64,000 bases of DNA, taken from contig NZ_CP040330.1 of assembly GCF_005576615.1 (NCBI RefSeq), forward strand, positions 2,728,001-2,792,000, in the 5' to 3' direction. Below the pieces are notes generated by a model. That model was not told where the DNA came from and searched no databases. It saw only the letters and a list, made by a program, of their open reading frames with translations. The number at the start of each line of letters is the position of its first letter. Positions within the stretch are counted from its first letter, which is position 1. Shown one piece after another: positions 1 to 64,000 of this stretch. This DNA comes from Natrinema versiforme. Lineage in GTDB: Archaea; Halobacteriota; Halobacteria; Halobacteriales; Natrialbaceae. The position numbers were made by a program, and so were the translations under genes.

Positions 1-50
1 GATCGCGAATCGGGGAAAACGGTATCCGGTCGCCCGACACAGGCAGTAGC

Positions 51-1856
51 ATGCGAGTTCGTATCACGGCCGGTGCCGACGGCGAGGAGGCTGCGGCGAT
101 CGCGGCCGCGCTGGCCGATCACGTCGGCGAGACGGTCGAAGTCTACTGCGGCGACGAAAGTGATCCGACGGCGGTCCACGAGATCGACGGGGAGCCCGGC
201 GTCCCGGCCGACGAGGGAACGACGGCCAGCCCCGGTGCGGAGACCCACGACTCCGGCGATGACGACGACCTCGAGCCGACCGAGCGCGAGCAGCGACTGC
301 GGGAGGAAATCGCGGACATCCTCGAGGGTGGTCCCGAGAAGTACAGGGACCAACTTGCCGAGGAGGGGAAACTGTTCGTCCGCGATCGGCTCGAGCTGTG
401 GTTTTCCGGCGCGGACAGCGAGTTGCGCTTCGAGGACGGCACGTTCGCGGCGTTCGACGACTGGCACTCGAGCGGGGCGAACACGGACGAAGACACCGAC
501 GACCGGCTGCCGGCGGACGGCCTGATCACGGCTGCGGCGACCTTCGAGGGGCGGGACATCCACGTCATGGCCAACGACTACACGGTCAAGCGCGGAAGTA
601 TGGCCGCCAAGGGCGTCGAGAAGTTCCTCCGGATGCAACAGCGCGCGCTCAAGACCGGCAATCCGGTGTTCTACCTGATGGACTCCTCGGGCGGCCGGAT
701 CGACCAGCAGACCGGCTTCTTCGCCAACCGGGAGGGGATCGGGAAGTACTACTACAACCACTCGATGCTCTCCGGGCGGGTGCCACAGATCTGCGTGCTC
801 TACGGCCCCTCGATCGCCGGCGCGGCCTACACGCCGGTCTTCGCGGACTTCACGATCATGGTCGAGGGGATGTCCGCGATGGCGATCGCGTCCCCGCGGA
901 TGGTGCAGATGGTCACCGGCGAGGACATCGACCTACAGGAACTCGGCGGGCCGCAGGTCCACATGCGCGAATCGGGGTCGGCGGACCTGATCGCCGACGA
1001 CGAGGAACACGCTCGCGAACTCGTGGCCCAGTTGATCACCTACCTGCCTGACAACGCGGACGAGACGCCGCCGAAACGGGAGCCGACCGCGCCCGCGAAG
1101 TCGCCGGACGGCATCGACGCGATCGTCCCACAGCAGCCAAACCGGGGGTACGACATGACCGACGTTATCGACCGGATCGTCGACGCGGGCTCGTACTTCG
1201 AGTTACGCCCCGATTACGGTCCCGAAATCGTCACGGCCTACGCCCGGATCGACGGCCGGCCGGTCGGCATCGTCGCCAACCAACCTGCCCACCGCGCCGG
1301 CGCGATTTTCCCCGACGCGGCCGAGAAGGCCGCGGAGTTCATCTGGAAGTCGGACGCGTTCAACATCCCCTTACTCTACCTCTGTGACACGCCCGGCTTC
1401 ATGGCCGGCTCGCAGGTCGAGAAAGACGGCATCTTAGAGCAGGGCAAGAAGATGATCTACGCGACCTCCTCGGCCACGGTCCCGAAACAGACCGTCGTCG
1501 TCCGCAAGGCCTACGGCGCGGGTATCTACGCGATGGGCGGGCCCGCCTACGATCCCGAGAGCGTGATCGGGCTGCCCTCCGGCGAGATCGCGATCATGGG
1601 GCCCGAGGCGGCGATCAACGCCGTCTACGCCCGCAAGCTCGCCGAGATCGACGATCCCGACGAGCGCGAACGGATGGAAAAGGAACTCCGCGAGGAGTAC
1701 CGCGAAGACATCGATATTCACCGGATGGCCAGCGAGGTCGTCATCGACGAGATCGTCCCGCCGAGCGCGCTGCGCGAGGAACTGGCCGCCCGCTTCGACT
1801 TCTACGCCGATCTCGAGAAGTCGCTGCCCGACAAGAAACACGGAACGATTCTCTGA
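51..1856 (+). CDS. pccB: Acyl-CoA carboxylase carboxyltransferase (beta) subunit with N-terminal extension
   Basis: Carboxyltransferase half of a biotin-dependent acyl-CoA carboxylase (propionyl- and/or acetyl-CoA), which moves the carboxyl group from biotin to the CoA thioester in the cytosol. The two crotonase-like carboxyltransferase domains lie at about residues 150-345 (with MDSSGGRI and YGPSIAGAAY) and 365-590 (with CDTPGFMAGSQVEKDGI and the oxyanion-loop region KAYGAGIYAMGGPAYDP). At 601 residues it is about 85 longer than a typical PccB. The first 35 residues (MRVRITAGADGEEAAAIAAA...) resemble the small PccX/epsilon-like subunits of haloarchaeal acyl-CoA carboxylases, followed by an acidic linker. 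No biotin carboxylase gene lies downstream; the upstream neighbour is outside the window. Confidence 0.93.
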   Translation: MRVRITAGADGEEAAAIAAALADHVGETVEVYCGDESDPTAVHEIDGEPGVPADEGTTASPGAETHDSGDDDDLEPTEREQRLREEIADILEGGPEKYRDQLAEEGKLFVRDRLELWFSGADSELRFEDGTFAAFDDWHSSGANTDEDTDDRLPADGLITAAATFEGRDIHVMANDYTVKRGSMAAKGVEKFLRMQQRALKTGNPVFYLMDSSGGRIDQQTGFFANREGIGKYYYNHSMLSGRVPQICVLYGPSIAGAAYTPVFADFTIMVEGMSAMAIASPRMVQMVTGEDIDLQELGGPQVHMRESGSADLIADDEEHARELVAQLITYLPDNADETPPKREPTAPAKSPDGIDAIVPQQPNRGYDMTDVIDRIVDAGSYFELRPDYGPEIVTAYARIDGRPVGIVANQPAHRAGAIFPDAAEKAAEFIWKSDAFNIPLLYLCDTPGFMAGSQVEKDGILEQGKKMIYATSSATVPKQTVVVRKAYGAGIYAMGGPAYDPESVIGLPSGEIAIMGPEAAINAVYARKLAEIDDPDERERMEKELREEYREDIDIHRMASEVVIDEIVPPSALREELAARFDFYADLEKSLPDKKHGTIL

Positions 1857-2077
1857 CGGGCCGGCTGGCCGACAGCGAGGCGGCCCGTTCATCACCTTCT
1901 CACCCGCGAGTCCGAACCGAGACCGCTCTGTGCCGCTCGAGCGGCGCGAAGCGGCGGTTATGACGGCTTACCGACGACGGAGCGGCCCCTACGCTTGGCA
2001 TAACAATACCCCGCGTGATGGAATCGACGCTCGTTCCCGACGGCGCGACGAGCCGGTTCGATTCCGGCGGGGGGCCT

Positions 2078-2428
2078 ATGAGTTCCGAGGGCGCGTTCCT
2101 GCGCCATCGTTTGCCGGGCGACGTGACGCCCGTCGACCTCGAGCGGCTGCTCTGGGCGGTCGTGATACTGGCCCTGCTCGCCGACGTGGTGACGACGTTC
2201 GTCGGCCTCCACGTCGGCCTGTCCGAGTCCAATCCCGCCGCTCGCGGGGCGATCGAGAGCCACGGGCTGGGCGGGATGCTCGCGCTGAAGGGCTTCGCCA
2301 TCGGCGTCGGGTTGGTCTGTCGGCTCCTCCTCGAGCGGGAGTACCGGCCGATCGTCCCCGCCGGGCTCGCGCTGCCGTGGCTGGCCGCCGCGGTGCTTAA
2401 CGTCTACACGATCGCGAGCGTTCTCTGA
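2078..2428 (+). CDS. Small integral membrane protein, function unknown
   Basis: A 116-residue protein with three or four predicted membrane segments: LLWAVVILALLADVVTTFVGL near the N-terminus, GGMLALKGFAIGVGLVCRLLL in the middle and LALPWLAAAVLNVYTIASVL at the end. The charged turn after the first helix (HVGLSESNPAARGAI) resembles small haloarchaeal DUF5658-like proteins, but I am not certain of the family. I chose the ATG at 2078 because the 20 residues gained from the GTG/ATG pair at 2015/2018 look non-conserved and polar. It stands alone between the carboxyltransferase gene and a divergently regulated lipoprotein. Confidence 0.7.
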   Translation: MSSEGAFLRHRLPGDVTPVDLERLLWAVVILALLADVVTTFVGLHVGLSESNPAARGAIESHGLGGMLALKGFAIGVGLVCRLLLEREYRPIVPAGLALPWLAAAVLNVYTIASVL

Positions 2429-2567
2429 GGTCCGTGGCGATAGGGGCGGACCAAAGCTCCATCCCGAGTCCGTTGCTTCGAGCAGTCGGACGACTTGGGT
2501 CCCGGGATCGACTGTACTGTGTGCTGTCATCAATAGATTTATCTTCTGATATAGAAACTATAGTCGT

Positions 2568-3689
2568 ATGACAAATAGAACGACGAGACGGCGGTGGCTC
2601 CGCGGCTGTGGCGCGCTCAGTGTCGTCGGACTGGCCGGCTGTCTCAGCGACGATATCGGCAGTTCCGAGACCGACGACGGACCCGAGGGCGAATCGACCG
2701 ATCTCGAGTTTCCGCCGGGGTTGAGTAGTGACGGCATCGACGACCCGGCGGCGCTGTTCGACGCTCACAGAAGTCTGGTGACGGCAACGTCGTTTACCGG
2801 CGAGTACGCGATCACGGTCCGACGGACGGACGAAACCACAGACGAATCGACGACGACGGCGCCGGATTTCTTCGAGGTTCGTTCCGAACCCGGCGCCGAA
2901 CGCCTCGAAAAAACCACGTTCGAGGGGCCGGACGGGAGCGACGTGGACCACGCCCTCTACATCGACGGTGACCGCGGCGCAACGAATACCAGTAACCATG
3001 TCACGGAGCGCACTGCCGGTGAGTTAGTCGAGGCGTCGCTCAACCCGATGGAATCATGGGTACGGATCGCCGACGGCGAGTACGACGGCACGGAGACGAT
3101 CGGTGCCGAATCCGTCCACAGCGTCAGCATCACGGGCCTTGAGGAACAACACGTTCCCGACGACGAACTCGACGAGGAGGGATCGATCCTCGTCGACGAA
3201 GACGGCCTGATTCGGCGATTTCGAGCGGCGCAATCCGGGGTACGGAACGACACGCGCGTCGAACTCGAGGCCAGCTTCGAATTCAGCGGGATCGGCGAAA
3301 CGACCGTCGCGGAACCCGCATGGGTCGACGACCTCGAGGAAACCGGCGAAAAACGGTTCGAGGTCGAGCCCGGTAGCACGGTCGACTTCGCGGGTGAGAC
3401 TAGCGCGTGGGTCGGGCGCGAACCGTCGGCCATCGCCGGCGTCGAGAACCCGACGCTCGTCCTCGAAGAAGGGGAATCCTACACGATCGGCTGGTCATCC
3501 GGTGACGGCCTGGCACATAACATCGAAATTCGGGATGAGAACGACGAGGTCGTCGACGACTACGAAACCGAGGTAACGACCGATCCGGGCCCTGATCAGT
3601 TTCTCGACATTATCGCGAGCGAAGAGATGGCGAAATACGTCTGTAACCCGCACGAACCATTGATGAACGGCGATATCGAGGTCCGCTGA
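2568..3689 (+). CDS. Lipoprotein with C-terminal cupredoxin (type 1 copper) domain
   Basis: Probable surface-anchored electron-transfer or copper-binding protein. The N-terminus carries RRRW followed by a hydrophobic run and LAGC, i.e. a Tat signal with a lipid-attached Cys25. Residues about 55-240 form a beta-rich domain like the LolA-type regions of haloarchaeal lipoproteins. Residues about 265-373 are a cupredoxin with ligands H317, C359, H362 and M366 (C-x2-H-x3-M). The sequence WVGREPSAIAGVENPTLVLE matches the repeated cupredoxin units of the protein at 40231, so the two belong to one domain family. A TATA-like stretch (tatagaaactata) lies upstream. Partner unknown. Confidence 0.8.
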   Translation: MTNRTTRRRWLRGCGALSVVGLAGCLSDDIGSSETDDGPEGESTDLEFPPGLSSDGIDDPAALFDAHRSLVTATSFTGEYAITVRRTDETTDESTTTAPDFFEVRSEPGAERLEKTTFEGPDGSDVDHALYIDGDRGATNTSNHVTERTAGELVEASLNPMESWVRIADGEYDGTETIGAESVHSVSITGLEEQHVPDDELDEEGSILVDEDGLIRRFRAAQSGVRNDTRVELEASFEFSGIGETTVAEPAWVDDLEETGEKRFEVEPGSTVDFAGETSAWVGREPSAIAGVENPTLVLEEGESYTIGWSSGDGLAHNIEIRDENDEVVDDYETEVTTDPGPDQFLDIIASEEMAKYVCNPHEPLMNGDIEVR

Positions 3690-3700
3690 GCGGGGGCTGA

Positions 3701-4336
3701 TTACGGGTTCCGCTCGAGGCCCAGCCGCCACTCCCGGACCTCGGCGAGGACCGCTTCCCACTGGTCGCGCCGGCCCGGGATCTCGCTCCCCGTCAGACGC
3801 TCGCGTTCGGCCTCGAGTCGGTCGCGAATTCGGCCCGGTTCCTCGACGTTCCAGAACGCGAGTTCCGAGCCGCCGGCGGTCTCGATCGTGACGGTGCCGT
3901 AGCCGACGATCCGGCCGATCGGGTCCTGCTCGACGGTCGTGTTCTGGATCCGCTCGAGGGAGACGATTCGAACGGTCCGCCCGAGGACGCCGTGTCGCGT
4001 GGCGGCGACCGTCTCCGTGACGACGAACGCCGTTCGCGAGACGCGAGCGTACTGCCACAGCGCCGGCGCGAGGACGACCGCCAGGCCGGCGACGGCGACG
4101 GCGACGATCGGAAGCACATCGACGACGACCGCGGCCAGCAGGGCGACCGCGCCGACGAGTGCGAGTGCGGCCCACGGGAGGACGGTCTGGATTCGCGGAC
4201 CGGCCTGCCAGCGGATCCGGTCGCCGTCCTCGAGCGGGAGCCACGGGGGAGCCGACGCGGACGGATCGGCGGCCGACGGCGTCTCGTCTCCACCCCCGGC
4301 CGGCCCGCCGGCCTCAGATCGACTGATCCTCGTCAT
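3701..4336 (-). CDS. Bacterial-PH-domain (bPH2, YdbT-like) membrane protein, second of a pair
   Basis: A 211-residue membrane protein. A soluble N-terminus (PPWLPLEDGDRIRWQAGPRIQTVLP) leads into two adjacent hydrophobic helices (about 52-95), then the bPH2 domain with VSRTAFVVTETVAATRHGVLGRTVRIVSLERIQNTTVEQDPIGRIVGYGTVTIETAGG. Proteins of this type (DUF304/YdbT family) have unknown biochemical roles, often attributed to membrane stress. The ATG at 4336 is chosen because it begins the recognisable sequence; it overlaps the end of the upstream paralogue by 23 bp, so translation is probably coupled. The reading frame stays open upstream, but that part reads as an out-of-frame shadow of the paralogue. 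Confidence 0.85.
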   Translation of the reverse strand: MTRISRSEAGGPAGGGDETPSAADPSASAPPWLPLEDGDRIRWQAGPRIQTVLPWAALALVGAVALLAAVVVDVLPIVAVAVAGLAVVLAPALWQYARVSRTAFVVTETVAATRHGVLGRTVRIVSLERIQNTTVEQDPIGRIVGYGTVTIETAGGSELAFWNVEEPGRIRDRLEAERERLTGSEIPGRRDQWEAVLAEVREWRLGLERNP

Positions 4337-4961
4337 ACTCGTAGGACTGGCGGTCGTCAGCTGGCTGGGCTGCGGATCGGTTCTCGGTAGACGACTGACC
4401 GGCCGACCCGTCTTCGACGGCCGTTCGAATCGCTCGAAGTTCGGTGAGGATCTCCTCGAGCACGTCGTCTTTCGTGCGGTCGTCGGCGGACTCGCCGCGC
4501 TCGCGTTTGATCCGTTCGCTGATCCGCTGCTGGACGGCCTTCGGGTCGGGAACCGAGTTGAACGCCATCTCGACGCCGGAGCCGCCGGCGGTGCTGACCT
4601 CGACGGTACCGTAACCGAAGTGCGTTCCCAGCGCGCTCTGGCTGTAAGAGATGTCCTGGACCTTCTCGTGTTCGATCCGCTTGACGTCCCGCGAGAGCAC
4701 ACCGGTCTTCTTGTACAGCGCGCGGTCCGTCACGACGTAGTGGGTGTTCGTCACGCGGAGGTACTCGCTGACGATGATGACGACGCCGATCAGGACGATC
4801 GCCAGCGGAATCCCGATCGCAACGGCCGGAATGAGCGTCCGCCGATCCGGGCCGCCGGCCCAGATGATTTCCTCGTCGTCATCCAGCGACAGCCACTCGA
4901 GGTCCGCGGTGGCGGGGCCTGCAACGTCGGACGCTTCTGATTCGGTGCTCATCGCGATCAC
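4314..4961 (-). CDS. Bacterial-PH-domain (bPH2) membrane protein, first of a pair
   Basis: Paralogue of the following gene: WLSLDDDEEIIWAGGPDRRTLIP, one long hydrophobic stretch (AVAIGIPLAIVLIGVVIIVSEYL), then a bPH2 domain with NTHYVVTDRALYKKTGVLSRDVKRIEHEKVQDI and HFGYGTVEVSTAGGSG. The C-terminal 60 residues are charged and probably form a coil. The GTG at 4961 overlaps the stop of the MaoC gene (shared GTGA); an ATG at 4952 (MSTESEAS) is an equally credible start. The MaoC gene, this gene and the second bPH2 gene therefore form a tightly packed unit transcribed on the minus strand. Confidence 0.85.
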   Translation of the reverse strand: MIAMSTESEASDVAGPATADLEWLSLDDDEEIIWAGGPDRRTLIPAVAIGIPLAIVLIGVVIIVSEYLRVTNTHYVVTDRALYKKTGVLSRDVKRIEHEKVQDISYSQSALGTHFGYGTVEVSTAGGSGVEMAFNSVPDPKAVQQRISERIKRERGESADDRTKDDVLEEILTELRAIRTAVEDGSAGQSSTENRSAAQPADDRQSYEYDEDQSI

Positions 4962-5479
4962 GCACCCTCCCCGTTCGCGTGCTCGTTGCCCGCGTTTCCA
5001 TCGTCCGTGTGGTCGCTGACCGCGTGCTCCCGTTTCAGCGAGAGCACCGTCCTGTCGAACTCGCAGACGAGCGGTTCGTCCGGATCGTTCGCTTTGAACG
5101 CTTCGACGTGCATGGTGACGATCCCGCGCTCGCCGTCGCTGGTCTCGCGCTTGTCCGTGACCGTCGACCGGGCGCGGATCGTATCGCCGTGGAAAACCGG
5201 ATTCGGGTGCTCGACGCTGTCGTAGGAGAGGTTCGCGACGATCGTCCCGTCGGTCGTCTCCGGGATCGAGACGCCGACGGCCAGCGACATCGTGTAGAGG
5301 CCGTTGACCACCCGCTGACCGAACTCGGTGTCGGCCGCGAACTCGGCGTCGAGATGGAGGGGCTGCTGGTTCATCGTCATATCACAGAAGCGCTGGTTGT
5401 CGCTCTCGGAGATCGTCCGCCGGCGCTCGTGGTCGATGGTCTCGCCGACCGAAAACTCCTCGTAGTACAGTCCCGTCAT
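4958..5479 (-). CDS. MaoC-like hot-dog hydratase/dehydratase
   Basis: A 173-residue single hot-dog-fold protein of the MaoC family, which hydrates enoyl-CoA or similar thioesters. The start (YYEEFSVGETIDHERRRTISESDNQRFCDMTMNQQPLHLDAEFA) and the motif FGQRVVNGLYTMSLAVG are typical; the family's catalytic Asp/His pair corresponds to the D-x(4)-H type segment near NQQPLHLDAEFA. The C-terminus is a charged tail. It is the first gene of a unit with two bPH2 membrane proteins, with which it has no obvious functional link. The acyl-CoA carboxylase and CitE-like genes elsewhere in the window suggest acyl-CoA metabolism, but the substrate cannot be read from sequence. Confidence 0.85.
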   Translation of the reverse strand: MTGLYYEEFSVGETIDHERRRTISESDNQRFCDMTMNQQPLHLDAEFAADTEFGQRVVNGLYTMSLAVGVSIPETTDGTIVANLSYDSVEHPNPVFHGDTIRARSTVTDKRETSDGERGIVTMHVEAFKANDPDEPLVCEFDRTVLSLKREHAVSDHTDDGNAGNEHANGEGA

Positions 5480-5645
5480 GCGTTCGAAATCACGCAGATC
5501 CTACAAAAACGTGGCGTCGTCCCGGGCTCCAAACGCGTACCGGAGACGTACCCGTGGGGCGTGTGACCGCTAGGAGCGTGACCGGTATCGGCCGGCATGG
5601 TGCTGCAACAGACACTTTTCTCGCGTACTCGTTGCTCCAGACGAG

Positions 5646-6353
5646 ATGAGCCGCGATCGAGACGAGTTCGATCCGGAAGCGCCCGACGAACGCGAGATCG
5701 GTCGCGAGATGGTCGATGGGAGCACCGGGCTCGGGTCCGTCGTCGCCCACCTCTACCGCGGCGAGGTTGACCGAGCGGTCAACTGGCGGACGCGGCTCGA
5801 TTCGACGACCAACTGGGCGGTGACGGTCATCGCGGGCATCCTCGCGTACGCGTTCTCGAGCGAGGATACCGCACACTCGATCGTCCTAGTCGCGATCCTC
5901 ATCGGCATCGTGTTCCTGCTGATCGAGGCCCGCCGGTACCGACGGTACGACATCTGGCGCTCGCGCGTGCGGACTATGCAGGAGAACCTCTTCGCGAACG
6001 CGCTCGACCCCACCGAAGGGATCGAACAGCGCGACTGGCGGCCCCAGTTGAGCGAGGACTACAGGGATCCAGCTGTGAAGATGCCGCTCCGAGACGCGCT
6101 CGCCCATCGGCTCAGACGGGTGTACCTCCCGCTGTTGGTCGGCCTCCTGCTCATCTGGCTCGTCCGGCTGAGCGGCGAAGACGTCTCGCTGGTGCGGGCC
6201 GCTTCCGTGTCGAGTACGCCCGGTTGGCTCGTCATCGGCGCCGTCGCCGCGGTGTACCTCTCGCTCGTCGCGATCGCCGTCTGGCCCGACGCGGGAGCCG
6301 TCACGGAGACGAGCGACGAGGGTGATCGCGGCGACCTCGAGCGGGGCGAGTGA
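5646..6353 (+). CDS. DUF2270-type integral membrane protein
   Basis: A 235-residue membrane protein. The cytosolic N-terminus contains GLGSVVAHLYRGEVDRAVNWRTRLDSTTNWAVT, which is diagnostic of the DUF2270 family. Four membrane segments follow: WAVTVIAGILAYAF, SIVLVAILIGIVFLLIEA, VYLPLLVGLLLIWLVRL and WLVIGAVAAVYLSLVAIAVW. The function of the family is unknown. The ATG at 5646 sits in a region free of other open frames. It is transcribed divergently from the MaoC gene and convergently with the aldehyde dehydrogenase gene. Confidence 0.85.
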   Translation: MSRDRDEFDPEAPDEREIGREMVDGSTGLGSVVAHLYRGEVDRAVNWRTRLDSTTNWAVTVIAGILAYAFSSEDTAHSIVLVAILIGIVFLLIEARRYRRYDIWRSRVRTMQENLFANALDPTEGIEQRDWRPQLSEDYRDPAVKMPLRDALAHRLRRVYLPLLVGLLLIWLVRLSGEDVSLVRAASVSSTPGWLVIGAVAAVYLSLVAIAVWPDAGAVTETSDEGDRGDLERGE

Positions 6354-6397
6354 CCGCGGCCGAGACACCGCGATCCGAGCGACCGCGGCGTTCAGCG

Positions 6398-7798
6398 TTA
6401 CTCGACCATCTCCGTTTCTTCGCCGGCGTCCTGCTGGACCCAGATGGTCTTGGTGTTCACGAACTCCCGGATGCCGTGTCGGGCGAGTTCGCGACCGTAG
6501 CCCGAGTCCTTCACGCCGCCGAAGGGCAGCCGCGGATCGGACTTGACAAGTTCGTTGACGAACGCCAGCCCGGATTCGAACTGGCGGGCGACCCGCTCGC
6601 CGCGCTCGAGATCCTCGGTCCAGACGCTCGCGCCGAGGCCGAAGCGGGTGTCGTTTGCCTTCTCGATCGCGGCGGCCTCGTCCGGGACCCGGAAGACCGT
6701 CGCGACCGGGCCGAACAGTTCCTCCTGATCCGCGGGCGCGTTTTCCGGGACATCCGTGAGTACCGTCGGCGGGTAGAACGCGCCGTCGCGGTCCATCGGC
6801 TCGCCGCCGAGTTTGATCTCGCCGCCCTGATCGACCGTCTTCTCGACCTGCTCGTGGAGGTCCTCCATCAGATCCTCGCGGGCCTGCGGGCCGATATCGG
6901 TGTCGTCGTCCATCGGATCGCCCACGACCTGCTCGTCCATCGCCTCGGTGAACCGATCGACGAACTCGTCGTAGACATCCTCGACCACGATGAACCGCTT
7001 GGCCGCGATACAGGACTGGCCGTTGTTGATGAGTCGGGCCTGTACCGCCGTCTCGACCGTCTGCTCCATCGGCGCGTCCTCGAGCACGACGAAGGGGTCG
7101 CTCCCGCCTAACTCGAGGACGTTCTTCTTGAGCTGGCTGCCGGCCGTTTCGGCAACCGCTCGGCCTGCCCCGTCGCTGCCGGTGATGGTGACGGCTCGAA
7201 TGCGGTCGTCCTCGATCACCTCGTCGATCTCGCTGGAACTGATCAGCAGCGAGGTGAAGGCACCCTCCGGGAACCCCGCCTGTTCGAAAACGTCCTCGAT
7301 GGCCCGCGCACAGCCGGGGACGTTCGAGGCGTGTTTCAGCAGGCCGACGTTGCCCGCGGCGAGGTTGGGGGCGGCGAAGCGGAACACCTGCCAGAACGGG
7401 AAGTTCCACGGCATGATGGCGAGCACCGGGCCGAGCGGCTGGTAGGCGACGACCGTGCGGGCGCTCTCGTCGCTCGCGACGACCTCGTCCTGTAGGTGTT
7501 CGGCGGCGTGTTCGGCGTAGTAGTCACAGACCCACGCGCACTTCTTGACCTCGTCGTGGGCCTGTCCGATGGGTTTCCCCATCTCCTCGGTCATCAGGTG
7601 GGCGTACTCGTCCGCGTTGTCCCGGAGGACGTCGGCCGCCCTCGAGAGGAGCCGCTGGCGGGCCTGAATCGGCGTATCGCGCCACTCCTCGAAGGTCTCG
7701 TTCGCCCGCGCTAGGTGTTCGTCTCGCTCTTCGGTCGATGTCTCGTCGAAACTGTCGACCACGTCTCCCGTCGCCGGATTCGTACTCTCGATGGACAC
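6398..7798 (-). CDS. Aldehyde dehydrogenase, succinate-semialdehyde dehydrogenase type
   Basis: NAD(P)-dependent aldehyde dehydrogenase of about 466 residues. Visible motifs: MPWNFPFWQVFR (cofactor-binding loop), ITGSDGAGRAVAETAGSQLKKNVLELGGSDP (containing the general-base Glu) and NNGQSCIAAKRF (catalytic Cys). The short length and the GQSCIAAKR form match the GabD/Sad subgroup acting on succinate semialdehyde and related aldehydes. I use the GTG at 7798 because the family begins SIESTNPATG; an upstream start at 7843 would add a poorly conserved 15-residue leader. It stands alone, so the substrate is inferred from family only. Confidence 0.9.
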   Translation of the reverse strand: MSIESTNPATGDVVDSFDETSTEERDEHLARANETFEEWRDTPIQARQRLLSRAADVLRDNADEYAHLMTEEMGKPIGQAHDEVKKCAWVCDYYAEHAAEHLQDEVVASDESARTVVAYQPLGPVLAIMPWNFPFWQVFRFAAPNLAAGNVGLLKHASNVPGCARAIEDVFEQAGFPEGAFTSLLISSSEIDEVIEDDRIRAVTITGSDGAGRAVAETAGSQLKKNVLELGGSDPFVVLEDAPMEQTVETAVQARLINNGQSCIAAKRFIVVEDVYDEFVDRFTEAMDEQVVGDPMDDDTDIGPQAREDLMEDLHEQVEKTVDQGGEIKLGGEPMDRDGAFYPPTVLTDVPENAPADQEELFGPVATVFRVPDEAAAIEKANDTRFGLGASVWTEDLERGERVARQFESGLAFVNELVKSDPRLPFGGVKDSGYGRELARHGIREFVNTKTIWVQQDAGEETEMVE

Positions 7799-7918
7799 GC
7801 GGGAACCGACCACGACGAACCGCTTAGTACGCAGGGCTGCCAACTAAAGGACGAGTCGGACCGTCACGGTCGTTCGTACCACACAACCCCTATACTCCTC
7901 GAATTCCTAGAAACGGCA

Positions 7919-8131
7919 ATGTCAACGCAGACCCAGCACGACGATTCACACCCGCCGCCAGCGCAGCGAAAGACCGTCCTCTTCTGTCCGGACTGTGGCC
8001 ACGAGAGTCCGATCACCGGCGACTGGGAGACCGCGACGGCCGACGGCGAGCGGTTGCTCGTCTGTACCGACTGCGGTTCGGTCGTCGACCGCCGATCGCG
8101 ACGCCGGTCCGACCTCGCCGAAGCAGTGTAA
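7919..8131 (+). CDS. Small zinc-ribbon protein
   Basis: A 70-residue protein with two CxxC knuckles (FCPDCGHES and VCTDCGSVVDRR) about 25 residues apart, the layout of a zinc ribbon; the C-terminus is basic. Such proteins are abundant in haloarchaea and mostly uncharacterised. The ATG at 7919 lies about 28 bp after a TATA-like ctatact, which fits a leaderless transcript, so the longer upstream frame is not used. A T-run (8147-8151) follows the stop, just before the first origin repeat. Confidence 0.8.
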   Translation: MSTQTQHDDSHPPPAQRKTVLFCPDCGHESPITGDWETATADGERLLVCTDCGSVVDRRSRRRSDLAEAV

Positions 8132-8146
8132 CACCGATTACGACTC

Positions 8147-8151
8147 TTTTT
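8147..8151 (+). terminator. T-run terminator after the zinc-ribbon gene
   Basis: Five consecutive T, 16 bases after the stop codon of the small zinc-ribbon gene, consistent with archaeal oligo-T termination. It would insulate the origin repeats from read-through. Confidence 0.4.
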
Positions 8152-8195
8152 CGTCGGTCGACGCGAGCGGTGTCCAGATCGCAACGAGGGTCCCC

Positions 8196-8217
8196 CACCC
8201 CTCGTTCAGACTGAAAA
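8196..8217 (+). repeat. Origin recognition box-like repeat 1
   Basis: CACCCCTCG followed directly by TTCAGACTGAAAA; identical through the first 21 bases to the copy at 9842. It lies 3' of orc1 and directly before the G-rich tract. Confidence 0.8.
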
Positions 8218-8228
8218 CCGTCTCGAAT

Positions 8229-8361
8229 GGGTGGGGTGGGGCGGGGTGGGTGTGGGTAGTTGGAGGTGAGTGAGGGGGTGGGCGGTGAGGGAAATGAGTG
8301 GTAGATGAGTAAGTGAGTGGGTGGTCGGTGAGAGGACAGTGGGAGAGTAGTTGATGGTGAC
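8229..8361 (+). other. Strand-asymmetric G-rich tract with G-quadruplex motif
   Basis: About 133 bases with only around five C on the plus strand. At 8229-8250 five G-runs of three or four bases are separated by single T or C bases, the strongest class of intramolecular G-quadruplex motif. It lies 11 bases from origin repeat 1 and 3' of orc1. G-rich strings next to ORBs have, to my recollection, been described in Haloarcula origins. Confidence 0.75.
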
Positions 8362-8399
8362 TAGGTCGGCACGAACGGGATCCCGACCCAGCGGTCGTC

Positions 8400-9686
8400 C
8401 TACGAAAACGACTCGAGGTCGACGTCGCGGTCCGCCGTCGACGAGTCCCGCTCACGGAGGTGATCGTACGTCGGCAGTTCCTCGAGCGAGGAATCGCGGC
8501 GGACGGCCTTGACGATGTGTTTCGGATCGGTGACGAGGCGGTGCAGGAGGTAACTGCCCTGCGACCGACCGCCGCCGGTTTTCTCGGACTCGATGACGCC
8601 GAGGAACGCCTGTTCCTTGAGTTGGCGGTAGAGTCCGTTTTCAGTGATCGGATCGTTGGCGACCAGTTCGCAGATTCCGACGTAGCGCTCGTAGACCTCC
8701 CGGGTCTTGTAGGTCTCCCGATCGCCTGTAATGATGCGGCTCGCGAGCGCGTACAGCGCGAGTTTCGCGTGGACGGTCGCACCGCTGGTGAGTTCTTCGA
8801 TGCGGTTGATCTCGGCGACCTCCTGTGCCTGCTGGATGTGGTCCTCCGAGACCGTCTCGCTGCCGGTGCGACGTGCGAGTTCGCCGGCTTCCTTGAGGAT
8901 CTCGATCGCCTTCCGCGCGTCTCCATGTTTCTTCGCGGCGAGGGCCGCACAGAGTTCGATCGTGCCGCCCTCGAGCACGTCGGGCTGGAACGCGTCCTCG
9001 CGATTGCGCATGATCTCCCGGAGTTGGGACGCGTCGTAGGGATGGAAGAACAGTTCGCGGTGGCCGAAACTGCTGTCGATCCGTTCGTCGAGGGTCTCCC
9101 GATACTGGACCTTGTTGCTGATCCCGATCACGCCGATGTACGCGTCGGTTTTCCGGGCTTCGCGAGCGCGGGAAAGCTGCATCAGAATGTTGCTGTTGTC
9201 CAGTTTGTCGATCTCGTCTAAGATGACGATGACTGCGTCGAAACACGCCTCGAGAATGCGCCAGATGTGCTGGTAGTACTCCATCGTTCCGACCCCCCGA
9301 AGCGGGATGTTCTGTTGGTAGTCGGTCTGGTCTTTCAAACTGAGCGCCAACTGGCGCGTCGTTCGGGTTTCCGTGTTCGCCTCGGAGCAGTCGACGTAGA
9401 GCACGCCACAATCGATGTCGTTGCTCCGGGCGGCGTCTTGGGCTCGAGTCGCGACGTGCCGGGAGATGAGACTCTTTCCGGTTCCCGTCTTGCCGTAGAG
9501 CATCACGTTGTTCGGCGGGTCGCCGCGCGTGATCGCACCGACCTCGGCCGCGACGGACTGGATCTCGTCGTCGCGCCCGACGATGCGGTCCTCATCGGGG
9601 ACGTGACCGACGTGGAGGAGTTCCTTCCGATTAAAGATGGGGTCGTGAGATTCGAAGAGCGGGTCCCCACCCGTCTGCTCAGCCAT
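8400..9686 (-). CDS. orc1: Orc1/Cdc6 replication initiator
   Basis: Archaeal origin-binding AAA+ ATPase of 428 residues that recognises ORB repeats and loads MCM. Walker A is GKTGTGKS (65-72), Walker B is VIVILDEID (152-160), sensor 1 is near GISN (188-191), and the lid contains HGDARKAIEIL. The last about 100 residues (YVGICELVANDPITENGLYRQLKEQAFLGVIESEKTG) are the winged-helix domain that contacts ORB DNA. The start ATG lies about 26 bp from a TATA box, consistent with a leaderless transcript. Haloarchaea usually carry several orc genes, each tied to its own nearby origin, and the six flanking repeats support that pairing here. Confidence 0.96.
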   Translation of the reverse strand: MAEQTGGDPLFESHDPIFNRKELLHVGHVPDEDRIVGRDDEIQSVAAEVGAITRGDPPNNVMLYGKTGTGKSLISRHVATRAQDAARSNDIDCGVLYVDCSEANTETRTTRQLALSLKDQTDYQQNIPLRGVGTMEYYQHIWRILEACFDAVIVILDEIDKLDNSNILMQLSRAREARKTDAYIGVIGISNKVQYRETLDERIDSSFGHRELFFHPYDASQLREIMRNREDAFQPDVLEGGTIELCAALAAKKHGDARKAIEILKEAGELARRTGSETVSEDHIQQAQEVAEINRIEELTSGATVHAKLALYALASRIITGDRETYKTREVYERYVGICELVANDPITENGLYRQLKEQAFLGVIESEKTGGGRSQGSYLLHRLVTDPKHIVKAVRRDSSLEELPTYDHLRERDSSTADRDVDLESFS

Positions 9687-9709
9687 GTTTCCGTTCTGGA
9701 AGACTGTCG

Positions 9710-9718
9710 TTATAAATC
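9710..9718 (-). promoter_or_regulatory. orc1 TATA box with adjacent half-ORB
   Basis: On the minus strand atttataac lies about 26-30 bases upstream of the orc1 ATG. Immediately upstream, at 9730-9740, is GTTCAGACTGA, the half of the origin repeat without its G-run, which could let Orc1 regulate its own promoter. Confidence 0.55.
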
Positions 9719-9841
9719 TATGGAAGGTAGTTCAGACTGATAAGCACAGCATAGAGGATCGATAGCACCCGTATAAGCCGAATTTGGTGCAATCACCCCA
9801 CTCAGCCGGATGCAGACTGAACTCGCATCGTGAGCGGTCCA

Positions 9842-9863
9842 CACCCCTCGTTCAGACTGAAAA
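9842..9863 (+). repeat. Origin recognition box-like repeat 2
   Basis: CACCCCTCG followed by TTCAGACTGAAAA, about 155 bp upstream of orc1 and in the same orientation as repeat 1. A degenerate copy (CACCCC at 9795-9800 and CAGACTGAA at 9813-9821, with a longer spacer) lies just before it. Confidence 0.8.
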
Positions 9864-9918
9864 TGCGAACCGGTGAGGATGCGAGACGAGACCGGTCGGA
9901 CGGAGACCGCTGCACTGG

Positions 9919-10167
9919 TTACGGCGGTGTCCCTGATCGGTTTCGAGCGGCCCCGAGGCGATACAGCGCGATCGCGATCGCTTGGACCAGTAGAATCAAA
10001 AGGACGCTGTCCACGAGAAAGACAGCGACGACACTGCAGACGAACGCGACGATCGCGATAAGCAGCGGAGAATGGCGGTTGTGAACCGCGGCTTCGCGGT
10101 AGACGAACCGTGCGATGATCCCTTGGAGCCCGAGATAGACGACAAATCCGAGTGCGATCGCAGGCAT
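9919..10167 (-). CDS. Small membrane protein inside the origin region
   Basis: An 82-residue hydrophobic protein with about three membrane segments: PAIALGFVVYLGLQGIIARFV, PLLIAIVAFVCSVVAVFLV and VLLILLVQAIAIALYRL. No family is recognised. It has its own minus-strand promoter (aaagatata, about 26 bp before the ATG), which argues that it is a real gene. It lies between the orc1-proximal repeat 2 and the repeat 3-6 cluster, so it is transcribed toward orc1 across the middle of the presumed origin. Confidence 0.6.
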   Translation of the reverse strand: MPAIALGFVVYLGLQGIIARFVYREAAVHNRHSPLLIAIVAFVCSVVAVFLVDSVLLILLVQAIAIALYRLGAARNRSGTPP

Positions 10168-10190
10168 ATGGTTTCGTTCCTGTCATACCG

Positions 10191-10200
10191 TATATCTTTT
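10191..10200 (-). promoter_or_regulatory. TATA box of the small membrane gene
   Basis: Minus-strand aaaagatata lies about 25-33 bases upstream of the ATG at 10167, the spacing expected for a leaderless haloarchaeal transcript. Confidence 0.5.
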
Positions 10201-10402
10201 GTGTCTTCTCGCCGGGTGGCTCCCGCTGCGTCTACAGCACGACTGCCGACTTTCAGAAGATCGATACACGAGCCACGATTTGCCGCTCGAGCCACTCTAT
10301 CGGCAGATTCCCGTCTCAGATTGGCCATTGATCGAACAGAAGCCCGCAGGAATGGTTCGGAATCGCCGGCAGTCGTCGACACCCCGCCCCCGCTCGGACC
10401 CG

Positions 10403-10424
10403 TTTTCACTCTGAACGGGGGGTG
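10403..10424 (-). repeat. Origin recognition box-like repeat 3
   Basis: TTTTCACTCTGAAC followed by GGGGGGTG. It is inverted relative to repeats 1 and 2, and its sequence is intermediate between the orc1-proximal pair and copies 4-6. Confidence 0.75.
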
Positions 10425-10456
10425 TGGGTCCCATCACCGTCGCTTCGCCGCCGGAG

Positions 10457-10478
10457 TACCCCTCGTGCAGAGTGAAAA
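10457..10478 (+). repeat. Origin recognition box-like repeat 4
   Basis: TACCCCTCGTGCAG followed by AGTGAAAA. It pairs head-to-head with repeat 5 across a 21-base spacer. Confidence 0.75.
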
Positions 10479-10499
10479 ACATTGCAACCGCAGTCGAGG

Positions 10500-10520
10500 T
10501 TTCACTCTGCACGAGGGGTG
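10500..10520 (-). repeat. Origin recognition box-like repeat 5
   Basis: TTTCACTCTG then CACGAGGGGTG, the exact same 21-base word as repeat 6 and the reverse complement of repeat 4 apart from the last base. Confidence 0.8.
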
Positions 10521-10591
10521 GGAACGATTTGCGCACCGAGCAGCACTGCTCATCGCTTCGGTCACGAACCACCCCCACGTGTCGACGCGCC

Positions 10592-10612
10592 TTTCACTCT
10601 GCACGAGGGGTG
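10592..10612 (-). repeat. Origin recognition box-like repeat 6
   Basis: TTTCACTCTG then CACGAGGGGTG, identical to repeat 5 and 92 bases from it. It is the outermost copy, about 180 bp before the CitE-like gene. Confidence 0.8.
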
Positions 10613-10790
10613 TCCGTCACCGAACGGGTCACTGTCCGCGTGAGACCGTCTATGATCCGTTCGACGGTCGCAGCCCCGGTCGGGTTCCCACTCGAGTGCG
10701 CTCCTCGAATCGAATATTCGAGCGGTCGTCGACGCGTCGAAACGCGCTGCCACACCGACGCCTTTGACCCTGGACGACCGAGATGAGGAC

Positions 10791-11648
10791 ATGGTTCGCA
10801 GAAGCGTCCTGTTCACGCCCGGTGATCGACCCGATATGTGCCGGAAAGCGCCCGAGTCCGGAGCGGACGTGATCGTCTTAGACCTCGAGGACGCCGTCTC
10901 CCCCCAGCGAAAACCAGAGGCCCGCGAGGCCGTTCGGGATGTGCTGACCGATCCCGACTTCGATCCCGAGTGTGAGGTCTGCGTTCGAGTCAACGCGGCG
11001 GAATCGACGCTCAGGGACGACCTCGATGCCCTACTGGGAGACGGCACGGAACTCCGGCTCGATAGCGTCATGCTCCCGAAGGTCGGCTCGGCCGACGACG
11101 TCCACGCGCTCGTCGACGAACTCGGTACGTACGAGACGATGTTGCCCGTCTTCGCGCTGATCGAGAGCGCCGCCGGCGTCCTCGCGGCACCCGAAATCGC
11201 GGCCGTGTCCGCGACCGACGCGCTGGTGTTCGGCGCGGAAGACCTCTCGGCGGACATCGGGGCGACCCGGACCGCGGCGGGAACCGAGGTGCTCTACGCG
11301 CGGGAACGCGTCGTGCTCGCGGCGGCGGCCAATGAGTGTACCGCGATCGACACCATCGTCTCCGACTTCAAGGACGAAGACGCATTGCGCGAGGACGTCG
11401 ACTTCGCGATCCAGTTGGGGTACGACGGCAAACTGGCGATTCACCCCGCGCAGGTCGGGCCGATCAACGAGGCGTTCACGCCCTCGGCCGCGGACCGCGA
11501 GTGGGCGACCCGCGTCCTCGAGGCCAAACGCGAGGCCGACGCCGCGGGACGGGGCGTGTTCGCGGTCGACGGCGAGATGATCGACGCGCCGCTGATCGCC
11601 CGCGCCGAACGGATCATTGAGCGGGCAGAAGCCGCCGAGGAGGTCTGA
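10791..11648 (+). CDS. HpcH/HpaI aldolase / citrate-lyase beta (CitE)-like protein
   Basis: A 285-residue TIM-barrel lyase of the CitE family, which cleaves or forms malyl-CoA-type thioesters or citryl-CoA. It starts RRSVLFTPGDRPDMCRKAPESGADVIVLDLEDAVSPQRK (CoA and metal site with the conserved Asp-Glu-Asp), then LPKVGSADDVHAL, LIESAAGVLAAPEIA and FGAEDLSADIGATRT. The ATG at 10791 is preferred over the upstream TTG because the family starts here. Haloarchaea use related enzymes (beta-methylmalyl-CoA lyase) in the methylaspartate cycle together with glutamate dehydrogenase and propionyl-CoA carboxylase, both also encoded in this window; whether this enzyme belongs to that cycle is inference. 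Confidence 0.88.
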   Translation: MVRRSVLFTPGDRPDMCRKAPESGADVIVLDLEDAVSPQRKPEAREAVRDVLTDPDFDPECEVCVRVNAAESTLRDDLDALLGDGTELRLDSVMLPKVGSADDVHALVDELGTYETMLPVFALIESAAGVLAAPEIAAVSATDALVFGAEDLSADIGATRTAAGTEVLYARERVVLAAAANECTAIDTIVSDFKDEDALREDVDFAIQLGYDGKLAIHPAQVGPINEAFTPSAADREWATRVLEAKREADAAGRGVFAVDGEMIDAPLIARAERIIERAEAAEEV

Positions 11649-11756
11649 CCGAACGATCAATATAAAAGGTACTTTCAAGGATCAAACTGGACGGGTGGCC
11701 CATTCCATGATAGATATTCGCTACGCTTATCCCTCGGTCGCCGGAACCCACTGCGT

Positions 11757-13013
11757 ATGAGCGATGATACCAACCCATTCGAAAGCCTGCAGTCGCAGAT
11801 CGACGACGCTGCGGCGTACCTCGACATCGGCGACGATGTGATCGAGCGGCTCAAACACCCCGAGCGAGTGCTCGAGACCAATCTCACGATCGAACGCGAC
11901 GACGGCGACCTCGAGCGATTCACGGCCTTCCGCTCGCAGTTCAACGGCGACCGCGGTCCCTACAAGGGCGGCATCCGCTATCACCCGCAGGTCTCCCGCG
12001 ACGAGGTCAAGGCGCTCTCGGGCTGGATGACGTACAAAACCGCGATCGTCGACATCCCGCTCGGCGGCGGCAAAGGCGGGATCGCGGTCGATCCGGACGA
12101 CTACTCCGAAGCGGAACTCGAGCGACTTACCCGCTCGTTCGCGAAAGAACTCCGCCCGCTGATCGGTGAGGACCGGGACGTTCCCGCACCCGACGTGAAC
12201 ACGGGCCAGCGGGAGATGAATTGGATCAAAGACACCTACGAGACCCTCGAGAACACGACCGAGCCGGGCGTCATCACGGGCAAGGCACTCGACTCCGGCG
12301 GGAGCGAGGGCCGCGTCGAGGCCACCGGTCGCTCGACCGTCATCGCCGCGCGCGAGGCCTTCGACTACCTCGACAAGGATCTCGAGGGCGCGACCGTCGC
12401 CGTGCAGGGCTACGGCAACGCCGGCTGGATCGCCGCCAAACTGATCGACGAGATGGGCGCGACCGTCGTCGCGGCCAGCGACTCGAGCGGCGGTATCTAC
12501 AACCCGGACGGGTTCGATCCGGTCGCGGCCAAGGACTACAAGAACGAGACCGGCAGCGTCGTCGGCTACGAGGAAAGCGAAGCGGAACTCACCAACGACG
12601 AAGTCCTCACCCTCGACGTCGACCTGCTGATCCCGGCCGCGCTCGAGAACGCGATCGACGCCGACCTCGCCGAGGACGTCGAGGCGGACGTCATTTCCGA
12701 AGCCGCGAACGGGCCGCTGACCCCCGCGGCCGACGAGGTCCTCGAGGAGAAAGACGTCTTCGTCATTCCGGACATCCTCGCGAACGCGGGCGGGGTTACC
12801 GTCTCGTACTTCGAGTGGGTCCAGAACCGCCAGCGCTTCTACTGGGCCGAAGAGCGGGTCAACGAGGAACTCGAGACGGTCATCGTCGACGCCTTCGACG
12901 CCCTCGTCGAGACCTACGAGGAACACGACCTCGAGAACCCCCGAACCGCGGCCTACGTCGTCGCGATCCAGCGGGTCGCCGACGCCTTCGCGGAAGCCGG
13001 GAGCTGGCCCTGA
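11757..13013 (+). CDS. gdhB: Glu/Leu/Phe/Val family dehydrogenase (glutamate dehydrogenase)
   Basis: NAD(P)-dependent oxidative deaminase, 418 residues, the usual length for a hexameric glutamate dehydrogenase. The substrate-binding region reads [30 protein letters not shown] followed by PLGGGKGGI, with the catalytic lysine in GGGKGG and the Asp in PAPDVNT. The nucleotide-binding domain has [14 protein letters not shown], then [12 protein letters not shown] and [20 protein letters not shown]. The start follows a TATA-like stretch near 11705. It joins nitrogen metabolism to 2-oxoglutarate and, in haloarchaea, can feed the methylaspartate cycle. Several paralogues are usual, so the cofactor preference is uncertain. 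Confidence 0.95.
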
Positions 13014-13139
13014 TTCGGGGACCGGTCGTCCGCGGCCCAGAACGATCGGTCCGTGCGGGCGCGGCCGATTTCCTTTCGTATTGACAGACGGTCGCCGTTC
13101 CAACAAACACTTACCAACTGAACCGCCATTTCTCAGGAA

Positions 13140-13910
13140 ATGAATCGACGAACCGTACTCGCTGGCGTCGGAGCTACAGGCCTCGCCGGCCTCTCGGGCT
13201 GTCTGGGACTGATCGGCATGGACGAACACGAGTCCTCGCCCGCCGGGGTCGAGGCCGACGCGCGATCGGCGACCGGCTACGACCAGATCGGTATCGAGGA
13301 GGTCGTCGTCGAACGGGAGGTCGGGCCCCTCTCCGAGGAGATCAGCGTCACGAACTACAAGACCACCCACGAGAAGGCAGTGGATATGGGGCCGCTGGGC
13401 CGACAGCGCGGTGCCGTCTTCATCGTCCTGACGACGCCGCAGGTCTCCCTGCTCGGTCGGGAGTTCAACCCCGTCGAGGAGATGTCCGCCACCGAACTCA
13501 TGGAACTCGTCGCGAGCAACTACGACGGGCTCGGCGACGTCTCCCCCGACGAGGAGTTCTCCGTCTCGCTCCTCGAGGAGGAGACGACCCGGTCGCGGTT
13601 CACCGGCGAGGCCCAGTTCGACGGAGCGGATGTCGACGTCGATGTCCACGTCAGCGAAGCCGTCGAGGCGGGCGAGGATCTGCTCGTCAGCATCGGCGTC
13701 TATCCCCGGCAACTCCGCGGTCAAGAGGAAGACCGCATCGTCTCGCTCATGGAGTCCGTTACCACCGACGTCGACGAGGACGCCTCGAGCGGGGATTCCG
13801 GTTCCGACGGCGACGGCGGCAACGAGAGCAGCGACGACTCGGGGAGCGGAAACGAGACCAACAGCAGTGACGGCAACGAGAGCGACGGCGACGACGGCAT
13901 CCTCAATTAA
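13140..13910 (+). CDS. Secreted lipoprotein, DUF6517-like
   Basis: A 256-residue exported protein. The N-terminus NRRTVLAGVGATGLAGLSGC combines a Tat-type arginine pair with a lipobox ending in a Cys. The body contains EEISVTNYKTTHEKAVDMGPLGRQRGAVFIVLTTPQVSLLGREFNPVEEM, which I associate with haloarchaeal DUF6517 proteins of unknown function. The last about 45 residues are a Ser/Gly/Asp/Asn-rich, very acidic low-complexity tail. It follows the glutamate dehydrogenase gene with about 125 bp between them, so it is probably a separate unit. Confidence 0.8.
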   Translation: MNRRTVLAGVGATGLAGLSGCLGLIGMDEHESSPAGVEADARSATGYDQIGIEEVVVEREVGPLSEEISVTNYKTTHEKAVDMGPLGRQRGAVFIVLTTPQVSLLGREFNPVEEMSATELMELVASNYDGLGDVSPDEEFSVSLLEEETTRSRFTGEAQFDGADVDVDVHVSEAVEAGEDLLVSIGVYPRQLRGQEEDRIVSLMESVTTDVDEDASSGDSGSDGDGGNESSDDSGSGNETNSSDGNESDGDDGILN

Positions 13911-13994
13911 GCCGGTCCGGCGACCGGGTCGACCGCGAGAGCCGCTCGGCGTTCGTCAGCCGCGCCGCCTCGAGCCCGTAGCCGCCGGAGTCGT

Positions 13995-15137
13995 CTACAG
14001 GCCCAATTCCCGGCCGATGACCACGTGTTGAATCTCGCTGGTCCCCTCGCCGATCTCCATGAGCTTCGCGTCGCGGTAGAACCGCTGCGGCGCGAAATCG
14101 GTGGTGTAGCCGTAGCCGCCGAGGACCTGGACGGCGTCCTCTGCCACCTCGCGGGCCGCCTCGCTGGCGTCGAGTTTCGCGAGCGCGGACTCTCGGGTGA
14201 CGGGATCGCCCCGATCGTACGTCCGCGCGGCTCTGTGCGTCAGCAGTCGCGCTCGCTCCGTCTTGCGGTGCATGTCGACGATTGTGTCCCGAACCGCGTC
14301 GAACTCGCAGATCGGCTGGCCGAACTGCTCGCGCTCTTTACTGTAGGCTTTGGCGTGTTCGTAGGCCCCCTGTGCGAGCCCCGTCGAGAGCGCGGCGATG
14401 GAGATGCGACCCCCGTCGAGGGTCTTTTTCGTCTGTTCCCAGCCCTCGCCTTCCTCGCCGAGCAGGCGGTCCTCCGGCAAGCGCACGTCCTCGAGGGAGA
14501 TTTCGCAGGTCGGCGAGGCGTTCAGCCCCATCTTGTCCCAGATCGTCGTCACCTCGAAGCCGTCGTCCTCGCGCGGATCGACGATGAACGTCGAGATGCC
14601 GTCGTAGCCTGCCGCGGGGTCCGTGACCGCTTTGACGAGGATCGAACCGGCCTCGGAGGCGTTCGTGATGAACTGTTTGGTGCCGTCGAGGACCCACTCG
14701 TCGCCCTCTTTCCGGGCGGTCGTGTCCATGTCCGACGCGTCGGAGCCGCTACTGGGTTCGGTCAGCGCCCAGCCGCCGACGTAGTCGCCCTCGGCGAGCG
14801 GGCGCAGCCAGCGTTCTTTCTGGGCCTCGGAGCCGAACAGTTCGATGGGTTTCGACGCGAGCGACGTGTGGGCGACGTAGGAAAGCCCGATCGCGCCGGA
14901 GACACGGCCGAGTTCCTCGGCGACCAGCGCGTACATGAGCGTGTCACCGCCGAGCCCGCCGTTCTCCTCGGCGATTGGGACGCCCATCATATCGAGATCG
15001 GCGAGCTGGTCGAAGATTTCGGCGGGGAACCGGTGCTCGTCCTCGATCTCCTGGGCGATCGGCTCGATCTCCCGCTCACAGAAGTCCCTCACAGTCTCCC
15101 GGATCATCCGGTGTTCGTCGGGCAGGTCGAACTCCAT
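13995..15137 (-). CDS. Acyl-CoA dehydrogenase
   Basis: FAD-dependent acyl-CoA dehydrogenase of 380 residues, catalysing alpha,beta-dehydrogenation in fatty-acid or branched-chain acyl-CoA breakdown. Motifs: GWALTEPSSGSDASDM (flavin and substrate binding), KQFITNASEAGSILVKA, a central ERE-QFGQPI segment, and YGYTTDFAPQRFYRDAKLMEIGEGTSEIQ, in which the Glu of EGTSE is the catalytic base position. The ATG at 15137 is preferred; a GTG three codons upstream is possible. No electron-transfer flavoprotein gene is adjacent. Chain-length specificity cannot be read. Confidence 0.93.
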   Translation of the reverse strand: MEFDLPDEHRMIRETVRDFCEREIEPIAQEIEDEHRFPAEIFDQLADLDMMGVPIAEENGGLGGDTLMYALVAEELGRVSGAIGLSYVAHTSLASKPIELFGSEAQKERWLRPLAEGDYVGGWALTEPSSGSDASDMDTTARKEGDEWVLDGTKQFITNASEAGSILVKAVTDPAAGYDGISTFIVDPREDDGFEVTTIWDKMGLNASPTCEISLEDVRLPEDRLLGEEGEGWEQTKKTLDGGRISIAALSTGLAQGAYEHAKAYSKEREQFGQPICEFDAVRDTIVDMHRKTERARLLTHRAARTYDRGDPVTRESALAKLDASEAAREVAEDAVQVLGGYGYTTDFAPQRFYRDAKLMEIGEGTSEIQHVVIGRELGL

Positions 15138-15229
15138 ACGTGACACTTGTTAGCGCCCGAAATAAGCGCACCGACGATCCGCACGATCGCACGACGATAG
15201 CCGTCTCCCGCGACCCGTCGGAGACAGTT

Positions 15230-16411
15230 CTACCGCCAGCCGTCGTCCTCGTCGCGGTCGTTCGATCCGTCTCGGTCGTCCCGCCAGTCGCGACTGTCCG
15301 ACCCACCTTGGTCGTCCGGCTCGCCGTCCCAATCGCCGGAGTCGTCCCAGCCGCTCGAGTCGTCCCGTCCGTCCGAACCATCCCGACCATCGGAATCGCC
15401 CCAGCCGGAGCCGTCGTCGGACTCGAACCCACCGGATTCGGTTCCGTCCCCGGCGTCGTCCCGCCCGGCCGATCCGAGACCGCCGTTACGGACCGCCTCG
15501 CGCCGGTCGGGGATGAGATCGAGATCGATGTCGGCATCGCCGAGGAGCAGCAATGCGTAATAGCGGAAGTACGCCGTGATCGGGACGTAAAACAGGAGGG
15601 CGAAGACCGCGAACAGCACGAGGCCGACGAGGGCGACCAGAATTGCCAGTACTAGGCCGATCGCATCGAGGGCGATGAACAGCAGGATCGCGACGATAGC
15701 GAACGGAATCGCCAGTAGCAACCCGCCGAGTCCGAGGACGAGTCCGGCGGCGATACCGACGATGAGCTGGAGGACCCAGACCAACAGCAGGTAGACGCCG
15801 TAATCCGCCCAATTCGCTCGTAGCGTCGCCCGGAACCGACCCCACGAGGCGAGCACGCCGCGGTCCTCGAGCAGCATGATCGGCGTGACGAAGTCAGTGG
15901 TGAATCGCATCACGATGCTGTAGATCACCCCCAGCACGAGCGCATAGAGGATGTAGAGCAGGAGGAGGGTGGCCGAAACGCCGTCGAGCCCGGATTCCAT
16001 CGAGAGGATGATGGCCACGGCCGGGACGACAGCGAGGGCGCCGACCAGGACCTGGAGACCGAGTCGGAAGAGGAACAGCCACAGCCCCTTCCCGAGGTTC
16101 GCCGAGAAGTAGCGCCTGAGACGCACGTCGGACGAGCGAAGTGACTCGAGAAAGACGAACTCCATGACCGCGGCGACGAAATCGTAGGCGAGCCCGAGCA
16201 CGAGAACGACCGCGAGGATAGCAAGCACCCAGAAGAGCACGTCGTCGACGGGAAGGTCCGTGGATCCCGTCGGCTGTTCGCCCTCGAACGTCGGGTCATC
16301 GGTGCTCGCTCCGAAATTGCCGGGAAATCCCATCCCGCCGATCCCGAACGAACCCACGAAAAAGACGACGAGCGCGAGTTTGAGCCACGTCCCTTTCCGA
16401 ACCGGTGTCAA
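15230..16411 (-). CDS. Polytopic membrane protein with acidic low-complexity tail (DUF7544-like), N-terminus interrupted
   Basis: A membrane protein of unknown function. After TPVRKGTWLKLALVVFFVGS there is a small extracellular loop and about six further membrane segments (FWVLAILAVVLVLGLAYDFVAA, GLQVLVGALAVVPAVAIIL, LLLYILYALVLGVIYSIV, LLLVWVLQLIVGIAAGLVLGLGGLLLAIPFAIVAILLFI and later ones). The last about 90 residues are an Asp/Ser/Gly/Arg/Trp-rich tail. The frame as it stands has only a TTG (16411) or internal starts. The natural-looking start is ATG 16462, but a TGA codon separates it from this frame (see the separate entry), so the gene is either a fresh nonsense mutant, re-initiated downstream, or a sequencing error. 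Confidence 0.75.
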   Translation of the reverse strand: MTPVRKGTWLKLALVVFFVGSFGIGGMGFPGNFGASTDDPTFEGEQPTGSTDLPVDDVLFWVLAILAVVLVLGLAYDFVAAVMEFVFLESLRSSDVRLRRYFSANLGKGLWLFLFRLGLQVLVGALAVVPAVAIILSMESGLDGVSATLLLLYILYALVLGVIYSIVMRFTTDFVTPIMLLEDRGVLASWGRFRATLRANWADYGVYLLLVWVLQLIVGIAAGLVLGLGGLLLAIPFAIVAILLFIALDAIGLVLAILVALVGLVLFAVFALLFYVPITAYFRYYALLLLGDADIDLDLIPDRREAVRNGGLGSAGRDDAGDGTESGGFESDDGSGWGDSDGRDGSDGRDDSSGWDDSGDWDGEPDDQGGSDSRDWRDDRDGSNDRDEDDGWR

Positions 16412-16462
16412 GCGGTTTCACGTGACATCGATCGCATCGCCGAGATCGTCGATAGCGTCCAT
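16412..16462 (-). other. Detached N-terminus of the membrane protein, ended by in-frame TGA
   Basis: On the minus strand ATG at 16462 opens MDAIDDLGDAIDVT, then TGA at 16420-16418, then NR and the open frame LTPVRKGTW. The same frame runs through with only the TGA in the way, and a T/A-rich promoter stretch (ttattatcact) lies about 25-35 bases upstream of the ATG. Restoring the TGA to an arginine codon (CGA) would give VTRNRLTPVRKG, like the N-termini I recall for this family. Confidence 0.65.
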
Positions 16463-16612
16463 ATTACTCGACGATACTTTCGCAGAAGTGATAATAATAC
16501 TGTTCTGACGAGCAGTCAGCGAACGGGACGAGCAATCGGTCGGTCGACGGCAGACACGTTCCCCCGGCAACACTTCGAGGAACATTTAACCACAACCGCC
16601 GACAGTGCGAGT

Positions 16613-17422
16613 ATGGATATCCGCCGGCTCGCACGAGGATCCGTCGAGTGGAGCCGCATCGAGCGTGTCGTCCGCACGCTGGCGGATCGCTACGACCGCG
16701 ACTGCGTCCGCGTCGAGTTCCTCGAGGCCGACAACTGGCTCTCGACGCCCTGCGTCATCGACGACGAGTGGTTCGTCAAGATCGTCTCCCGGCAGAACGC
16801 GCTGGTCCACGCGGTGCTGACGACCGGTCGCAACGTCGGCGCGTTCTCCGCCGGGAGCGAGGGGTTTTTCGACCGCTTTGATACGCCCCGCGAGATGGTC
16901 GAACACGAGTACGCGGCGACCGAGCGGATGCGCGAGATCGGCGTCAACGCGCCCCGACCGATCGACGCTTTCGAAGTCAACGGCCTCGGCGTGCTCGTCC
17001 TCGAGTACCTCCCCGACTTCCGGTCGCTCGACGATGTCTCGGACGACATCGTCGCGGGACGAGCGCCCGAACTGTTCGCGATGCTCGCGACCGTCCACGA
17101 GCACGGGCTCGCCCACGGCGACCTGCGGGCCGAGAACATCCTTCTCTGTGACGGCGAGTTCTACTTCATCGACGCCACCAGCGTCAACGACGACCGCGTC
17201 GACGAGACCACGGCCTACGATCTGGCCTGTGCGCTGGCGGTCCTCGAGCCCCGAATCGGTCCACGGGACGCCGTCGACGCGGCTGCGACGGCCTACGGCC
17301 CCGACGTATTGCTCTCCGCGCGGGAGTTCCTCGACTTCGTTCGGCTCCGACCCGATCACGAGTTCGACTCGACGACCCTGCGGAGCGAACTCGAGAAGGC
17401 GGCCGATCTGGGCGGGCAGTGA
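16613..17422 (+). CDS. RIO-like atypical protein kinase
   Basis: A 269-residue protein with the protein-kinase fold in its RIO-like form. An N-terminal helical segment (residues 1-50) precedes a small lobe with a Lys at WFVKIVS. The catalytic loop HGDLRAENILL carries the Asp and Asn, and the metal-binding Asp lies in YFIDATSVND. ELFAMLATVHEHGLAHGDL is typical. RIO kinases act in ribosome assembly; this divergent haloarchaeal branch has no assigned substrate. The ATG at 16613 is about 28 bp after the TATA-like catttaac, consistent with leaderless transcription. Confidence 0.85.
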   Translation: MDIRRLARGSVEWSRIERVVRTLADRYDRDCVRVEFLEADNWLSTPCVIDDEWFVKIVSRQNALVHAVLTTGRNVGAFSAGSEGFFDRFDTPREMVEHEYAATERMREIGVNAPRPIDAFEVNGLGVLVLEYLPDFRSLDDVSDDIVAGRAPELFAMLATVHEHGLAHGDLRAENILLCDGEFYFIDATSVNDDRVDETTAYDLACALAVLEPRIGPRDAVDAAATAYGPDVLLSAREFLDFVRLRPDHEFDSTTLRSELEKAADLGGQ

Positions 17423-17515
17423 CCGAAGGACGACCGGCGGTCGATCGGAACAGCGGCCACAACACAGGCCAGTGCAGGCACCACGGGTTTTCACGGGGTG
17501 GCGCTATGGTCGCGC

Positions 17516-18034
17516 ATGTGCGCAACGTTTACCGACGACGATATCGGGAAACGGGTCGAAACCGCCGGCGGCGACCGCCTCGGCACCGTCAGGATGACCG
17601 AGGCGGGAACGGCGTACGTCGACGCCGACGAGGGCGCGACGAGCGCGATCCAGTCGATCCTCGAGTGGGAGGACGACGAGGAAATCGTCCCGCTGGACGC
17701 GAGCGCTGTCGACGAGGTCACCGACGACGCGATTCGACTCGAGGGAAAGCGCGACTCGCTCGCGGCGTCGGACGAGGGAACTGATCCGGTCATCGAGCGC
17801 GACGAGAGCACCGACGCGCGAGACGACAGCGACGAACAGCGGACGATGGGGCCGCCGTCCGGAACGCCCGACGAGCCGGCCGCGAGCGAGGAGGGTCGGA
17901 CCGGCGAGGGCCTCGAGCCCTCGACGGAGGGGATGACCGAGGCGGGTGACGAACGCCACGAGGATTTAGAGGACGCGCCGCCGGAGGGAGAGCGGACCGT
18001 GACCGAAGACCGCGGGAAGGAAGAGGAACGATAA
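17516..18034 (+). CDS. PRC-barrel-like haloarchaeal protein with acidic tail
   Basis: A 172-residue soluble protein. The first about 70 residues (CATFTDDDIGKRVETAGGDRLGTVRMTEAGTAYVDADEGATSAIQSILEWEDDEEIVPLDASAVDEV) look like a PRC-barrel or DUF2171-type small beta-barrel. The remainder is a low-complexity, highly acidic tail rich in Glu, Asp, Ser and Pro. I prefer ATG 17516 because the family starts at CATFTDDDIG; an upstream GTG/ATG at 17498 adds only six residues. PRC-barrels occur in RNA-processing and photosystem proteins; the function here is unknown. Confidence 0.75.
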   Translation: MCATFTDDDIGKRVETAGGDRLGTVRMTEAGTAYVDADEGATSAIQSILEWEDDEEIVPLDASAVDEVTDDAIRLEGKRDSLAASDEGTDPVIERDESTDARDDSDEQRTMGPPSGTPDEPAASEEGRTGEGLEPSTEGMTEAGDERHEDLEDAPPEGERTVTEDRGKEEER

Positions 18035-18054
18035 GTGAGCGTGCGAACTTTCCA

Positions 18055-18213
18055 TTAGTCGATACCGTATTCCTCGTCACGGTACGGATCATATCTTCGG
18101 CCGCAATTATCGCATTCATAGAATTGTATCCGCCATCCCGGCGTCGTATAGTGTGCTGAGTACGTCTCACGCTTCCCACAACGTGGGCAGATAGTTGGTG
18201 GTGACGATTCCAT
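18055..18213 (-). CDS. Small zinc-ribbon protein (52 aa)
   Basis: Translating the minus strand from ATG 18213 gives a 52-residue protein starting MESSPPTICPRCGKRETYS and ending ECDNCGRRYDPYRDEEYGID. The two CxxCG knuckles are 25 residues apart and the spacer is rich in aromatic residues (HYTTPGWRIQFYE), as in typical haloarchaeal zinc ribbons. It sits 13 bases downstream of the stop of another small Cys-rich gene on the same strand, suggesting a two-gene unit. Base composition is lower in GC than the surrounding genes. Confidence 0.7.
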   Translation of the reverse strand: MESSPPTICPRCGKRETYSAHYTTPGWRIQFYECDNCGRRYDPYRDEEYGID

Positions 18214-18225
18214 CACTGGTAATGA

Positions 18226-18408
18226 CTAAATGTACCGCGATAAATTCGTTCCCTGTACTGAGCACGTAATCCGAATCTCTTCGTTGCTCGGCAGACAGAG
18301 CGAATCTCCACAGTGGTCACACGGCTGTCGTCGAGCGTGTTCATAGCAGTGACTGTCTTTCCTCGAGTCGAGCACCATCCACCCGATTCGGGGCGTGTGA
18401 ACCACCAT
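18226..18408 (-). CDS. Small Cys/His-rich protein (60 aa)
   Basis: From ATG 18408 on the minus strand: MVVHTPRIGWMVLDSRKDSHCYEHA, then CDHCGDSLCLPSNEEIRITC, ending NLSRYI. The Cys/His spacing could form one zinc site. It is immediately upstream of the 52-residue zinc-ribbon gene in the same direction and divergent from the aldehyde dehydrogenase gene at 18443. No family is recognised, and a frame of this size could be chance; the Cys pattern and tandem position are the support. Confidence 0.5.
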   Translation of the reverse strand: MVVHTPRIGWMVLDSRKDSHCYEHARRQPCDHCGDSLCLPSNEEIRITCSVQGTNLSRYI

Positions 18409-18442
18409 CAAGATTTTCACCGCTGCCGCCGTCCGATCTAGT

Positions 18443-19975
18443 ATGAGCCAGCAACTCACCGAACAGGTACACGGCCACTACATCGGCGGCGAGTGGACCA
18501 AAGGAGACGAGGACACCTTCGAGAGCGAGAATCCCGCCACCGGGGAGACGCTGGCGACCTTCCAGCGCGGGACCGAAGCCGACGTCGACGCGGCCCTCGA
18601 GGCCGCCGAGGACGCCTTCGAGGAGTGGCGCGCCCTGTCCTACATCGACCGCGCGGAGTACCTCTGGGACATCTATCACGAGCTACGGGAGCGCCACGAG
18701 GAACTGGGCGAGATCGTCTCGAAGGAGTGCGGCAAGGAGATTTCCGAGGGGAAGGCAGACGTCACCGAAGCGTGGCACATGGTCGAGTGGGCGGCGGGCA
18801 ACGCGCGCCACCCCCACGGCGACGTGGTTCCCTCGGAGGTCGCGGGCAAGGACTCGTTCATGCGCCGGAAACCGCGGGGCGTCATCGGCTGTATCACGCC
18901 GTGGAACTTCCCGGTCGCGATCCCGTTCTGGCACATGGCCATCGCCTTGGTCGAGGGCAACACCGTCGTCTGGAAGCCCGCCGAGCAGACGCCGTGGTGC
19001 GGCCAGATCATCGCCGAGATGATGGACGACGCCGGGATTCCGGAGGGCGTCTTCAACATGGTGCAGGGCTTCGGCGACGCCGGCGCGGCGATCACGGACG
19101 ACGCCCGCGTGGACACCGTGCTCTTTACCGGCTCCGCGGAGGTCGGCCACGAAATCGCCGGCAAGGTCGGCAGCGAACCCGGCAAACTCGCGGCCTGCGA
19201 GATGGGCGGCAAGAACGGGATCGTCGTCACCGAGGAGGCGGATCTGGACATCGCCGTCCACTCCGCCGTGATGAGCTCGTTCAAGACCACGGGTCAGCGC
19301 TGCGTCTCGAGCGAGCGCCTGATCGTCCACGAGGACGTCTACGATGAGTTCAAAGCGCGGTTCGTCGACATCGCCGAGGATATCGCGGTCGGCGACCCGC
19401 TCGAGGCGGATACGTTCATGGGGCCGGCCATCGAGGCCGACCACGTCGAGAAGATCCGACAGCACAACGACCTCGCCCGCGAGGAGGGAGCGACCGTCTT
19501 GGTCGATCGGTTCGAACTCGAGGAGAGCGAGATTCCGGAGGGGCACGACGGTGGTCACTGGGTCGGCCCGTTCGTCTACGAGATCGACTACGAGTCCGAC
19601 CTGCGCTGTCTGAACGAGGAGTGTTTCGGCCCGCACGTGGCCCTGATCGAGTACGCGGGCGATATCGAGGACGCGGTCGAGATCCACAACGACACCCCCT
19701 ACGGGCTCGCGGGGGCGATCATCTCGGAGGACTACCGCCAGATCAACTACTTCCGCGACCGCGCGGACATCGGGCTCGCGTACGCGAACCTGCCGTGTAT
19801 CGGCGCGGAGGTCCAACTCCCCTTCGGCGGGGTGAAGAAATCGGGCAACGGCTACCCCAGCGCCCGCGAGGCCATCGAGGCCGTCACCGAGCGGACCGCG
19901 TGGACGATGAACAACGCCGAGGACATCGAGATGGCACAGGGGCTGTCGGCCGACATCAAGACATCGGAGGACTGA
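18443..19975 (+). CDS. Aldehyde dehydrogenase family protein
   Basis: A 510-residue NAD(P)-dependent aldehyde dehydrogenase. Motifs: CITPWNFPVAIPFWHM, WKPAEQTP (cofactor-binding Lys), LFTGSAEVGHEIAGKVGSEPGKLAACEMGGKNG (general-base Glu) and TTGQRCVSSERLIVHEDVYDEF (catalytic Cys). The C-terminus has PFGGVKKSGNGYPSAREAIEAVTERTAW. The GGKNGIVV and GNGYP forms place it near the ALDH7 / semialdehyde branch rather than with the shorter enzyme at 6398, but the substrate is not deducible. The ATG starts directly at the conserved HYIGGEW region. Confidence 0.93.
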   Translation: MSQQLTEQVHGHYIGGEWTKGDEDTFESENPATGETLATFQRGTEADVDAALEAAEDAFEEWRALSYIDRAEYLWDIYHELRERHEELGEIVSKECGKEISEGKADVTEAWHMVEWAAGNARHPHGDVVPSEVAGKDSFMRRKPRGVIGCITPWNFPVAIPFWHMAIALVEGNTVVWKPAEQTPWCGQIIAEMMDDAGIPEGVFNMVQGFGDAGAAITDDARVDTVLFTGSAEVGHEIAGKVGSEPGKLAACEMGGKNGIVVTEEADLDIAVHSAVMSSFKTTGQRCVSSERLIVHEDVYDEFKARFVDIAEDIAVGDPLEADTFMGPAIEADHVEKIRQHNDLAREEGATVLVDRFELEESEIPEGHDGGHWVGPFVYEIDYESDLRCLNEECFGPHVALIEYAGDIEDAVEIHNDTPYGLAGAIISEDYRQINYFRDRADIGLAYANLPCIGAEVQLPFGGVKKSGNGYPSAREAIEAVTERTAWTMNNAEDIEMAQGLSADIKTSED

Positions 19976-20132
19976 GCAGGTACTCGAGGCCGTCCCGTCA
20001 CGGCCCACGAGGTAGAGGCCCGCCACATCGACGCGGCGTTCGATTTCCCAGCAGTATTAACGGAACGCTCGTCTTTCATTTTCTACTCGCGAACGAATCG
20101 CTTATCCGGGGATTCGTGGAAGGGGCGAGTAC

Positions 20133-21320
20133 ATGAAGGCAGTCGTTCTCGCGGCGGGGCAAGGAACGCGAATGCGACCGCTGTCGGAATCGGTGCCGAA
20201 GCCGATGCTCCCGGTCGCCGACCGACCGCTCGCGGCCCACACCGTCGACGCGGCGATCGAGGCCGGAACCGACGAAATCGTGCTCGTGATCGGCTACGAG
20301 GCCGAGACGGTCCGGGACTACTTCGGCGCGGAGTACCGAGGCGTCCCCGTCTCCTACGCCGTCCAAGCAGAACAGGCCGGAACCGCCGACGCGGTCAACG
20401 CCGCTCGAGACCACCTCGAGGGCCCCTTCGCCGTCCTCAACGGCGACAACCTCTACGATCAGGCTGCGATCGATCGGCTGTTCGACGCCTGTCCGGCGAT
20501 CTGTGCGATCGAGGTCGAGCGGCCGAGCAACTACGGCGTCCTCAGCACCGAACCCGGCGGGGACCGCGTCACGGAAATCGTCGAAAAGCCCGACGAGCCG
20601 CCGACGAACCTCGCCAATGCGGGGGCCTACGCCTTCCCGGCCGAGGCCCGCGAATGGCTCGAGGTGCCGGCGAGCGAGCGCGGCGAGCACGAGATCACCG
20701 ACGTGGTCGCCCGCGTGATCGACGAGTACGACGTCACGCCGGTCACGCTCGAGCGCTGGCTCGACGTCGGCCGGCCGTGGGAACTCCTCGAGGCAAACGA
20801 GTGGAAACTCGCCGCCCTCGAGCGCCGGATCGACGGCGACGTGAGCGAGGACGCCACGCTCGAGGGGCGGGTCGTCGTCGAGGAGGGCGCGACGGTTGAC
20901 CCCGGCGTCGCGATCGAGGGCCCGGCACTCGTTCGTGAGGGTGCCGAAATCGGACCGAACGCGTACGTCCGCGGCGCGACGCTGGTCGGCCCGGACGCGG
21001 AAGTCGGGCACTCGGTCGAGATCAAAAACAGCGTCCTCTCGCGGGGCACGTCGGTCAGTCACCTCTCCTACGTCGGCGACAGCGTCCTCGGCCGGAACGT
21101 CAATTTCGGCGCGGGGACGAACGTCGCGAACCTCCGCCACGACGACGCCGATATCGAGTTCACCGTCAAGGGCGACCGCGTCTCCACCGGCCGCCGGAAG
21201 TTCGGCGTCGTCGCCGGTGACGAGGCCAAGACGGGTATCAACACGAGTCTCACGCCCGGCCTGAAACTCGAGGGCGGCGCGACCACGCATCCCGGCGAAA
21301 CCGTCGATCGGGACCGATAA
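20133..21320 (+). CDS. Bifunctional sugar-1-phosphate nucleotidyltransferase/acetyltransferase (GlmU-like)
   Basis: A 395-residue two-domain enzyme making activated sugars for glycans. The N-terminal Rossmann-like domain (1-230) starts KAVVLAAGQGTRMRPLSESVPKPMLPVADRP, the nucleotidyltransferase signature with the GxGTR loop and catalytic Lys in PKPM; NGDNLYD carries the metal-binding Asp. Residues about 250-390 are a left-handed beta-helix of hexapeptide repeats (LVREGAEIGPNAYVRGATLVGPDAEVG) ending NFGAGTNVANLRHDD. This layout is shared by archaeal bifunctional enzymes acting on glucosamine-1-P or glucose-1-P with UTP or dTTP; the exact sugar is not determinable. Confidence 0.92.
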   Translation: MKAVVLAAGQGTRMRPLSESVPKPMLPVADRPLAAHTVDAAIEAGTDEIVLVIGYEAETVRDYFGAEYRGVPVSYAVQAEQAGTADAVNAARDHLEGPFAVLNGDNLYDQAAIDRLFDACPAICAIEVERPSNYGVLSTEPGGDRVTEIVEKPDEPPTNLANAGAYAFPAEAREWLEVPASERGEHEITDVVARVIDEYDVTPVTLERWLDVGRPWELLEANEWKLAALERRIDGDVSEDATLEGRVVVEEGATVDPGVAIEGPALVREGAEIGPNAYVRGATLVGPDAEVGHSVEIKNSVLSRGTSVSHLSYVGDSVLGRNVNFGAGTNVANLRHDDADIEFTVKGDRVSTGRRKFGVVAGDEAKTGINTSLTPGLKLEGGATTHPGETVDRDR

Positions 21321-21447
21321 CCGGTGACGGCGGACCGTCTCTAACGCCGTTCGCCGGCTGTTACCACCGCTTTTGGCGAATGGTTTTCTTCCGGTAGTCG
21401 TTGCTCGAGCACCAGTGTTTATGCCCCTCTGCTGACTGGTGGCACGC

Positions 21448-22206
21448 ATGTCGTCGGCGACGGTTCGCGGAACGATCAGGGGGATGGGGAACCGAGCGAA
21501 TCCGGCGTTTGCGGTCGCCGTCGTGGTGGTGCCACTCGCCGCACTCGGCTACGCGGTAACGGTCGCGACGATCCAGCAACACACCTTCGTCCACGTGATG
21601 GCGGGGATTCTGTGGACGGGGTTCGACGTCTTCATCGGTGCCGTCCTCGGGCCGATCATCGGCGGTCTCGACGACGAACAGAGCGCGGCGGTGTTCCAGC
21701 GGCTCACGCCCAAGACGGCGTTTCTCCTCCCGTCGCTCGCGTTCGTCACGATCGCCGGCGGCATCACGCTGGCCCAACGAACCGGCATGTTTCCCCACGC
21801 CGAGTCGTGGCTGGCGCTGTTTACCGCGGCGAACCTGATTCCAATCTTGCTGTTGCTTGGCTGGCGGCTGAACGCGTGGCGTGACCGGCGCTGGCAGGTC
21901 CCGTTCGCCCTCGCGACGGTCGGCTCGCTGGCGTGGATCGCGCTCACCATCAACGGGTTCGCGATGACCGATCCCGCGATCGCCGTCGCGCTCGGAATCG
22001 TCACGATCCTCTCGGTGCAGGGATTCGGCTTCCTGTTGCCGGGCGAACTCCGAATGTACAAGGAGATGCGCTCGGCCGATCCCGACCCGTCGGTCATTTC
22101 CGCGATCGGCCAACAGAACGCGATGCTCGGCGGCGTGCAGGGTTTCTTCCAACTCGTCCTCATCCTCGATATGGTCTATCTGCGCTACGGCGGCTTCCCG
22201 TTCTGA
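21448..22206 (+). CDS. Polytopic membrane protein, function unknown
   Basis: A 252-residue protein with seven likely membrane segments, beginning AFAVAVVVVPLAALGYAVTV and VHVMAGILWTGFDVFIGAVLGPIIGG. The HVMAGILWTGFDVF segment, with His and Trp in a helix, resembles CopD/DUF2269-type membrane proteins in which a helix His can bind haem or metal, but I would not assign it. ATG 21448 is preferred over the GTG three codons upstream. It is followed by a 275-bp convergent intergenic region with hairpins. Confidence 0.75.
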   Translation: MSSATVRGTIRGMGNRANPAFAVAVVVVPLAALGYAVTVATIQQHTFVHVMAGILWTGFDVFIGAVLGPIIGGLDDEQSAAVFQRLTPKTAFLLPSLAFVTIAGGITLAQRTGMFPHAESWLALFTAANLIPILLLLGWRLNAWRDRRWQVPFALATVGSLAWIALTINGFAMTDPAIAVALGIVTILSVQGFGFLLPGELRMYKEMRSADPDPSVISAIGQQNAMLGGVQGFFQLVLILDMVYLRYGGFPF

Positions 22207-22326
22207 CTCGAGCGAAAACGGTCGAGAATGGGCGAAGACGAACCTCGTGAGTCTCGGATCGAAGTCGAATGGTATCGAAACGAGAGCGCGGCGAAAGGTG
22301 GGACGAGGAGACGGGTGCGGGCGTGA

Positions 22327-22411
22327 CGCTCGGTTCCCGGGAAACCGAGCGCGCGACGGGCCGGAGCGACGCGCAATGCCGGTGAGACGTGAAAAGCGCC
22401 TATGCCGGCAT
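22327..22411 (+). other. Two strong stem-loops in a convergent intergenic region
   Basis: CGCTCGGTT (22327-22335) pairs with AACCGAGCG (22343-22351) around a 7-base loop, and ATGCCGG (22376-22382) pairs with CCGGCAT (22405-22411). They lie between the 3' ends of the membrane-protein gene and the nitrilase gene, so they could be a bidirectional terminator or part of a structured RNA. No open frame in the 275-bp gap looks coding. Confidence 0.4.
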
Positions 22412-22481
22412 CCGTATTGAGAACGTGCCGAGATAAAAAGTCAGCGGTCGGTCCCCGCCACAGCGTGCGATTCCGTGACGG

Positions 22482-23336
22482 TCACAGTCGCCGGTCCCGC
22501 AGCGCCGGAAACTCCTCGCGGACATCGGCGACCGTTCCGGGATCGATTTCGGTCGTGACCAGCGCCGGCTCGTCCCCGCTCGAGGCCAGCGAGACGCCCC
22601 ACGGGTCGTAGACGCTCGAGCGGCCCAACAGGGTGGCGTCGTCGAACTCGCCGGCCCCGTTTACCGTCGCGACGTAGGCCTGATTCTCGATGGCGCGGGC
22701 CCGCGAGAGCGTCGTCCAGTGTTCGATACGTGGATAGGGCCACGCGCTCGGAACGAGTACCAACTCGACGCCGTCGTCGACCAATCGCCGGTAGAGTTCC
22801 GGGAACCGCAGGTCGTAACAGGTGGTCACGCCGACGGTCAGCCCGCCGATCGACGCCGTCTCGAGTCGCTCGCCGGGGACCAGCAGCTCCGACTCCGCTG
22901 ACTCGTAGCCGAACAGGTGGTGTTTCCGGTAGACGAGTCGGAGGTCGCCGTCGGCGTCGAACAGCGCGGCGGTGTTTGCCAACCCGTCGTCGGCCGGCGT
23001 CTCGACGGTTTCGGTCGCCCCCAGATCCTCGACGATGCTACCAGCAAGGACGGCGATCCCGTGGTCGGCGGCCGCCTCCCGGAGTCTGGTGAACGTCTCG
23101 CCCGCGAACGGCTCCGCGTTGCGCGCGTAGAGATCGAACGCGAAGTAGCCCACGTTGAACAGTTCCGGCAGCGCGACCAGATCGGCCCCGCGAGCCGCGG
23201 CCCGCGCCACCGCCTCGAGCGCTCGGTCGACGTTCGCCTCGACCTCGCCGGCCTCCACCCGAATCTGTGCGAGCGCGAGTGTGAGCGACTCGCCGGTGGC
23301 GGCGCCGGCGGCCTCGGCGTTCGTATCGACGGTCAT
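22482..23336 (-). CDS. Carbon-nitrogen hydrolase (nitrilase superfamily)
   Basis: A 284-residue nitrilase-superfamily amidohydrolase. The Glu-Lys-Cys triad is visible: Glu in VALPELFNVGYF, Lys in LVYRKHHLFGYE and Cys in TTCYDLRFPELYR. The form GVTTCYDLRFPELYR matches the omega-amidase / deaminated-glutathione-amidase branch, but haloarchaeal members are uncharacterised. ATG 23336 is the start of the conserved part; the frame extends upstream only as a shadow of the next gene. The SRPBCC gene lies 25 bp upstream on the same strand, so the two are probably co-transcribed. Confidence 0.9.
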   Translation of the reverse strand: MTVDTNAEAAGAATGESLTLALAQIRVEAGEVEANVDRALEAVARAAARGADLVALPELFNVGYFAFDLYARNAEPFAGETFTRLREAAADHGIAVLAGSIVEDLGATETVETPADDGLANTAALFDADGDLRLVYRKHHLFGYESAESELLVPGERLETASIGGLTVGVTTCYDLRFPELYRRLVDDGVELVLVPSAWPYPRIEHWTTLSRARAIENQAYVATVNGAGEFDDATLLGRSSVYDPWGVSLASSGDEPALVTTEIDPGTVADVREEFPALRDRRL

Positions 23337-23361
23337 ACTCCTATCGTGGCCTCCACCACCG

Positions 23362-23796
23362 TTACTGTGTCGTCTGGAGGTCCCGTTCGAGCGCGCGCTG
23401 GAGGTTCTCGAGTTCCGAGTCGAGATTGCGCTTGAAGAACTTCTCGACGCCCGGTAGCTTGCCGTCGACGACGAAGGAGTTCTCGAGGCGGGCACCGTCG
23501 TCCGTTTCGACGATCTCATGTGTGCCGGTGACCTCGAGGACCTTTGATTTCCCGACGAACTCGACGTACTCGGGCGGTCTTCGGGTGACGTCCTCGGTGT
23601 TTACGGTGACGGTCTTTCGGACGAGGGGGATGGGGAGTTGCACGTGCCAGGTCACCCGTCGTCCGTCCGGATCGTCCACCGAGTACTCTTCGACGACGCT
23701 GATCGCCCGGGCGCGGTTCGCCGGATCGGCGATGAACTCCCAGACCCGCTCGGGCGATGCCGACACGTCGAACGACCGGTCGACCCGTACAGTCAT
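23362..23796 (-). CDS. SRPBCC / START-like domain protein (CoxG-type)
   Basis: A 144-residue ligand-binding-fold protein. It starts VRVDRSFDVSASPERVWEFIADPANRARAISVVEEY, the usual opening of SRPBCC proteins, followed by alternating strands and ending with the long C-terminal helix (FKRNLDSELENLQRALERDL). Members bind hydrophobic ligands or act in enzyme maturation. It lies directly upstream of the nitrilase gene, and the two may form a two-gene operon. Function unknown. Confidence 0.85.
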   Translation of the reverse strand: MTVRVDRSFDVSASPERVWEFIADPANRARAISVVEEYSVDDPDGRRVTWHVQLPIPLVRKTVTVNTEDVTRRPPEYVEFVGKSKVLEVTGTHEIVETDDGARLENSFVVDGKLPGVEKFFKRNLDSELENLQRALERDLQTTQ

Positions 23797-23905
23797 GCCC
23801 GTACGTGTGCGATTGTCGGATAAAAAGACCGTGGACCGCGGGCGGTCGCCGGCGTCAGTTCGAGCGGTGGCAGTCGGGCCCCGGCCGGGGTCCGTTCGAA
23901 CCGAC

Positions 23906-24130
23906 TCAACTGATCGTGACGCGCCACGTCGTCGATCGAGCGCGACCCCATTTCTCGATGTCGACTTCGTCTGTCTTCTCCGCGAGATGGGGAAGTCGAG
24001 CGCCTACCTGTTTCGACGAGAGTCCGATCGCGTCCGCGATGTTTTTCGCCCGGAAGTACTGCTCGCCGCGGGCGGCGCTCTCGCGGAGGTACGAGATAAT
24101 TCGCTGCTCTTCGTCGGAATAGTCGGTCAT
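23906..24130 (-). CDS. Small winged-helix protein (DUF7123-like)
   Basis: A 74-residue protein consisting of one winged-helix fold: DEEQRIISYLRESAARGEQYFRAKNIADAIGLSSKQVGARLPHLAEKTDEVDIEKWGRARSTTWRV. The helix-turn-helix (NIADAIGLSSKQVGARL) and the wing strand ending STTWRV are clear. Single-domain proteins of this kind are widespread and conserved in haloarchaea, probably as DNA-binding regulators; no target is evident. It stands alone between the SRPBCC and small-membrane genes. Confidence 0.8.
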   Translation of the reverse strand: MTDYSDEEQRIISYLRESAARGEQYFRAKNIADAIGLSSKQVGARLPHLAEKTDEVDIEKWGRARSTTWRVTIS

Positions 24131-24242
24131 CGTCCGTGGGTCCCTCTAAGTGGTCGTCGGTCTTAACTTTTAACGGCCGATACGGCCCGATCGCGAGTGA
24201 ATCGCCGTCGAGTATCGGGACCGACCCGCGATTCGATCGCCG

Positions 24243-24428
24243 TCAGTGCCAGTAGAGGTGGATGCCGACGACCGCCAGCGAACTAAAGAGAACGGCCGCG
24301 GCGAAGCCCCACGCCGCCGTCACGTCCGGTGCGCCAGTGAGCATTAACAGTGCGCCGATCACCGCGAGCGCCCCCAGTGCGAGCGCCAGTCCGACGCCCT
24401 TGTCCGTCGTCTCGGATTCCGTAGCCAT
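24243..24428 (-). CDS. Small two-helix membrane protein
   Basis: A 61-residue protein from ATG 24428. Two hydrophobic helices (GVGLALALGALAVIGALLMLTG and AWGFAAAVLFSSLAVVGIHLYWH) are separated by a short loop (APDVTA). It is a haloarchaeal membrane-protein type of unknown role (possibly DUF7525). The upstream frame to 24467 would add 13 basic residues and is not favoured. It lies 73 bp upstream of the end region of phoU but has its own start. Confidence 0.7.
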   Translation of the reverse strand: MATESETTDKGVGLALALGALAVIGALLMLTGAPDVTAAWGFAAAVLFSSLAVVGIHLYWH

Positions 24429-24501
24429 GCCCGGGCGTTGTGTGTGGGGTCTCTTAACTTCACTCATTCTGACGGGCTGTCGGTGGACGCCGGCGGCTCG
24501 A

Positions 24502-25533
24502 TCACTTGATGGTCGTGTGCTCGGACTCCTCGTTCAGCGCGAGGTTCGCCGCTATTTCGGCGTTTCGCATCGCGTACTGGGCGGTCTGCTGCAGACTGAC
24601 GAGCACTTCGCGGATCCGCAGCAGGTCCTCGTTGTCCATCTCGGGCAGCCCCGAGAGGATTTCCTGCTCGAGGTCGTCGATCTCGTGGAACAGTTCGCGG
24701 ACCTCGTTGGACTTGTCGTAATCGCGCTCGACGGCCGCCTCGACGGCTCGGGAGGTGATCTCATCGACGAGGTCGTTCAGCTCTCGGATCTGGCGCATCA
24801 CCGAACTGTCGACGTTCAGCGTGTGCCCCTGGGTCTCGATGACGATTTCGGCGATGTCCTCGCCGTTGTCGGCGGTCAGCTCGAGGTTCTTCGCGATCGA
24901 GCGGTAGCCGATGAGCGGAAAGCCGGTGTTCAAGCCGACCGCTCGCGCGAGGTTGGGGTTCTGGTAGGCCGTAAAGATCAGGCGAAGCAGGAGGACGAAG
25001 ATCTTGTTCGCCTGGCGCTCCCGGTTGAGCGCGCGCTGGGCCAGGTCGGGGTTGCCGTGGGCCAGGGCCTTGATCCCCTCGCCGCGCATCGTCTGGCCGG
25101 TTCGCTCGAGGCGCTCGAGGAGGTTGTCGAGTGTGAAGTCCTCGGGGTCGACCGAACAGCGGATCGAGATGCTCTCGGGGGTCTCCTCGATGACGCCTAG
25201 CCCCATCAGCTGGGTTTCGGCCTGATAGACCGCGTTGATGTGGTCTGACTCGAGGGCACCGTCTTCGCGCTCGATGCGGATGATCCGCCGGCCGAGGACG
25301 TACTGGGCGACGATCGCGCGCTCGACGGCGTTGGCGTCGAGGTCGTCGGTGTGAATGATCGCTTCCGTTTCCTCCGAACTCGCGGACTCGGGCATCACGG
25401 TCAGGGTCCCCTTGCCGCTGGTCCGCAGGGACACCTCGTCGCCTTTCTCCACGTCGTGTTCGGACGCCCACTCCGCGGGGAGTGTCATCGCCAGCGTCGA
25501 CGGGCCGAGTCGTTGCACTTTCCGCGTTTCCAT
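24502..25533 (-). CDS. phoU: Phosphate uptake regulator PhoU with N-terminal AbrB-type DNA-binding domain
   Basis: A 343-residue regulator. Residues 1-50 (METRKVQRLGPSTLAMTLPAEWASEHDVEKGDEVSLR) are a SpoVT/AbrB swapped-hairpin DNA-binding domain. Residues about 110-340 are two PhoU three-helix bundles with metal-binding acidic motifs (the E-x3-D type in ELFHEIDDLEQEIL). This fusion is standard for archaeal PhoU-like regulators of phosphate transport. ATG 25533 is chosen because the AbrB domain starts there. Its promoter contains two TATATGGT repeats, which could be its own operator. No pst genes are adjacent; a Pit-type phosphate permease lies 9 kb away. Confidence 0.92.
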   Translation of the reverse strand: METRKVQRLGPSTLAMTLPAEWASEHDVEKGDEVSLRTSGKGTLTVMPESASSEETEAIIHTDDLDANAVERAIVAQYVLGRRIIRIEREDGALESDHINAVYQAETQLMGLGVIEETPESISIRCSVDPEDFTLDNLLERLERTGQTMRGEGIKALAHGNPDLAQRALNRERQANKIFVLLLRLIFTAYQNPNLARAVGLNTGFPLIGYRSIAKNLELTADNGEDIAEIVIETQGHTLNVDSSVMRQIRELNDLVDEITSRAVEAAVERDYDKSNEVRELFHEIDDLEQEILSGLPEMDNEDLLRIREVLVSLQQTAQYAMRNAEIAANLALNEESEHTTIK

Positions 25534-25569
25534 AGGACACCCTACGATCGACCCGACCTTAATCTTGAC

Positions 25570-25606
25570 TATATGGTCATTATACACGACCGAATCGTTA
25601 TATGGT
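25570..25606. promoter_or_regulatory. Direct repeats upstream of phoU
   Basis: TATATGGT occurs at 25570-25577 and again at 25599-25606, 29 bp apart (close to three helical turns), each followed by a near-identical TCA/TTCA. They overlap the AT-rich region upstream of phoU and could be binding sites for a phosphate-responsive regulator. Confidence 0.4.
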
Positions 25607-25688
25607 TCACTTCCGTGACTGTTCTGACGAACACCTTATATGCTTGCTCGCTGACAGGGTGGTCCTTAGACACTTCCGGGGACGTACC

Positions 25689-26834
25689 CTAGGCGACGTT
25701 CACAAGACGGGTCGTAAATCGACCCGTTCGGACCTGCAGCCAGCCTCTGAGCTCCTCGTCGATCACCTCGTCGTCGGTATCGACGCGCAGCGAATCGATC
25801 TCGTCGAGTTTCTCGGCGGCGGCGACGACCGAAATCTCGTCGGCTCGCCGGATGACCGCGGGCGAAATCTGGTGGTTTCCGCGACCGAAAACGAATCCCT
25901 GCCCGCCGATCGGCGAGACGACGATCGTGATCGGGTCCGCGACGACCGCGAGAATGTCCGACTCCGCGGCGTCGCGGGCGAGTAGTTCCCCGCGCTCCGT
26001 GTTCGAGTCCGCCGTGTTCACCTCCGACTCACCGCGTTCGGCCGCACGCCAGACATCGACGCCGAGCGGTGAGGGATCGATGCCCAGTTCTTCCTCGATC
26101 GCACCGACGGTGCTTCCGGGCCCGAAGACGTAGGTTCGCCCCGGCTCGACCTCGCGGGCGAATCCCGCGGCCAGCGAGTCGACGCTGCCGCTCGAGACCT
26201 GCTTGCTCGACTGGACCGCCGGAGCGACGGGCACCGGGACGACGGCCTTGAGTTCCGTCCGGACCTCCCCCTCGCGGTAGGCGTCCTCGTCGATATCGTT
26301 GACCTCGCGGGCCTCGACCCGGTCGAACTCGGCGGCGATCCGGCCGGCGTCGGCCGGCGTCACGCCGAAGACCGACGAGTAGATCTTGACGCCGGCCGGC
26401 ACGCCGAGCATCGGCGTCTCGCCCTCGGCCGCCTCGAGCACCTCCGCGACGTCGACGGCCGTCCCGTCGCCGCCGACGAAGAACACGAGGTCGACTCCGC
26501 GCTCGAGCAGCGCGCGGACGGCCGCTCGGGTATCGGCCGCCGTCGTCGCCGCGGTTTCGGTGTCGCTGCCGTCGGCGTCGGCCGGTTCGTAGACGACATC
26601 GGGGTCGTAGCCCGCGTCTCGCGCCGCACGTTCGCCCATCGCGCCGGCGGCCGTGTAGACGGTGATATCGGGCGCACGGCGGTGCAGCGATCGCAGCGCC
26701 TCCCGCGCTCGGTCCGGCGCTCGCGGCTCCGCACCGCGGCGGCGTGCCTCCGCCACGTTCCCGTCGGTTCCCTTCAGCCCGACCCGACCGCCCATCCCCG
26801 CGATCGGGTTGACGACGACGCCGATGGACTCCAT
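25689..26834 (-). CDS. ATP-NAD kinase family protein
   Basis: A 381-residue member of the NAD-kinase/diacylglycerol-kinase fold. It starts ESIGVVVNPIAGMGGRVGLKGTDG and has the characteristic VFFVGGDGTAVDVAEVLE (GGDGT nucleotide motif), followed by MLGVPAGVKIYSSVFGVTP. The longer archaeal ATP-NAD kinases share this length and the NPIAGMGGRVGLKG opening; the substrate need not be NAD. ATG 26834 is the natural start; the upstream frame is a shadow. The promoter region (26835-26991) is shared with the divergent small membrane gene at 26992. Confidence 0.9.
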   Translation of the reverse strand: MESIGVVVNPIAGMGGRVGLKGTDGNVAEARRRGAEPRAPDRAREALRSLHRRAPDITVYTAAGAMGERAARDAGYDPDVVYEPADADGSDTETAATTAADTRAAVRALLERGVDLVFFVGGDGTAVDVAEVLEAAEGETPMLGVPAGVKIYSSVFGVTPADAGRIAAEFDRVEAREVNDIDEDAYREGEVRTELKAVVPVPVAPAVQSSKQVSSGSVDSLAAGFAREVEPGRTYVFGPGSTVGAIEEELGIDPSPLGVDVWRAAERGESEVNTADSNTERGELLARDAAESDILAVVADPITIVVSPIGGQGFVFGRGNHQISPAVIRRADEISVVAAAEKLDEIDSLRVDTDDEVIDEELRGWLQVRTGRFTTRLVNVA

Positions 26835-26991
26835 AGCGAGAGATGGGAACGCCAGCCGGAAAGCCGTATCGCAGGGCTCGTCGGGGCCGGTGTGCCGCTC
26901 TGAGATGCCGCCGCGTGCGCAACTCGAGTCCGGTTTGCGGGACCAACTCGGTTTCTGAAAGGTTAAGAGGGATGCGGACGGATCGCCGATC

Positions 26992-27132
26992 ATGTCTGCA
27001 CTGATCGACGCCGCCGTTCTCGCGACGGAAACGGGAGCCGAACCGGAGCTACCGATGGCCGTCGTCGGCTGGGGGGCACTCGCGCTGGGCCTGCTGGTCA
27101 CGATCGCGTGGCTCGCCTACTTCTACCGCTGA
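26992..27132 (+). CDS. Small single-pass membrane protein (46 aa)
   Basis: From ATG 26992 the frame reads MSALIDAAVLATETGAEPELP followed by a membrane helix (MAVVGWGALALGLLVTIAWLAYFYR) and stop at 27132. A TATA-like ggttaaga lies about 27 bp before the ATG, fitting a leaderless transcript, and the gene ends 13 bp before the convergent CinA-domain gene. No family name is known to me; the strong hydrophobic helix, promoter and compact gap support it. Confidence 0.6.
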   Translation: MSALIDAAVLATETGAEPELPMAVVGWGALALGLLVTIAWLAYFYR

Positions 27133-27145
27133 GGACTCGCGGAGC

Positions 27146-27829
27146 TCACCGAGAGTCGACCCGCTCGCGGAGCCACGCGGCCGCCTCCGCGACGGTCGCC
27201 TCGTCGGTCCCGTTCAGTTCGATCCGGACCGATTCGCCCGGATAGCTCCCGACGGAGACGTCGAACCGCTCGCGGAGTTCGGCGATCCGATCGAGCAGCG
27301 CGCTCTCCGGTTCGTCGGCGACGACCGCCTCCCGGTAGGTCGGCGTCCCGGTGAACTCCTCGGCGATCGACTCGAACATCGCCTTCATCTCCGAGGGCAC
27401 GCCGGGCAGTACGTAGATGCCCTCGAGCACCGCACCGGGGGCAACGCCCGGCTCGTTGTGGAGCGCCCGCGCGCCAGCCGGTAGCTCCGCCGTCCCGGAT
27501 GCGAGGTCGTCGCGAGTGTAGCCGTCCGCCTCGAGCCACGCGAGGGCGTCCTTGTGTTCCTCGACCGACCGACCGAGCGCGGCCGCGACGCCGTCCATGG
27601 TGATGTCGTCGTGCGTCGGCCCGAGGCCGCCGGTGACGATCACGGCGTCGTACTCGGCGCGGTACTCGTTGACGACGCGGGCGATATCGGCGACTCGATC
27701 CGGGACCGTGGTCACGCGCTCGACGGTGACGCCGCGATCGGCGAGTCGCTCACAGAGCCACGTGGCGTTCGTATTCGTCGTTCGTCCGGCGAGCAGTTCG
27801 TCCCCGACGGTCACGACCGCGACGTTCAT
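27146..27829 (-). CDS. CinA N-terminal / molybdopterin-binding-domain protein
   Basis: A 227-residue protein with the MoaB/CinA molybdopterin-binding fold: VAVVTVGDELLAGRTTNTNATWLCERLADRGVTVERVTTVPDRVADI then VIVTGGLGPTHDDITMDGVAAALGR, the GGLGPTxDDxT signature. The C-terminal 60 residues are a small alpha/beta domain (ESALLDRIAELRERFDVSVGSYPG). It lacks the amidase domain of full-length bacterial CinA. Related domains hydrolyse ADP-ribose or bind pyridine nucleotides, in keeping with the nearby ATP-NAD kinase gene, but that link is inference. Confidence 0.88.
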   Translation of the reverse strand: MNVAVVTVGDELLAGRTTNTNATWLCERLADRGVTVERVTTVPDRVADIARVVNEYRAEYDAVIVTGGLGPTHDDITMDGVAAALGRSVEEHKDALAWLEADGYTRDDLASGTAELPAGARALHNEPGVAPGAVLEGIYVLPGVPSEMKAMFESIAEEFTGTPTYREAVVADEPESALLDRIAELRERFDVSVGSYPGESVRIELNGTDEATVAEAAAWLRERVDSR

Positions 27830-27993
27830 ACCGGTCGTTCGAGCCCGCTCCTCAAATGGGTCTCGTCCTCGAGTCGATCGTCACTATTGTCAGTGTTCTG
27901 TCCTCCTGGCGAGTGATCACTGACGGATATCACATAAAGTAGTAGCCGCGATAACCACAAGATTCAATTTAGGTAATTAGTAACGAAGAGAGT

Positions 27994-28350
27994 ATGTCTC
28001 GGAGTCGAACACAACATACCGACGCGGATTCGGCCGCGATCCTCGCCGCGCTGGGTAACAAATACAGTGCGGAAATCCTCTGTGCGGCCGGAACGCCGAA
28101 ATCTGCGCAGGCGTTGAGCGAAGACATCGAGATCCCGATCGCGACCTGCTATCGCCGGATCGAAGAACTCGTCAACGCCGGACTGCTGACCTGTGAGGGG
28201 CGACAGCTCTCCGACGAAGGGCGACGGACGAACATTTACCGACGCACACTCGACGAGATCGAAATCGATTTCTCCGACGAGACGCCCGCGTTCTCGCGGA
28301 AGCGTCGCACGGAAGCCAAGAACAGACTGCAAGACCAGCTCACGGACTGA
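27994..28350 (+). CDS. Winged-helix transcriptional regulator
   Basis: A 118-residue DNA-binding protein. DSAAILAALGNKYSAEILCAAGTPKSAQALSEDIEIPIATCYRRIEELVNAGLLTCEGRQLSDEGRRTNIYRRTLDEIEIDF is an ArsR/TrmB-like winged helix, with the recognition helix at PIATCYRRIEELVNAGLL and the wing at LSDEGRRTNIYRR. A basic tail (FSRKRRTEAKNRL) follows. The promoter has an AT-rich run about 25-45 bp upstream. It lies directly before the queDEC operon; regulation of that operon is conceivable but unproven. Confidence 0.85.
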   Translation: MSRSRTQHTDADSAAILAALGNKYSAEILCAAGTPKSAQALSEDIEIPIATCYRRIEELVNAGLLTCEGRQLSDEGRRTNIYRRTLDEIEIDFSDETPAFSRKRRTEAKNRLQDQLTD

Positions 28351-28436
28351 GATCGACCGGGTGTCCCGTCGGAACGTCACACGCCGCTCGAGCGAGTCGT
28401 ACCGTCGTCGCCGCGGATCGCTGTTGCTGCAGTATC

Positions 28437-28448
28437 TCTCTCGAGAGA
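28437..28448. promoter_or_regulatory. Perfect 12-bp palindrome upstream of queD
   Basis: TCTCTCGAGAGA is its own reverse complement and shares the TCTCGAGA core with the inverted repeat at the queD start, about 110 bp downstream. It is a candidate operator. Confidence 0.4.
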
Positions 28449-28539
28449 ACGTCGATTACGCCATAGAGCGCCCAATCCCGTTGGTGAATCTCTGGTCCGC
28501 TCGTGGGCGGCCGACCTGCGTTCGATCGCACTCGGCCAT

Positions 28540-28562
28540 CTTTAAGTATTCTCTCGAGAATA
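28540..28562 (+). promoter_or_regulatory. queD promoter: TATA box and inverted repeat
   Basis: The TATA-like ctttaag lies at 28540-28546, about 25 bp before the queD ATG. Immediately after it TATTCTC (28547-28553) and GAGAATA (28556-28562) form a perfect inverted repeat with a two-base centre, overlapping the expected transcription start. A repressor bound here would block the archaeosine-precursor operon. Confidence 0.5.
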
Positions 28563-28569
28563 TGAAGGT

Positions 28570-29049
28570 ATGACCGAATCAGCCGCGGAGCGCGACGACG
28601 TACCCACCGACACGGCGGACGACGGGGTCGTCGGAACCCCGCGCGTCCTCCGTGTCGGGCACGATCAACCGATCAGGATCAGTGCCGGCCACCGGCTCCA
28701 ACACCACGACGGCAAGTGTTCGCGACCGCACGGGCACAACTACGAGATCGCCGTCACCGTCACGGGTCGCCTGACGGAGGAGGGATGGATCGCCGATAAA
28801 GGAGATATTACCGACGTGATCTCAGAGTGGGACCACATGTTCCTGCTCGAGGCCGGCGATCCCCTCGTCGAGGCCTTCGAGGCGGCCGGGGACGACGACG
28901 GGGTCGTCGTCCTCGAGCAGCCGCCGACGGCCGAGGTGATGAGCGTGCTCCTCGAGCGAAAACTCGCGGCGGCGCTGCCCGAGACGGTGACCGACGTGGC
29001 GGTCCGGGTCAGCGAGACGAGCGAGCTCTGCGGAGGGAGCGAGCGCTGA
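28570..29049 (+). CDS. queD: 6-carboxy-tetrahydropterin synthase QueD
   Basis: A 159-residue tunnelling-fold enzyme that converts dihydroneopterin triphosphate to 6-carboxytetrahydropterin, the first dedicated step toward preQ0. The zinc and active-site residues are visible in SAGHRLQHHDGKCSRPHGHNYEIAVTVTG (His, Cys, His-x-His). WDHMFLLEAGDPLV is typical and the C-terminus ends VRVSETSELC, with the conserved catalytic Glu region. It is the first gene of queD-queE-queC, one base before queE. In archaea preQ0 is used for archaeosine at tRNA position 15. Confidence 0.93.
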   Translation: MTESAAERDDVPTDTADDGVVGTPRVLRVGHDQPIRISAGHRLQHHDGKCSRPHGHNYEIAVTVTGRLTEEGWIADKGDITDVISEWDHMFLLEAGDPLVEAFEAAGDDDGVVVLEQPPTAEVMSVLLERKLAAALPETVTDVAVRVSETSELCGGSER

Positions 29050-29050
29050 G

Positions 29051-29854
29051 ATGCCGGTTTCCGATTCCGTCGATCGCGAGGCCGGGACCGAGACCGATTC
29101 GGGAACCAGCGGCGACCGCGAGGGGCTGCCGATCAACGAACTGTTCGCCTCCCTGCAGGGCGAGGGTACCCTCGCCGGTGTGCCGTCAGTGTTCGTCCGC
29201 ACGAGCGGCTGTAACCTCCGATGTTGGTTCTGTGACTCCTATCACACGTCGTGGGAACCGACCCACGCGTGGCTGGGACTCGAGGACATCCTCGCCGAGA
29301 TCGAGTCCTACGACGCCGATCACGTGGTTCTGACCGGCGGCGAACCCCTGATTCACGAGGAGAGCGTCGCCCTGCTCGAGGCCCTCGACGACCGGGGCTA
29401 CCATACGACCGTCGAAACCAACGGCACGATCCACCGCGACGCGCCGATCGATCTCGCCTCGATCAGCCCGAAACTCGAGAGCAGTACGCCGACGCCCGAG
29501 CGCGCGCCGGACGGCGTCGACGAGGCCGACGCGGAGCAGTGGGCCGAGCGCCACGAGCGCGACCGGACCGACATGGACGCGCTGGCCGGTCTCGTCGAGG
29601 ACTACGAGTTCCAACTCAAGTTCGTCGTGACCGACGCCGAGGACATGCCGGAAATCCTCGATCTGCTTGCCGCGCTCCGTGACGCCGCCGACGTGCCGAT
29701 CCGCGACGACGATGTGCTTTTGATGCCCGAGGGTGCGACCCGCGACCGGCTCGCGGAGACCCGCACCCGCGTCGCCGACCTCGCGATGGAACACGGCTTC
29801 CGGTACACGCCGCGACTGCACGTCGACCTCTGGAACGACGCGCCCGAAACCTGA
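29051..29854 (+). CDS. queE: 7-carboxy-7-deazaguanine synthase QueE
   Basis: A 267-residue radical-SAM enzyme that ring-contracts 6-carboxytetrahydropterin to 7-carboxy-7-deazaguanine. SGCNLRCWFCDSYHT carries the three [4Fe-4S] cysteines as Cx3Cx2C. Before it, LPINELFASLQGEGTLAGVPSVFVRT is the standard QueE opening, and HVVLTGGEPLIHEE is the SAM-binding GGEP motif. The first about 25 residues are a haloarchaeal acidic extension. It follows queD by one base and precedes queC by 15 bases. Confidence 0.94.
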   Translation: MPVSDSVDREAGTETDSGTSGDREGLPINELFASLQGEGTLAGVPSVFVRTSGCNLRCWFCDSYHTSWEPTHAWLGLEDILAEIESYDADHVVLTGGEPLIHEESVALLEALDDRGYHTTVETNGTIHRDAPIDLASISPKLESSTPTPERAPDGVDEADAEQWAERHERDRTDMDALAGLVEDYEFQLKFVVTDAEDMPEILDLLAALRDAADVPIRDDDVLLMPEGATRDRLAETRTRVADLAMEHGFRYTPRLHVDLWNDAPET

Positions 29855-29869
29855 GACTGCACGCGACTC

Positions 29870-30616
29870 ATGACCGACACCACTGACACCGACGACACCG
29901 CGACCGACGAATCGACTTCCGAACGCAACCGCGCCGTCGTCCTCCTCTCGGGGGGCATGGACAGCGCCACCGCCGCCTACGAGGCCCGCCAGCGGGGCTA
30001 CGAGATCTACGCCCTGCATACCTCCTATGGCCAGCGCACCGAGGACCGCGAACTCGAGTGCGCCCGCCGGCTCGCCGACGAACTCGACGCGGCCGATTTC
30101 CTGCGACTCGAGACCGATCACCTCTCGGCGATCGGGGCCTCGAGTCTCACCGACGACGAGATGGCCGTCGCGGACGCCGACATGGAGAGCGACGAGATTC
30201 CGACCTCGTATGTCCCCTTCCGGAACGCGAACCTGCTCGCGATGGCGGTCTCCTACGCCGAGGCGAACGACTGCGAGGCGGTCTTCATCGGGGCACACAG
30301 CGAGGACTTCTCTGGCTATCCCGACTGCCGCCCCGAGTTCTTCGAGGCCTTCGAGAACGTGGTCGACGTCGGCACGAAACCCGACACCGAAATCTCGATC
30401 GAAGCGCCGTTCGTCGAGCACTCGAAGACCGACATCGCGGAGCGCGGCGTCGACCTCGCGGTCCCCTACGAACACACGTGGAGTTGCTACCGCGAGAACG
30501 AACCCGCGTGTGGCACCTGCGACGCCTGCGCCTTCCGGCTGCAGGCGTTCCAGAATATTGGCGTGCGCGACCCGATCGAGTACGCCGAGCGGCCGTCGTA
30601 CGTCGACGATTCGTAG
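29870..30616 (+). CDS. queC: 7-cyano-7-deazaguanine synthase QueC
   Basis: A 248-residue PP-loop ATPase that turns 7-carboxy-7-deazaguanine plus ammonia and ATP into preQ0. The P-loop is VVLLSGGMDSATAAYEA (about residues 24-40), followed by IYALHTSYGQR, and NANLLAMAVSYAEANDCEAVFIGAHSEDFSGYPDCRPEF is diagnostic. The zinc cysteines are in SCYRENEPACGTCDACAFRLQAF. It is the last gene of the operon. The first about 20 residues are acidic and low-complexity. Confidence 0.94.
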   Translation: MTDTTDTDDTATDESTSERNRAVVLLSGGMDSATAAYEARQRGYEIYALHTSYGQRTEDRELECARRLADELDAADFLRLETDHLSAIGASSLTDDEMAVADADMESDEIPTSYVPFRNANLLAMAVSYAEANDCEAVFIGAHSEDFSGYPDCRPEFFEAFENVVDVGTKPDTEISIEAPFVEHSKTDIAERGVDLAVPYEHTWSCYRENEPACGTCDACAFRLQAFQNIGVRDPIEYAERPSYVDDS

Positions 30617-30705
30617 CGACCGCGTCGCCGCACTCGCCTTCGCGTTCGGCAGTCAATGGAAACCTTCACCATCCGACACGTCGAACGGACCGCTAAGGGC
30701 TCGCA

Positions 30706-31182
30706 ATGCGTGACTGGTTCCGAGACGACGACGGGGGCTGGCAGATTCCGGACGGACGACGCGGCGAGTTCGTCGCGCTGCTCGTCGGACTCCCGTTATA
30801 TATCGCGTATCTCCGCTGGGATATCGGACTCCCGCAGCCCCTCGAGTACTGGCCGGCGGTGCTCCTCGGGGCGTGTTGCGGGCTGCTCTACGTGACCACC
30901 TATCGGGACCGCATCGCCGATCGCGTTCCCGACTACACCCCTGACTGGGCCGACGCGGGGCAACTCCTCTCGCTCCTCCTCGGCGGCGCCGGTCTGAGCC
31001 TCCTCAGGCTCGTTCACATCGCCGATCCGACGCTGGTGTTCCTGCTTTCGGCGTGCGGTACGGTCCTGCTGTGTTACGCCGTCAGACTGTGCTCGCCGGT
31101 CCACCCCGGCCTCGAGCCGCCGCCCCGCGGGGCTGAACCGCCGCCGGCGGTCGATGGGACGGACCCCGGCGTCGATCGCTGA
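30706..31182 (+). CDS. Small polytopic membrane protein, function unknown
   Basis: A 158-residue protein with four likely membrane segments: FVALLVGLPLYIAYLRW, WPAVLLGACCGLLYVTTY, GQLLSLLLGGAGLSLLRLV and PTLVFLLSACGTVLLCYAVRLC. The C-terminal 30 residues are Pro-rich (GLEPPPRGAEPPPAVDG). No family is recognised. It is 89 bp after queC, so it could be either a trailing operon member or separate; its own ATG at 30706 is clear. Confidence 0.65.
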   Translation: MRDWFRDDDGGWQIPDGRRGEFVALLVGLPLYIAYLRWDIGLPQPLEYWPAVLLGACCGLLYVTTYRDRIADRVPDYTPDWADAGQLLSLLLGGAGLSLLRLVHIADPTLVFLLSACGTVLLCYAVRLCSPVHPGLEPPPRGAEPPPAVDGTDPGVDR

Positions 31183-31192
31183 GACGATCGTC

Positions 31193-32419
31193 TTACCACG
31201 CCGCCTCGAGCACCGCTTCGATTTCGTCGACTGAGGGGTCCAGTCCCGGCGGTGCGTTCGCCATGAACGCGTCGTTCAGGATCGACTCCGCGACCGCGGT
31301 GAACGCCGCGGGCTCCGGGCCGTCGACCTCGCGGAGTTGCGACGGGAGGTCGAGCCCGTCCCGGATCGCCGCGACCGCCTCGACGACTGCAGCGCCGTGG
31401 TCTGCGGCACTGTCGACGCCGAGCGCGGTCGCGAGCATCCCCGCCCGCGCGTCCACGCCATCCCGATCGAACAGGTACTCAAGGACGTGGGGCGCGACGA
31501 CGCCGTGAGCCACTCCCTGCTGGACGTCGTCCGTTCGTGCGAGCCCGTGGCCGAAGGCGTGAATGATCGAGGCCGTCGTCTCGCCGGGCCGCGAGATGCC
31601 GTACTGGACGAGCACGATCCCCTCGAGTATCGTCTCGAACGTGCCGGTATCGCGGCGCCCGTCGCCGAACGCACCGAGTCCGTCCGCGAGTTTCTCGAGG
31701 CCGTGTCTGGCCGTCGCGTCGGTCACCGGCGTCGCGTTGCTCGCGTAGAGCGTCTCGATTCCCTTGTCGAAGCCGTTCATCGCCGAGCCCGCCAGCACCG
31801 ACTCGGGCGTGGTCGCGACCAGTTCTGGGTCGTAGACCGCGGCCGCGGGCATCAGTCCGGGACCGGAGAATCCCCCGCCGATCTCCTCGTCGACCACCCC
31901 CGAATCGGGCGAGGCGGTGACGCCGGCCACTATCGAGAGGTCCGCGCCCGCCAGCGTGGTTGGCACCGCGACGATCGGTACTAACCCGTCGTCGGGGACC
32001 GAAAGCGTGCCCGACTCGGCGAACTCCCGGCCGACGGCCGCTGGGCCCCGGCCGGTCGCCGCGAGGACGCTGATGACCTTCGCGACGTCGAGACTGCTGC
32101 CGCCGCCGAGGCTCACGAGCGCGTCGGCGTCGACGTCCTCGAGCCGGTCGCGGCCTTCGAGGGCCGTCTCGAGGCGCTTCTCCGGCGTCGTCTCGTCGAA
32201 GACGCCGGCGAGCCGATCCCCGAGCCCCGATTTCACCGGTTCGATCACCGTGGGCGTCTCACCCACCGTCGAGCCGCAGACGACCAGCGCGCGCTCGAGG
32301 CCCTGTGCCTCGAGTTCGGCCGCGAGGTCGTCGACGCAGCCGGCACCGAACCTGATGGTCGACGGCTCGTACTCGAACCGAAAGGACCGGTCGCGGTCGC
32401 TCGAACTGGACGGAGTCAT
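31193..32419 (-). CDS. Iron-containing alcohol dehydrogenase
   Basis: A 408-residue group III (iron-type) alcohol dehydrogenase. NAD binding is visible in RALVVCGSTVG and VSLGGGSSLDVAKVI (GGGSxxDxAK). The metal ligands are in the C-terminal helical domain: Asp/His near GFDKGIETLYASNA and the histidines of TTASIIHAFGHGLARTDDVQQGVAHGVVAPHVLEYLF. It oxidises or reduces simple alcohols/aldehydes or glycerol-type substrates; the specificity is unknown. ATG 32419 starts the conserved protein; the frame continues upstream only as a shadow of the ketopantoate reductase gene. Confidence 0.88.
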   Translation of the reverse strand: MTPSSSSDRDRSFRFEYEPSTIRFGAGCVDDLAAELEAQGLERALVVCGSTVGETPTVIEPVKSGLGDRLAGVFDETTPEKRLETALEGRDRLEDVDADALVSLGGGSSLDVAKVISVLAATGRGPAAVGREFAESGTLSVPDDGLVPIVAVPTTLAGADLSIVAGVTASPDSGVVDEEIGGGFSGPGLMPAAAVYDPELVATTPESVLAGSAMNGFDKGIETLYASNATPVTDATARHGLEKLADGLGAFGDGRRDTGTFETILEGIVLVQYGISRPGETTASIIHAFGHGLARTDDVQQGVAHGVVAPHVLEYLFDRDGVDARAGMLATALGVDSAADHGAAVVEAVAAIRDGLDLPSQLREVDGPEPAAFTAVAESILNDAFMANAPPGLDPSVDEIEAVLEAAW

Positions 32420-32481
32420 GGCTGTCCGTACGACCGACGTGCTGTTAAAGGGACGCGGCGGTGCTCCGCTCGAGGCGGTTA

Positions 32482-33429
32482 TCAGACGCTGAAATCGATA
32501 CTGAGCTGCCGCTCGGCCCGGTCGGCCCACGGCCGCAAGATTGCGTGGACCGCCTCGTTCATCGGCGCGTCGATGTCGACCGCGTCCGCGTGGCGAACGA
32601 CGGAGCCGTGCAGCGCCTCGAGTTCCAGTCGCTTGTCGTGGGTCAAATCGTAGTGCAGCGACGAGTACATCTCCGGCTCGAGGTCGCGCGCGAATTCGAG
32701 CCACTCGTCGACGGTGTCCTCGGGGAGGTCGACGCCCTCGGCCCTGCCGACGGCACAGACCTCCTCGATGAGCCGGCGGTACATCGCCCACGAGGCGTCG
32801 GTCTCGCGGATCTCGCCGACGGGGAGCCGGGTCGTCGCGGTCATCCCCGCCTGCGCGCAGATGAACGCGAACTTGCGCCAGAGTTCGACGCGAATGTCCG
32901 CGGCGAGCACTGCGTCGACGCCCTCGCTCTCGGAGAGGGCCGCGTCGAGTTCCTCGATTCGGGCGGTCCGCTCGCCGTCGAGTTCGCCGTAGACGAACCG
33001 CGCCGGGCCGCCGGTGTGTTCGACGACCCCGGGCTCGCCGATAGTCGAGAAGATGTAGGCCACGCCGCCGACGACGTGGTCCGCGCCGATTTCCTCGGCC
33101 AGCCACTCCTCGTTGTCGACGCCATTCTGGAACGAGACGACGGCCGTGTCGTCGCCGAGCAGCGGCTCGAGGTCCGGTGCTGCGTCGCGCGTGTCGTGGG
33201 CTTTCACGCAGAAGAGGACACAGTCGCACGGCCCGATATCGGCCGGGTCGTCGGTCGCCGGGAGGTCGATCGCCGCGTCGCCGCGGACGCTCTCGAGGCG
33301 CAGTCCGTCGGACTCGAGGGCGGCGAGATGGTCGCCCCTCGCGACGAGGTGGACCTCGTGTCCCGCGTCGGCGAGGCGTGCTCCGAGGTAGCCGCCGACG
33401 CCGCCGGCACCGAAGACAGCGAATTTCAT
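32482..33429 (-). CDS. panE: 2-dehydropantoate 2-reductase (ketopantoate reductase)
   Basis: A 315-residue NADPH-dependent reductase of the ApbA/PanE family, supplying pantoate for coenzyme A. The N-terminus is MKFAVFGAGGVGGYLGARLADAGHEVHLVARGDHL (GxGxxG Rossmann motif). CVLFCVKAHDT and VVSFQNGVDNEEWLAEEIGADHVVGGVAY are typical, and the catalytic Lys lies in VELWRKFAFICAQAGMTATTRLPVGEI. The last 120 residues form the helical domain, including the conserved Glu/Ser region PEMYSSLHYDL. It lies 62 bp upstream of the alcohol dehydrogenase gene on the same strand. Confidence 0.92.
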   Translation of the reverse strand: MKFAVFGAGGVGGYLGARLADAGHEVHLVARGDHLAALESDGLRLESVRGDAAIDLPATDDPADIGPCDCVLFCVKAHDTRDAAPDLEPLLGDDTAVVSFQNGVDNEEWLAEEIGADHVVGGVAYIFSTIGEPGVVEHTGGPARFVYGELDGERTARIEELDAALSESEGVDAVLAADIRVELWRKFAFICAQAGMTATTRLPVGEIRETDASWAMYRRLIEEVCAVGRAEGVDLPEDTVDEWLEFARDLEPEMYSSLHYDLTHDKRLELEALHGSVVRHADAVDIDAPMNEAVHAILRPWADRAERQLSIDFSV

Positions 33430-33658
33430 ACGCTCCGTACGGACAGATCGGTCAAAGGGGTTGTGGGCTGCCGGGCTCGCTCGAGCGTCAGTACCGGTCG
33501 TCGGAACCCGGCGCTCGAGTCGTTTGCTCGCGTTGGCGTTACCGCCCCGAACCGCCCGTGTTGCAGCGACCGTTACCACCCCGCGACGTAACGGACGGTA
33601 TGGGCGGTCCCGATCTGGAAGACGGGGACGGATCGGCCGATCCCGACCGCGACGACTC

Positions 33659-33730
33659 GTCCGCGTCGCCGAGGAACTGGGCCGCGAGGTCGCGATGCCG
33701 GCGCGGGCGCGAGAGATCGTCGGGAACTGA
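33659..33730 (+). pseudogene. Possible 3' remnant of a DUF849/BKACE-type gene
   Basis: In one frame the plus strand reads LVRVAEELGREVAMPARAREIVGN then a stop, resembling the extreme C-terminus of beta-keto-acid cleavage enzymes (typically ...ARELGREVATPDEAREILGL). Nothing upstream in that frame or a shifted frame restores the rest of such a protein. The 387-bp gap (33430-33816) otherwise contains only the divergent promoter area of panE and the start region of the next gene. The match rests on memory of the family and could be chance. Confidence 0.3.
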
Positions 33731-33816
33731 GAGCGAGCGTTCGACGGCGGTCCGTCAGGGACCCGGAGGAACGCTTCGGCCCAACCCTTACAACGCCCGA
33801 CCCGTGGTGAGCTAGT

Positions 33817-34149
33817 ATGGACCTTCAACGAGGCGGCTTGGAGGACCTCGAGGGGCGACTCCGAACGGCGATCAGCCGAATCAGTGAACTGCAGGCGGGA
33901 ATGCGGGTGACGTCCGACGAATTCTTCTCGGACCCGTTCATGTGCGAGCACACGCAGTTTCGCTCGTTTCCCGCGTTCTGCGAGGCGAGTCCGTGGTCGC
34001 TCGAGAGGCCGCGGACCATCCAACGGGTGAACAGACGGCGACTCGACGCCTACGTCGCGGAGACGACGGACTTCGAGAGCTGGGAGGCGATGAAGACGCA
34101 GGCCGCCGAAGAAGAGATCATCGATCAGGCCGTCTCGGACGTTTCGTGA
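33817..34149 (+). CDS. Hypothetical haloarchaeal protein (110 aa)
   Basis: A soluble 110-residue protein. It opens with an amphipathic helix (GGLEDLEGRLRTAISRISELQAGM), then has VTSDEFFSDPFMCEHTQFRSFPAFCEASPWSLE, with two Cys and a His, and ends with a helical segment (DAYVAETTDFESWEAMKTQAAEEEIIDQAV). Conserved-looking aromatic residues suggest a real gene, but no family or activity is recognised. It is convergent with the phosphate permease gene, with one base between the two stops. Confidence 0.7.
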   Translation: MDLQRGGLEDLEGRLRTAISRISELQAGMRVTSDEFFSDPFMCEHTQFRSFPAFCEASPWSLERPRTIQRVNRRRLDAYVAETTDFESWEAMKTQAAEEEIIDQAVSDVS

Positions 34150-34150
34150 A

Positions 34151-35365
34151 TCACGCGAGTCCCGGAACGGCGTGTAAGCCGTAATAGAGTCCGAAGCTGA
34201 GGATTCCCGCGCCGACCATCGAGCCGACCCACGATCCGACCGTGTAGCCGACTTTTCGACCCGAGACGCCGCCGCCGGACGAGTTCGCTGCGAGGCCGCT
34301 GCCGACGATACTCGCGATCATCACCTTGTTGAACGAGATGGGGATGCCGAGGACGATCGCCAGCTGGGCGATGAGAAACGCCGGGATGAGGGCGGCGATC
34401 GACCGTCGCGGGCCGAGCGAGGCGTACTCGTTCGAGACGGCCTGGATGAGCCGCGGCCCGCGCGTCCACGCGCCGAGGAGGATGCCGCCCCCGCCGAGCG
34501 CGAGCAGGTAGATCGAACTGAGTCGGAGATCCGATTCGAAGACGGTTTCCAGCGGACCGGTCGCCAGCCCGACCTGCGTGCCGCCGCTGGTGAAGACGAC
34601 GACGAGGCCGAGGGCGATCAGGAACTGATCGATGCCCGCGGTCTCGTCCCGCCGGAGGAGCAGCCGCGTTGTCCCGAGCGCGGCGATCCCGACGACGGCG
34701 CTGACGAGCGCCATCCCGACCGTGTACGGTCCGACGAGTCGGGTCGAAACGAGGTGGTACCGAGCGGCGACGAACCGCGCGACTGAGCCTTGTGCGCCCG
34801 ATTCGGTCGGAATGATCGTCAACTGGATGTTGGCGAGTGTGTAGCCGACGGCACCGGCGAGCGCGGGAATCCCGACATCGTCCGGAATCGCGTCGCTCCG
34901 GAGCCCGCGAGCGAGTCCGTACGCGAGGATCCCCTCGACGATTGGGATCGCAAACCAGAATCCGAGAATGACGGCGTATTCGTGTACTGCAAAGCCGCCG
35001 CCGAGGGCGATTCCGGCTCCGATCATCGCTCCCGTGACGGTGAAGGCCGACGGGATCGGGTAGCCGTACGAGTTGCCGACCGTGATGAGCGTCGCGGCGG
35101 TGACCAGCGCCGCGGCCGCCGCCAGCGGCGTGATGGTGACGCCGGTGACGAGATCCTTCCCGATCGTTTCGGAGATGCGCCCGCCCTGCAGTACCGCGCC
35201 GAGCCCGGCCACGAGACCGACGAGTAACGCCGCTCGAAGGACTGACAACGCGTTCGCGCCCACGGCGGGCGCGACGGGTGCGGAGTTGCTATTGACACCG
35301 ACCGTGTACGACATGAAGAGCGCCGCGACGAGCGCGATACTCAGAACGAGCAGTACCGAAGCCAT
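34151..35365 (-). CDS. pit: Inorganic phosphate permease (Pit/PHO4 family)
   Basis: A 404-residue transporter, about 10 membrane segments, that imports phosphate with a cation. The duplicated PD001131-like signature is visible twice: YTVGVNSNSAPVAPAVGANAL near the N-terminus and PISFNKVMIASIVGSGLAANSSGGGVSGRKVGYTVGSWVGSMVGAG at the C-terminus. The two halves are joined by a cytosolic loop (TTRLLLRRDETAGIDQF). The 307-bp gap upstream contains its promoter and no gene. An AbrB-PhoU regulator is encoded 9 kb away. Confidence 0.92.
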   Translation of the reverse strand: MASVLLVLSIALVAALFMSYTVGVNSNSAPVAPAVGANALSVLRAALLVGLVAGLGAVLQGGRISETIGKDLVTGVTITPLAAAAALVTAATLITVGNSYGYPIPSAFTVTGAMIGAGIALGGGFAVHEYAVILGFWFAIPIVEGILAYGLARGLRSDAIPDDVGIPALAGAVGYTLANIQLTIIPTESGAQGSVARFVAARYHLVSTRLVGPYTVGMALVSAVVGIAALGTTRLLLRRDETAGIDQFLIALGLVVVFTSGGTQVGLATGPLETVFESDLRLSSIYLLALGGGGILLGAWTRGPRLIQAVSNEYASLGPRRSIAALIPAFLIAQLAIVLGIPISFNKVMIASIVGSGLAANSSGGGVSGRKVGYTVGSWVGSMVGAGILSFGLYYGLHAVPGLA

Positions 35366-35672
35366 TCGTTAGACCACGCTCGATCGGTCACCGCGTCGTT
35401 CGCCACCCGTCGAAGCGGTCCGGACTCCCCGTCCTCTCATTTGGCTACAGGGTACTATCTGGAACCGATGAATCCGTCGATCTCCCCTATATCACCGTTT
35501 ATTCTGCCACTATTCGAGATAACATATGACCGAGAGCGGACGGCCGCCGCGCCGTCTCGGCTCACGGGGCACCCCCGAGCGGGCCCGATTCTCGCACTGT
35601 CGGACGACGGTCAGTAACCACTCGATCGCGTCTCGAGTGCGATCGGTGTGTGCATTGATTTGTCCGACGGGA
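35366..35672. other. Intergenic region between pit and mobA
   Basis: 307 bp without a credible gene: open frames here are shadows of mobA. It contains AT-rich sequence (35445-35530) that probably holds the pit promoter, and around 35620-35650 the words CACTCGATCGC and GCGATCGGTG in near-inverted order beyond the mobA stop. Confidence 0.5.
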
Positions 35673-36311
35673 TCACTCCCCCGCGAGTCGCTCGACCGCC
35701 GCCGCGAACTCCTCGCGGGTGTTGACGTTCTCGAAGGTCTCGAGGGTCGCGTGCTCGCGGACCTCGTCCTCGTCGACGACGACGTAGTCGAGTTCCAACA
35801 GCGGTTCGACGATCCGCCGCTCGCCGCGCTCGAGGGCGCGCTCGCAGGCCTCGACCATCGCTTGGGTCCGGTAGACGGCCTGTGTCGTCTGAAACCACTG
35901 GTCGTCGAGTCGGGGCACCGCGGCCTCGCGGCCGGCCGCCCGTTCGAAGAGGTGGTCGACGAGGTGGGGGTCGACGAACGGCATGTCGCAGGCGACGACG
36001 GCGGCGTACTCCCCCGCGGCGTCCCGGAGGCCGGTCATGATGCCCGCCATCGGCCCGCGGTCGGGGACCGGATCGACCGCGACGGACGCCGCCGGCCCGC
36101 CGTCGAGCGCCTCGCGGATCGCCGGCACCTGCTCGTCCCGGCAGTTGACGACGATCTCGTCGACGACCGGCTCGAGCCGATCGACGACGCGGCGGAGCAT
36201 CGGCGTGCCGGCGAGGTCGGCGACGGCCTTGTCGTCGTCGCCGAAGCGGGTCGAGTGGCCGCCGGCGATGACGACGCCCGCGCGCTCGGTTCGCTCGGTC
36301 TCGGGGGGCAT
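35673..36311 (-). CDS. mobA: Molybdenum cofactor guanylyltransferase MobA
   Basis: A 212-residue nucleotidyltransferase that attaches GMP to molybdopterin, needed for bis-MGD enzymes such as nitrate or DMSO reductases. The opening AGVVIAGGHSTRFGDDDKAVADLAGTPMLRRVVDRL contains the GGxSxRxGxDKA signature, and YAAVVACDMPFVDPHLVDHL carries the metal-binding Asp. ATG 36311 gives the normal length. It lies 100 bp downstream of an unrelated Cys-rich membrane-protein gene on the same strand. Confidence 0.92.
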   Translation of the reverse strand: MPPETERTERAGVVIAGGHSTRFGDDDKAVADLAGTPMLRRVVDRLEPVVDEIVVNCRDEQVPAIREALDGGPAASVAVDPVPDRGPMAGIMTGLRDAAGEYAAVVACDMPFVDPHLVDHLFERAAGREAAVPRLDDQWFQTTQAVYRTQAMVEACERALERGERRIVEPLLELDYVVVDEDEVREHATLETFENVNTREEFAAAVERLAGE

Positions 36312-36410
36312 GGGCGACTGTTGGTCGACCGATCGCAAAAGTGTGCGGTCCCGGCGGTGGGTCGGCACGGCTCGAGCAACCCGGTCGGCCCGTTCACCAC
36401 GGGATGGCCG

Positions 36411-37265
36411 TCACCGGTCAACTCCCGAGTCGTCGGCCGTCGCACCGGCCAACTCGAGCCACGGGTCGGCGCTCGCCTCCGAACAGACGCGTTCGACCAC
36501 CGGGCGGTCACACTCCTCACAGACCGACCGGATACCGACGCGGGGCCGCCGACAGCAGTGCTCGAGACGCTCGGCGGTGGTCGGTAGCCGCTCGCGACAG
36601 GTCGGACAGTCGGTCCGCAACAGTCGCAGCCCCATCAAGAGGTCGCGCCGCTCGCCGACCTCGAGCGCGTCCCAGCCGTCGATTCGAGTTCGGAGTTCGG
36701 CCGCCGCGGCACTGTCGGCCGCGAGCGCCGCAGTCGATTCCCACCGGACCCGCTTCTGACCATCCAGGACGAACGCGGTCTCGCTGACTCGCTCGCTCTC
36801 GTCGGCCCCGAGCATCGATCCGATATCGGCCGCGCTCGGGTCGGCCGCGTCGCCGCTCGAGAGGCGGTCGTTCCACCGCCGTCGGAACGCGGGGGCGAGT
36901 CGGACCCCTCCCTCGTCGGCCGTCGCAACGCCGGCGGCGGTCAGGACGCTCGCGAGTCCGTCGGGGGAGACCGTCTCGATCGTCGGAGTGTCCGCTGTCG
37001 ACTTGCCGAATCGCTCGAGGAGGCGGTCCGGGAGGTACCGTCGGGTGATCGTCGGGGTGCCCGGAACGAGGTAGCCCCGGAGGCGGATGAGAACCAGACA
37101 GACGCCGAACGCGAGCGCGCCGGTGATCGCGGACCCCGCGACGGCGAGGCCGGCCGCGAGGGCGAGCGCGATGGCGACGTTCACGGCGGTACACGGCAAA
37201 CACCGATTATCACCGGTGTACGCGGGCTGCTCGAGCCGAGCGACTACCGCTGGAATGTCGACCAT
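36411..37265 (-). CDS. Hypothetical protein with N-terminal membrane helices and C-terminal zinc-binding Cys cluster
   Basis: A 284-residue protein. The N-terminus has CLPCTAVNVAIALALAAGLAVAGSAITGALAFGVCLVLI, i.e. a CxxC preceding two membrane segments. A middle domain (about 90-190) carries FVLDGQKRVRWESTAALAADSA. The C-terminus has four Cys pairs or clusters: RTDCPTCRERL, EHCCRRP, SVCEECDRP and RVCSEA, which should bind one or two zinc ions. I know this layout only as an uncharacterised haloarchaeal family. ATG 37265 is used; a GTG lies one codon upstream. Confidence 0.75.
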   Translation of the reverse strand: MVDIPAVVARLEQPAYTGDNRCLPCTAVNVAIALALAAGLAVAGSAITGALAFGVCLVLIRLRGYLVPGTPTITRRYLPDRLLERFGKSTADTPTIETVSPDGLASVLTAAGVATADEGGVRLAPAFRRRWNDRLSSGDAADPSAADIGSMLGADESERVSETAFVLDGQKRVRWESTAALAADSAAAAELRTRIDGWDALEVGERRDLLMGLRLLRTDCPTCRERLPTTAERLEHCCRRPRVGIRSVCEECDRPVVERVCSEASADPWLELAGATADDSGVDR

Positions 37266-37360
37266 CACCGGTCACCCCGTGGTACGCGTCGAACGGTGAA
37301 AAAGCGCCACCGTAAGCTCCGGCGAGCACCATCGGCCGACGGAGGCGACTCGAGCCAGAA

Positions 37361-37419
37361 CGGGTCGGGAACCCGGTGTTCCCCGCCACCGGTGGACGGG
37401 TGCCCTCTAGGGCCCGTCC
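37361..37419. other. Cluster of three hairpins in a divergent promoter region
   Basis: CGGGT/ACCCG (37361-37375), the palindrome CCACCGGTGG (37386-37395) and a longer stem GGACGGG...CCCGTCC with an inner GCCCT/AGGGC (37394-37419) follow one another. The 322-bp gap (37266-37587) contains no gene; the AT-rich stretch from about 37480 to 37560 is the promoter area of the PQQ operon. The hairpins may be a structured leader of the minus-strand gene, a terminator or a small RNA. Confidence 0.35.
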
Positions 37420-37587
37420 GAGTCACTCTCGTCGCCCTCACTGGGGGCGCGGAACGGCCGACAGATAACGCGTCCACAGAATTATATCTATTCAATAATC
37501 ATACTCATTTAGCCTGTCTCGAGAACCACTGAATTCATTGACAAGTATTATCAAATCACGAGGTGGCGGCAATTGTGCCGTGGTATC

Positions 37588-38490
37588 ATGGCACAAATAT
37601 CCACTGCGTCAGACATGACGGTCGCGGAACAACGCGATCTGGCGACGGCCCTCGGCGTTGAGACCCCAGGGGACGGGGCGATAACGTGGGAGCTACTCGC
37701 GGGACAGATCGAACCGCGGTCCGACTCGACGTTCGCCTCTCGAGGCGACGCGATTCGGGCCGATCTCGCCGGGCGACTCGATCGGGAGTTGCTCGAGCGG
37801 GAGCGGGCGGCTATCGCGGACGAAATCGGTCGGTTACCGGCCGTTCGCGATGCGGGCGTACCGGACGAGCAACACGGACTGTATACGGCGGTCGCGGAAC
37901 CCGGGTGGCGTCTCTACGACCACCTGCTCGAGATCGGCTTCTTCGAGAGCCTCGACGAGAACCTGCCGCGGTTCACGGCGGATCACGTCGAGACGACGAC
38001 GCGCGAACTGATCCTGACTGACCCGCTGTCGTCGGCGCTCGACGACGTCGGGTTCGACGAGTCGGAGAAGACGGCGCTGCTGGTCGACGTCGCGAACAAC
38101 GACGAGCGGCTGGCCCGGTGGGTGCCGTCGAATCAGATCCCGGCGGGCGTCGAGTTCGAGACCGACACCGTGCCGCCGCTCCACCAGCGCGCGATGGGCG
38201 GGGCGCTGCTGTGGATCCGCGGGCTCGACAGACACCTCTGGCAGAACGAGGTGCTGGTCACCGACGACCTCCTCGACGCGGCGGTCAGGTACGTCAAGGC
38301 GATGCTGGGCGGGCTGTTCGTCTCGGCGACCGCCGCCTGCGACCTCGCCGGGGACGGGCGCTTTACGGACGAACAGCTGGCGGCCGCGCTCACCGCGGGC
38401 TCGGCCGTCCAGATCGTCAGTCAGGAGGAGCTGTTGCACACCGTCTTCTACGTCACGGACGAGATGCGCGCTCCCAGCGAACTGAGGTGA
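37588..38490 (+). CDS. Unknown protein, first gene of the PQQ-dehydrogenase operon
   Basis: A 300-residue, soluble, largely helical acidic protein with no recognised domain, signal peptide or membrane helix. Features: an N-terminal part with TVAEQRDLATALGVETPGDGAITWELLA, an Arg/Glu-rich helix (LDRELLERERAAIADEIGRLP), then EPGWRLYDHLLEIGFFESLDENLPRF, and a C-terminal half with PPLHQRAMGGALLWIRGLDRHLWQNEVLV and SQEELLHTVFYVTDEM. Several His/Glu residues in helices could bind a metal or cofactor. The stop is followed two codons later by the ATG of the PQQ enzyme in the same frame, so co-translation is certain; a chaperone or cofactor role is inference. Confidence 0.8.
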   Translation: MAQISTASDMTVAEQRDLATALGVETPGDGAITWELLAGQIEPRSDSTFASRGDAIRADLAGRLDRELLERERAAIADEIGRLPAVRDAGVPDEQHGLYTAVAEPGWRLYDHLLEIGFFESLDENLPRFTADHVETTTRELILTDPLSSALDDVGFDESEKTALLVDVANNDERLARWVPSNQIPAGVEFETDTVPPLHQRAMGGALLWIRGLDRHLWQNEVLVTDDLLDAAVRYVKAMLGGLFVSATAACDLAGDGRFTDEQLAAALTAGSAVQIVSQEELLHTVFYVTDEMRAPSELR

Positions 38491-38496
38491 TCACGC

Positions 38497-40206
38497 ATGG
38501 CACTACGCAACGACAGGGCCGTTCAGGCCGCACGCGAGATCGAACTGCGAGAGATCGAGGACGGCTACACGCTGGTCGGGGGTCCAGACGACTCGGTCAC
38601 CGAACAGCACGATACCGACCGCATTCCGGAGGTCGACGTCGATCAGGAGATGCTGAGCGGGACCGGCGACGACCCCGAGTCGTGGCTCATGTACGGCGGA
38701 AACTACGAACAACACCGGGCCACGCCCGCCGACACGATCACGCCCGAGAACGTCTCCGACCTCGAGCTCGAGTACGAGCTGTCGGTCGGGACGGGCTCGA
38801 GCATGGAGGGGACGCCCATCGTGATCCCGGGCGACCCGCCGGTCATGTACCAGACGAACGGGCCGAATCACATGAAGGCGATCGACCCCCGCGAGGGGGA
38901 GGTCCTCTGGAGCTACACCTACGCGGTCCCGATGGGCGTCGAACTCTGCTGTGACGACAACAACCGCGGGGCCGCCGTCTACGGCGACAAGGTGTACATG
39001 ACGACGCTCGACTCGGGCGTCGTCGCGCTGAATCGGTACACCGGCGAGGAGGAGTGGTACACGAGCACGGCCGACCACGAAGAGGGGTACTCCGCGACGT
39101 GGGCACCGGTGATCCACGACGGCACGATCTACACCGGCAGCGCCGGCGGCGAGTACGGCGTGCTCGGATTCATGGCCGCGCTCGATGCGGAGAGCGGCGA
39201 GATCCAGTGGCAGACCGAGACGCTCCCGGAGGACGAGTGGGTCGGCGCGAGCCGCGAGCACGGCTGCGGGACGACCTGGATGACGCCGACGATCGACGAG
39301 GACCGCGAGGTTCTCTACACGGCGGTCGCGAACCCCGGACCGGACTTCGACGGCACGGTGCGGCCGGGACCGAACTTCCCCACCTGCGGAACCATCTCGC
39401 TGGACCTCGAGAGCGGCGAGTGGGAATGGGGGTTCCAGAGTAGCCCGCACGACGTCTGGGACTACGACGCGGTCGCGCCGCGGGTACTGATTCGCGATGT
39501 AGACGTCGACGACGGACCGTCGGAGATGGTCGTCGGTTCGGACAAGACCGGCTGGGTGTACATGATGGACGCCGAGTCCGGCCGGCTCCACGAGCGCAGC
39601 GAGGAGATCTGCCAGCACATCAATATGTGGGAGATGATTCCCCACCTCAGCTCGGACGAGCGGATCCCGTTCGTCCCGGGCGCGCCGGGGGGCAACGACT
39701 GGCAGCCGCCGTCGTACAACCCGGAAACCGGGTACGTGTACGTCGTCCATCAGAACTTCCCACAGGACCTGATGTGGCGCTACGAGGAGTACAGCGAGGG
39801 CAACCCCTACTGGGGCGGCGATCTCTCCGACCCGGCCGAGGAGTTCCCCGACGAGTGGAACGAGTCGATCACCGCGTTCGCCGCGGTCGATCCCGCGACG
39901 GGCGAGCGCGTCTGGCGCGAGTGGACCGAGAGCGAGGACAACCACTACATGTGGGGCGGGTCGCTGTCGACTGCGACCGGACTCGTGTTTAACGGCACCC
40001 AGAACGGCAACTTCGTCGCTTACGACGGCGAGAGCGGCGACCGCCTCTGGGAGTACGAGTTCGACGTGCCGATCAGCGCCTCGCCGATGAGCTGGTACGA
40101 TCCCGGCGAGGAGAAGCAGTACGTGGCCGTCCAGGTCGGCGGCAGCGGCTGGCTCCGTCAGGGACCGCGCGGCGACACGCTCGCCGTGTTCTCGATGGAC
40201 GCCTGA
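38497..40206 (+). CDS. PQQ-dependent alcohol dehydrogenase, lanthanide-type active site
   Basis: A 569-residue eight-bladed-propeller quinoprotein of the methanol/ethanol dehydrogenase family. C151-C152 (ELCCDDNNRG) match the vicinal disulfide that stacks on PQQ. E219 (GSAGGEYG), N279 (VANPGPDF) and D322 (PHDVWDYD) match the metal/catalytic ligands, and D324, two residues after the catalytic Asp, is the extra Asp that marks rare-earth-dependent XoxF-type enzymes. Trp-docking repeats (e.g. LDAESGEIQW, DPATGERVW) recur. Unlike bacterial homologues there is no signal peptide, and an in-frame TGA six bases upstream of the start rules out a longer N-terminus. The downstream gene encodes an exported cupredoxin, a plausible electron acceptor. 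Confidence 0.9.
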   Translation: MALRNDRAVQAAREIELREIEDGYTLVGGPDDSVTEQHDTDRIPEVDVDQEMLSGTGDDPESWLMYGGNYEQHRATPADTITPENVSDLELEYELSVGTGSSMEGTPIVIPGDPPVMYQTNGPNHMKAIDPREGEVLWSYTYAVPMGVELCCDDNNRGAAVYGDKVYMTTLDSGVVALNRYTGEEEWYTSTADHEEGYSATWAPVIHDGTIYTGSAGGEYGVLGFMAALDAESGEIQWQTETLPEDEWVGASREHGCGTTWMTPTIDEDREVLYTAVANPGPDFDGTVRPGPNFPTCGTISLDLESGEWEWGFQSSPHDVWDYDAVAPRVLIRDVDVDDGPSEMVVGSDKTGWVYMMDAESGRLHERSEEICQHINMWEMIPHLSSDERIPFVPGAPGGNDWQPPSYNPETGYVYVVHQNFPQDLMWRYEEYSEGNPYWGGDLSDPAEEFPDEWNESITAFAAVDPATGERVWREWTESEDNHYMWGGSLSTATGLVFNGTQNGNFVAYDGESGDRLWEYEFDVPISASPMSWYDPGEEKQYVAVQVGGSGWLRQGPRGDTLAVFSMDA

Positions 40207-40230
40207 ACACAAGACAGCATCAACACAACA

Positions 40231-41631
40231 ATGTCAAACGAAAACCAATCTCGCGACGACGTTTCCCGTCGCGGCGTGCTGAAAGGCACGGCGGCGCTCG
40301 CCGGGACGGCCGCGATGGCCGGTACCGCCGGTGCCTACCGCGACGAGATCGACTTCCGACTGCCGGCCACACAGAACGACGGCGAGGGCCGGACGCTCTC
40401 GCTGCTCGGCATCGTCGGCGGCTGGGTCGGCGTCGCACCCGCAGAGATCGACGGCGCATCGAACCCGCCGCTGCGGCTGATCGAAGGCGAAGAGAACGAG
40501 ATCGTCTGGACGAACGGCGACGGCTCGCGTCACAACTTCACCCTCGAGGACGAGAGCGGCGACGTGATCGAGGCGACCGATTTCGTCGAAGAACAGGGCG
40601 AGTCGACCTCGCTCACGATCACGCCCGAAGGGGAGATGGCGGGCTACTACTGCGTTCCGCACCCGGTCCAGATGCGCGGTCCGGTCGAACTGATCGATCC
40701 GGACGAGGTCCACGAGTTGCGGGTCCAGGTCGAAGACCAAGAGGGCGAGCCCCTCGGCGCGGAGGTGTTCGTCGGGGATCACCACTCCTTCTCCGACCCG
40801 TCTGCGCGGCCGAGTCCACCCGAAGAGCAAACGGAGGAATCGGAAGCACAAGAGACGGACCCGGATCAGGCGACGGACGCGGAGGAAGGAGCCGAAGAGA
40901 CGACGCCGGAAGCGGACCAGACCTCGGAGGACGAGGACGGAGACGGAACCGGGGACGAACAGGGCCAGGAAGACCCGCCGGCGATGGCCCGCTTCGACAT
41001 GCTCGAGGACGGCGAGTACGACCTCGAGGTCTGGACCTACGGCCACGAGCAGGTCACCGACACGGTGACGATCGACGGCAGCGATCAGGAGGTCACCGTC
41101 ACGCTGCCGGCGGTCGAACCCGGCGACCCGACCGAGACGTACTCGCTCCAGCTTCAGGAGGGGCAGTGGGTCGGCGTCGAACCCGACGACATCGCCGAGG
41201 AGGCGAACCCGACGCTCGACCTCGAGGCGGGTGAGACCTACGCGATCGAGTGGGAGAACGCCATCGGCCGCCAGCAGCCGGAGCGGGAGAACAGGACCTT
41301 CGAACCGCTGCCCGGTCACAACTTCGTGATCGCCAGCGGTGGCGACACGAACCAGTGGAACACCTACGTCCGGTCGAACTTCACTGACGAGGCAGGCGCG
41401 ACGCAAAGCGTCGAGTTCGTCGCCAACGAGGACATGGGCGTCTACCTCGACCAGTCGCAGCTCGACGCCGTCGGCGAGATCTCCGTCGAGGGAGAAAGTG
41501 AAGAGACGGGAGAAATCCAAGAAGAAGAGATTGAACGGGGCGATGACGAGACGGAGACTGGCGGCAGCGGAGCGGAGACTGGCGGCAACGAGACGGAGGC
41601 GAGCGGCAACGAAACGACCGACGCCGACTGA
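40231..41631 (+). CDS. Tat-exported protein with duplicated cupredoxin domains
   Basis: A 466-residue secreted protein. SRRGVLKGTAALAGTAAMAGTAGA is a Tat signal with cleavage expected near residue 35. Domain 1 (about 55-155) has WVGVAPAEIDGASNPPLRLIEG and copper ligands H101, C141, H144 and M148 (YYCVPHPVQM). An acidic Glu/Asp/Pro-rich linker with a 50-residue insert separates it from a carboxypeptidase-regulatory-like stretch and from domain 2 (about 315-430), which repeats WVGVEPDDIAEEANPTLDLEAG but has YLDQSQLDAV where ligands should be, so it is probably copper-free. A Gly/Asn/Glu/Thr tail (GGNETEASGNETT) may be glycosylated. It lies 24 bp after the PQQ enzyme gene. Confidence 0.85.
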   Translation: MSNENQSRDDVSRRGVLKGTAALAGTAAMAGTAGAYRDEIDFRLPATQNDGEGRTLSLLGIVGGWVGVAPAEIDGASNPPLRLIEGEENEIVWTNGDGSRHNFTLEDESGDVIEATDFVEEQGESTSLTITPEGEMAGYYCVPHPVQMRGPVELIDPDEVHELRVQVEDQEGEPLGAEVFVGDHHSFSDPSARPSPPEEQTEESEAQETDPDQATDAEEGAEETTPEADQTSEDEDGDGTGDEQGQEDPPAMARFDMLEDGEYDLEVWTYGHEQVTDTVTIDGSDQEVTVTLPAVEPGDPTETYSLQLQEGQWVGVEPDDIAEEANPTLDLEAGETYAIEWENAIGRQQPERENRTFEPLPGHNFVIASGGDTNQWNTYVRSNFTDEAGATQSVEFVANEDMGVYLDQSQLDAVGEISVEGESEETGEIQEEEIERGDDETETGGSGAETGGNETEASGNETTDAD

Positions 41632-41658
41632 ACCGACTGCTGCGGCCGTCGCCCCTCG

Positions 41659-41668
41659 TTTTTCTTCG
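41659..41668. terminator. T-rich terminator between convergent genes
   Basis: A TTTTTCTT run follows the cupredoxin stop by about 30 bp and lies before the stop of the convergent GlcG-like gene; oligo-T is the usual archaeal termination signal. Confidence 0.45.
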
Positions 41669-41694
41669 GCGCGATCCGACCTCGAGGCGAGTCG

Positions 41695-42114
41695 TTACGC
41701 GGAGAGGTCGTCGAATTTGTCGACGCCCGCCTCCGCGACGTCCATATCCTGCTCGACCGCGCCCCCGCTGACGCCGATCGCGCCGACGATATCGCCGTCC
41801 CGCTCCAGCGGATAGCCGCCGCCGAAGATGACCATCCGCCCCTGGTTGGTGTTCTGCAGGCCGTACAGCGATTCGCCGGGCTTCGTCGGCTCCTCCAGCT
41901 CGTGCGTCGGCATGTCCAGTGCGGCAGCCGTGTAGGCCTTGTTCCTGGAGATGTCGACCGACGCGAGCCACGCGCCGTCCATCCGGTGTTGGGCGACGAG
42001 GTTGCCCTCGGAATTCGCGACCGTGATCACCATCGGATTGTCGATCTCGTTCGCCCGTCGTTCGGCCGCGTCGATGACTTCCTTCGCCGTGTCGAGACTC
42101 ACTGTATCTACCAT
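41695..42114 (-). CDS. GlcG/HbpS-family haem-degrading-like protein
   Basis: A 139-residue protein of the GlcG/HbpS (DUF336) family: LDTAKEVIDAAERRANEIDNPMVITVANSEGNLVAQHRMDGAWLASVDISRNKAYTAAALDMPTHEL then GRMVIFGGGYPLERDGDIVGAIGVSGGAVEQDMDVAEAGV. Members bind haem or corrinoids and often neighbour oxidoreductases, including PQQ-dependent alcohol dehydrogenases, in bacteria. ATG 42114 is the start of the conserved part. Its minus-strand TATA (gtttatatcc) lies in the gap shared with the divergent dehydrogenase gene. Function here is unknown; co-location with the PQQ operon suggests involvement. Confidence 0.88.
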   Translation of the reverse strand: MVDTVSLDTAKEVIDAAERRANEIDNPMVITVANSEGNLVAQHRMDGAWLASVDISRNKAYTAAALDMPTHELEEPTKPGESLYGLQNTNQGRMVIFGGGYPLERDGDIVGAIGVSGGAVEQDMDVAEAGVDKFDDLSA

Positions 42115-42307
42115 GCGATCTTTTCTCACACCAGTGGGGGATATAAACACCCTCTATAAAAATAATCATACGTTCGATCGAAATCTATCTGCGGTTGAAA
42201 CTACCAGCCGAAGCCACTCTCAGATCGGGTGTTGTTTGTTTCTCGTCGGACGGCGGGCGAACATTTACAACGGAGACCGTGGTCCGTTTAGCGAGGATTG
42301 ATACCAA

Positions 42308-43474
42308 ATGTCAATGAACGCCGTCGTCTACCAGGGACCGAACGAAGTAGCCGTCGAAGCGGTCGACGAACCGGAGATCGAACACGAGAACGACATCATC
42401 GTCGACATCACGACGACGTGCATCTGCGGTTCGGACCTTCACATGTACGAGGGCCGGACCTCGGCCGATCCGGGAATCGTCTTCGGCCACGAGAACATGG
42501 GGAACGTGATCGAGACCGGCGACGCGGTCACGTCGCTCGAGGAGGGCGACCGCGTCGTGATGCCGTTCAACGTGGCCTGCGGGTTCTGCCGGAACTGCGA
42601 GAACGGCTACACCGGGTTCTGTACCAACGTCAACCCCGGCTTCGCCGGCGGCGCGTACGGCTACGTCGCGATGGGGCCGTACAAGGGCGGCCAGGCCGAG
42701 AAACTCCGGGTCCCCTACGCCGACTTCAACGCGCTGAAGCTCCCGGAGGGCGACGAGTACGAGGACTCCTTCGCGCTCCTCGCGGACATCTTTCCGACGG
42801 GGTGGCACGGTACCCGACTCGCGAACCTGCAACCCGGCGAGTCGATCGCGATCTTCGGGGCCGGCCCCGTCGGCCTGATGGCCGCCTACAGCGCCAAGCT
42901 CCAGGGCGCGTCGGAGATTTACATCGTCGACCGCGTGGAGAGCCGCCTCGAGCTAGCCGAGGATCACTGCGACGCCCGCCCGATCAACTTCGAGGAGAGC
43001 GACCCGGTCGAACAGATCAAAGATTTGCACGGTGGGGGCGTCGACAACGGCGTCGACGCGGTGGGCTATCAGGCGATCGACCCCGAGACGGATCCGACTG
43101 ACGATGCCTATGATCCCGCCCGAGAAAACCCCGCGGTCGTACTGAATCAGCTCATCCAGACCGTCCGACCGACCGGCGAACTCGGTATTCCGGGACTATA
43201 CGTCCCGTCTGACCCCGGCGCGCCCGACGAGATGGCAGCCCAGGGTCGACTCGGTATCGACTTCGGCAAGGCCTTCGAGAAGGGACTGAAGTTCGGCACC
43301 GGCCAGACGAACGTCAAGGAGTACAATCGGGAGCTACGAGACATGATCATCGAGGGGCGCGCCGACCCCAGCTGGGTCGTCTCCCACCGCGTCGACCTCG
43401 ACCGTGCGCCGGAGATGTACGAGAAGTTCGACGACCGCGAGGAAGGCGTCATCAAGGTCTTGCTCGAGCCGTAG
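42308..43474 (+). CDS. Zinc-dependent alcohol/glutathione-independent formaldehyde dehydrogenase
   Basis: A 388-residue medium-chain dehydrogenase. The catalytic zinc site is in CICGSDLHMYEGRTSADPGIVFGHENMG and the structural zinc site is CGFCRNCENGYTGFC. NAD binding follows at ESIAIFGAGPVGLMAAYSA. The opening MNAVVYQGPNEVAVEAVDEPEIEHENDIIV and the long insert before FLGIPGLY-type sequence match glutathione-independent formaldehyde dehydrogenase. It could take the aldehyde released by the PQQ enzyme to the acid. The divergent promoter region with the GlcG-like gene is 193 bp. Confidence 0.88.
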   Translation: MSMNAVVYQGPNEVAVEAVDEPEIEHENDIIVDITTTCICGSDLHMYEGRTSADPGIVFGHENMGNVIETGDAVTSLEEGDRVVMPFNVACGFCRNCENGYTGFCTNVNPGFAGGAYGYVAMGPYKGGQAEKLRVPYADFNALKLPEGDEYEDSFALLADIFPTGWHGTRLANLQPGESIAIFGAGPVGLMAAYSAKLQGASEIYIVDRVESRLELAEDHCDARPINFEESDPVEQIKDLHGGGVDNGVDAVGYQAIDPETDPTDDAYDPARENPAVVLNQLIQTVRPTGELGIPGLYVPSDPGAPDEMAAQGRLGIDFGKAFEKGLKFGTGQTNVKEYNRELRDMIIEGRADPSWVVSHRVDLDRAPEMYEKFDDREEGVIKVLLEP

Positions 43475-43527
43475 CCGTTCCGCCGGATCGGACCGGGATC
43501 TCGCCCGGTCCGCCAGCGACTCCGACG

Positions 43528-43695
43528 CTAGCTTCGCAGCCACGCCGTCGGGTGTTCGACACGGAGGTGATCCTGATACCGTTTGATCAGTTCCGGATAG
43601 GATCCCGCAGTCGCGTGCCACTCGCAGCGATCGCACTCCCGTTCGACCGTGTCGCTCGTGCTACTAACGTATCCGCCTCGTCGATTCGTGCTCAT
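43528..43695 (-). CDS. Small zinc-finger protein (55 aa)
   Basis: Minus-strand translation from ATG 43695 gives a 55-residue protein containing ECDRCEWHATAGSYPELIKR and YQDHLRVEHPTAWLRS. The CxxC pair plus the two histidines of DHLRVEH form a C2H2-type zinc site; haloarchaeal proteins with the form CDRCGW...HLREEHP..WLR are common. It ends 53 bp after the dehydrogenase stop, convergently. Confidence 0.7.
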   Translation of the reverse strand: MSTNRRGGYVSSTSDTVERECDRCEWHATAGSYPELIKRYQDHLRVEHPTAWLRS

Positions 43696-43819
43696 CGCCG
43701 CTCCCTCGCGACGACCGAATTTTGCTGTCCCATTCGGCGATCACTCGCGTTCAATGCCGTCGCACCTTCGCTCTGTCGCTTGCGACCGACTCGAGCGTGT
43801 CTCGAACGGCACAACTGGT

Positions 43820-44170
<351 letters not shown>

Positions 44171-44188
44171 AGCCTGACTTCGTAACGG

Positions 44189-45304
44189 CTACAGCGGGAA
44201 CGGATCGGCCACCGCTTCCGCCGCTTCCGGCTCGTCGCCATCGAGTACGCACGCCTCGAGTTCCTCGCGAATCCGTTCCTCGTTCATTTCTCGGCCGATG
44301 AACACCAGTTGCGTACGACGGTCGTCGTCCGGCCGCCACTCGCCGATCGGACCGGCCCTGACGGACGGCCCGGCCTGACTGACGCCGATCACCGCCTCGC
44401 GGTTCGCGACGTGACAGACGCCTTTGGCCCGGATGATCGATCCGTCCCAGTCCTCGAGCCAAGCCGCGAGTCGCTCCGGGTGGAACGGTCGGTCGGACCG
44501 GAAGACGAACGAGGAGACGCCGTGGCGCTCGGCGGCGCGTCGCTCCTCGTCGCGGGTGTGCACCTCGTGGTCGTGGCCCTCCCCGCGCAGGTGGCGTTTC
44601 CACCCCTGGGAGCGCTTTGCCGTCTCGAAGTCGAATCGACCGGTGTCGAGAATGACATCCGGATCCACCTCACAGTAGGTCGTTCGGAGCCGTTTCGCTC
44701 GCGGCTGGAGGGTCTCGACGACCGATTCGATCTCCTCGAGGACGTCGTCGGGGACCATATCGGACTTGTTGAGCAGCAAGACATCGCAGAACTCGATTCC
44801 CTCGACGAGGACCTCGCTCAGCGGTCGGTCCTCGTCGGGCTGAGCGGCCTCCGGTAGCCGTTCCCCGGCGTCGAACTCCTTCCAGAAGCCGTACGTATCG
44901 AGGACGGTCACCATCGTGTCCAGCCGAAACAGCGTCGTCGGGTCAACGTCGCTGGCGTCCGTCCCTTCGGTGAACACCTGCGCGACGGGAATCGGTTCGC
45001 TGATCCCGGAGGATTCGACCAGCAGGTAGTCGAACGCTCGGCTCTCTGCCAGTTGCGCTGCCTCCTCGAGCAGGTCGCCCTGTAACCGACAGCAGATGCA
45101 GCCGTTCGAGAGGTCCACGATTCCGTCCTCGTCGTTTTCCCGCGCGATCAGCTCCGCGTCGACGTTCACCTCGCCCATGTCGTTGACGATCACCGCCACC
45201 CGTCGGTCGCCCGGATTCGACAGCACGTGATTGATCAGCGTCGTCTTTCCCGCACCGAGATAGCCGCTGACGACGGTGACGGGAATCGTGCCATTTCGTG
45301 CCAT
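44189..45304 (-). CDS. CobW/COG0523 family GTP-binding metallochaperone
   Basis: A 371-residue GTPase. Walker A is GYLGAGKTT (14-22), the metal-binding CxCC is GCICC (69-72), and NKSD gives guanine specificity. The last about 150 residues form the CobW C-terminal domain, with a His/Glu-rich loop ([20 protein letters not shown]), a likely zinc-binding region, and [27 protein letters not shown]. Proteins of this group deliver or insert zinc or other metals. The gene's 3' end abuts the insertion-sequence relic. The metal is unknown. Confidence 0.9.
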
Positions 45305-45501
45305 GCTATGTCGGGCACCACGAGCGGAGCGCTACTAAGTGACCGGGCAGTTCTCGCCGATAGTCTCGGATGCGAGACTGTTTATTACCGACCGAGACTC
45401 ACTCTCGAGGCGCTGTCGATTCCGGAATCGCCTTCCGTCCGAATTCGCTACCGAAGTCGATCGGAGACGATTCACGAGGCGACGCTTCGCGGCCGAGTCC
45501 G

Positions 45502-46404
45502 TCAGTCCGCCGTTCCGTGCCCTCGCTCGCGCTCGAGGGTCGTCACGAAGACCCCCGCGATCACGACGAGGCCGCCGGCGATCGTGACCGCGTCGGGGAC
45601 CTCCGCGAGCAAGACGAGCGCGAGCAGGGTCGCGCCCACCGGCTCGCCGAGCCACGCGACGCTGACGACGACCGACTCGAGGTGCTCGAGGACCCAGTTG
45701 CTCACCGTGTGGCCGAAGACGCCGGGGCCGACGGCCAGCCCGAGAAAGAGCAACCACTCGCGGGGCGGGTAGCCGACGTAGCTGTGGCCCTGCACGCCGA
45801 CGAGACAGAACAGCGCGAGTACGCAGGCCCCGTAGACGACGGTCACGTAGGGAAACAGCGGCACGCGCTGGCGGATCGAGCGACCGGCGAGCACGTAGCC
45901 GGCGACGGTCACCGCGCCCAGCACGGCGAGGGCGTTGCCGTACGGCGTCGCACCGGAGAGGGCCGCGCCCTCGGCGTCGCCCAGCGACATCGCGGCGGCC
46001 CCGACGATCGCGACGGCGATTCCCGCCGCCGTCTCGCGGCCGATCCGCTCGCCGAGGACGAGGCTCGCACCGAGGGCCACGAAGATGGGCTGGCTCTGGA
46101 CGAGCGTGACGCTCGCGGCGACCGTGGTGTGCTCGAGGCTCTCGAACCACGCCGCGAAGTGGACCGCGAGCGCGAGGCCGGCGACGGCGGCGCCCGCGAG
46201 GTCGCGCCGCGAGAGTCGCGCGAAGGCCGCGCGGTGTCGGGTGACGGCGAGCGGCGCGACGAGTATCGTCGTAAAGAGGACCCGATAGAAGGCCGCGACC
46301 GAACTCGGGGCCGCGCTCCAGCGGACCAGAATCGCGCTGGTACTCGTCGCGAACACCGCGACGGCGAGCGCGACCGCCGGCGTGACCTCGAGGTCGGTTT
46401 TCAC
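45502..46404 (-). CDS. EamA/DMT-superfamily transporter
   Basis: A 300-residue membrane protein with ten predicted helices in two EamA repeats, from LEVTPAVALAVAVFATSTSAILVRWS to TIAGGLVVIAGVFVTTL. The second repeat has FGHTVSNWVLEHLESVVVSVAWLGEPVGATLLA, the usual EamA ending. Proteins of this kind export or import amino acids, nucleosides or other metabolites; the substrate is unknown. The GTG at 46404 (VKTDLEV) is the best start; the frame upstream is a shadow of the NosL gene. Confidence 0.85.
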   Translation of the reverse strand: MKTDLEVTPAVALAVAVFATSTSAILVRWSAAPSSVAAFYRVLFTTILVAPLAVTRHRAAFARLSRRDLAGAAVAGLALAVHFAAWFESLEHTTVAASVTLVQSQPIFVALGASLVLGERIGRETAAGIAVAIVGAAAMSLGDAEGAALSGATPYGNALAVLGAVTVAGYVLAGRSIRQRVPLFPYVTVVYGACVLALFCLVGVQGHSYVGYPPREWLLFLGLAVGPGVFGHTVSNWVLEHLESVVVSVAWLGEPVGATLLALVLLAEVPDAVTIAGGLVVIAGVFVTTLERERGHGTAD

Positions 46405-46460
46405 ACGTGATCGCACTCGCTCGAAGGGCCAAACGGGTTCCGGAACGAATCGTCGGGTCG

Positions 46461-47051
46461 TTACTCGTCCGGGAGCCACGTGCCGCGATAGATCGATGCG
46501 ATCTCGAGGTCGACCTCGTCCAGTCCGACGATGATGTCCTCCTCGGGATTCAGGTATTCGGCGTCCCACTCCTCGAGGAAGGCGACGGCGTCCTCGCGGT
46601 TGGCGTAAGGACGCGGGTCGATCCCCATCGGATCGTCGGCCGCCTCTTTGTCGGTGATGAGGACGAAGTGGGCCTCGGTCGCGTCGATGAGGTCGCCGGT
46701 CCGGCGGTCGACCGTCCACGCCCCGGAGATCGGCGAGTCCGGCGTCGACGAGGCGATGTAGGCGAACAGACAGCCCGGCGACTCGACGGTCGCTCCCAAC
46801 CCGTTTTCGTGAACGAGTTGCCCCCGACCGCCGAAATAGTTCTGGACCGACATGCTACAGACCGCACAGGAGTCGTCGTCCGCGAACTCGACCGGTCCCT
46901 CCTCGACGCCCTCCATCGTCGGTTCGTACACCTGCGCCTGCGAGTCGTTGTCCTCGTCGTCGCCGCCGAGACACCCCGCGATGCCGGCGATTACGCCTCC
47001 TCCGAGCGCACCCAACAGCCCCCGTCGCTCGAGTCCGTCGCGTTCAGTCAT
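46461..47051 (-). CDS. nosL: NosL-like copper-binding lipoprotein
   Basis: A 196-residue exported protein. LLGALGGGVIAGIAGC is a lipobox (Cys27) and ERRG before it suggests Tat export. The NosL copper motif Cx2CxM is seen as SCAVCSMSVQNYFGGRGQLVHENG (C62, C65, M67). NosL delivers Cu(I) to nitrous-oxide reductase or other copper proteins; no nosZ is in the window. With the two cupredoxin proteins it points to active extracytoplasmic copper handling. It is 57 bp upstream of the DMT transporter gene. Confidence 0.85.
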   Translation of the reverse strand: MTERDGLERRGLLGALGGGVIAGIAGCLGGDDEDNDSQAQVYEPTMEGVEEGPVEFADDDSCAVCSMSVQNYFGGRGQLVHENGLGATVESPGCLFAYIASSTPDSPISGAWTVDRRTGDLIDATEAHFVLITDKEAADDPMGIDPRPYANREDAVAFLEEWDAEYLNPEEDIIVGLDEVDLEIASIYRGTWLPDE

Positions 47052-47141
47052 GCGCCGCTCTAGCGCCGCGACCGCCAAAACGAGCGTGGTACACCTCTCG
47101 AACCCGAACGGAACGGCGTTCGTCGCGATCGATCTCGCCAA

Positions 47142-47621
47142 TCACTCGAGTTGGGCTTTCGCCAGCCGGTGGCGCGCCCGGAACATGGCCTCGAAGCCGA
47201 GCGTCGAAACGGGTTCGACCGCGTCGCCGAGCCCGCCGAACGGGAGTTCGTACTCGACGCGATCCCGAACGATCGTCCGATCGCGGTCGGCGTAGAAGGT
47301 GTGGGTGTGCTCCCAGTGGTCGAACGGGCCGTGAACCATCTCGTCGCGAAAGTACGCCGACCCCTCGCCGCGCTCGCGGTCCGTGATCACCGACGTCCAG
47401 TGCTGGCGCGGCCCCACGCCGAACGGGCGCATCGATAGCGCGATCTCCGATCCGGGCTCGAGCACGTCCGGCTCCGGCTCGCCGTCGGGACCGATCACGC
47501 GCTCGACGCGTAAGTGCAGCCAGTCGGGCGTGACCGCCTCGAGCCCGGAAATCCGCGAATTGAATGCCCAGACCGATTCGAACGGCGAGTCGACGGTCGT
47601 TTCGCGTTCGTACGTCTGCAT
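47142..47621 (-). CDS. SRPBCC-family protein
   Basis: A 159-residue helix-grip (SRPBCC) protein: MQTYERETTVDSPFESVWAFNSRISGLEAVTPDWLHLRVERV, then MRPFGVGPRQHWTSVITDRERGEGSAYFRDEMVHGPFDHWEHTHTFYAD and DRVEYELPFGGLGDAVEPVSTLGFEAMFRARHRLA. The phrase GPFDHWEHTHTF is characteristic of the ligand-binding-SRPBCC ('cyclase/dehydrase') group. Its ligand is unknown. It stands alone between nosL and the Lrp regulator. Confidence 0.85.
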   Translation of the reverse strand: MQTYERETTVDSPFESVWAFNSRISGLEAVTPDWLHLRVERVIGPDGEPEPDVLEPGSEIALSMRPFGVGPRQHWTSVITDRERGEGSAYFRDEMVHGPFDHWEHTHTFYADRDRTIVRDRVEYELPFGGLGDAVEPVSTLGFEAMFRARHRLAKAQLE

Positions 47622-47694
47622 GAACTGACTGGGTCTACGACGGCGAGCGTGAAAACGTGAATCCCGACGGCGACGACGGAGAGCGCCGAGGGGC

Positions 47695-48123
47695 TTACTT
47701 CAGTCGCTCCTGCAGGAACGAGGGATGGGCCGCGGTGACCCCGTCGATCTCGAGGAGTTCTTCGGAGATGGTCTCGCCGAGGGCGTCGCCGTCCTCGGCG
47801 CGTACTTCGGCCATTAGCATGTGGTCGCCGCTGGAACTGTACAGCGCCTCGACCTCGTCGAGGGACTTGAGCGCTTGCGTCGCCTCGACGTAGCGCTCGC
47901 TGGCCACGTCGATCCCGACCAGCGCAATCGTCTGGCTCGAGAGCTTCTTCGGGTCTACGTCGGCCGAATAGCCGACGATGACGCCCTCGTCCTCGAGCTG
48001 ATTGATGTACTTGCGAACTGTGGGTTTCGAGACGTTCGCCCGCTCGGCGATCTCGGCGTAGGACGCCTGTGCGTCCTCCTCGAGAACGTCGAGAATTCGG
48101 TCTTCCGTCGCCTGCGTACTCAT
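47695..48123 (-). CDS. lrp: Lrp/AsnC-family transcriptional regulator
   Basis: A 142-residue regulator. The N-terminal helix-turn-helix is EDRILDVLEEDAQASYAEIAERANVSKPTVRKYINQLEDEGVIVGYSADVDPKKL, and residues 65-142 form the ACT-like ligand-binding (RAM) domain (TIALVGIDVASERYVEATQALKSLDEVEALYSSSGDHMLMAEVRAEDGDAL). Such proteins sense amino acids. The GVIVGY wing and the VAxYSSSGDHMLMAEV strand are typical of haloarchaeal LrpA1-type proteins. An AT-rich promoter (agatattttt) lies about 25-35 bp upstream. Confidence 0.92.
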   Translation of the reverse strand: MSTQATEDRILDVLEEDAQASYAEIAERANVSKPTVRKYINQLEDEGVIVGYSADVDPKKLSSQTIALVGIDVASERYVEATQALKSLDEVEALYSSSGDHMLMAEVRAEDGDALGETISEELLEIDGVTAAHPSFLQERLK

Positions 48124-48277
48124 GAGAGTATGTTTTGCTCGGGCGGAAAAATATCTTTTGTATACGAAAACGACGGATATCCGAACGGAAGCAGGCGAAA
48201 CGGCGGGTATGCGGGCCGCAGTTCGAACAGATAACCGTCGGACTTATTCGCCCGCTGGGCACAGATCCGGCACCGAA

Positions 48278-48592
48278 ATGGTCGATCCGAACCTCGTCAG
48301 CGGCTTCGTCTGGATCCTCTGTGGACTCGCGATTCTGGGTCTTGGCTCCCTCATCGCGTTCCGCGGGCGCGTCGACCTTCACGCGAACTACGACGAGTCG
48401 GTCGACCCGGCACACGTCGCCCGATGGGCGGGCGGGACGGCCCTGCTCATGGGTGTACTCGTGGTGGCGTACGGCGTCCGCGAGATGCGGTCCGGCTTCG
48501 ACCCCCGCTTCCTCGCCGGGCTGATCGTCACTCTGCTCGTCCTGCGGTTCCTCTCGAACCTGTTCGCCGGCGGGTTCGGTGCTCGCGAGTAG
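48278..48592 (+). CDS. Small three-helix membrane protein
   Basis: A 104-residue membrane protein with helices GFVWILCGLAILGLGSLIAF, ALLMGVLVVAYGVREM and LAGLIVTLLVLRFLSNLFAG. Between the first two a loop has DLHANYDESVDPAHVARWAGG. It resembles small haloarchaeal proteins of the DUF3784 kind, a hint rather than an assignment. ATG 48278 begins the hydrophobic protein. Confidence 0.6.
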   Translation: MVDPNLVSGFVWILCGLAILGLGSLIAFRGRVDLHANYDESVDPAHVARWAGGTALLMGVLVVAYGVREMRSGFDPRFLAGLIVTLLVLRFLSNLFAGGFGARE

Positions 48593-48665
48593 ACCGGCGA
48601 CCGATCCGATGACGACGGAACCCGGACCGACGAGTTAATGATTGCTGAAAAGTGATGTAGATAAC

Positions 48666-49835
48666 ATGTTGGCCAGCGATCGCGACCCCCGATCCACCCT
48701 TCTCACCGTCGCGCTGGCGCTCGTCCTCCTGACCGCGGGCTGTGCCACGCTGCCGAGTAGCGGCCCGACCCCGGACGACCTCGAGCGAGAAATCAGCGAC
48801 GCCGAGCCGCCGGACGATGTCGCCGCGACCGTCGAGGTTACCCGGACCGTGGACGGCGAGACGACTCAGTATACGGAAGCCGTCTGGCTCCGAAGTGACG
48901 GGAAGAGCCGAATCGAAACCAGCGCCGGCGGCACGGACACCGTCATCGTGGACGACGGCGACGAACGCTGGCACTACGACGCGGGCCACGACTGGGCGAC
49001 CGGTCTCGAGACCGACCCGAACGCGATGTCGTACCTCGAGGGGCTGTACGCACAGCAAGAGCGCTACCTCGAGTCCTACGAGATCACGACGGCCGAAGCG
49101 ACGACGGTCGACGGCCGCGACACCTACCGCGTGACGTTCGATCCGCCGGACAACGAGACGATCGAGCGATCGATCAATATCCTAATCGAGGACACCGAGT
49201 ACGTCATTCCGCTGGCGACCAGCGAGGGCGAGCCCGCCGACCGCAGCGTCGACCGCGTCAAGGTCTGGTACGATCAGGAGACGCTGTTCCCGGTCAAACA
49301 CGCGATCGAGGGCGACGGGATCGCCCTCGAGCGAACCTATCGAAACCTCTCGATCGACGGCGGGATCGACGACGAGCGCTTCGCGTTCGACCCACAGGCG
49401 GCGGGCGCGAACGGCACACACGTCGAGACGGTCGAATTCCCGTCGATCGACACCTACGATACCCTCGAGGCGGCCGACGCGGCCGTCCCGTTCGCGGTCG
49501 CCGAGCCGCCGGCAGATACGCTGCCCGACGCGGTCGAACTCGACTCGATCACGAGCTACGAGTTCCCCGACGAGAACCGGACGCAGGTCTCGCTCCAGTA
49601 CCGAACGCCGGACGACGAGACGGTGTCGGTCACGACGAGCGACGGCCCGCGCCAGTTCGCGGTCGGCGGCGACGCGGTCGCGGTGGGGGCCGCGACGGGA
49701 ACGATCGCCGAAACCGACGCGGGAACGGAGCTACAGTGGTCGTGCGGCGAGCGGACCTATTCGGTCTTCGCCGACGACGCGTTCGACGACGGCACGGCCG
49801 TGATGGTCGGCGAGTCGCTCCCGACTGGCTGCTAA
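48666..49835 (+). CDS. LolA-like lipoprotein (DUF4367-type C-terminus)
   Basis: A 389-residue exported protein. The signal LLTVALALVLLTAGC is a lipobox with the conserved Cys. Residues about 50-240 (VAATVEVTRTVDGETTQYTEAVWLRSDGKSRIE... ERWHYDAGHDWATGLETD) match the haloarchaeal LolA-like lipoprotein fold, and the C-terminal 120 residues, from SIDTYDTLEAADAAVPFAVAEPPADTLPDAVELDSITSY, resemble DUF4367 domains. Two cysteines near the end (WSCGERTYS and PTGC) may form a disulfide. ATG 48666 is preferred over an upstream TTG. Confidence 0.8.
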   Translation: MLASDRDPRSTLLTVALALVLLTAGCATLPSSGPTPDDLEREISDAEPPDDVAATVEVTRTVDGETTQYTEAVWLRSDGKSRIETSAGGTDTVIVDDGDERWHYDAGHDWATGLETDPNAMSYLEGLYAQQERYLESYEITTAEATTVDGRDTYRVTFDPPDNETIERSINILIEDTEYVIPLATSEGEPADRSVDRVKVWYDQETLFPVKHAIEGDGIALERTYRNLSIDGGIDDERFAFDPQAAGANGTHVETVEFPSIDTYDTLEAADAAVPFAVAEPPADTLPDAVELDSITSYEFPDENRTQVSLQYRTPDDETVSVTTSDGPRQFAVGGDAVAVGAATGTIAETDAGTELQWSCGERTYSVFADDAFDDGTAVMVGESLPTGC

Positions 49836-49955
49836 CGGAGTCGGGGCCCACTTCTATCTCTATCCCTGCTCGTCGCACTCGTGCGGTTGTGACACTCTCG
49901 AGTCGGGGCGAGACGAACTAGAAAAACCGAACCGCAGGGATCGCGCGGATCGAGT

Positions 49956-50891
49956 CTACGTGTGGCGCTCGAGCAGGTCGTAGCTACGCTCCCACTCGAC
50001 GTCGTCGTCGAAGTACCGTTCCGCCAGCGGCTGGTCGGGCATCTCGCCGACGGCCTGCTTCTCCGCTTGGTAGGACGGTCGGTCCTCGTCAACGTAGTAG
50101 CGGCCGGTCAGGACGGTGCCCTCGTTGAGCACGTCTTCGGTCTCGCGCATCATCTCGGCGGCTTCCTCGCGATTGGTGACGTCGAAGTCGTAGTCGTCGG
50201 ACTCCTGAACGTCGACGTAGGGGACGTACTGGCGGGCGTCCTTGTTCCACGTCGGACACTGGGTCAGGAAGTCGATGTGAGCGAAGCCGTCGTGTTCGAT
50301 GGCCTCCTTGATGATCTCCTTTGCCTGATTCGGATTGACCGCAGCGGTGCGAGCGATATAGCTCGCGCCGGCAGTCAGCGACTGCGACAGCGGCCGAATC
50401 GGCGTCTTCGCGCTGCCCGAGGGCTGGGTCTTGGACTTGTGGCCCTTCGGGCTGGTCGGCGAGGTCTGGCCCTTCGTCAGGCCGAAGATCTCGTTGTTGA
50501 ACACGATGTAGGTCATATCGTGGTTCTCCCGCGCCGAGTGGATGAAGTGGTTGCCGCCGATCCCGTAGCCGTCGCCGTCACCGCCGGCGGCGATGACCTC
50601 GAGGTCGGTATTGGCGAGCTTCGCGGCGCGAGCCACGGGCAGCGAGCGGCCGTGGATCGTGTGGAAGCCGTACGTGTCGAGGTAGCTGTTCAGCTTGCCG
50701 GAACAGCCGATCCCGGTGACGGTCAGCACCTCTTCGGGCGTCTTGCCGATCTCCGGCAGCGCCTGTTTCAGTGACTTCAGAACGCCGAAGTCACCACAGC
50801 CCGGACACCACGTCGGCTGCGGTTCGACGCCGGGGGTAAACTCGTCCCGGTCGATCTCCCGTTCCTCTCCGATAGCGTTGAATGCACTCAT
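49956..50891 (-). CDS. korB: 2-oxoacid:ferredoxin oxidoreductase, beta subunit
   Basis: A 311-residue thiamine-diphosphate subunit. WCPGCGDFGVLKSLKQALPEI gives C29 and C32, IGCSG gives C63 and TQCPTW a fourth Cys, together the [4Fe-4S] ligands. GDGDGYGIGGNH and NNEIFGLTKGQTSPTS bind thiamine diphosphate. It pairs with korA, whose stop lies three bases before this ATG. The enzyme oxidises pyruvate or 2-oxoglutarate with ferredoxin; which one is not clear from sequence. Confidence 0.93.
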   Translation of the reverse strand: MSAFNAIGEEREIDRDEFTPGVEPQPTWCPGCGDFGVLKSLKQALPEIGKTPEEVLTVTGIGCSGKLNSYLDTYGFHTIHGRSLPVARAAKLANTDLEVIAAGGDGDGYGIGGNHFIHSARENHDMTYIVFNNEIFGLTKGQTSPTSPKGHKSKTQPSGSAKTPIRPLSQSLTAGASYIARTAAVNPNQAKEIIKEAIEHDGFAHIDFLTQCPTWNKDARQYVPYVDVQESDDYDFDVTNREEAAEMMRETEDVLNEGTVLTGRYYVDEDRPSYQAEKQAVGEMPDQPLAERYFDDDVEWERSYDLLERHT

Positions 50892-50894
50892 GGT

Positions 50895-52799
50895 TCAGTC
50901 ACCTGCAGCGGGTTCGATTCGTACCTGTGCGGTCGGTTCGCGGTCCTCGTCGGCGAGGTTGACTTCGTAGCCCTCGACGATCTCGGCGGGCTCGAAGGGG
51001 TTGCCGTTGTACTTCAGCAGGCTGGTCAGCTTCTCGCCGAAGCGACCCAGTTCCTTCTGGAGCAGTCCGCGGAACTGCGCGGTGGCGTTCATCTCGACGA
51101 CCATCGCCTCGTCGACACTCTCGAGGAATTCGGTCACCTCCTGCTCGGGGAACGGCATCATATCGGAGACGCTGAGCCCCTTGACGGAGTGGCCGTTCTC
51201 GTTGAGTCGCTCGATGGCCTCCTCGACGGCACCCTGACTCGAGCCCCACGTGATGATCCCGTACTCGGCCGTCTCGTCGCCGAAGTAGGTCTGCGTGGAC
51301 TCGCGTTCCTCGTCGAGTTCCCGACGGATCGACTCGAGTTTATCGAGGCGACGGTCCATCTGGGCGACGCGGTTGTCGGGGTCCTCGCTGATGTGACCGA
51401 CGGGCGAGTGCTCGTTACCGGTCGCGAGGTATCGACCGCCCTTCTGGCCGGGCAGCGACCGCGGGCTGACGCCGTTCTCGGCGTCCTCGTGGTTGAACCG
51501 CTTGAATTTCCCGGAGTTGTCGTGTGCGGCCTCTCGGAGTTCGTCCTCGGTCAGCGTCGACCCCAGATCCGGCTTGGGCTCGCGGTCGAAGAACTCGACG
51601 TCGACGTTGGTGTTCTCCCCGGAGAGCTTCTGGTCGTAGATGATGATCGCCGGGATCTGGTAGTCCCACGCGATCTCGAAGGCGAGTCTGGTCTGTTCGT
51701 AGGCCTCCTCGATGTTGCCCGGCGCGAAGACGACGCGCTGGGAGTCACCCTGACTCGTGTAGAGCACGTGCTCTAAGTCGGCCTGTTCGGGCTTGGTCGG
51801 CATCCCGGTCGAGGGACCGGCGCGCATGGCCTCGATGAGGACCAGCGGCGTCTCGGTCATCTCGGCGAGACCGAGCGGTTCGCTCATCAGGGCGAATCCG
51901 CCGCCCGAGGACCCGGACATGGCCTTGACGCCGGCGTGACTCGCGCCCACTGCGAGCGCGGCTGCGGCGATCTCGTCTTCGACCTGCTCGGAGACGCCGC
52001 CCATGTCGGGGAAGTTCTGGCTGAGGATGGTGAACACGTCCGTCCACGGCGTCATCGGGTAGCCGGCGATGAACCGACAACCGGCGTCGATCGCGCCGTA
52101 GGCGATCGCGTTCGAGCCCGACAGAAGCGCCTGCTCGGTCTCGTGGGAGCCTTCGGGGACACGAAGGTCGTGCTCGAAGTCGTACTCCTCTGTGACGATA
52201 TCGTAGGCCTCGTGGAGAATCTCGAGGTTCGACTCGAGGATGTCCCCGCCCATGGCGTCCGACATCAGGTCCTCGATGTGCTCGAGATCCATCTCGAGCA
52301 GCGCCGCGGTGACACCCACACCGGCGGTGTTTCGCATGACCTCGCGGCCGTGATCGCGGGCGAGCGACCGAAGGTCCATCGGGAAGACGTGCCAATCGTT
52401 TGCTTCGGCACGTTCCTCGAGATTGATCGCTTCGACGTCTTCCTCGCTGACGAGACCCTCGTCGTAGACGATGATCCCGCCCTCGCGGAGGTCGTCTAGG
52501 TTCTCCGAGAGGGGTTTGATCTCTTCGTTTCCGTAGTAGGCTTCTTCCTGTGGGTTACGAGCGAAGGAGTCGCCCAGCGCGAGCAGGAAGTTGTAGCCGT
52601 CGCCACGTGACTGTACCTCGCGGTCCGCGGCCCGGATCTCGACGTAGGTGTGGCCACCCCGAATCCGCGACGGATAGTGGCGGTGTGTAAATACGTCGAG
52701 CCCCGAGCGCATCAGCGCCTTGGCAAAGTTCTGGCTCGTCGAGTCGATTCCGTCTCCGGAACCGCCCGCGATTCGCCAGATGAGTTCGTCGCTGCTCAT
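50895..52799 (-). CDS. korA: 2-oxoacid:ferredoxin oxidoreductase, alpha subunit
   Basis: A 634-residue gamma-alpha fused subunit. The N-terminal gamma part starts WRIAGGSGDGIDSTSQNFAKALMRSGLDVFTHRHYPSRIRGGHTYVEIR and the alpha part begins at about 210 with SGSNAIAYGAIDAGCRFIAGYPMTPWTD, a typical 2-oxoacid oxidoreductase fold. GIITWGSSQGAVEEAIERLNENGHSVKGLSVSDMMPFPEQEV is the C-terminal domain. It is the first gene of korAB, transcribed from an AT-rich promoter in 52800-53039. In haloarchaea these enzymes replace the pyruvate and 2-oxoglutarate dehydrogenase complexes. Confidence 0.93.
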   Translation of the reverse strand: MSSDELIWRIAGGSGDGIDSTSQNFAKALMRSGLDVFTHRHYPSRIRGGHTYVEIRAADREVQSRGDGYNFLLALGDSFARNPQEEAYYGNEEIKPLSENLDDLREGGIIVYDEGLVSEEDVEAINLEERAEANDWHVFPMDLRSLARDHGREVMRNTAGVGVTAALLEMDLEHIEDLMSDAMGGDILESNLEILHEAYDIVTEEYDFEHDLRVPEGSHETEQALLSGSNAIAYGAIDAGCRFIAGYPMTPWTDVFTILSQNFPDMGGVSEQVEDEIAAAALAVGASHAGVKAMSGSSGGGFALMSEPLGLAEMTETPLVLIEAMRAGPSTGMPTKPEQADLEHVLYTSQGDSQRVVFAPGNIEEAYEQTRLAFEIAWDYQIPAIIIYDQKLSGENTNVDVEFFDREPKPDLGSTLTEDELREAAHDNSGKFKRFNHEDAENGVSPRSLPGQKGGRYLATGNEHSPVGHISEDPDNRVAQMDRRLDKLESIRRELDEERESTQTYFGDETAEYGIITWGSSQGAVEEAIERLNENGHSVKGLSVSDMMPFPEQEVTEFLESVDEAMVVEMNATAQFRGLLQKELGRFGEKLTSLLKYNGNPFEPAEIVEGYEVNLADEDREPTAQVRIEPAAGD

Positions 52800-53039
52800 A
52801 GGTGGATCAGTGGCCGATGGGCCAACCGTACCCGGATTTTCGTCCTACCGTACCTAAAGCCTTTGCTATAGATTACCAAGGAACTTTCGTGAAGAATGGA
52901 CAGCCATTGAAGAATATGTATGAAAGATCATTACTATATTCGGGCCTTGTGCGTATAATTGTCCACATTCGTTCGGGGAACGGAAGTCGCGTTTGTCGCT
53001 ATTGAACTGCTACGCCGTGCTCGACCGTTTCTCTGATCG

Positions 53040-53816
53040 CTACTCGAGGCCGTCGGGTACGACCGGCTCGAGTCCGGTCTCCGCGACGAAGTCGTCGAGG
53101 AAGTCGGCGCGGTCGGGGATCTCGCTCGGGTGGTGGGAGTCGGTGCCGACGGTCACGGCTACGTCGTGTTCGCGGAGGACGGTGAGAAATCGCTCGGAGG
53201 GGTGGACGATCTCGGCGTCGGTCAGCGCCCGGCCGGCGTTGATCTCGGGAACCGTTCGGGAGTCGGCGAACGCCCGCGCCACCTCCCGGTACTGCGCCTC
53301 CGTCGCTCGCCCCCGCAACGGCGGCGTCCGCTCGAGCAGGTCGGCGTGAGCCGCGATATCGAACAGTTCGGACTCGGCGAGCGCGATCAGCGTCTCAAAG
53401 TACTCGTCCGTGACCGCGTCGCGCTCGGCGTCGGACATCGCCGCAAAGTTCGACGCGACTTGGACGTTGTTCCCGCCGATCCCGTGGACGCTCCCGATCG
53501 CGTAGTCGAAGTTCGCCTCGTCGAGAAACGCATCGATCGCGTCCTCGTCGCGCGGATCGTAGTCCATCTCGACCGCGTCGTAGATCTCGAGGTCGAACTC
53601 CTCGCGGAGCCGCTCGATCCCCCGTCGCCGGCGCTCGTAGGTGAGATCGAGGTTGAAGCCGTAGAGGCTACGCATCGATTCGGGTCCCGCGCGCGAGGCC
53701 ACGTTACAGTGGTCGGCGACGCCGACGCCCTCGAGCCCGGCCGCCTCGGCGGCGCGCACCATCCCCCTGAGAAAGTCGCCGTCCGAGTAGTTCGAGTGGA
53801 CGTGAAAATCGCGCAT
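53040..53816 (-). CDS. PHP-domain phosphoesterase
   Basis: A 258-residue PHP metal-dependent phosphoesterase. Metal-binding motifs: MRDFHVHSNYSDGDF (HxHxxxSDG), GVGVADHCN, EMDYDPRDEDAI, IGSVHGIG, IAAHADLLER and TVGTDSHHPSE. The closest named relatives are histidinol-phosphatase (HisK-type) and related PHP hydrolases, but the actual substrate is not evident. It is not next to other histidine-biosynthesis genes. The ATG at 53816 begins directly with the first metal motif. Confidence 0.88.
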   Translation of the reverse strand: MRDFHVHSNYSDGDFLRGMVRAAEAAGLEGVGVADHCNVASRAGPESMRSLYGFNLDLTYERRRRGIERLREEFDLEIYDAVEMDYDPRDEDAIDAFLDEANFDYAIGSVHGIGGNNVQVASNFAAMSDAERDAVTDEYFETLIALAESELFDIAAHADLLERTPPLRGRATEAQYREVARAFADSRTVPEINAGRALTDAEIVHPSERFLTVLREHDVAVTVGTDSHHPSEIPDRADFLDDFVAETGLEPVVPDGLE

Positions 53817-54017
53817 ACGCCGTCGACCACGGAGGGTCGGTTAGTAGTTTCGCTCGCGGAACACGTTTCGAACGAGCGGTGAACCGCCGCCTTACCCTGT
53901 CTGACAGCATACATATTCGCTACTCAAGGGAAGTAACACCGGGGTAATCACCTAACACCGGTATCCGCGAGCGCTTAAGTCCGATACGTCCCCATTCAAG
54001 GATACGGATACATTCAA

Positions 54018-54674
54018 ATGTCACAGCAGAAATCCGATTACGTAGACGACGCCGAGATCGACGCGACGCTCGACGAACTCCCGACCGACGAGGCCGTCGA
54101 AGAGGCCGTCGAAAACCTCGAGGAAAACGGCTTCGATGTCGTCGTCGCCGACTCGGCCGAGGAAGCCCTCGAAGCGATCCAGTCACAGATCCCCGCCGGC
54201 GTGTCGGTGATGAACGGCCACTCCACGACGCTCGAGGAGATCGGCTTCGCCGACTACCTCTCCGAGGGCGACCACGAGTGGGAGAGTCTGGCCGACGAAA
54301 TCTGGAGCATCGACGACGACGCGAAGCGCCAAGCCGCGCGGCGAGCGTCACAGACCGCCGACTACTTCCTCGGCGGCATCAACGCGATTGCCCAGACCGG
54401 CGAACTCGTCGCCGCCGACCGCTCCGGTAGTCGGATCGGCGCGTACCCCTTCGCCGCGAGCAACGTCGTCATCGTCAGCGGCGTCAACAAGATCGTCCCG
54501 ACGCTCGACGACGCGCTCGAGCGCCTCGAGTCGGTGGCTTACCCCCTCGAGAACGAACGCGCACAGGAGGCCTACGGCGTCGATTCGGCCATCGCCAAGG
54601 AACTCATCTTCCGGCAGGAACTCGAGGAGGGGCGCACGACCGTCGTGCTCGTCCGCGAGCAGCTGGGGTACTAA
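54018..54674 (+). CDS. LUD-domain protein (LutC/DUF162 family)
   Basis: A 218-residue protein of the LUD (lactate utilisation) domain family. LPTDEAVEEAVENLEENGFDVVVADSAEEALEAIQSQIPAGVSVMNGHSTTLEEIGF is the N-terminal half, and YFLGGINAIAQTGELVAADRSGSRIGAYPFAASNVVIVSGVNKIVPTLDDALERL is the conserved core with the DRSGSR loop and GVNKIV. LutC proteins take part in L-lactate oxidation with LutA and LutB, which are not present here, so the role may differ. It lies alone with a leaderless-type start. Confidence 0.88.
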   Translation: MSQQKSDYVDDAEIDATLDELPTDEAVEEAVENLEENGFDVVVADSAEEALEAIQSQIPAGVSVMNGHSTTLEEIGFADYLSEGDHEWESLADEIWSIDDDAKRQAARRASQTADYFLGGINAIAQTGELVAADRSGSRIGAYPFAASNVVIVSGVNKIVPTLDDALERLESVAYPLENERAQEAYGVDSAIAKELIFRQELEEGRTTVVLVREQLGY

Positions 54675-54822
54675 CGACCGGTCGCGCTCGGGGAAGGTGT
54701 TGCAGTACAGAGATGCCACCTAACACGGCATTTTCTCTCTATCGAATTCCCCACTGATCAGTACTGGTGACACAGGTACCACGCCGAGCATCCGCGAGCG
54801 AAGCGAGCGGTTCACTGCCGAA

Positions 54823-54837
54823 GCGGGCGACGCCCGC
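54823..54837. repeat. Perfect GC-rich inverted repeat
   Basis: GCGGGCG and CGCCCGC pair around a single A in the convergent gap between the LUD gene and the histidine kinase gene, with T-rich sequence following. It could act as a bidirectional terminator. Confidence 0.35.
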
Positions 54838-54922
54838 GGAGGGGTCTTTGTAGCGTCGGTTTTTGTGCATCGGGTTTGCTCGCGACGCTCTCTCGCTTCT
54901 CGGCACCAAAGGTTCGGTACCC

Positions 54923-57400
54923 TTACTGCACCCGATTATCCCTGCCCGCTTTCGTAGCCGGCACTGTAAACGAGAACGTCGCTCCTTCATTCGGACTCGA
55001 CTCGACCCAGATCTTCCCGCCATGCCGTTCGACGATCCTGCGACAGAGAGCAAGTCCGATTCCCGTTCCGGAATGTTCCTCATGACTGTGAAGACGCTGA
55101 AATACCTCGAAAACACGATCGCTATCATCGGAATCGATTCCAATTCCGTTATCGTGAACGGATACTTCCCACATCGTACCGTTCCGTTCAGCAGTGATTT
55201 GTACGTGAGGCGGTTCGTCGCCGCTGTATTCGATTGCGTTGTCCAACAGGTTCTGAAAGACCTGCCTCAATTGACTGCGATCCCCCTCAACGCGGGGGAG
55301 TGATTCGGCCGTGATTTCGGCGTTGCTTTCCGTAATCTGCAATTGGAGATCAGCACGCACGTCCGATAGGACTGCATCCAGGTCGATCGGGTGGAACGGA
55401 TCGCCCTGTGTCTCGATCCGCGAATATTCAAGCAATGCCTCGATCATCTCACTCATCCGTTCGGCACCATCAACAGCGAACTCGATGAACTCCTGAGCGT
55501 CTTCATCGAGATCATCAGAGTACCGCTGTTCAAGCAGTTTCAAATAGCTAGAGACCATTCGTAACGGCTCTTGCAGGTCGTGGGAAGCGGCGTAGGCGAA
55601 CTGTTCTAAGCGTTCGTTGGACTCTTCGAGTTTTTGTTGGTACTCCTTTCGTTCCGTGATATCTCGGAAATATATCGACAATCCGGTTTCGGACGGATAC
55701 ACGTTGAACCCTAACCAGCTATCGATATCCGCGATATACCTCTCGAAAGTTACCGTCTCTTGTGTTTCCAGTGCTTTCTTGAATTGCTCACGATAGACCT
55801 CGGGTGCCTCAGGTAACACTTCCCAAATCTCCCGATCAAGCAACTCCGTTCTAGATCGTTGCAGGATCTCAGCAGCCTGCTCGTTAAGGTGAGTGAACCG
55901 CCACTCGTTATCAAGCGCATAGAAGGCGTCGGAAACCCGATCGAAAACTTCACTCAATTCAGTTTCGAGTTCCGTCTTTTGTCGTTCGAGTTGTCGTTCG
56001 CGCTTTTTGAGTTCAGTAATATCTTCACCGGTCGTAATGACGCGTTCGATTGTCCCATCAGAACCGAAGAGGGGAGTGGCATTGAGACGGAACTGCATCC
56101 GTTCGCCGTTCGGTGGGTCGATAATAATTTCTTCATGGAGTACTGACTCGCCGGTCGCCAGAGCGCGCGCTGATGGCGTTTCAGACGGGGAAATCAACTC
56201 CCCGTTCGTATCATAGATTTCCCACTTATCGGCATTGGAAGGCTCCTCGATGATTTCTTGTTCGGAAAGCCCGAGCGCCTCTTGGGCCCTCTCGTTTGCC
56301 ATCACAGTATCGCCTTCGGTACCTTGAACGGCGATTGCGATCGGTGCCGTACGCAACAACTTCTCAGTTTGCTTGTACTCGCGGCGAAGTTTCTGCTCGC
56401 GCTCTTTCTGCTCGGTGATATCGTCAATAGCAGATACGATTCGGTCAGTGTCGTGGTGATCTACTCGGATCGGAGCCGCATTGATCGAAAGCCATCGACG
56501 ACGGCCGTCCGGAACGTCAGTTTGACACTCGTAATCATAAACGGGCTCACCAGTTTCGACGACTCGAGCCCACGGATATTCGTCGAGAGGAATCGGCTCG
56601 CCCTCACTATCATAGATCTCCCACGAATCGACAGCGTATTCCGTAAGTTCTGATTCATCGCTATCGATACGCTCCAGCGCCCGCTGGTTCGCTTGAATGA
56701 AGTTACCGTCAAAATTGACCGTATAGAGACTCACTGGCACGGTTTCGAAAATCTGCTCTGTGAGATTTCGTTCCTGACGCAATTGTTGTTCGTATTCTCG
56801 CCGCTCCGTCATATCACGCGTGACCTTCGTGAACCCCTGAAGCGTATCGTCCTCATCGCGGATAGCGGTGATGGTGACGTTCGCCCAGAACCGGGAGCCG
56901 TCCTCGCGGACGCGCCAACCCTCATCCTCCGTTTTTCCCTCTCGCGCTGCGGTTTCAAGGTTCTGTTCGGGCGCCCCCTCATTGATGTCCTCGTCAGTGT
57001 AGAACGTAGAGAAGTGTTCGCCGATAATTTCTGCTTCCTCGTACCCCTTGATTCGTTCTGCCCCGTTGTTCCAGCTAACGACGGTGCCATCGACATCCAG
57101 CATGAAGATGGCGTAATCCTCAACCGCATTGACAATAGCAGTGAACTCCTCTTGGTCGAACTGCTGATCGATCGCTGTAATGCCGCTGGAACGCCACCAG
57201 ACCCGTGTCGCGCCGTCGATCTGTTTCGACCGCAGATCACCTCGTTCTGTGAGTTCTGTTAAGGTATTCCGCGCTCTGTGCCGAGGACAGTCCAGTTTGG
57301 AAGCGACTTCAGTGGCAGTAACTGGCGTGCACGGGTGGTCGACTTCCGTAAAAAGATCCCATATATCCTCACAGGTTACATCCGGCGGTGACCCAGCCAT
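54923..57400 (-). CDS. Multi-PAS sensor histidine kinase
   Basis: An 825-residue cytosolic sensor kinase. It begins with a winged-helix-like segment (CTPVTATEVASKLDCPRHRARNTLTELTERGDLRSKQI), then four PAS domains at about 80-200, 205-330, 335-455 and 475-590 (each ending in a D(I/M)TE(R/Q) linker such as RDMTERREYEQQLRQE). The HisKA site is ASHDLQEPLRMVSSYLKLL (about 603) and the HATPase has LDNAIEYS, DNGIGI and GTGIGLALCRRIVERHGG. No membrane helices, so it senses an internal ligand or redox state. GC content is about 50% here versus two thirds around it, and codon use is unlike the neighbours, suggesting later acquisition. No response regulator is adjacent. Confidence 0.93.
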   Translation of the reverse strand: MAGSPPDVTCEDIWDLFTEVDHPCTPVTATEVASKLDCPRHRARNTLTELTERGDLRSKQIDGATRVWWRSSGITAIDQQFDQEEFTAIVNAVEDYAIFMLDVDGTVVSWNNGAERIKGYEEAEIIGEHFSTFYTDEDINEGAPEQNLETAAREGKTEDEGWRVREDGSRFWANVTITAIRDEDDTLQGFTKVTRDMTERREYEQQLRQERNLTEQIFETVPVSLYTVNFDGNFIQANQRALERIDSDESELTEYAVDSWEIYDSEGEPIPLDEYPWARVVETGEPVYDYECQTDVPDGRRRWLSINAAPIRVDHHDTDRIVSAIDDITEQKEREQKLRREYKQTEKLLRTAPIAIAVQGTEGDTVMANERAQEALGLSEQEIIEEPSNADKWEIYDTNGELISPSETPSARALATGESVLHEEIIIDPPNGERMQFRLNATPLFGSDGTIERVITTGEDITELKKRERQLERQKTELETELSEVFDRVSDAFYALDNEWRFTHLNEQAAEILQRSRTELLDREIWEVLPEAPEVYREQFKKALETQETVTFERYIADIDSWLGFNVYPSETGLSIYFRDITERKEYQQKLEESNERLEQFAYAASHDLQEPLRMVSSYLKLLEQRYSDDLDEDAQEFIEFAVDGAERMSEMIEALLEYSRIETQGDPFHPIDLDAVLSDVRADLQLQITESNAEITAESLPRVEGDRSQLRQVFQNLLDNAIEYSGDEPPHVQITAERNGTMWEVSVHDNGIGIDSDDSDRVFEVFQRLHSHEEHSGTGIGLALCRRIVERHGGKIWVESSPNEGATFSFTVPATKAGRDNRVQ

Positions 57401-57620
57401 GGCATCTAGCAGAAGTCGGTCCCACAAATGTGTGATGATTGTTCAGTTCACATGGATAGTGTGCGCCTCGTTTCTCGAGATGAGTATCTGAAAAACGGAT
57501 GGGAGACAGAGTCGATCGTTTCGCTTCTGAATTATCTCAGCATCCTATCCCATATCGTTCCGTAACCCATCCCGTATCGTTCTGAGAACGGAACCTTTGA
57601 GACTTCGTCCTGACTCGTAG

Positions 57621-58772
57621 CTACTCGTTGTTCGGGTTGCTCGGGTGGTAGTCCGTGTCGTATTCCCCGGGCTGGTCGTCGACGCGGTCGGGGTTGATCC
57701 GGCCACTGAGGAGCATGAAGTCGACCAGCGTCAGCGCGAGCATCGCCTCGACGACGGGGACGCCGCGGGGCGGGAGGACGGGATCGTGGCGGCCGATGAC
57801 CTTCTCCTCCTTGAGCTCCCCCGTCTCCCAGTCGGCGGTCTGCTGGGACTTGGGAATCGAGGTCGGCGCGTGCAGCGTCACTTCGCCGTAGATCGGCTCG
57901 CCGCTCGAGATGCCGCCCTGAATCCCGCCGTGGTCGTTCTCGACGGGCGTCGGATCGCCGTCCTCGTCGAACTCCCAGTCGTCGTTGCGCTCCTTGCCGG
58001 TCCACTCCGCCGCCTCGGTTCCGAGGCCGAACTCGAAGGCCGTCGTTGCCGGCACCGCCATCATGGCCTGTCCGAGTCGCGCGGACAGCGAGTCGAAGCG
58101 GGGCGCGCCGAGGCCGACGGGGACACCCTGCGCTTCGAAGTAGATGCTCCCGCCGATGGAGTCGCCCTCTTCCTGGTACTCCGCGATCCGCTCTTGCATC
58201 GCCTCGGCCGTCTCGGGGTGGGCACAGCGGACGTCGTTCTCCTCCGAGTGTTCCGTGATCTGTTCGAAGCTCACGTCGGGGGCCTCGATATCGCAGATCT
58301 GGTTGACGTGAGCCTTGAGTTCGATTCCCTCCCGTGCGAGGATCTTTTTCGCGATCGCGCCCGCGGCGACCCAGTTGACGGTCTCGCGAGCCGACGAGCG
58401 GCCGCCGCCGCCCCAGTTGCGCGTGCCGAATTTGGCCGAGTAGGTGAAGTCGCCGTGGCTCGGCCGCGGCGCGGTGATGAAGGGCTCGTACTTGCCCGAG
58501 CGGGCGTCCTTGTTCTGGATGACCAGCCCGATCGGCGTCCCCGTCGTGTAACCGTCCTGGATCCCCGATTTGATCGAGACGTCGTCAGGTTCGCCGCGGC
58601 TGGTCGTGATCATCGACTGGCCCGGCTTTCGCCGGTCGAGATCCGCCTGAATGTCCTCTTCGGAGAGTTCGAGGCCGGCGGGACAGCCCGAGACGGTACA
58701 GCCCATCGCCTCCCCGTGGCTCTCGCCGAACGTGGTCACCTGAAAGAGGCGACCGAAGCGGTTGCCGTTCAT
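57621..58772 (-). CDS. aroC: Chorismate synthase
   Basis: A 383-residue FMN-dependent lyase converting EPSP to chorismate. MNGNRFGRLFQVTTFGESHGEAMGCTVSGCPAGL is the family opening (first signature GESHG), then RRKPGQSMITTSRGEPDDV and AKFGTRNWGGGGRSSARETVNWVAAGAIAKKIL (second signature), and DHGGIQGGISSGEPIYGEVTLHAPTSI (third). RHDPVLPPRGVPVVEAMLALTLVDFML ends the core. ATG 58772 is the natural start. The next shikimate gene of the usual pair, aroA, lies 5 kb downstream on the same strand beyond five unrelated genes. Confidence 0.95.
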   Translation of the reverse strand: MNGNRFGRLFQVTTFGESHGEAMGCTVSGCPAGLELSEEDIQADLDRRKPGQSMITTSRGEPDDVSIKSGIQDGYTTGTPIGLVIQNKDARSGKYEPFITAPRPSHGDFTYSAKFGTRNWGGGGRSSARETVNWVAAGAIAKKILAREGIELKAHVNQICDIEAPDVSFEQITEHSEENDVRCAHPETAEAMQERIAEYQEEGDSIGGSIYFEAQGVPVGLGAPRFDSLSARLGQAMMAVPATTAFEFGLGTEAAEWTGKERNDDWEFDEDGDPTPVENDHGGIQGGISSGEPIYGEVTLHAPTSIPKSQQTADWETGELKEEKVIGRHDPVLPPRGVPVVEAMLALTLVDFMLLSGRINPDRVDDQPGEYDTDYHPSNPNNE

Positions 58773-59051
58773 TACCACGTCGTCGGAGGCGGGGCCACTT
58801 AGCGGTGCAGGGTTCGAACGCGGTCCGATCTCGCGTCGTCGCTCGAGCGATCACTCGAGGTGGAGCCGGCTGCCCATCTCGTCCGTCGCCGTCGCGTCCG
58901 AACGGTTTCGCGACCGTCCTCGAGCGTGAAAGATACCGAATATATCAATGAATGATGCCGGATACACTACCGGACTGCACTTTGGTACCCCCGGACACTC
59001 CGGTGTCACCACGCTTATACGGCTCACCGCGAAAGTCCGCGAGTAGAACCA

Positions 59052-60224
59052 ATGCGCTGGCAGTACCGGACGACGGTGCTCGTGCTCTGTCTGCTCGCCT
59101 TCTTCGTCACCTACTTCGCGCGGATGGCGATCAGTCCGGTCATCCCGTTCATCGTCGCGGATTTCGATGTCTCGAACGCGGAAATCGGGCTCGCGCTGAC
59201 AGGGATGTGGCTCGCCTACGGTCTCTCGCAGTTCCCGAGCGGCGTCCTCAGCGACCGGTACGGGGAGAAACCGGTCATTCTCGTCGCCGTCGGCGGCACC
59301 GTGATCGCGAGCGTCCTGCTGGCGTTCTCGCCGATCTTCGCCGCGTTCGTCGTGCTCGCAGTCGTCCTCGGCTTGGTCGCGGGGCTGCACTACGCCGTCG
59401 CGACGACGCTGCTCTCGCGGACGTACGACGAACTCGGCCGCGCGGTCGGAATTCACTCGATGGGCGGCCCGCTGGCCGGACTTGTTGCCCCCGTCGCGGC
59501 GGCGTGGGTTGGGACCCGGTTCGGCTGGCGGCCGGCGCTCGCGCTCACCGTCGCGGTCGGCGTTCCGGTCTTCGCGCTGTTCGCGTGGCGGATCCGACCG
59601 ACCGAGCCACGGCGGCCGGACCAACCGATGCGCGACCGGTTCGAGGTCGCGACGCTGTTCGACCTCGTCTCGCGGCCCGCGGTCGCGTTCACGCTCGCGA
59701 TCGCCATGCTCGGGACGTTCATCGTCCAGGGACTGCTTACGTTCCTCCCGACCTTCTTCGTCCAGCACCGCGGCTACTCGGCGACGGTTGCCGGGACGGC
59801 CTTCTCCGCGTTTTTCGTCGTGCGTACCGTCGGCCAGTTCCTGCTGGGCGACCTCTCCGACCGATACGGGCGCGACCTCGCGATCGGCGGCTCGATGTTC
59901 GCCGGGACGATCGGCCTCTTCGGACTGGTCGCCGCGCAATCGCGGGTCGTCGTCGGCGTCGCCGTCCTGCTGGCCGGCCTCGGCTCGAGTTTCTTCGCGG
60001 CGCTCGATCCGCGATTCCTCGACCAGTTCGGCGACGCCGAACGCGGTGCCGGCTTCGGGCTCGTCCGGACGTGTTACACCGTCGTCGGCTCCGCCGGCTC
60101 CGTCGGCGTCGGGCTGCTGGCCGACCTGTTCGGCTGGGGACCGTCGTTTCTCGTCCTCGGCGGACTGTTCGCGATTACCGTCTGCTCGCTCGCCGTAAAC
60201 CGGGCGTTCGGTCTCGGCTACTGA
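59052..60224 (+). CDS. MFS transporter
   Basis: A 390-residue transporter with 12 predicted helices. The loop after helix 2 reads GVLSDRYGEKPVILVA and its counterpart in the second half is GDLSDRYGRDLAIGG, the duplicated MFS signature. Helix 1 contains FVTYFARMAISPVIPFIVADFDVSNAEIG. The substrate is unknown. It is divergent from aroC, with a 279-bp gap containing AT-rich promoter sequence from about 58930 to 58950. Confidence 0.87.
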   Translation: MRWQYRTTVLVLCLLAFFVTYFARMAISPVIPFIVADFDVSNAEIGLALTGMWLAYGLSQFPSGVLSDRYGEKPVILVAVGGTVIASVLLAFSPIFAAFVVLAVVLGLVAGLHYAVATTLLSRTYDELGRAVGIHSMGGPLAGLVAPVAAAWVGTRFGWRPALALTVAVGVPVFALFAWRIRPTEPRRPDQPMRDRFEVATLFDLVSRPAVAFTLAIAMLGTFIVQGLLTFLPTFFVQHRGYSATVAGTAFSAFFVVRTVGQFLLGDLSDRYGRDLAIGGSMFAGTIGLFGLVAAQSRVVVGVAVLLAGLGSSFFAALDPRFLDQFGDAERGAGFGLVRTCYTVVGSAGSVGVGLLADLFGWGPSFLVLGGLFAITVCSLAVNRAFGLGY

Positions 60225-60397
60225 CCGCACGTCGTCGCGGGGAGGCCACGCGATTCGTCTCGGAGCGACCGCCCCACCGTTCGTCTCGCGACTGCGTGTG
60301 ATCGGTATAACTTACAGAAAACTATGCTAACACGTATGAATATAATTATATATGCACTGCAGTCCTTCTAGGAAGTAGGAAATTCCCTTCCGTTACC

Positions 60398-60973
60398 ATG
60401 ACTGCACCCGCTATCTCCCCAGACACGCACAACACGTTCGAAAGCACCGTTCGCGGCTACACGGTCGGCGGTCGCGCCCACAGCCTCTCGGCGTGGTTCG
60501 TCCTCTCGCTCCGGCTCATGATGGGCTACGCGTTCGCGTACTCCGGGTTCACGAAACTCGTCGCGGCCGAACCGTTCAGCGCCGGCGGCTATGTAGCGAA
60601 CGTCGTGGCGACCAACGGCAACCCCCTCGCGAGCGTCTTCGCGTGGATGGGGTCGACCCCGTGGGTCGCCGAGTTCGCGAACGTCGCCGTCCCGTGGGAG
60701 GAACTCCTCATCGGACTCGGGCTCCTCGTCGGCGCGTTCGTCCGCCTCGCGGCCTTGTTCGGCGCGTTCATGATGCTCATGTTCTACTTCGGGAACTGGG
60801 ACATGGCCCACGGGTTCATCAACGGGGACTTCGCGTACATGCTCGTCTTCTTCGCCGTCGCCGCCTTCGGTGCCGGCCGGATTCTGGGCCTCGACGCCCG
60901 ACTCGAGACCTACGACCTCGGCGGCGAAACGCTCCTCGAGCGCTACCCGCGCCTCGAGTACGTGCTCGGATAA
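60398..60973 (+). CDS. DoxX-family membrane protein
   Basis: A 191-residue, four-helix DoxX protein: SAWFVLSLRLMMGYAFAYSGFTKLVAAEPFSAGGYV, PWEELLIGLGLLVGAFVRLAALFGAFMMLMFYFGNWDMAHGFINGDFAYMLVFFAVAAFGAGRILGLDA. The SLRLMMGYAFAYSGFTKL opening and NGDFAYMLV are typical of archaeal members. DoxX-like proteins include a subunit of thiosulfate:quinone oxidoreductase (DoxD), but haloarchaeal ones are unassigned. The upstream region (60300-60365) is unusually AT-rich and probably carries its promoter. Confidence 0.87.
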   Translation: MTAPAISPDTHNTFESTVRGYTVGGRAHSLSAWFVLSLRLMMGYAFAYSGFTKLVAAEPFSAGGYVANVVATNGNPLASVFAWMGSTPWVAEFANVAVPWEELLIGLGLLVGAFVRLAALFGAFMMLMFYFGNWDMAHGFINGDFAYMLVFFAVAAFGAGRILGLDARLETYDLGGETLLERYPRLEYVLG

Positions 60974-61149
60974 GCGGTCTTACTCTTTCTCTCACTATCG
61001 CCCACTTCGGTACTCGAATCGCTTTTGGCGCGGAAACCGCTATCAGTCCCCTCGAGATGTCGCTCCGCTGCAGGAATCATTAAGTCGAACGAGTATTTCT
61101 GTCGAACCGATATGAGACGGGCGCGTTTCCGGAGAGGTGACAGAAAACG

Positions 61150-61323
61150 ATGAATGTGATCGTGATCATTATGGCGATGTTTTTCGCTTGTATCGTACTC
61201 GTTGCACTGATCGAAGCCTGGTCGAACAGGAATCGGGGCGGAGAGTATCAATGTCGGAACTGCGGCGAACGGTTCGATAGCGCGGAGTATTGCCCGGGCT
61301 GTGGGATCAAATTCAGATACTGA
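61150..61323 (+). CDS. Membrane-anchored zinc-ribbon protein (57 aa)
   Basis: From ATG 61150: MNVIVIIMAMFFACIVLVAL is a membrane anchor, followed by IEAWSNRNRGGEYQCRNCGE, then RFDSAEYCPGCGIKFRY. Two CxxCG knuckles 14 residues apart make a rubredoxin-like zinc ribbon facing the cytosol. The gene is too short to be obvious from frame length alone; composition and motif make it convincing. A 13-codon frame (61112-61153) overlaps its start in ATGA fashion and is probably not coding. Confidence 0.7.
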   Translation: MNVIVIIMAMFFACIVLVALIEAWSNRNRGGEYQCRNCGERFDSAEYCPGCGIKFRY

Positions 61324-61403
61324 AACTCGAGTCCGATCCGTCGGTCAGGCCAGGGATTCAGCCGACGGAATTAGTCTCTCTCGACCGAACTGACTCCGTT
61401 ACG

Positions 61404-62546
61404 TCAGGGCAGTTCGAACTCGATCGCCGCACCCTGTCCGAAGCCGACGCACTCGGTCGCGATGCCGCGGTCGACGCCCTGCCGATTCATTTCGTGAACC
61501 AGCGTCACCGGCAGTCGCGCGCCCGAACACCCCAGCGGGTGGCCGATAGCGATCGCACCGCCGTTGACGTTGAGTTTGTCGTCCGGAATCCCGAGTTCGC
61601 GCTGGGAATACAGCGTCTGGCTGGCGAACGCCTCGTTGATCTCCACGAGCCCGTAGTCGTCGATCTCGCGGCCGGCGCGCTCGAGCAGCCCCTCGGTCGC
61701 CGGCACCGGGCCGACACCCATGATCGTCGGGTCGACGCCGGCGACGTAGCTGGTCCCGACTTCGGCGAGGACCTCGAGGTCGTTGTCGTCAGCGAAGTCG
61801 CGGCTAGTGAGCATGACGCCGGCCGCGCCGTCGGCGATCTGGGAGGCGTTGCCGGGCGTGACGGTGCCGTCCTCCTTGAACACCGTCGGCAGTTCGGCGA
61901 GTTTCTCGGGGGTCGTGCCGGGGCGGAGACCTTCGTCCTCGTCGTGGACGCCGTCGTCGGTTTCGATCGGGACGATCTCGTCGTCGAACTTGCCTTCCTC
62001 GGTGGCCTCGACCGCGCGCTGCTGGCTGCGAGCGCCGTACTCGTCCTGTTCCTCGCGGCTGATATCGTACTCCTCGGCGACCTTCTCGGCGGTCATCCCC
62101 ATCTGGAGGTTCTGCATCCCGTACTTCTCGTCGAGTTTCGGATACATCTCGCCGCTGTCGGCCGCACCCATCTTGACGCGGCTCATGCTCTCGACGCCGC
62201 CGGCGATGACCGCGTCGTGGCGGCCAGCGGCGATCGAGTCCGCGGCGCTGATGATCGCCTGCGCGGAGGAGGCACACTGGCGGTCGATGGTCGTCGCCGG
62301 AACCGACTCGCCGAGGGAAGAGAAGAGCGCGATCTGTCGTGCGATGTTCGTCCGCTGCTCCGAGCGCTGCTGGGCACAGCCCCACATCAGGTCGTCGACG
62401 CCCTCGCCCTCGACGCCCGTCTCGGCGAGCATCTCGTCGACCAGCGGGATCGAGAGGTCTTCGCTGCGAATATCCGCGAGCGCACCGTCTTCTCTCCCCT
62501 GTGCCGTTCTAACAGCGCTAACGATTACTGGTGTATTATCTGCCAT
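61404..62546 (-). CDS. Thiolase (acetyl-CoA C-acyltransferase)
   Basis: A 380-residue condensing enzyme forming or cleaving 3-ketoacyl-CoA. The nucleophile Cys lies in [14 protein letters not shown], and the base His and second Cys in [18 protein letters not shown] and [31 protein letters not shown] is typical of the bacterial/haloarchaeal degradative thiolases. Full length. It lies between the zinc-ribbon and lipoprotein genes with no paired enoyl-CoA hydratase or hydroxyacyl-CoA dehydrogenase; beta-oxidation or beta-ketothiolase (PHA-type) roles are both possible. Confidence 0.93.
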
Positions 62547-62858
62547 TGTATGACATCATTGTTCGTGTCGTAAATAGCTATCTCTGCCGGAAAGCGATCG
62601 GTGCAAGCAGCGAAGAATGGAGACCTCGAGAAACACCAGTCGTGCCGCTCGAGCGAAACAGCCAGTTCCTCGAGCAGTCCGAAGACGGCGATGTCCGGAG
62701 ACCAACTGTGTCGACGCCCATGATCGGGTCTTCCATTGGCGACGGAGCGCGAGCGCGAGGGCGAGATGCCGAGCTGTCAGTGGTGAACGTCGCCACTACT
62801 TTCCGCTTTGAATATATTGTATCACAAAACTTATTGCATAGATTACCAGTCTAGTACT
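62547..62858. other. Intergenic region between thiolase and lipoprotein genes
   Basis: 312 bp with no credible gene. The left end is the thiolase promoter. An AT-rich run (62810-62850, with tatattgtatcac) precedes the lipoprotein start by 20-40 bp and is its likely promoter. I see nothing else in it. Confidence 0.5.
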
Positions 62859-63839
62859 ATGGTTCGCCGCCGCCAGATTCTGCTCACGACACTCGCCGCC
62901 GGAGCGACCGGTATCGCGGGCTGTACGAACGACGATACCTCCGACGACAGTACCGAACCCACCGACGAACAGGACGATGAACCGGACGACGACGGAACTC
63001 CGGCGGATCTCGAACGTCGAGGTGACGGTATCTACGAGGTCGATATCGGCGCGATCAGCGACGGGCAGGTACAGCTCCACGAGGGAGGGGTCACAGAGGG
63101 GACAGTGTCGTACGTTTCCCCGATCAGGATCGAGTGGATGTACGGTCACCTCCGGGACGCCGATGTCCCAGAGTCGTTCGAGATCGACCCGGTCCTCAAC
63201 ACGACCGACGACGCGGAGAACCTCTTTGTGGCACCGGTCTACGACGCCGACGCCGGGAACTGGACGATCAACGCCTACGCCGACGAGATCTACTACGAGA
63301 CACGGGAGAACCACCAGATCCACCTCGGGAAGTTCATGGGGGCCGTCGACGACCGGGAGATCGAGGAACACGACGCGGGGTTCACTGAACACCACGACGG
63401 CATCTACCGAGCGACCGTCGAGTTCGGCCCGACGCCGGGCGATTCCGAGGACCCCCGCATGGTTCACGTCTCGAACATGACCATCGAGGAGGCCGATAGC
63501 GACGAAACGGGTCCCGAAGTTGGCGGTTTCCTGAATCCGAACGTCATCGACCGCGATCCGCCCGAGGTTCCGTCCGTCGAGTTCTCGTTCGAGTACGACG
63601 ACGCGGCCCAGCGAGTCACGATTACTCACGAGAGCGGTGAGACGCTCGACGGTGAGTCGACGTGGACCGTCCTCGGCGGCGATCCCACCGACAAGCAGTT
63701 CTCCGGCGAAATCGCACCCGGCGATCAGCTCACCGTCGCGGTGACGGACGCGAGCCCGGGTGACGTACTCATGATCGCCTGGACCGGTCCCGAAACGGAC
63801 GACGGAATTCCGCTCGGTAGCGTCGAGATTCCGGAGTGA
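62859..63839 (+). CDS. Secreted lipoprotein with pilin-like C-terminal domain
   Basis: A 326-residue protein. RRRQILLTTLAAGATGIAGC is a Tat-type lipobox signal. After an acidic low-complexity linker, residues about 55-210 form a beta-rich domain (EVDIGAISDGQVQLHEGGVTEGTVSYVSPIRIEWMYGHLRD, NWTINAYADEIYYETRENHQIHLG). The final 90 residues (VEFSFEYDDAAQRVTITHESGETLDGESTWTV... GDVLMIAWTGPETDDGIPLGSVEIP) resemble the beta-sandwich found after the N-terminal helix of haloarchaeal type IV pilin-like proteins. Function unknown. ATG 62859 is chosen from the signal peptide. Confidence 0.8.
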   Translation: MVRRRQILLTTLAAGATGIAGCTNDDTSDDSTEPTDEQDDEPDDDGTPADLERRGDGIYEVDIGAISDGQVQLHEGGVTEGTVSYVSPIRIEWMYGHLRDADVPESFEIDPVLNTTDDAENLFVAPVYDADAGNWTINAYADEIYYETRENHQIHLGKFMGAVDDREIEEHDAGFTEHHDGIYRATVEFGPTPGDSEDPRMVHVSNMTIEEADSDETGPEVGGFLNPNVIDRDPPEVPSVEFSFEYDDAAQRVTITHESGETLDGESTWTVLGGDPTDKQFSGEIAPGDQLTVAVTDASPGDVLMIAWTGPETDDGIPLGSVEIPE

Positions 63840-63840
63840 G

Positions 63841-64000
63841 CTACCGTCCGTCGTCGCGCTCGAGGGCCACGCCTAACTTCTCGAGCACGCCGAAGAAGCC
63901 GGGGAACGAGACGTCGACGTGGTCGGCACCCTCGATGGTGGTCTCGCCGTCGGCCGCGAGGCCGGCGAGTGCGAGCGCCATGATGATCCGGTGATCGTCG
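63841..64000 (-). CDS. aroA: 3-phosphoshikimate 1-carboxyvinyltransferase, C-terminal part (runs off the window)
   Basis: Minus-strand translation from the window edge reads DDHRIIMALALAGLAADGET then TTIEGADHVDVSFPGFFGVLEKLG and ends ERDDGR before the TAG at 63843. DHRI.MALA.AGLAADG and the final VSFPGFF...L are the signature end of EPSP synthase, so this is the 3' end of aroA; the 5' part lies beyond position 64000. It supplies the substrate of the aroC product on the same strand 5 kb away. Confidence 0.85.
   Translation of the reverse strand, partial: DDHRIIMALALAGLAADGETTIEGADHVDVSFPGFFGVLEKLGVALERDDGR

Follow-up and report, generated by a model that had tools for sequence, protein, structure and literature searches.

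How might a haloarchaeon operate an alcohol dehydrogenase that resembles the rare-earth quinoproteins of bacteria? The question is raised by an open reading frame at 38497-40206 of a 64,000-nucleotide stretch of Natrinema versiforme DNA (hereafter the window; contig NZ_CP040330.1, positions 2,728,001 to 2,792,000), which belongs to a haloarchaeal genome of 4.67 Mb. A first-pass annotation had read this frame as an enzyme that uses PQQ plus a rare-earth ion to oxidise an alcohol. We found the frame, and the residues C151, C152, E219, N279, D322 and D324 named in that annotation, to be present as described. In addition, a partner gene upstream, a Tat-cupredoxin gene downstream and a missing signal peptide change the picture of how the dehydrogenase works. 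We propose, with moderate confidence, that the operon at 37588-41631 encodes a haloarchaeal quinoprotein alcohol dehydrogenase complex that is exported via Tat on the signal of another subunit, has a D-x-D metal site, relies on external PQQ and uses a type-1 copper acceptor. The features of the locus are as follows.

37588..38490, + strand: helical partner gene, 300 aa, of no known family; its stop lies 6 nt before the dehydrogenase start
37630..37689, + strand: N-terminal segment QRDLATALGVETPGDGAITW of the partner, corresponding by homology to DRREFLKALGVGGAVAAGG, the Tat segment in deep-branching partners, but without twin Arg and without hydrophobic core
38497..40206, + strand: PQQ-type alcohol dehydrogenase, 569 aa, without signal peptide
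38947..38952, + strand: vicinal Cys pair C151-C152
39151..39153, + strand: E219, predicted metal ligand
39331..39333, + strand: N279, predicted metal ligand
39460..39468, + strand: D322-Y323-D324, the catalytic Asp and extra Asp of the lanthanide-type D-x-D motif
39544..39546, + strand: K350; XoxF and PedH have Arg here, and quinohaemoprotein alcohol dehydrogenase (1kb0) has Lys
40231..41631, + strand: Tat-cupredoxin gene, 466 aa, directly downstream of the dehydrogenase
40231..40335, + strand: Tat-type signal MSNENQSRDDVSRRGVLKGTAALAGTAAMAGTAGA of the cupredoxin

Fold and Active Site of the Dehydrogenase

The frame 38497-40206 encodes a complete PQQ-type propeller dehydrogenase. It matched the PQQ propeller family PF01011 with 171.6 bits (Pfam cutoff, 26.7), and its score against TIGR03075, the PQQ-dependent methanol/ethanol dehydrogenases, was below the cutoff (366.4 vs. 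480.05), although the match was full length. In the structure prediction that the first-pass annotation had suggested as a check, the best match of the AlphaFold model (pLDDT 81.6) was PedH (1.4e-36), with XoxF close behind, and the best solved relatives by sequence were PedH, quinohaemoprotein and quinoprotein alcohol dehydrogenases, and XoxF. The supposed catalytic and metal positions were borne out, in that profile alignment placed D322 and D324 on both Asp residues of WDFD in PedH (6zcv) and of WDYD in XoxF (6dam). Profile alignment likewise paired E219 with the Glu of GGEFGV, N279 with the Asn of NP.P, and C151-C152 with the CCD pair of solved enzymes; W261 and K350 align with the Trp under PQQ and the Arg/Lys over PQQ, respectively. 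PedH, the lanthanide-dependent alcohol dehydrogenase of Pseudomonas putida (6zcv/6zcw), thus has the propeller fold, the vicinal Cys pair, the Glu/Asn ligands and the D-x-D motif in common with the window dehydrogenase, whereas identity is about 26% and PedH has Arg where the window has K350. The XoxF methanol dehydrogenases (6dam, 4mae) share the fold and the D-x-D site, yet also differ by Arg, not Lys, at 350.

Conservation, Distribution and Ancestry

The homologue set comprised 28 haloarchaeal loci, the in-genome paralogue, plasmid records and 20 further, mostly deep-branching loci, and conservation was counted over 54 distinct aligned haloarchaeal dehydrogenases (the duplicate locus L110 was excluded). 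R157, W261, D322, D324 and K350 were kept in 54 of 54, N279 in 53, E219 in 45 (its losses are confined to the deepest branches) and the Cys-Cys pair in 36. A homologue from Natrinema zhouii is 98% identical to the window's dehydrogenase. The nearest bacterial relatives found are propeller dehydrogenases on plasmids of Caballeronia, Paraburkholderia and Alloyangia (35-36% identity), which like the window's enzyme carry the CC pair, and a WDLD motif. Because these bacteria are not halophilic, the extra Asp is ancestral, and halophilic acidity was ruled out as the cause of D324; since D322 and D324 are present in every haloarchaeal homologue and in the nearest bacterial relatives, neither chance nor acidity explains the D-x-D motif. 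The annotated loci of these bacteria differ in that the partner gene is not adjacent, and Alloyangia has a cytochrome c neighbour.

The earlier remark that such enzymes are unusual in archaea agrees with their distribution: carriers were 51 of the 292 sampled members of the class, in 18 of 77 genera, and outside the class the phylum-wide sample yielded generic propellers only, at 140 bits or less. In a quick tree, which held few bacterial rows, all haloarchaeal dehydrogenases formed one clade (SH-aLRT 99), while the fork with the nearest bacterial relatives was not resolved; no grouping with XoxF was seen, the clade lying apart from the Sinorhizobium XoxF row. A single acquisition from bacteria is consistent with this tree. 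The genome to which the window belongs holds a second pair (L045:9346-11445; 43% identity); in its dehydrogenase the Cys pair is missing and a long acidic stretch is inserted, and its partner keeps a Tat-like signal. Damaged copies of the pair occur in relatives (G203:C1:1316961-1318853, G163:C12:128233-130228 and G193:C1:1281353-1282341), with in-frame stops, a split dehydrogenase match and a short remnant.

Metal Identity

The D-x-D motif is a published marker of lanthanide-dependent PQQ alcohol dehydrogenases (PMC11996626), and the window dehydrogenase carries it. However, according to the same paper, the motif also occurs in membrane glucose dehydrogenases (m-GDH), which have been characterised with Ca, Mg, Zn and Sr, and rare-earth use is hence rated as likely. 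Of the original claim, a quinoprotein alcohol dehydrogenase with a lanthanide-type D-x-D site was upheld, whereas the rare-earth ion itself went further than a motif found in Ca/Mg enzymes allows. The m-GDH precedent lends some weight to a metal-promiscuous PQQ alcohol dehydrogenase of the same fold and chemistry using Ca or Mg, in which case, in a brine rich in these ions, D-x-D would not equal rare-earth use; we regard this as possible but doubtful, as PedH and XoxF, the solved enzymes closest to the window dehydrogenase, are lanthanide enzymes, and in the profile alignment the +2 position is S or T in the Ca-type homologues 1flg and 1kb0. According to the rare-earth reading that we prefer, the dehydrogenase would bind PQQ and the metal in its lanthanide-type D-x-D site and oxidise an alcohol.

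Several nearby genes deserve mention. Na/Ca-exchanger genes, sometimes two, lie near the pair in some loci (L020:11175-12275, L034, L045, L082 and L083) and are candidates for cation supply. The minus-strand gene at 44189-45304, close to the operon, encodes a GTPase of the CobW family, a relative of the zinc metallochaperone ZigA (352 bits vs. a cutoff of 600). The gene at 42308-43474 encodes a zinc-type dehydrogenase that resembles glutathione-independent formaldehyde dehydrogenase (TIGR02819, 350.5 bits, below the cutoff of 637); it is a possible candidate for the next step, acting on an aldehyde, and a gene of this type near the operon is conserved in only five loci. Some relatives have aldehyde ferredoxin oxidoreductase or xanthine-dehydrogenase-type neighbours, which would suit onward aldehyde oxidation.

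The Upstream Helical Partner

The partner encoded at 37588-38490 gave a confident, all-helical structure model (pLDDT 86.7), which matched no PDB fold at E <= 0.001. Searches of Pfam and NCBIfam returned no match for the window's protein, and for its relatives they picked up nothing beyond the Tat segment and noise under the cutoff; a PqqC-like identity was ruled out by profile and fold searches. Relatives are annotated as "hypothetical protein" in public plasmid records, the plasmid matches being all haloarchaeal, and a search of the phylum sample found family members in Halobacteria only. Its link with the dehydrogenase is close: the partner lies upstream in 27 of 28 collected loci and also beside the in-genome paralogue, and, of 292 haloarchaeal genomes, the 51 that hold one gene are exactly those that hold the other. 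By coordinates, the dehydrogenase is next downstream in 77 of 79 partner matches (median gap, 20 nt), and for the remaining two (L097 and L100) it is adjacent in the locus DNA, so that all 79 are followed by a dehydrogenase. Dehydrogenases lacking the partner were one on a MAG contig (L028) and a second copy in L083. The partner would thus represent a new protein family and is a near-obligate companion of the dehydrogenase; it may be called previously undescribed within a literature search that is thin on subscription journals, and the same search found no publications on haloarchaeal PQQ or lanthanide alcohol dehydrogenases.

In many loci two to three NMT1/THI5-like binding proteins stand in a row near the pair (e.g., L018:1236-4071, L027:11181-13054 and L082:3063-5922), often without an adjoining permease; these could serve in transport or be enzymes with the same fold.

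Export Signals and the Probable Electron Acceptor

Neither the window dehydrogenase nor any haloarchaeal homologue has a hydrophobic N-terminal segment that could act as an export signal, and the first ~45 residues of the haloarchaeal enzymes are conserved. Deep-branching partners begin with segments like DRREFLKALGVGGAVAAGG, of which four of the five scored exceed the NCBIfam TAT cutoff and the fifth narrowly misses it. A signal-less dehydrogenase with a genetically linked Tat-signal partner was seen in 17 of 52 scored pairs. The window's partner is without the Tat signal, as is the partner across the window's clade, and in the window only the cupredoxin has a signal. Seven signal-less dehydrogenases, all with Tat-bearing partners, end in PGF-CTERM-like sorting tails, with marginal scores (19.2 vs. 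the Pfam cutoff of 18.8, one over; 18.6 vs. the NCBIfam cutoff of 24.5, none over); these calls, like those of Tat, are based on motifs and profiles. Two further dehydrogenases have an N-terminal cupredoxin domain fused in their chain. Surface-sorting tails and a fused cupredoxin belong outside the cell, and therefore an escort is needed, for which the partner is the obvious candidate. Its Tat state requires two changes on the tree, which we read as two losses.

On this basis, dehydrogenase and helical partner would come together in the cytoplasm, and Tat would export the folded complex on the signal of a subunit other than the dehydrogenase, ancestrally that of the helical partner and in the window's clade probably that of the downstream Tat-cupredoxin. 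Gene order and signals are the basis on which we infer this complex and its "hitchhiker" export. PaoABC (PMC4273604) offers a precedent for such a system with three parts, its redox subunits without signals riding on a signal-bearing subunit; the parallel with the putative haloarchaeal complex is ours, and the systems differ in that the presumed haloarchaeal escort is a helical protein without a solved-fold match and the cargo is a quinoprotein.

Read by eye, the first domain of the 40231-41631 cupredoxin shows the ligands of a type-1 copper site (H, C, H, M). A cupredoxin with an RR-type signal lies directly downstream in 14 of 14 members of the window's clade, and the second loss clade likewise has a downstream cupredoxin, for which an RR-type signal can be seen in at least four of five members. 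The cupredoxin may be the Tat escort that took over from the partner in the window's clade; because the window's partner lacks a Tat signal, the case for export there depends on this cupredoxin idea. It is also the likely electron acceptor. Bacterial ped loci have the cytochrome c-550 PedF and no helical partner, whereas the window locus has the cupredoxin, and, in a further difference from XoxF, no cytochrome c was seen in the annotated haloarchaeal loci. Electrons would be handed to a blue-copper protein in place of cytochrome c.

In a third group (Halorubrum/Natronococcus type), the partner Tat signal and the cupredoxin are both missing and a ferredoxin, a CDC48-type ATPase and NMT1-like binding proteins are nearby; this group may be cytoplasmic. 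Such ferredoxin and ATPase genes, standing in a sister group where others have cupredoxin, together with the lack of a signal on both partner and dehydrogenase in the window's clade, would also fit a complex that works in the cytoplasm, the helical protein being a folding or cofactor-insertion chaperone with no role in export, and the window's clade not exporting its dehydrogenase at all. We consider this rather unlikely, given that the Tat-cupredoxin directly downstream is kept throughout the window's clade, that relatives carry a fused cupredoxin or PGF-CTERM-like tails, and that a vicinal Cys pair suits an oxidising place.

PQQ Supply

The first-pass annotation saw no PQQ-biosynthesis gene in the window, and for PqqC this extends to the whole genome. 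The genome-wide search that it had proposed for pqqA-E gave no match for PqqC, and for PqqB and PqqE only matches far below the cutoff; PQQ synthesis elsewhere in the host genome was ruled out on these results. By profile search PqqC was not found above the cutoff in any of the 292 haloarchaeal genomes, the positive control being 428.9 bits on Sinorhizobium pSymB. With no PqqC in the genome, PQQ, if used, would need an outside source (scavenging), for which E. coli glucose dehydrogenase provides a precedent. In the exported complex, the dehydrogenase would take any PQQ that it uses from the surroundings once outside the cell. An "empty" quinoprotein, in which the propeller retains its pocket and uses no PQQ as the organism cannot make it, accords with the PqqB, PqqC and PqqE results and with a weak similarity to the acido-empty-quinoprotein group A (TIGR04528; 274.8 bits, under the cutoff of 650), but is improbable in view of the near-invariant pocket and the use of external PQQ by the E. 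coli enzyme.

Implications

Tentatively, and at less than even confidence, the family may represent the first archaeal lanthanide-dependent enzyme: a PQQ-scavenging haloarchaeal dehydrogenase with a new helical Tat escort, wired to blue-copper proteins, and with an export signal that has moved between subunits in the course of evolution. If true, this would extend rare-earth biochemistry to Archaea, would point to organisms in brine communities that depend on other members for their PQQ, and would define a new protein family as the obligate companion of a redox enzyme. The natural series with the Tat signal on one subunit or another makes archaeal hitchhiker export directly testable.
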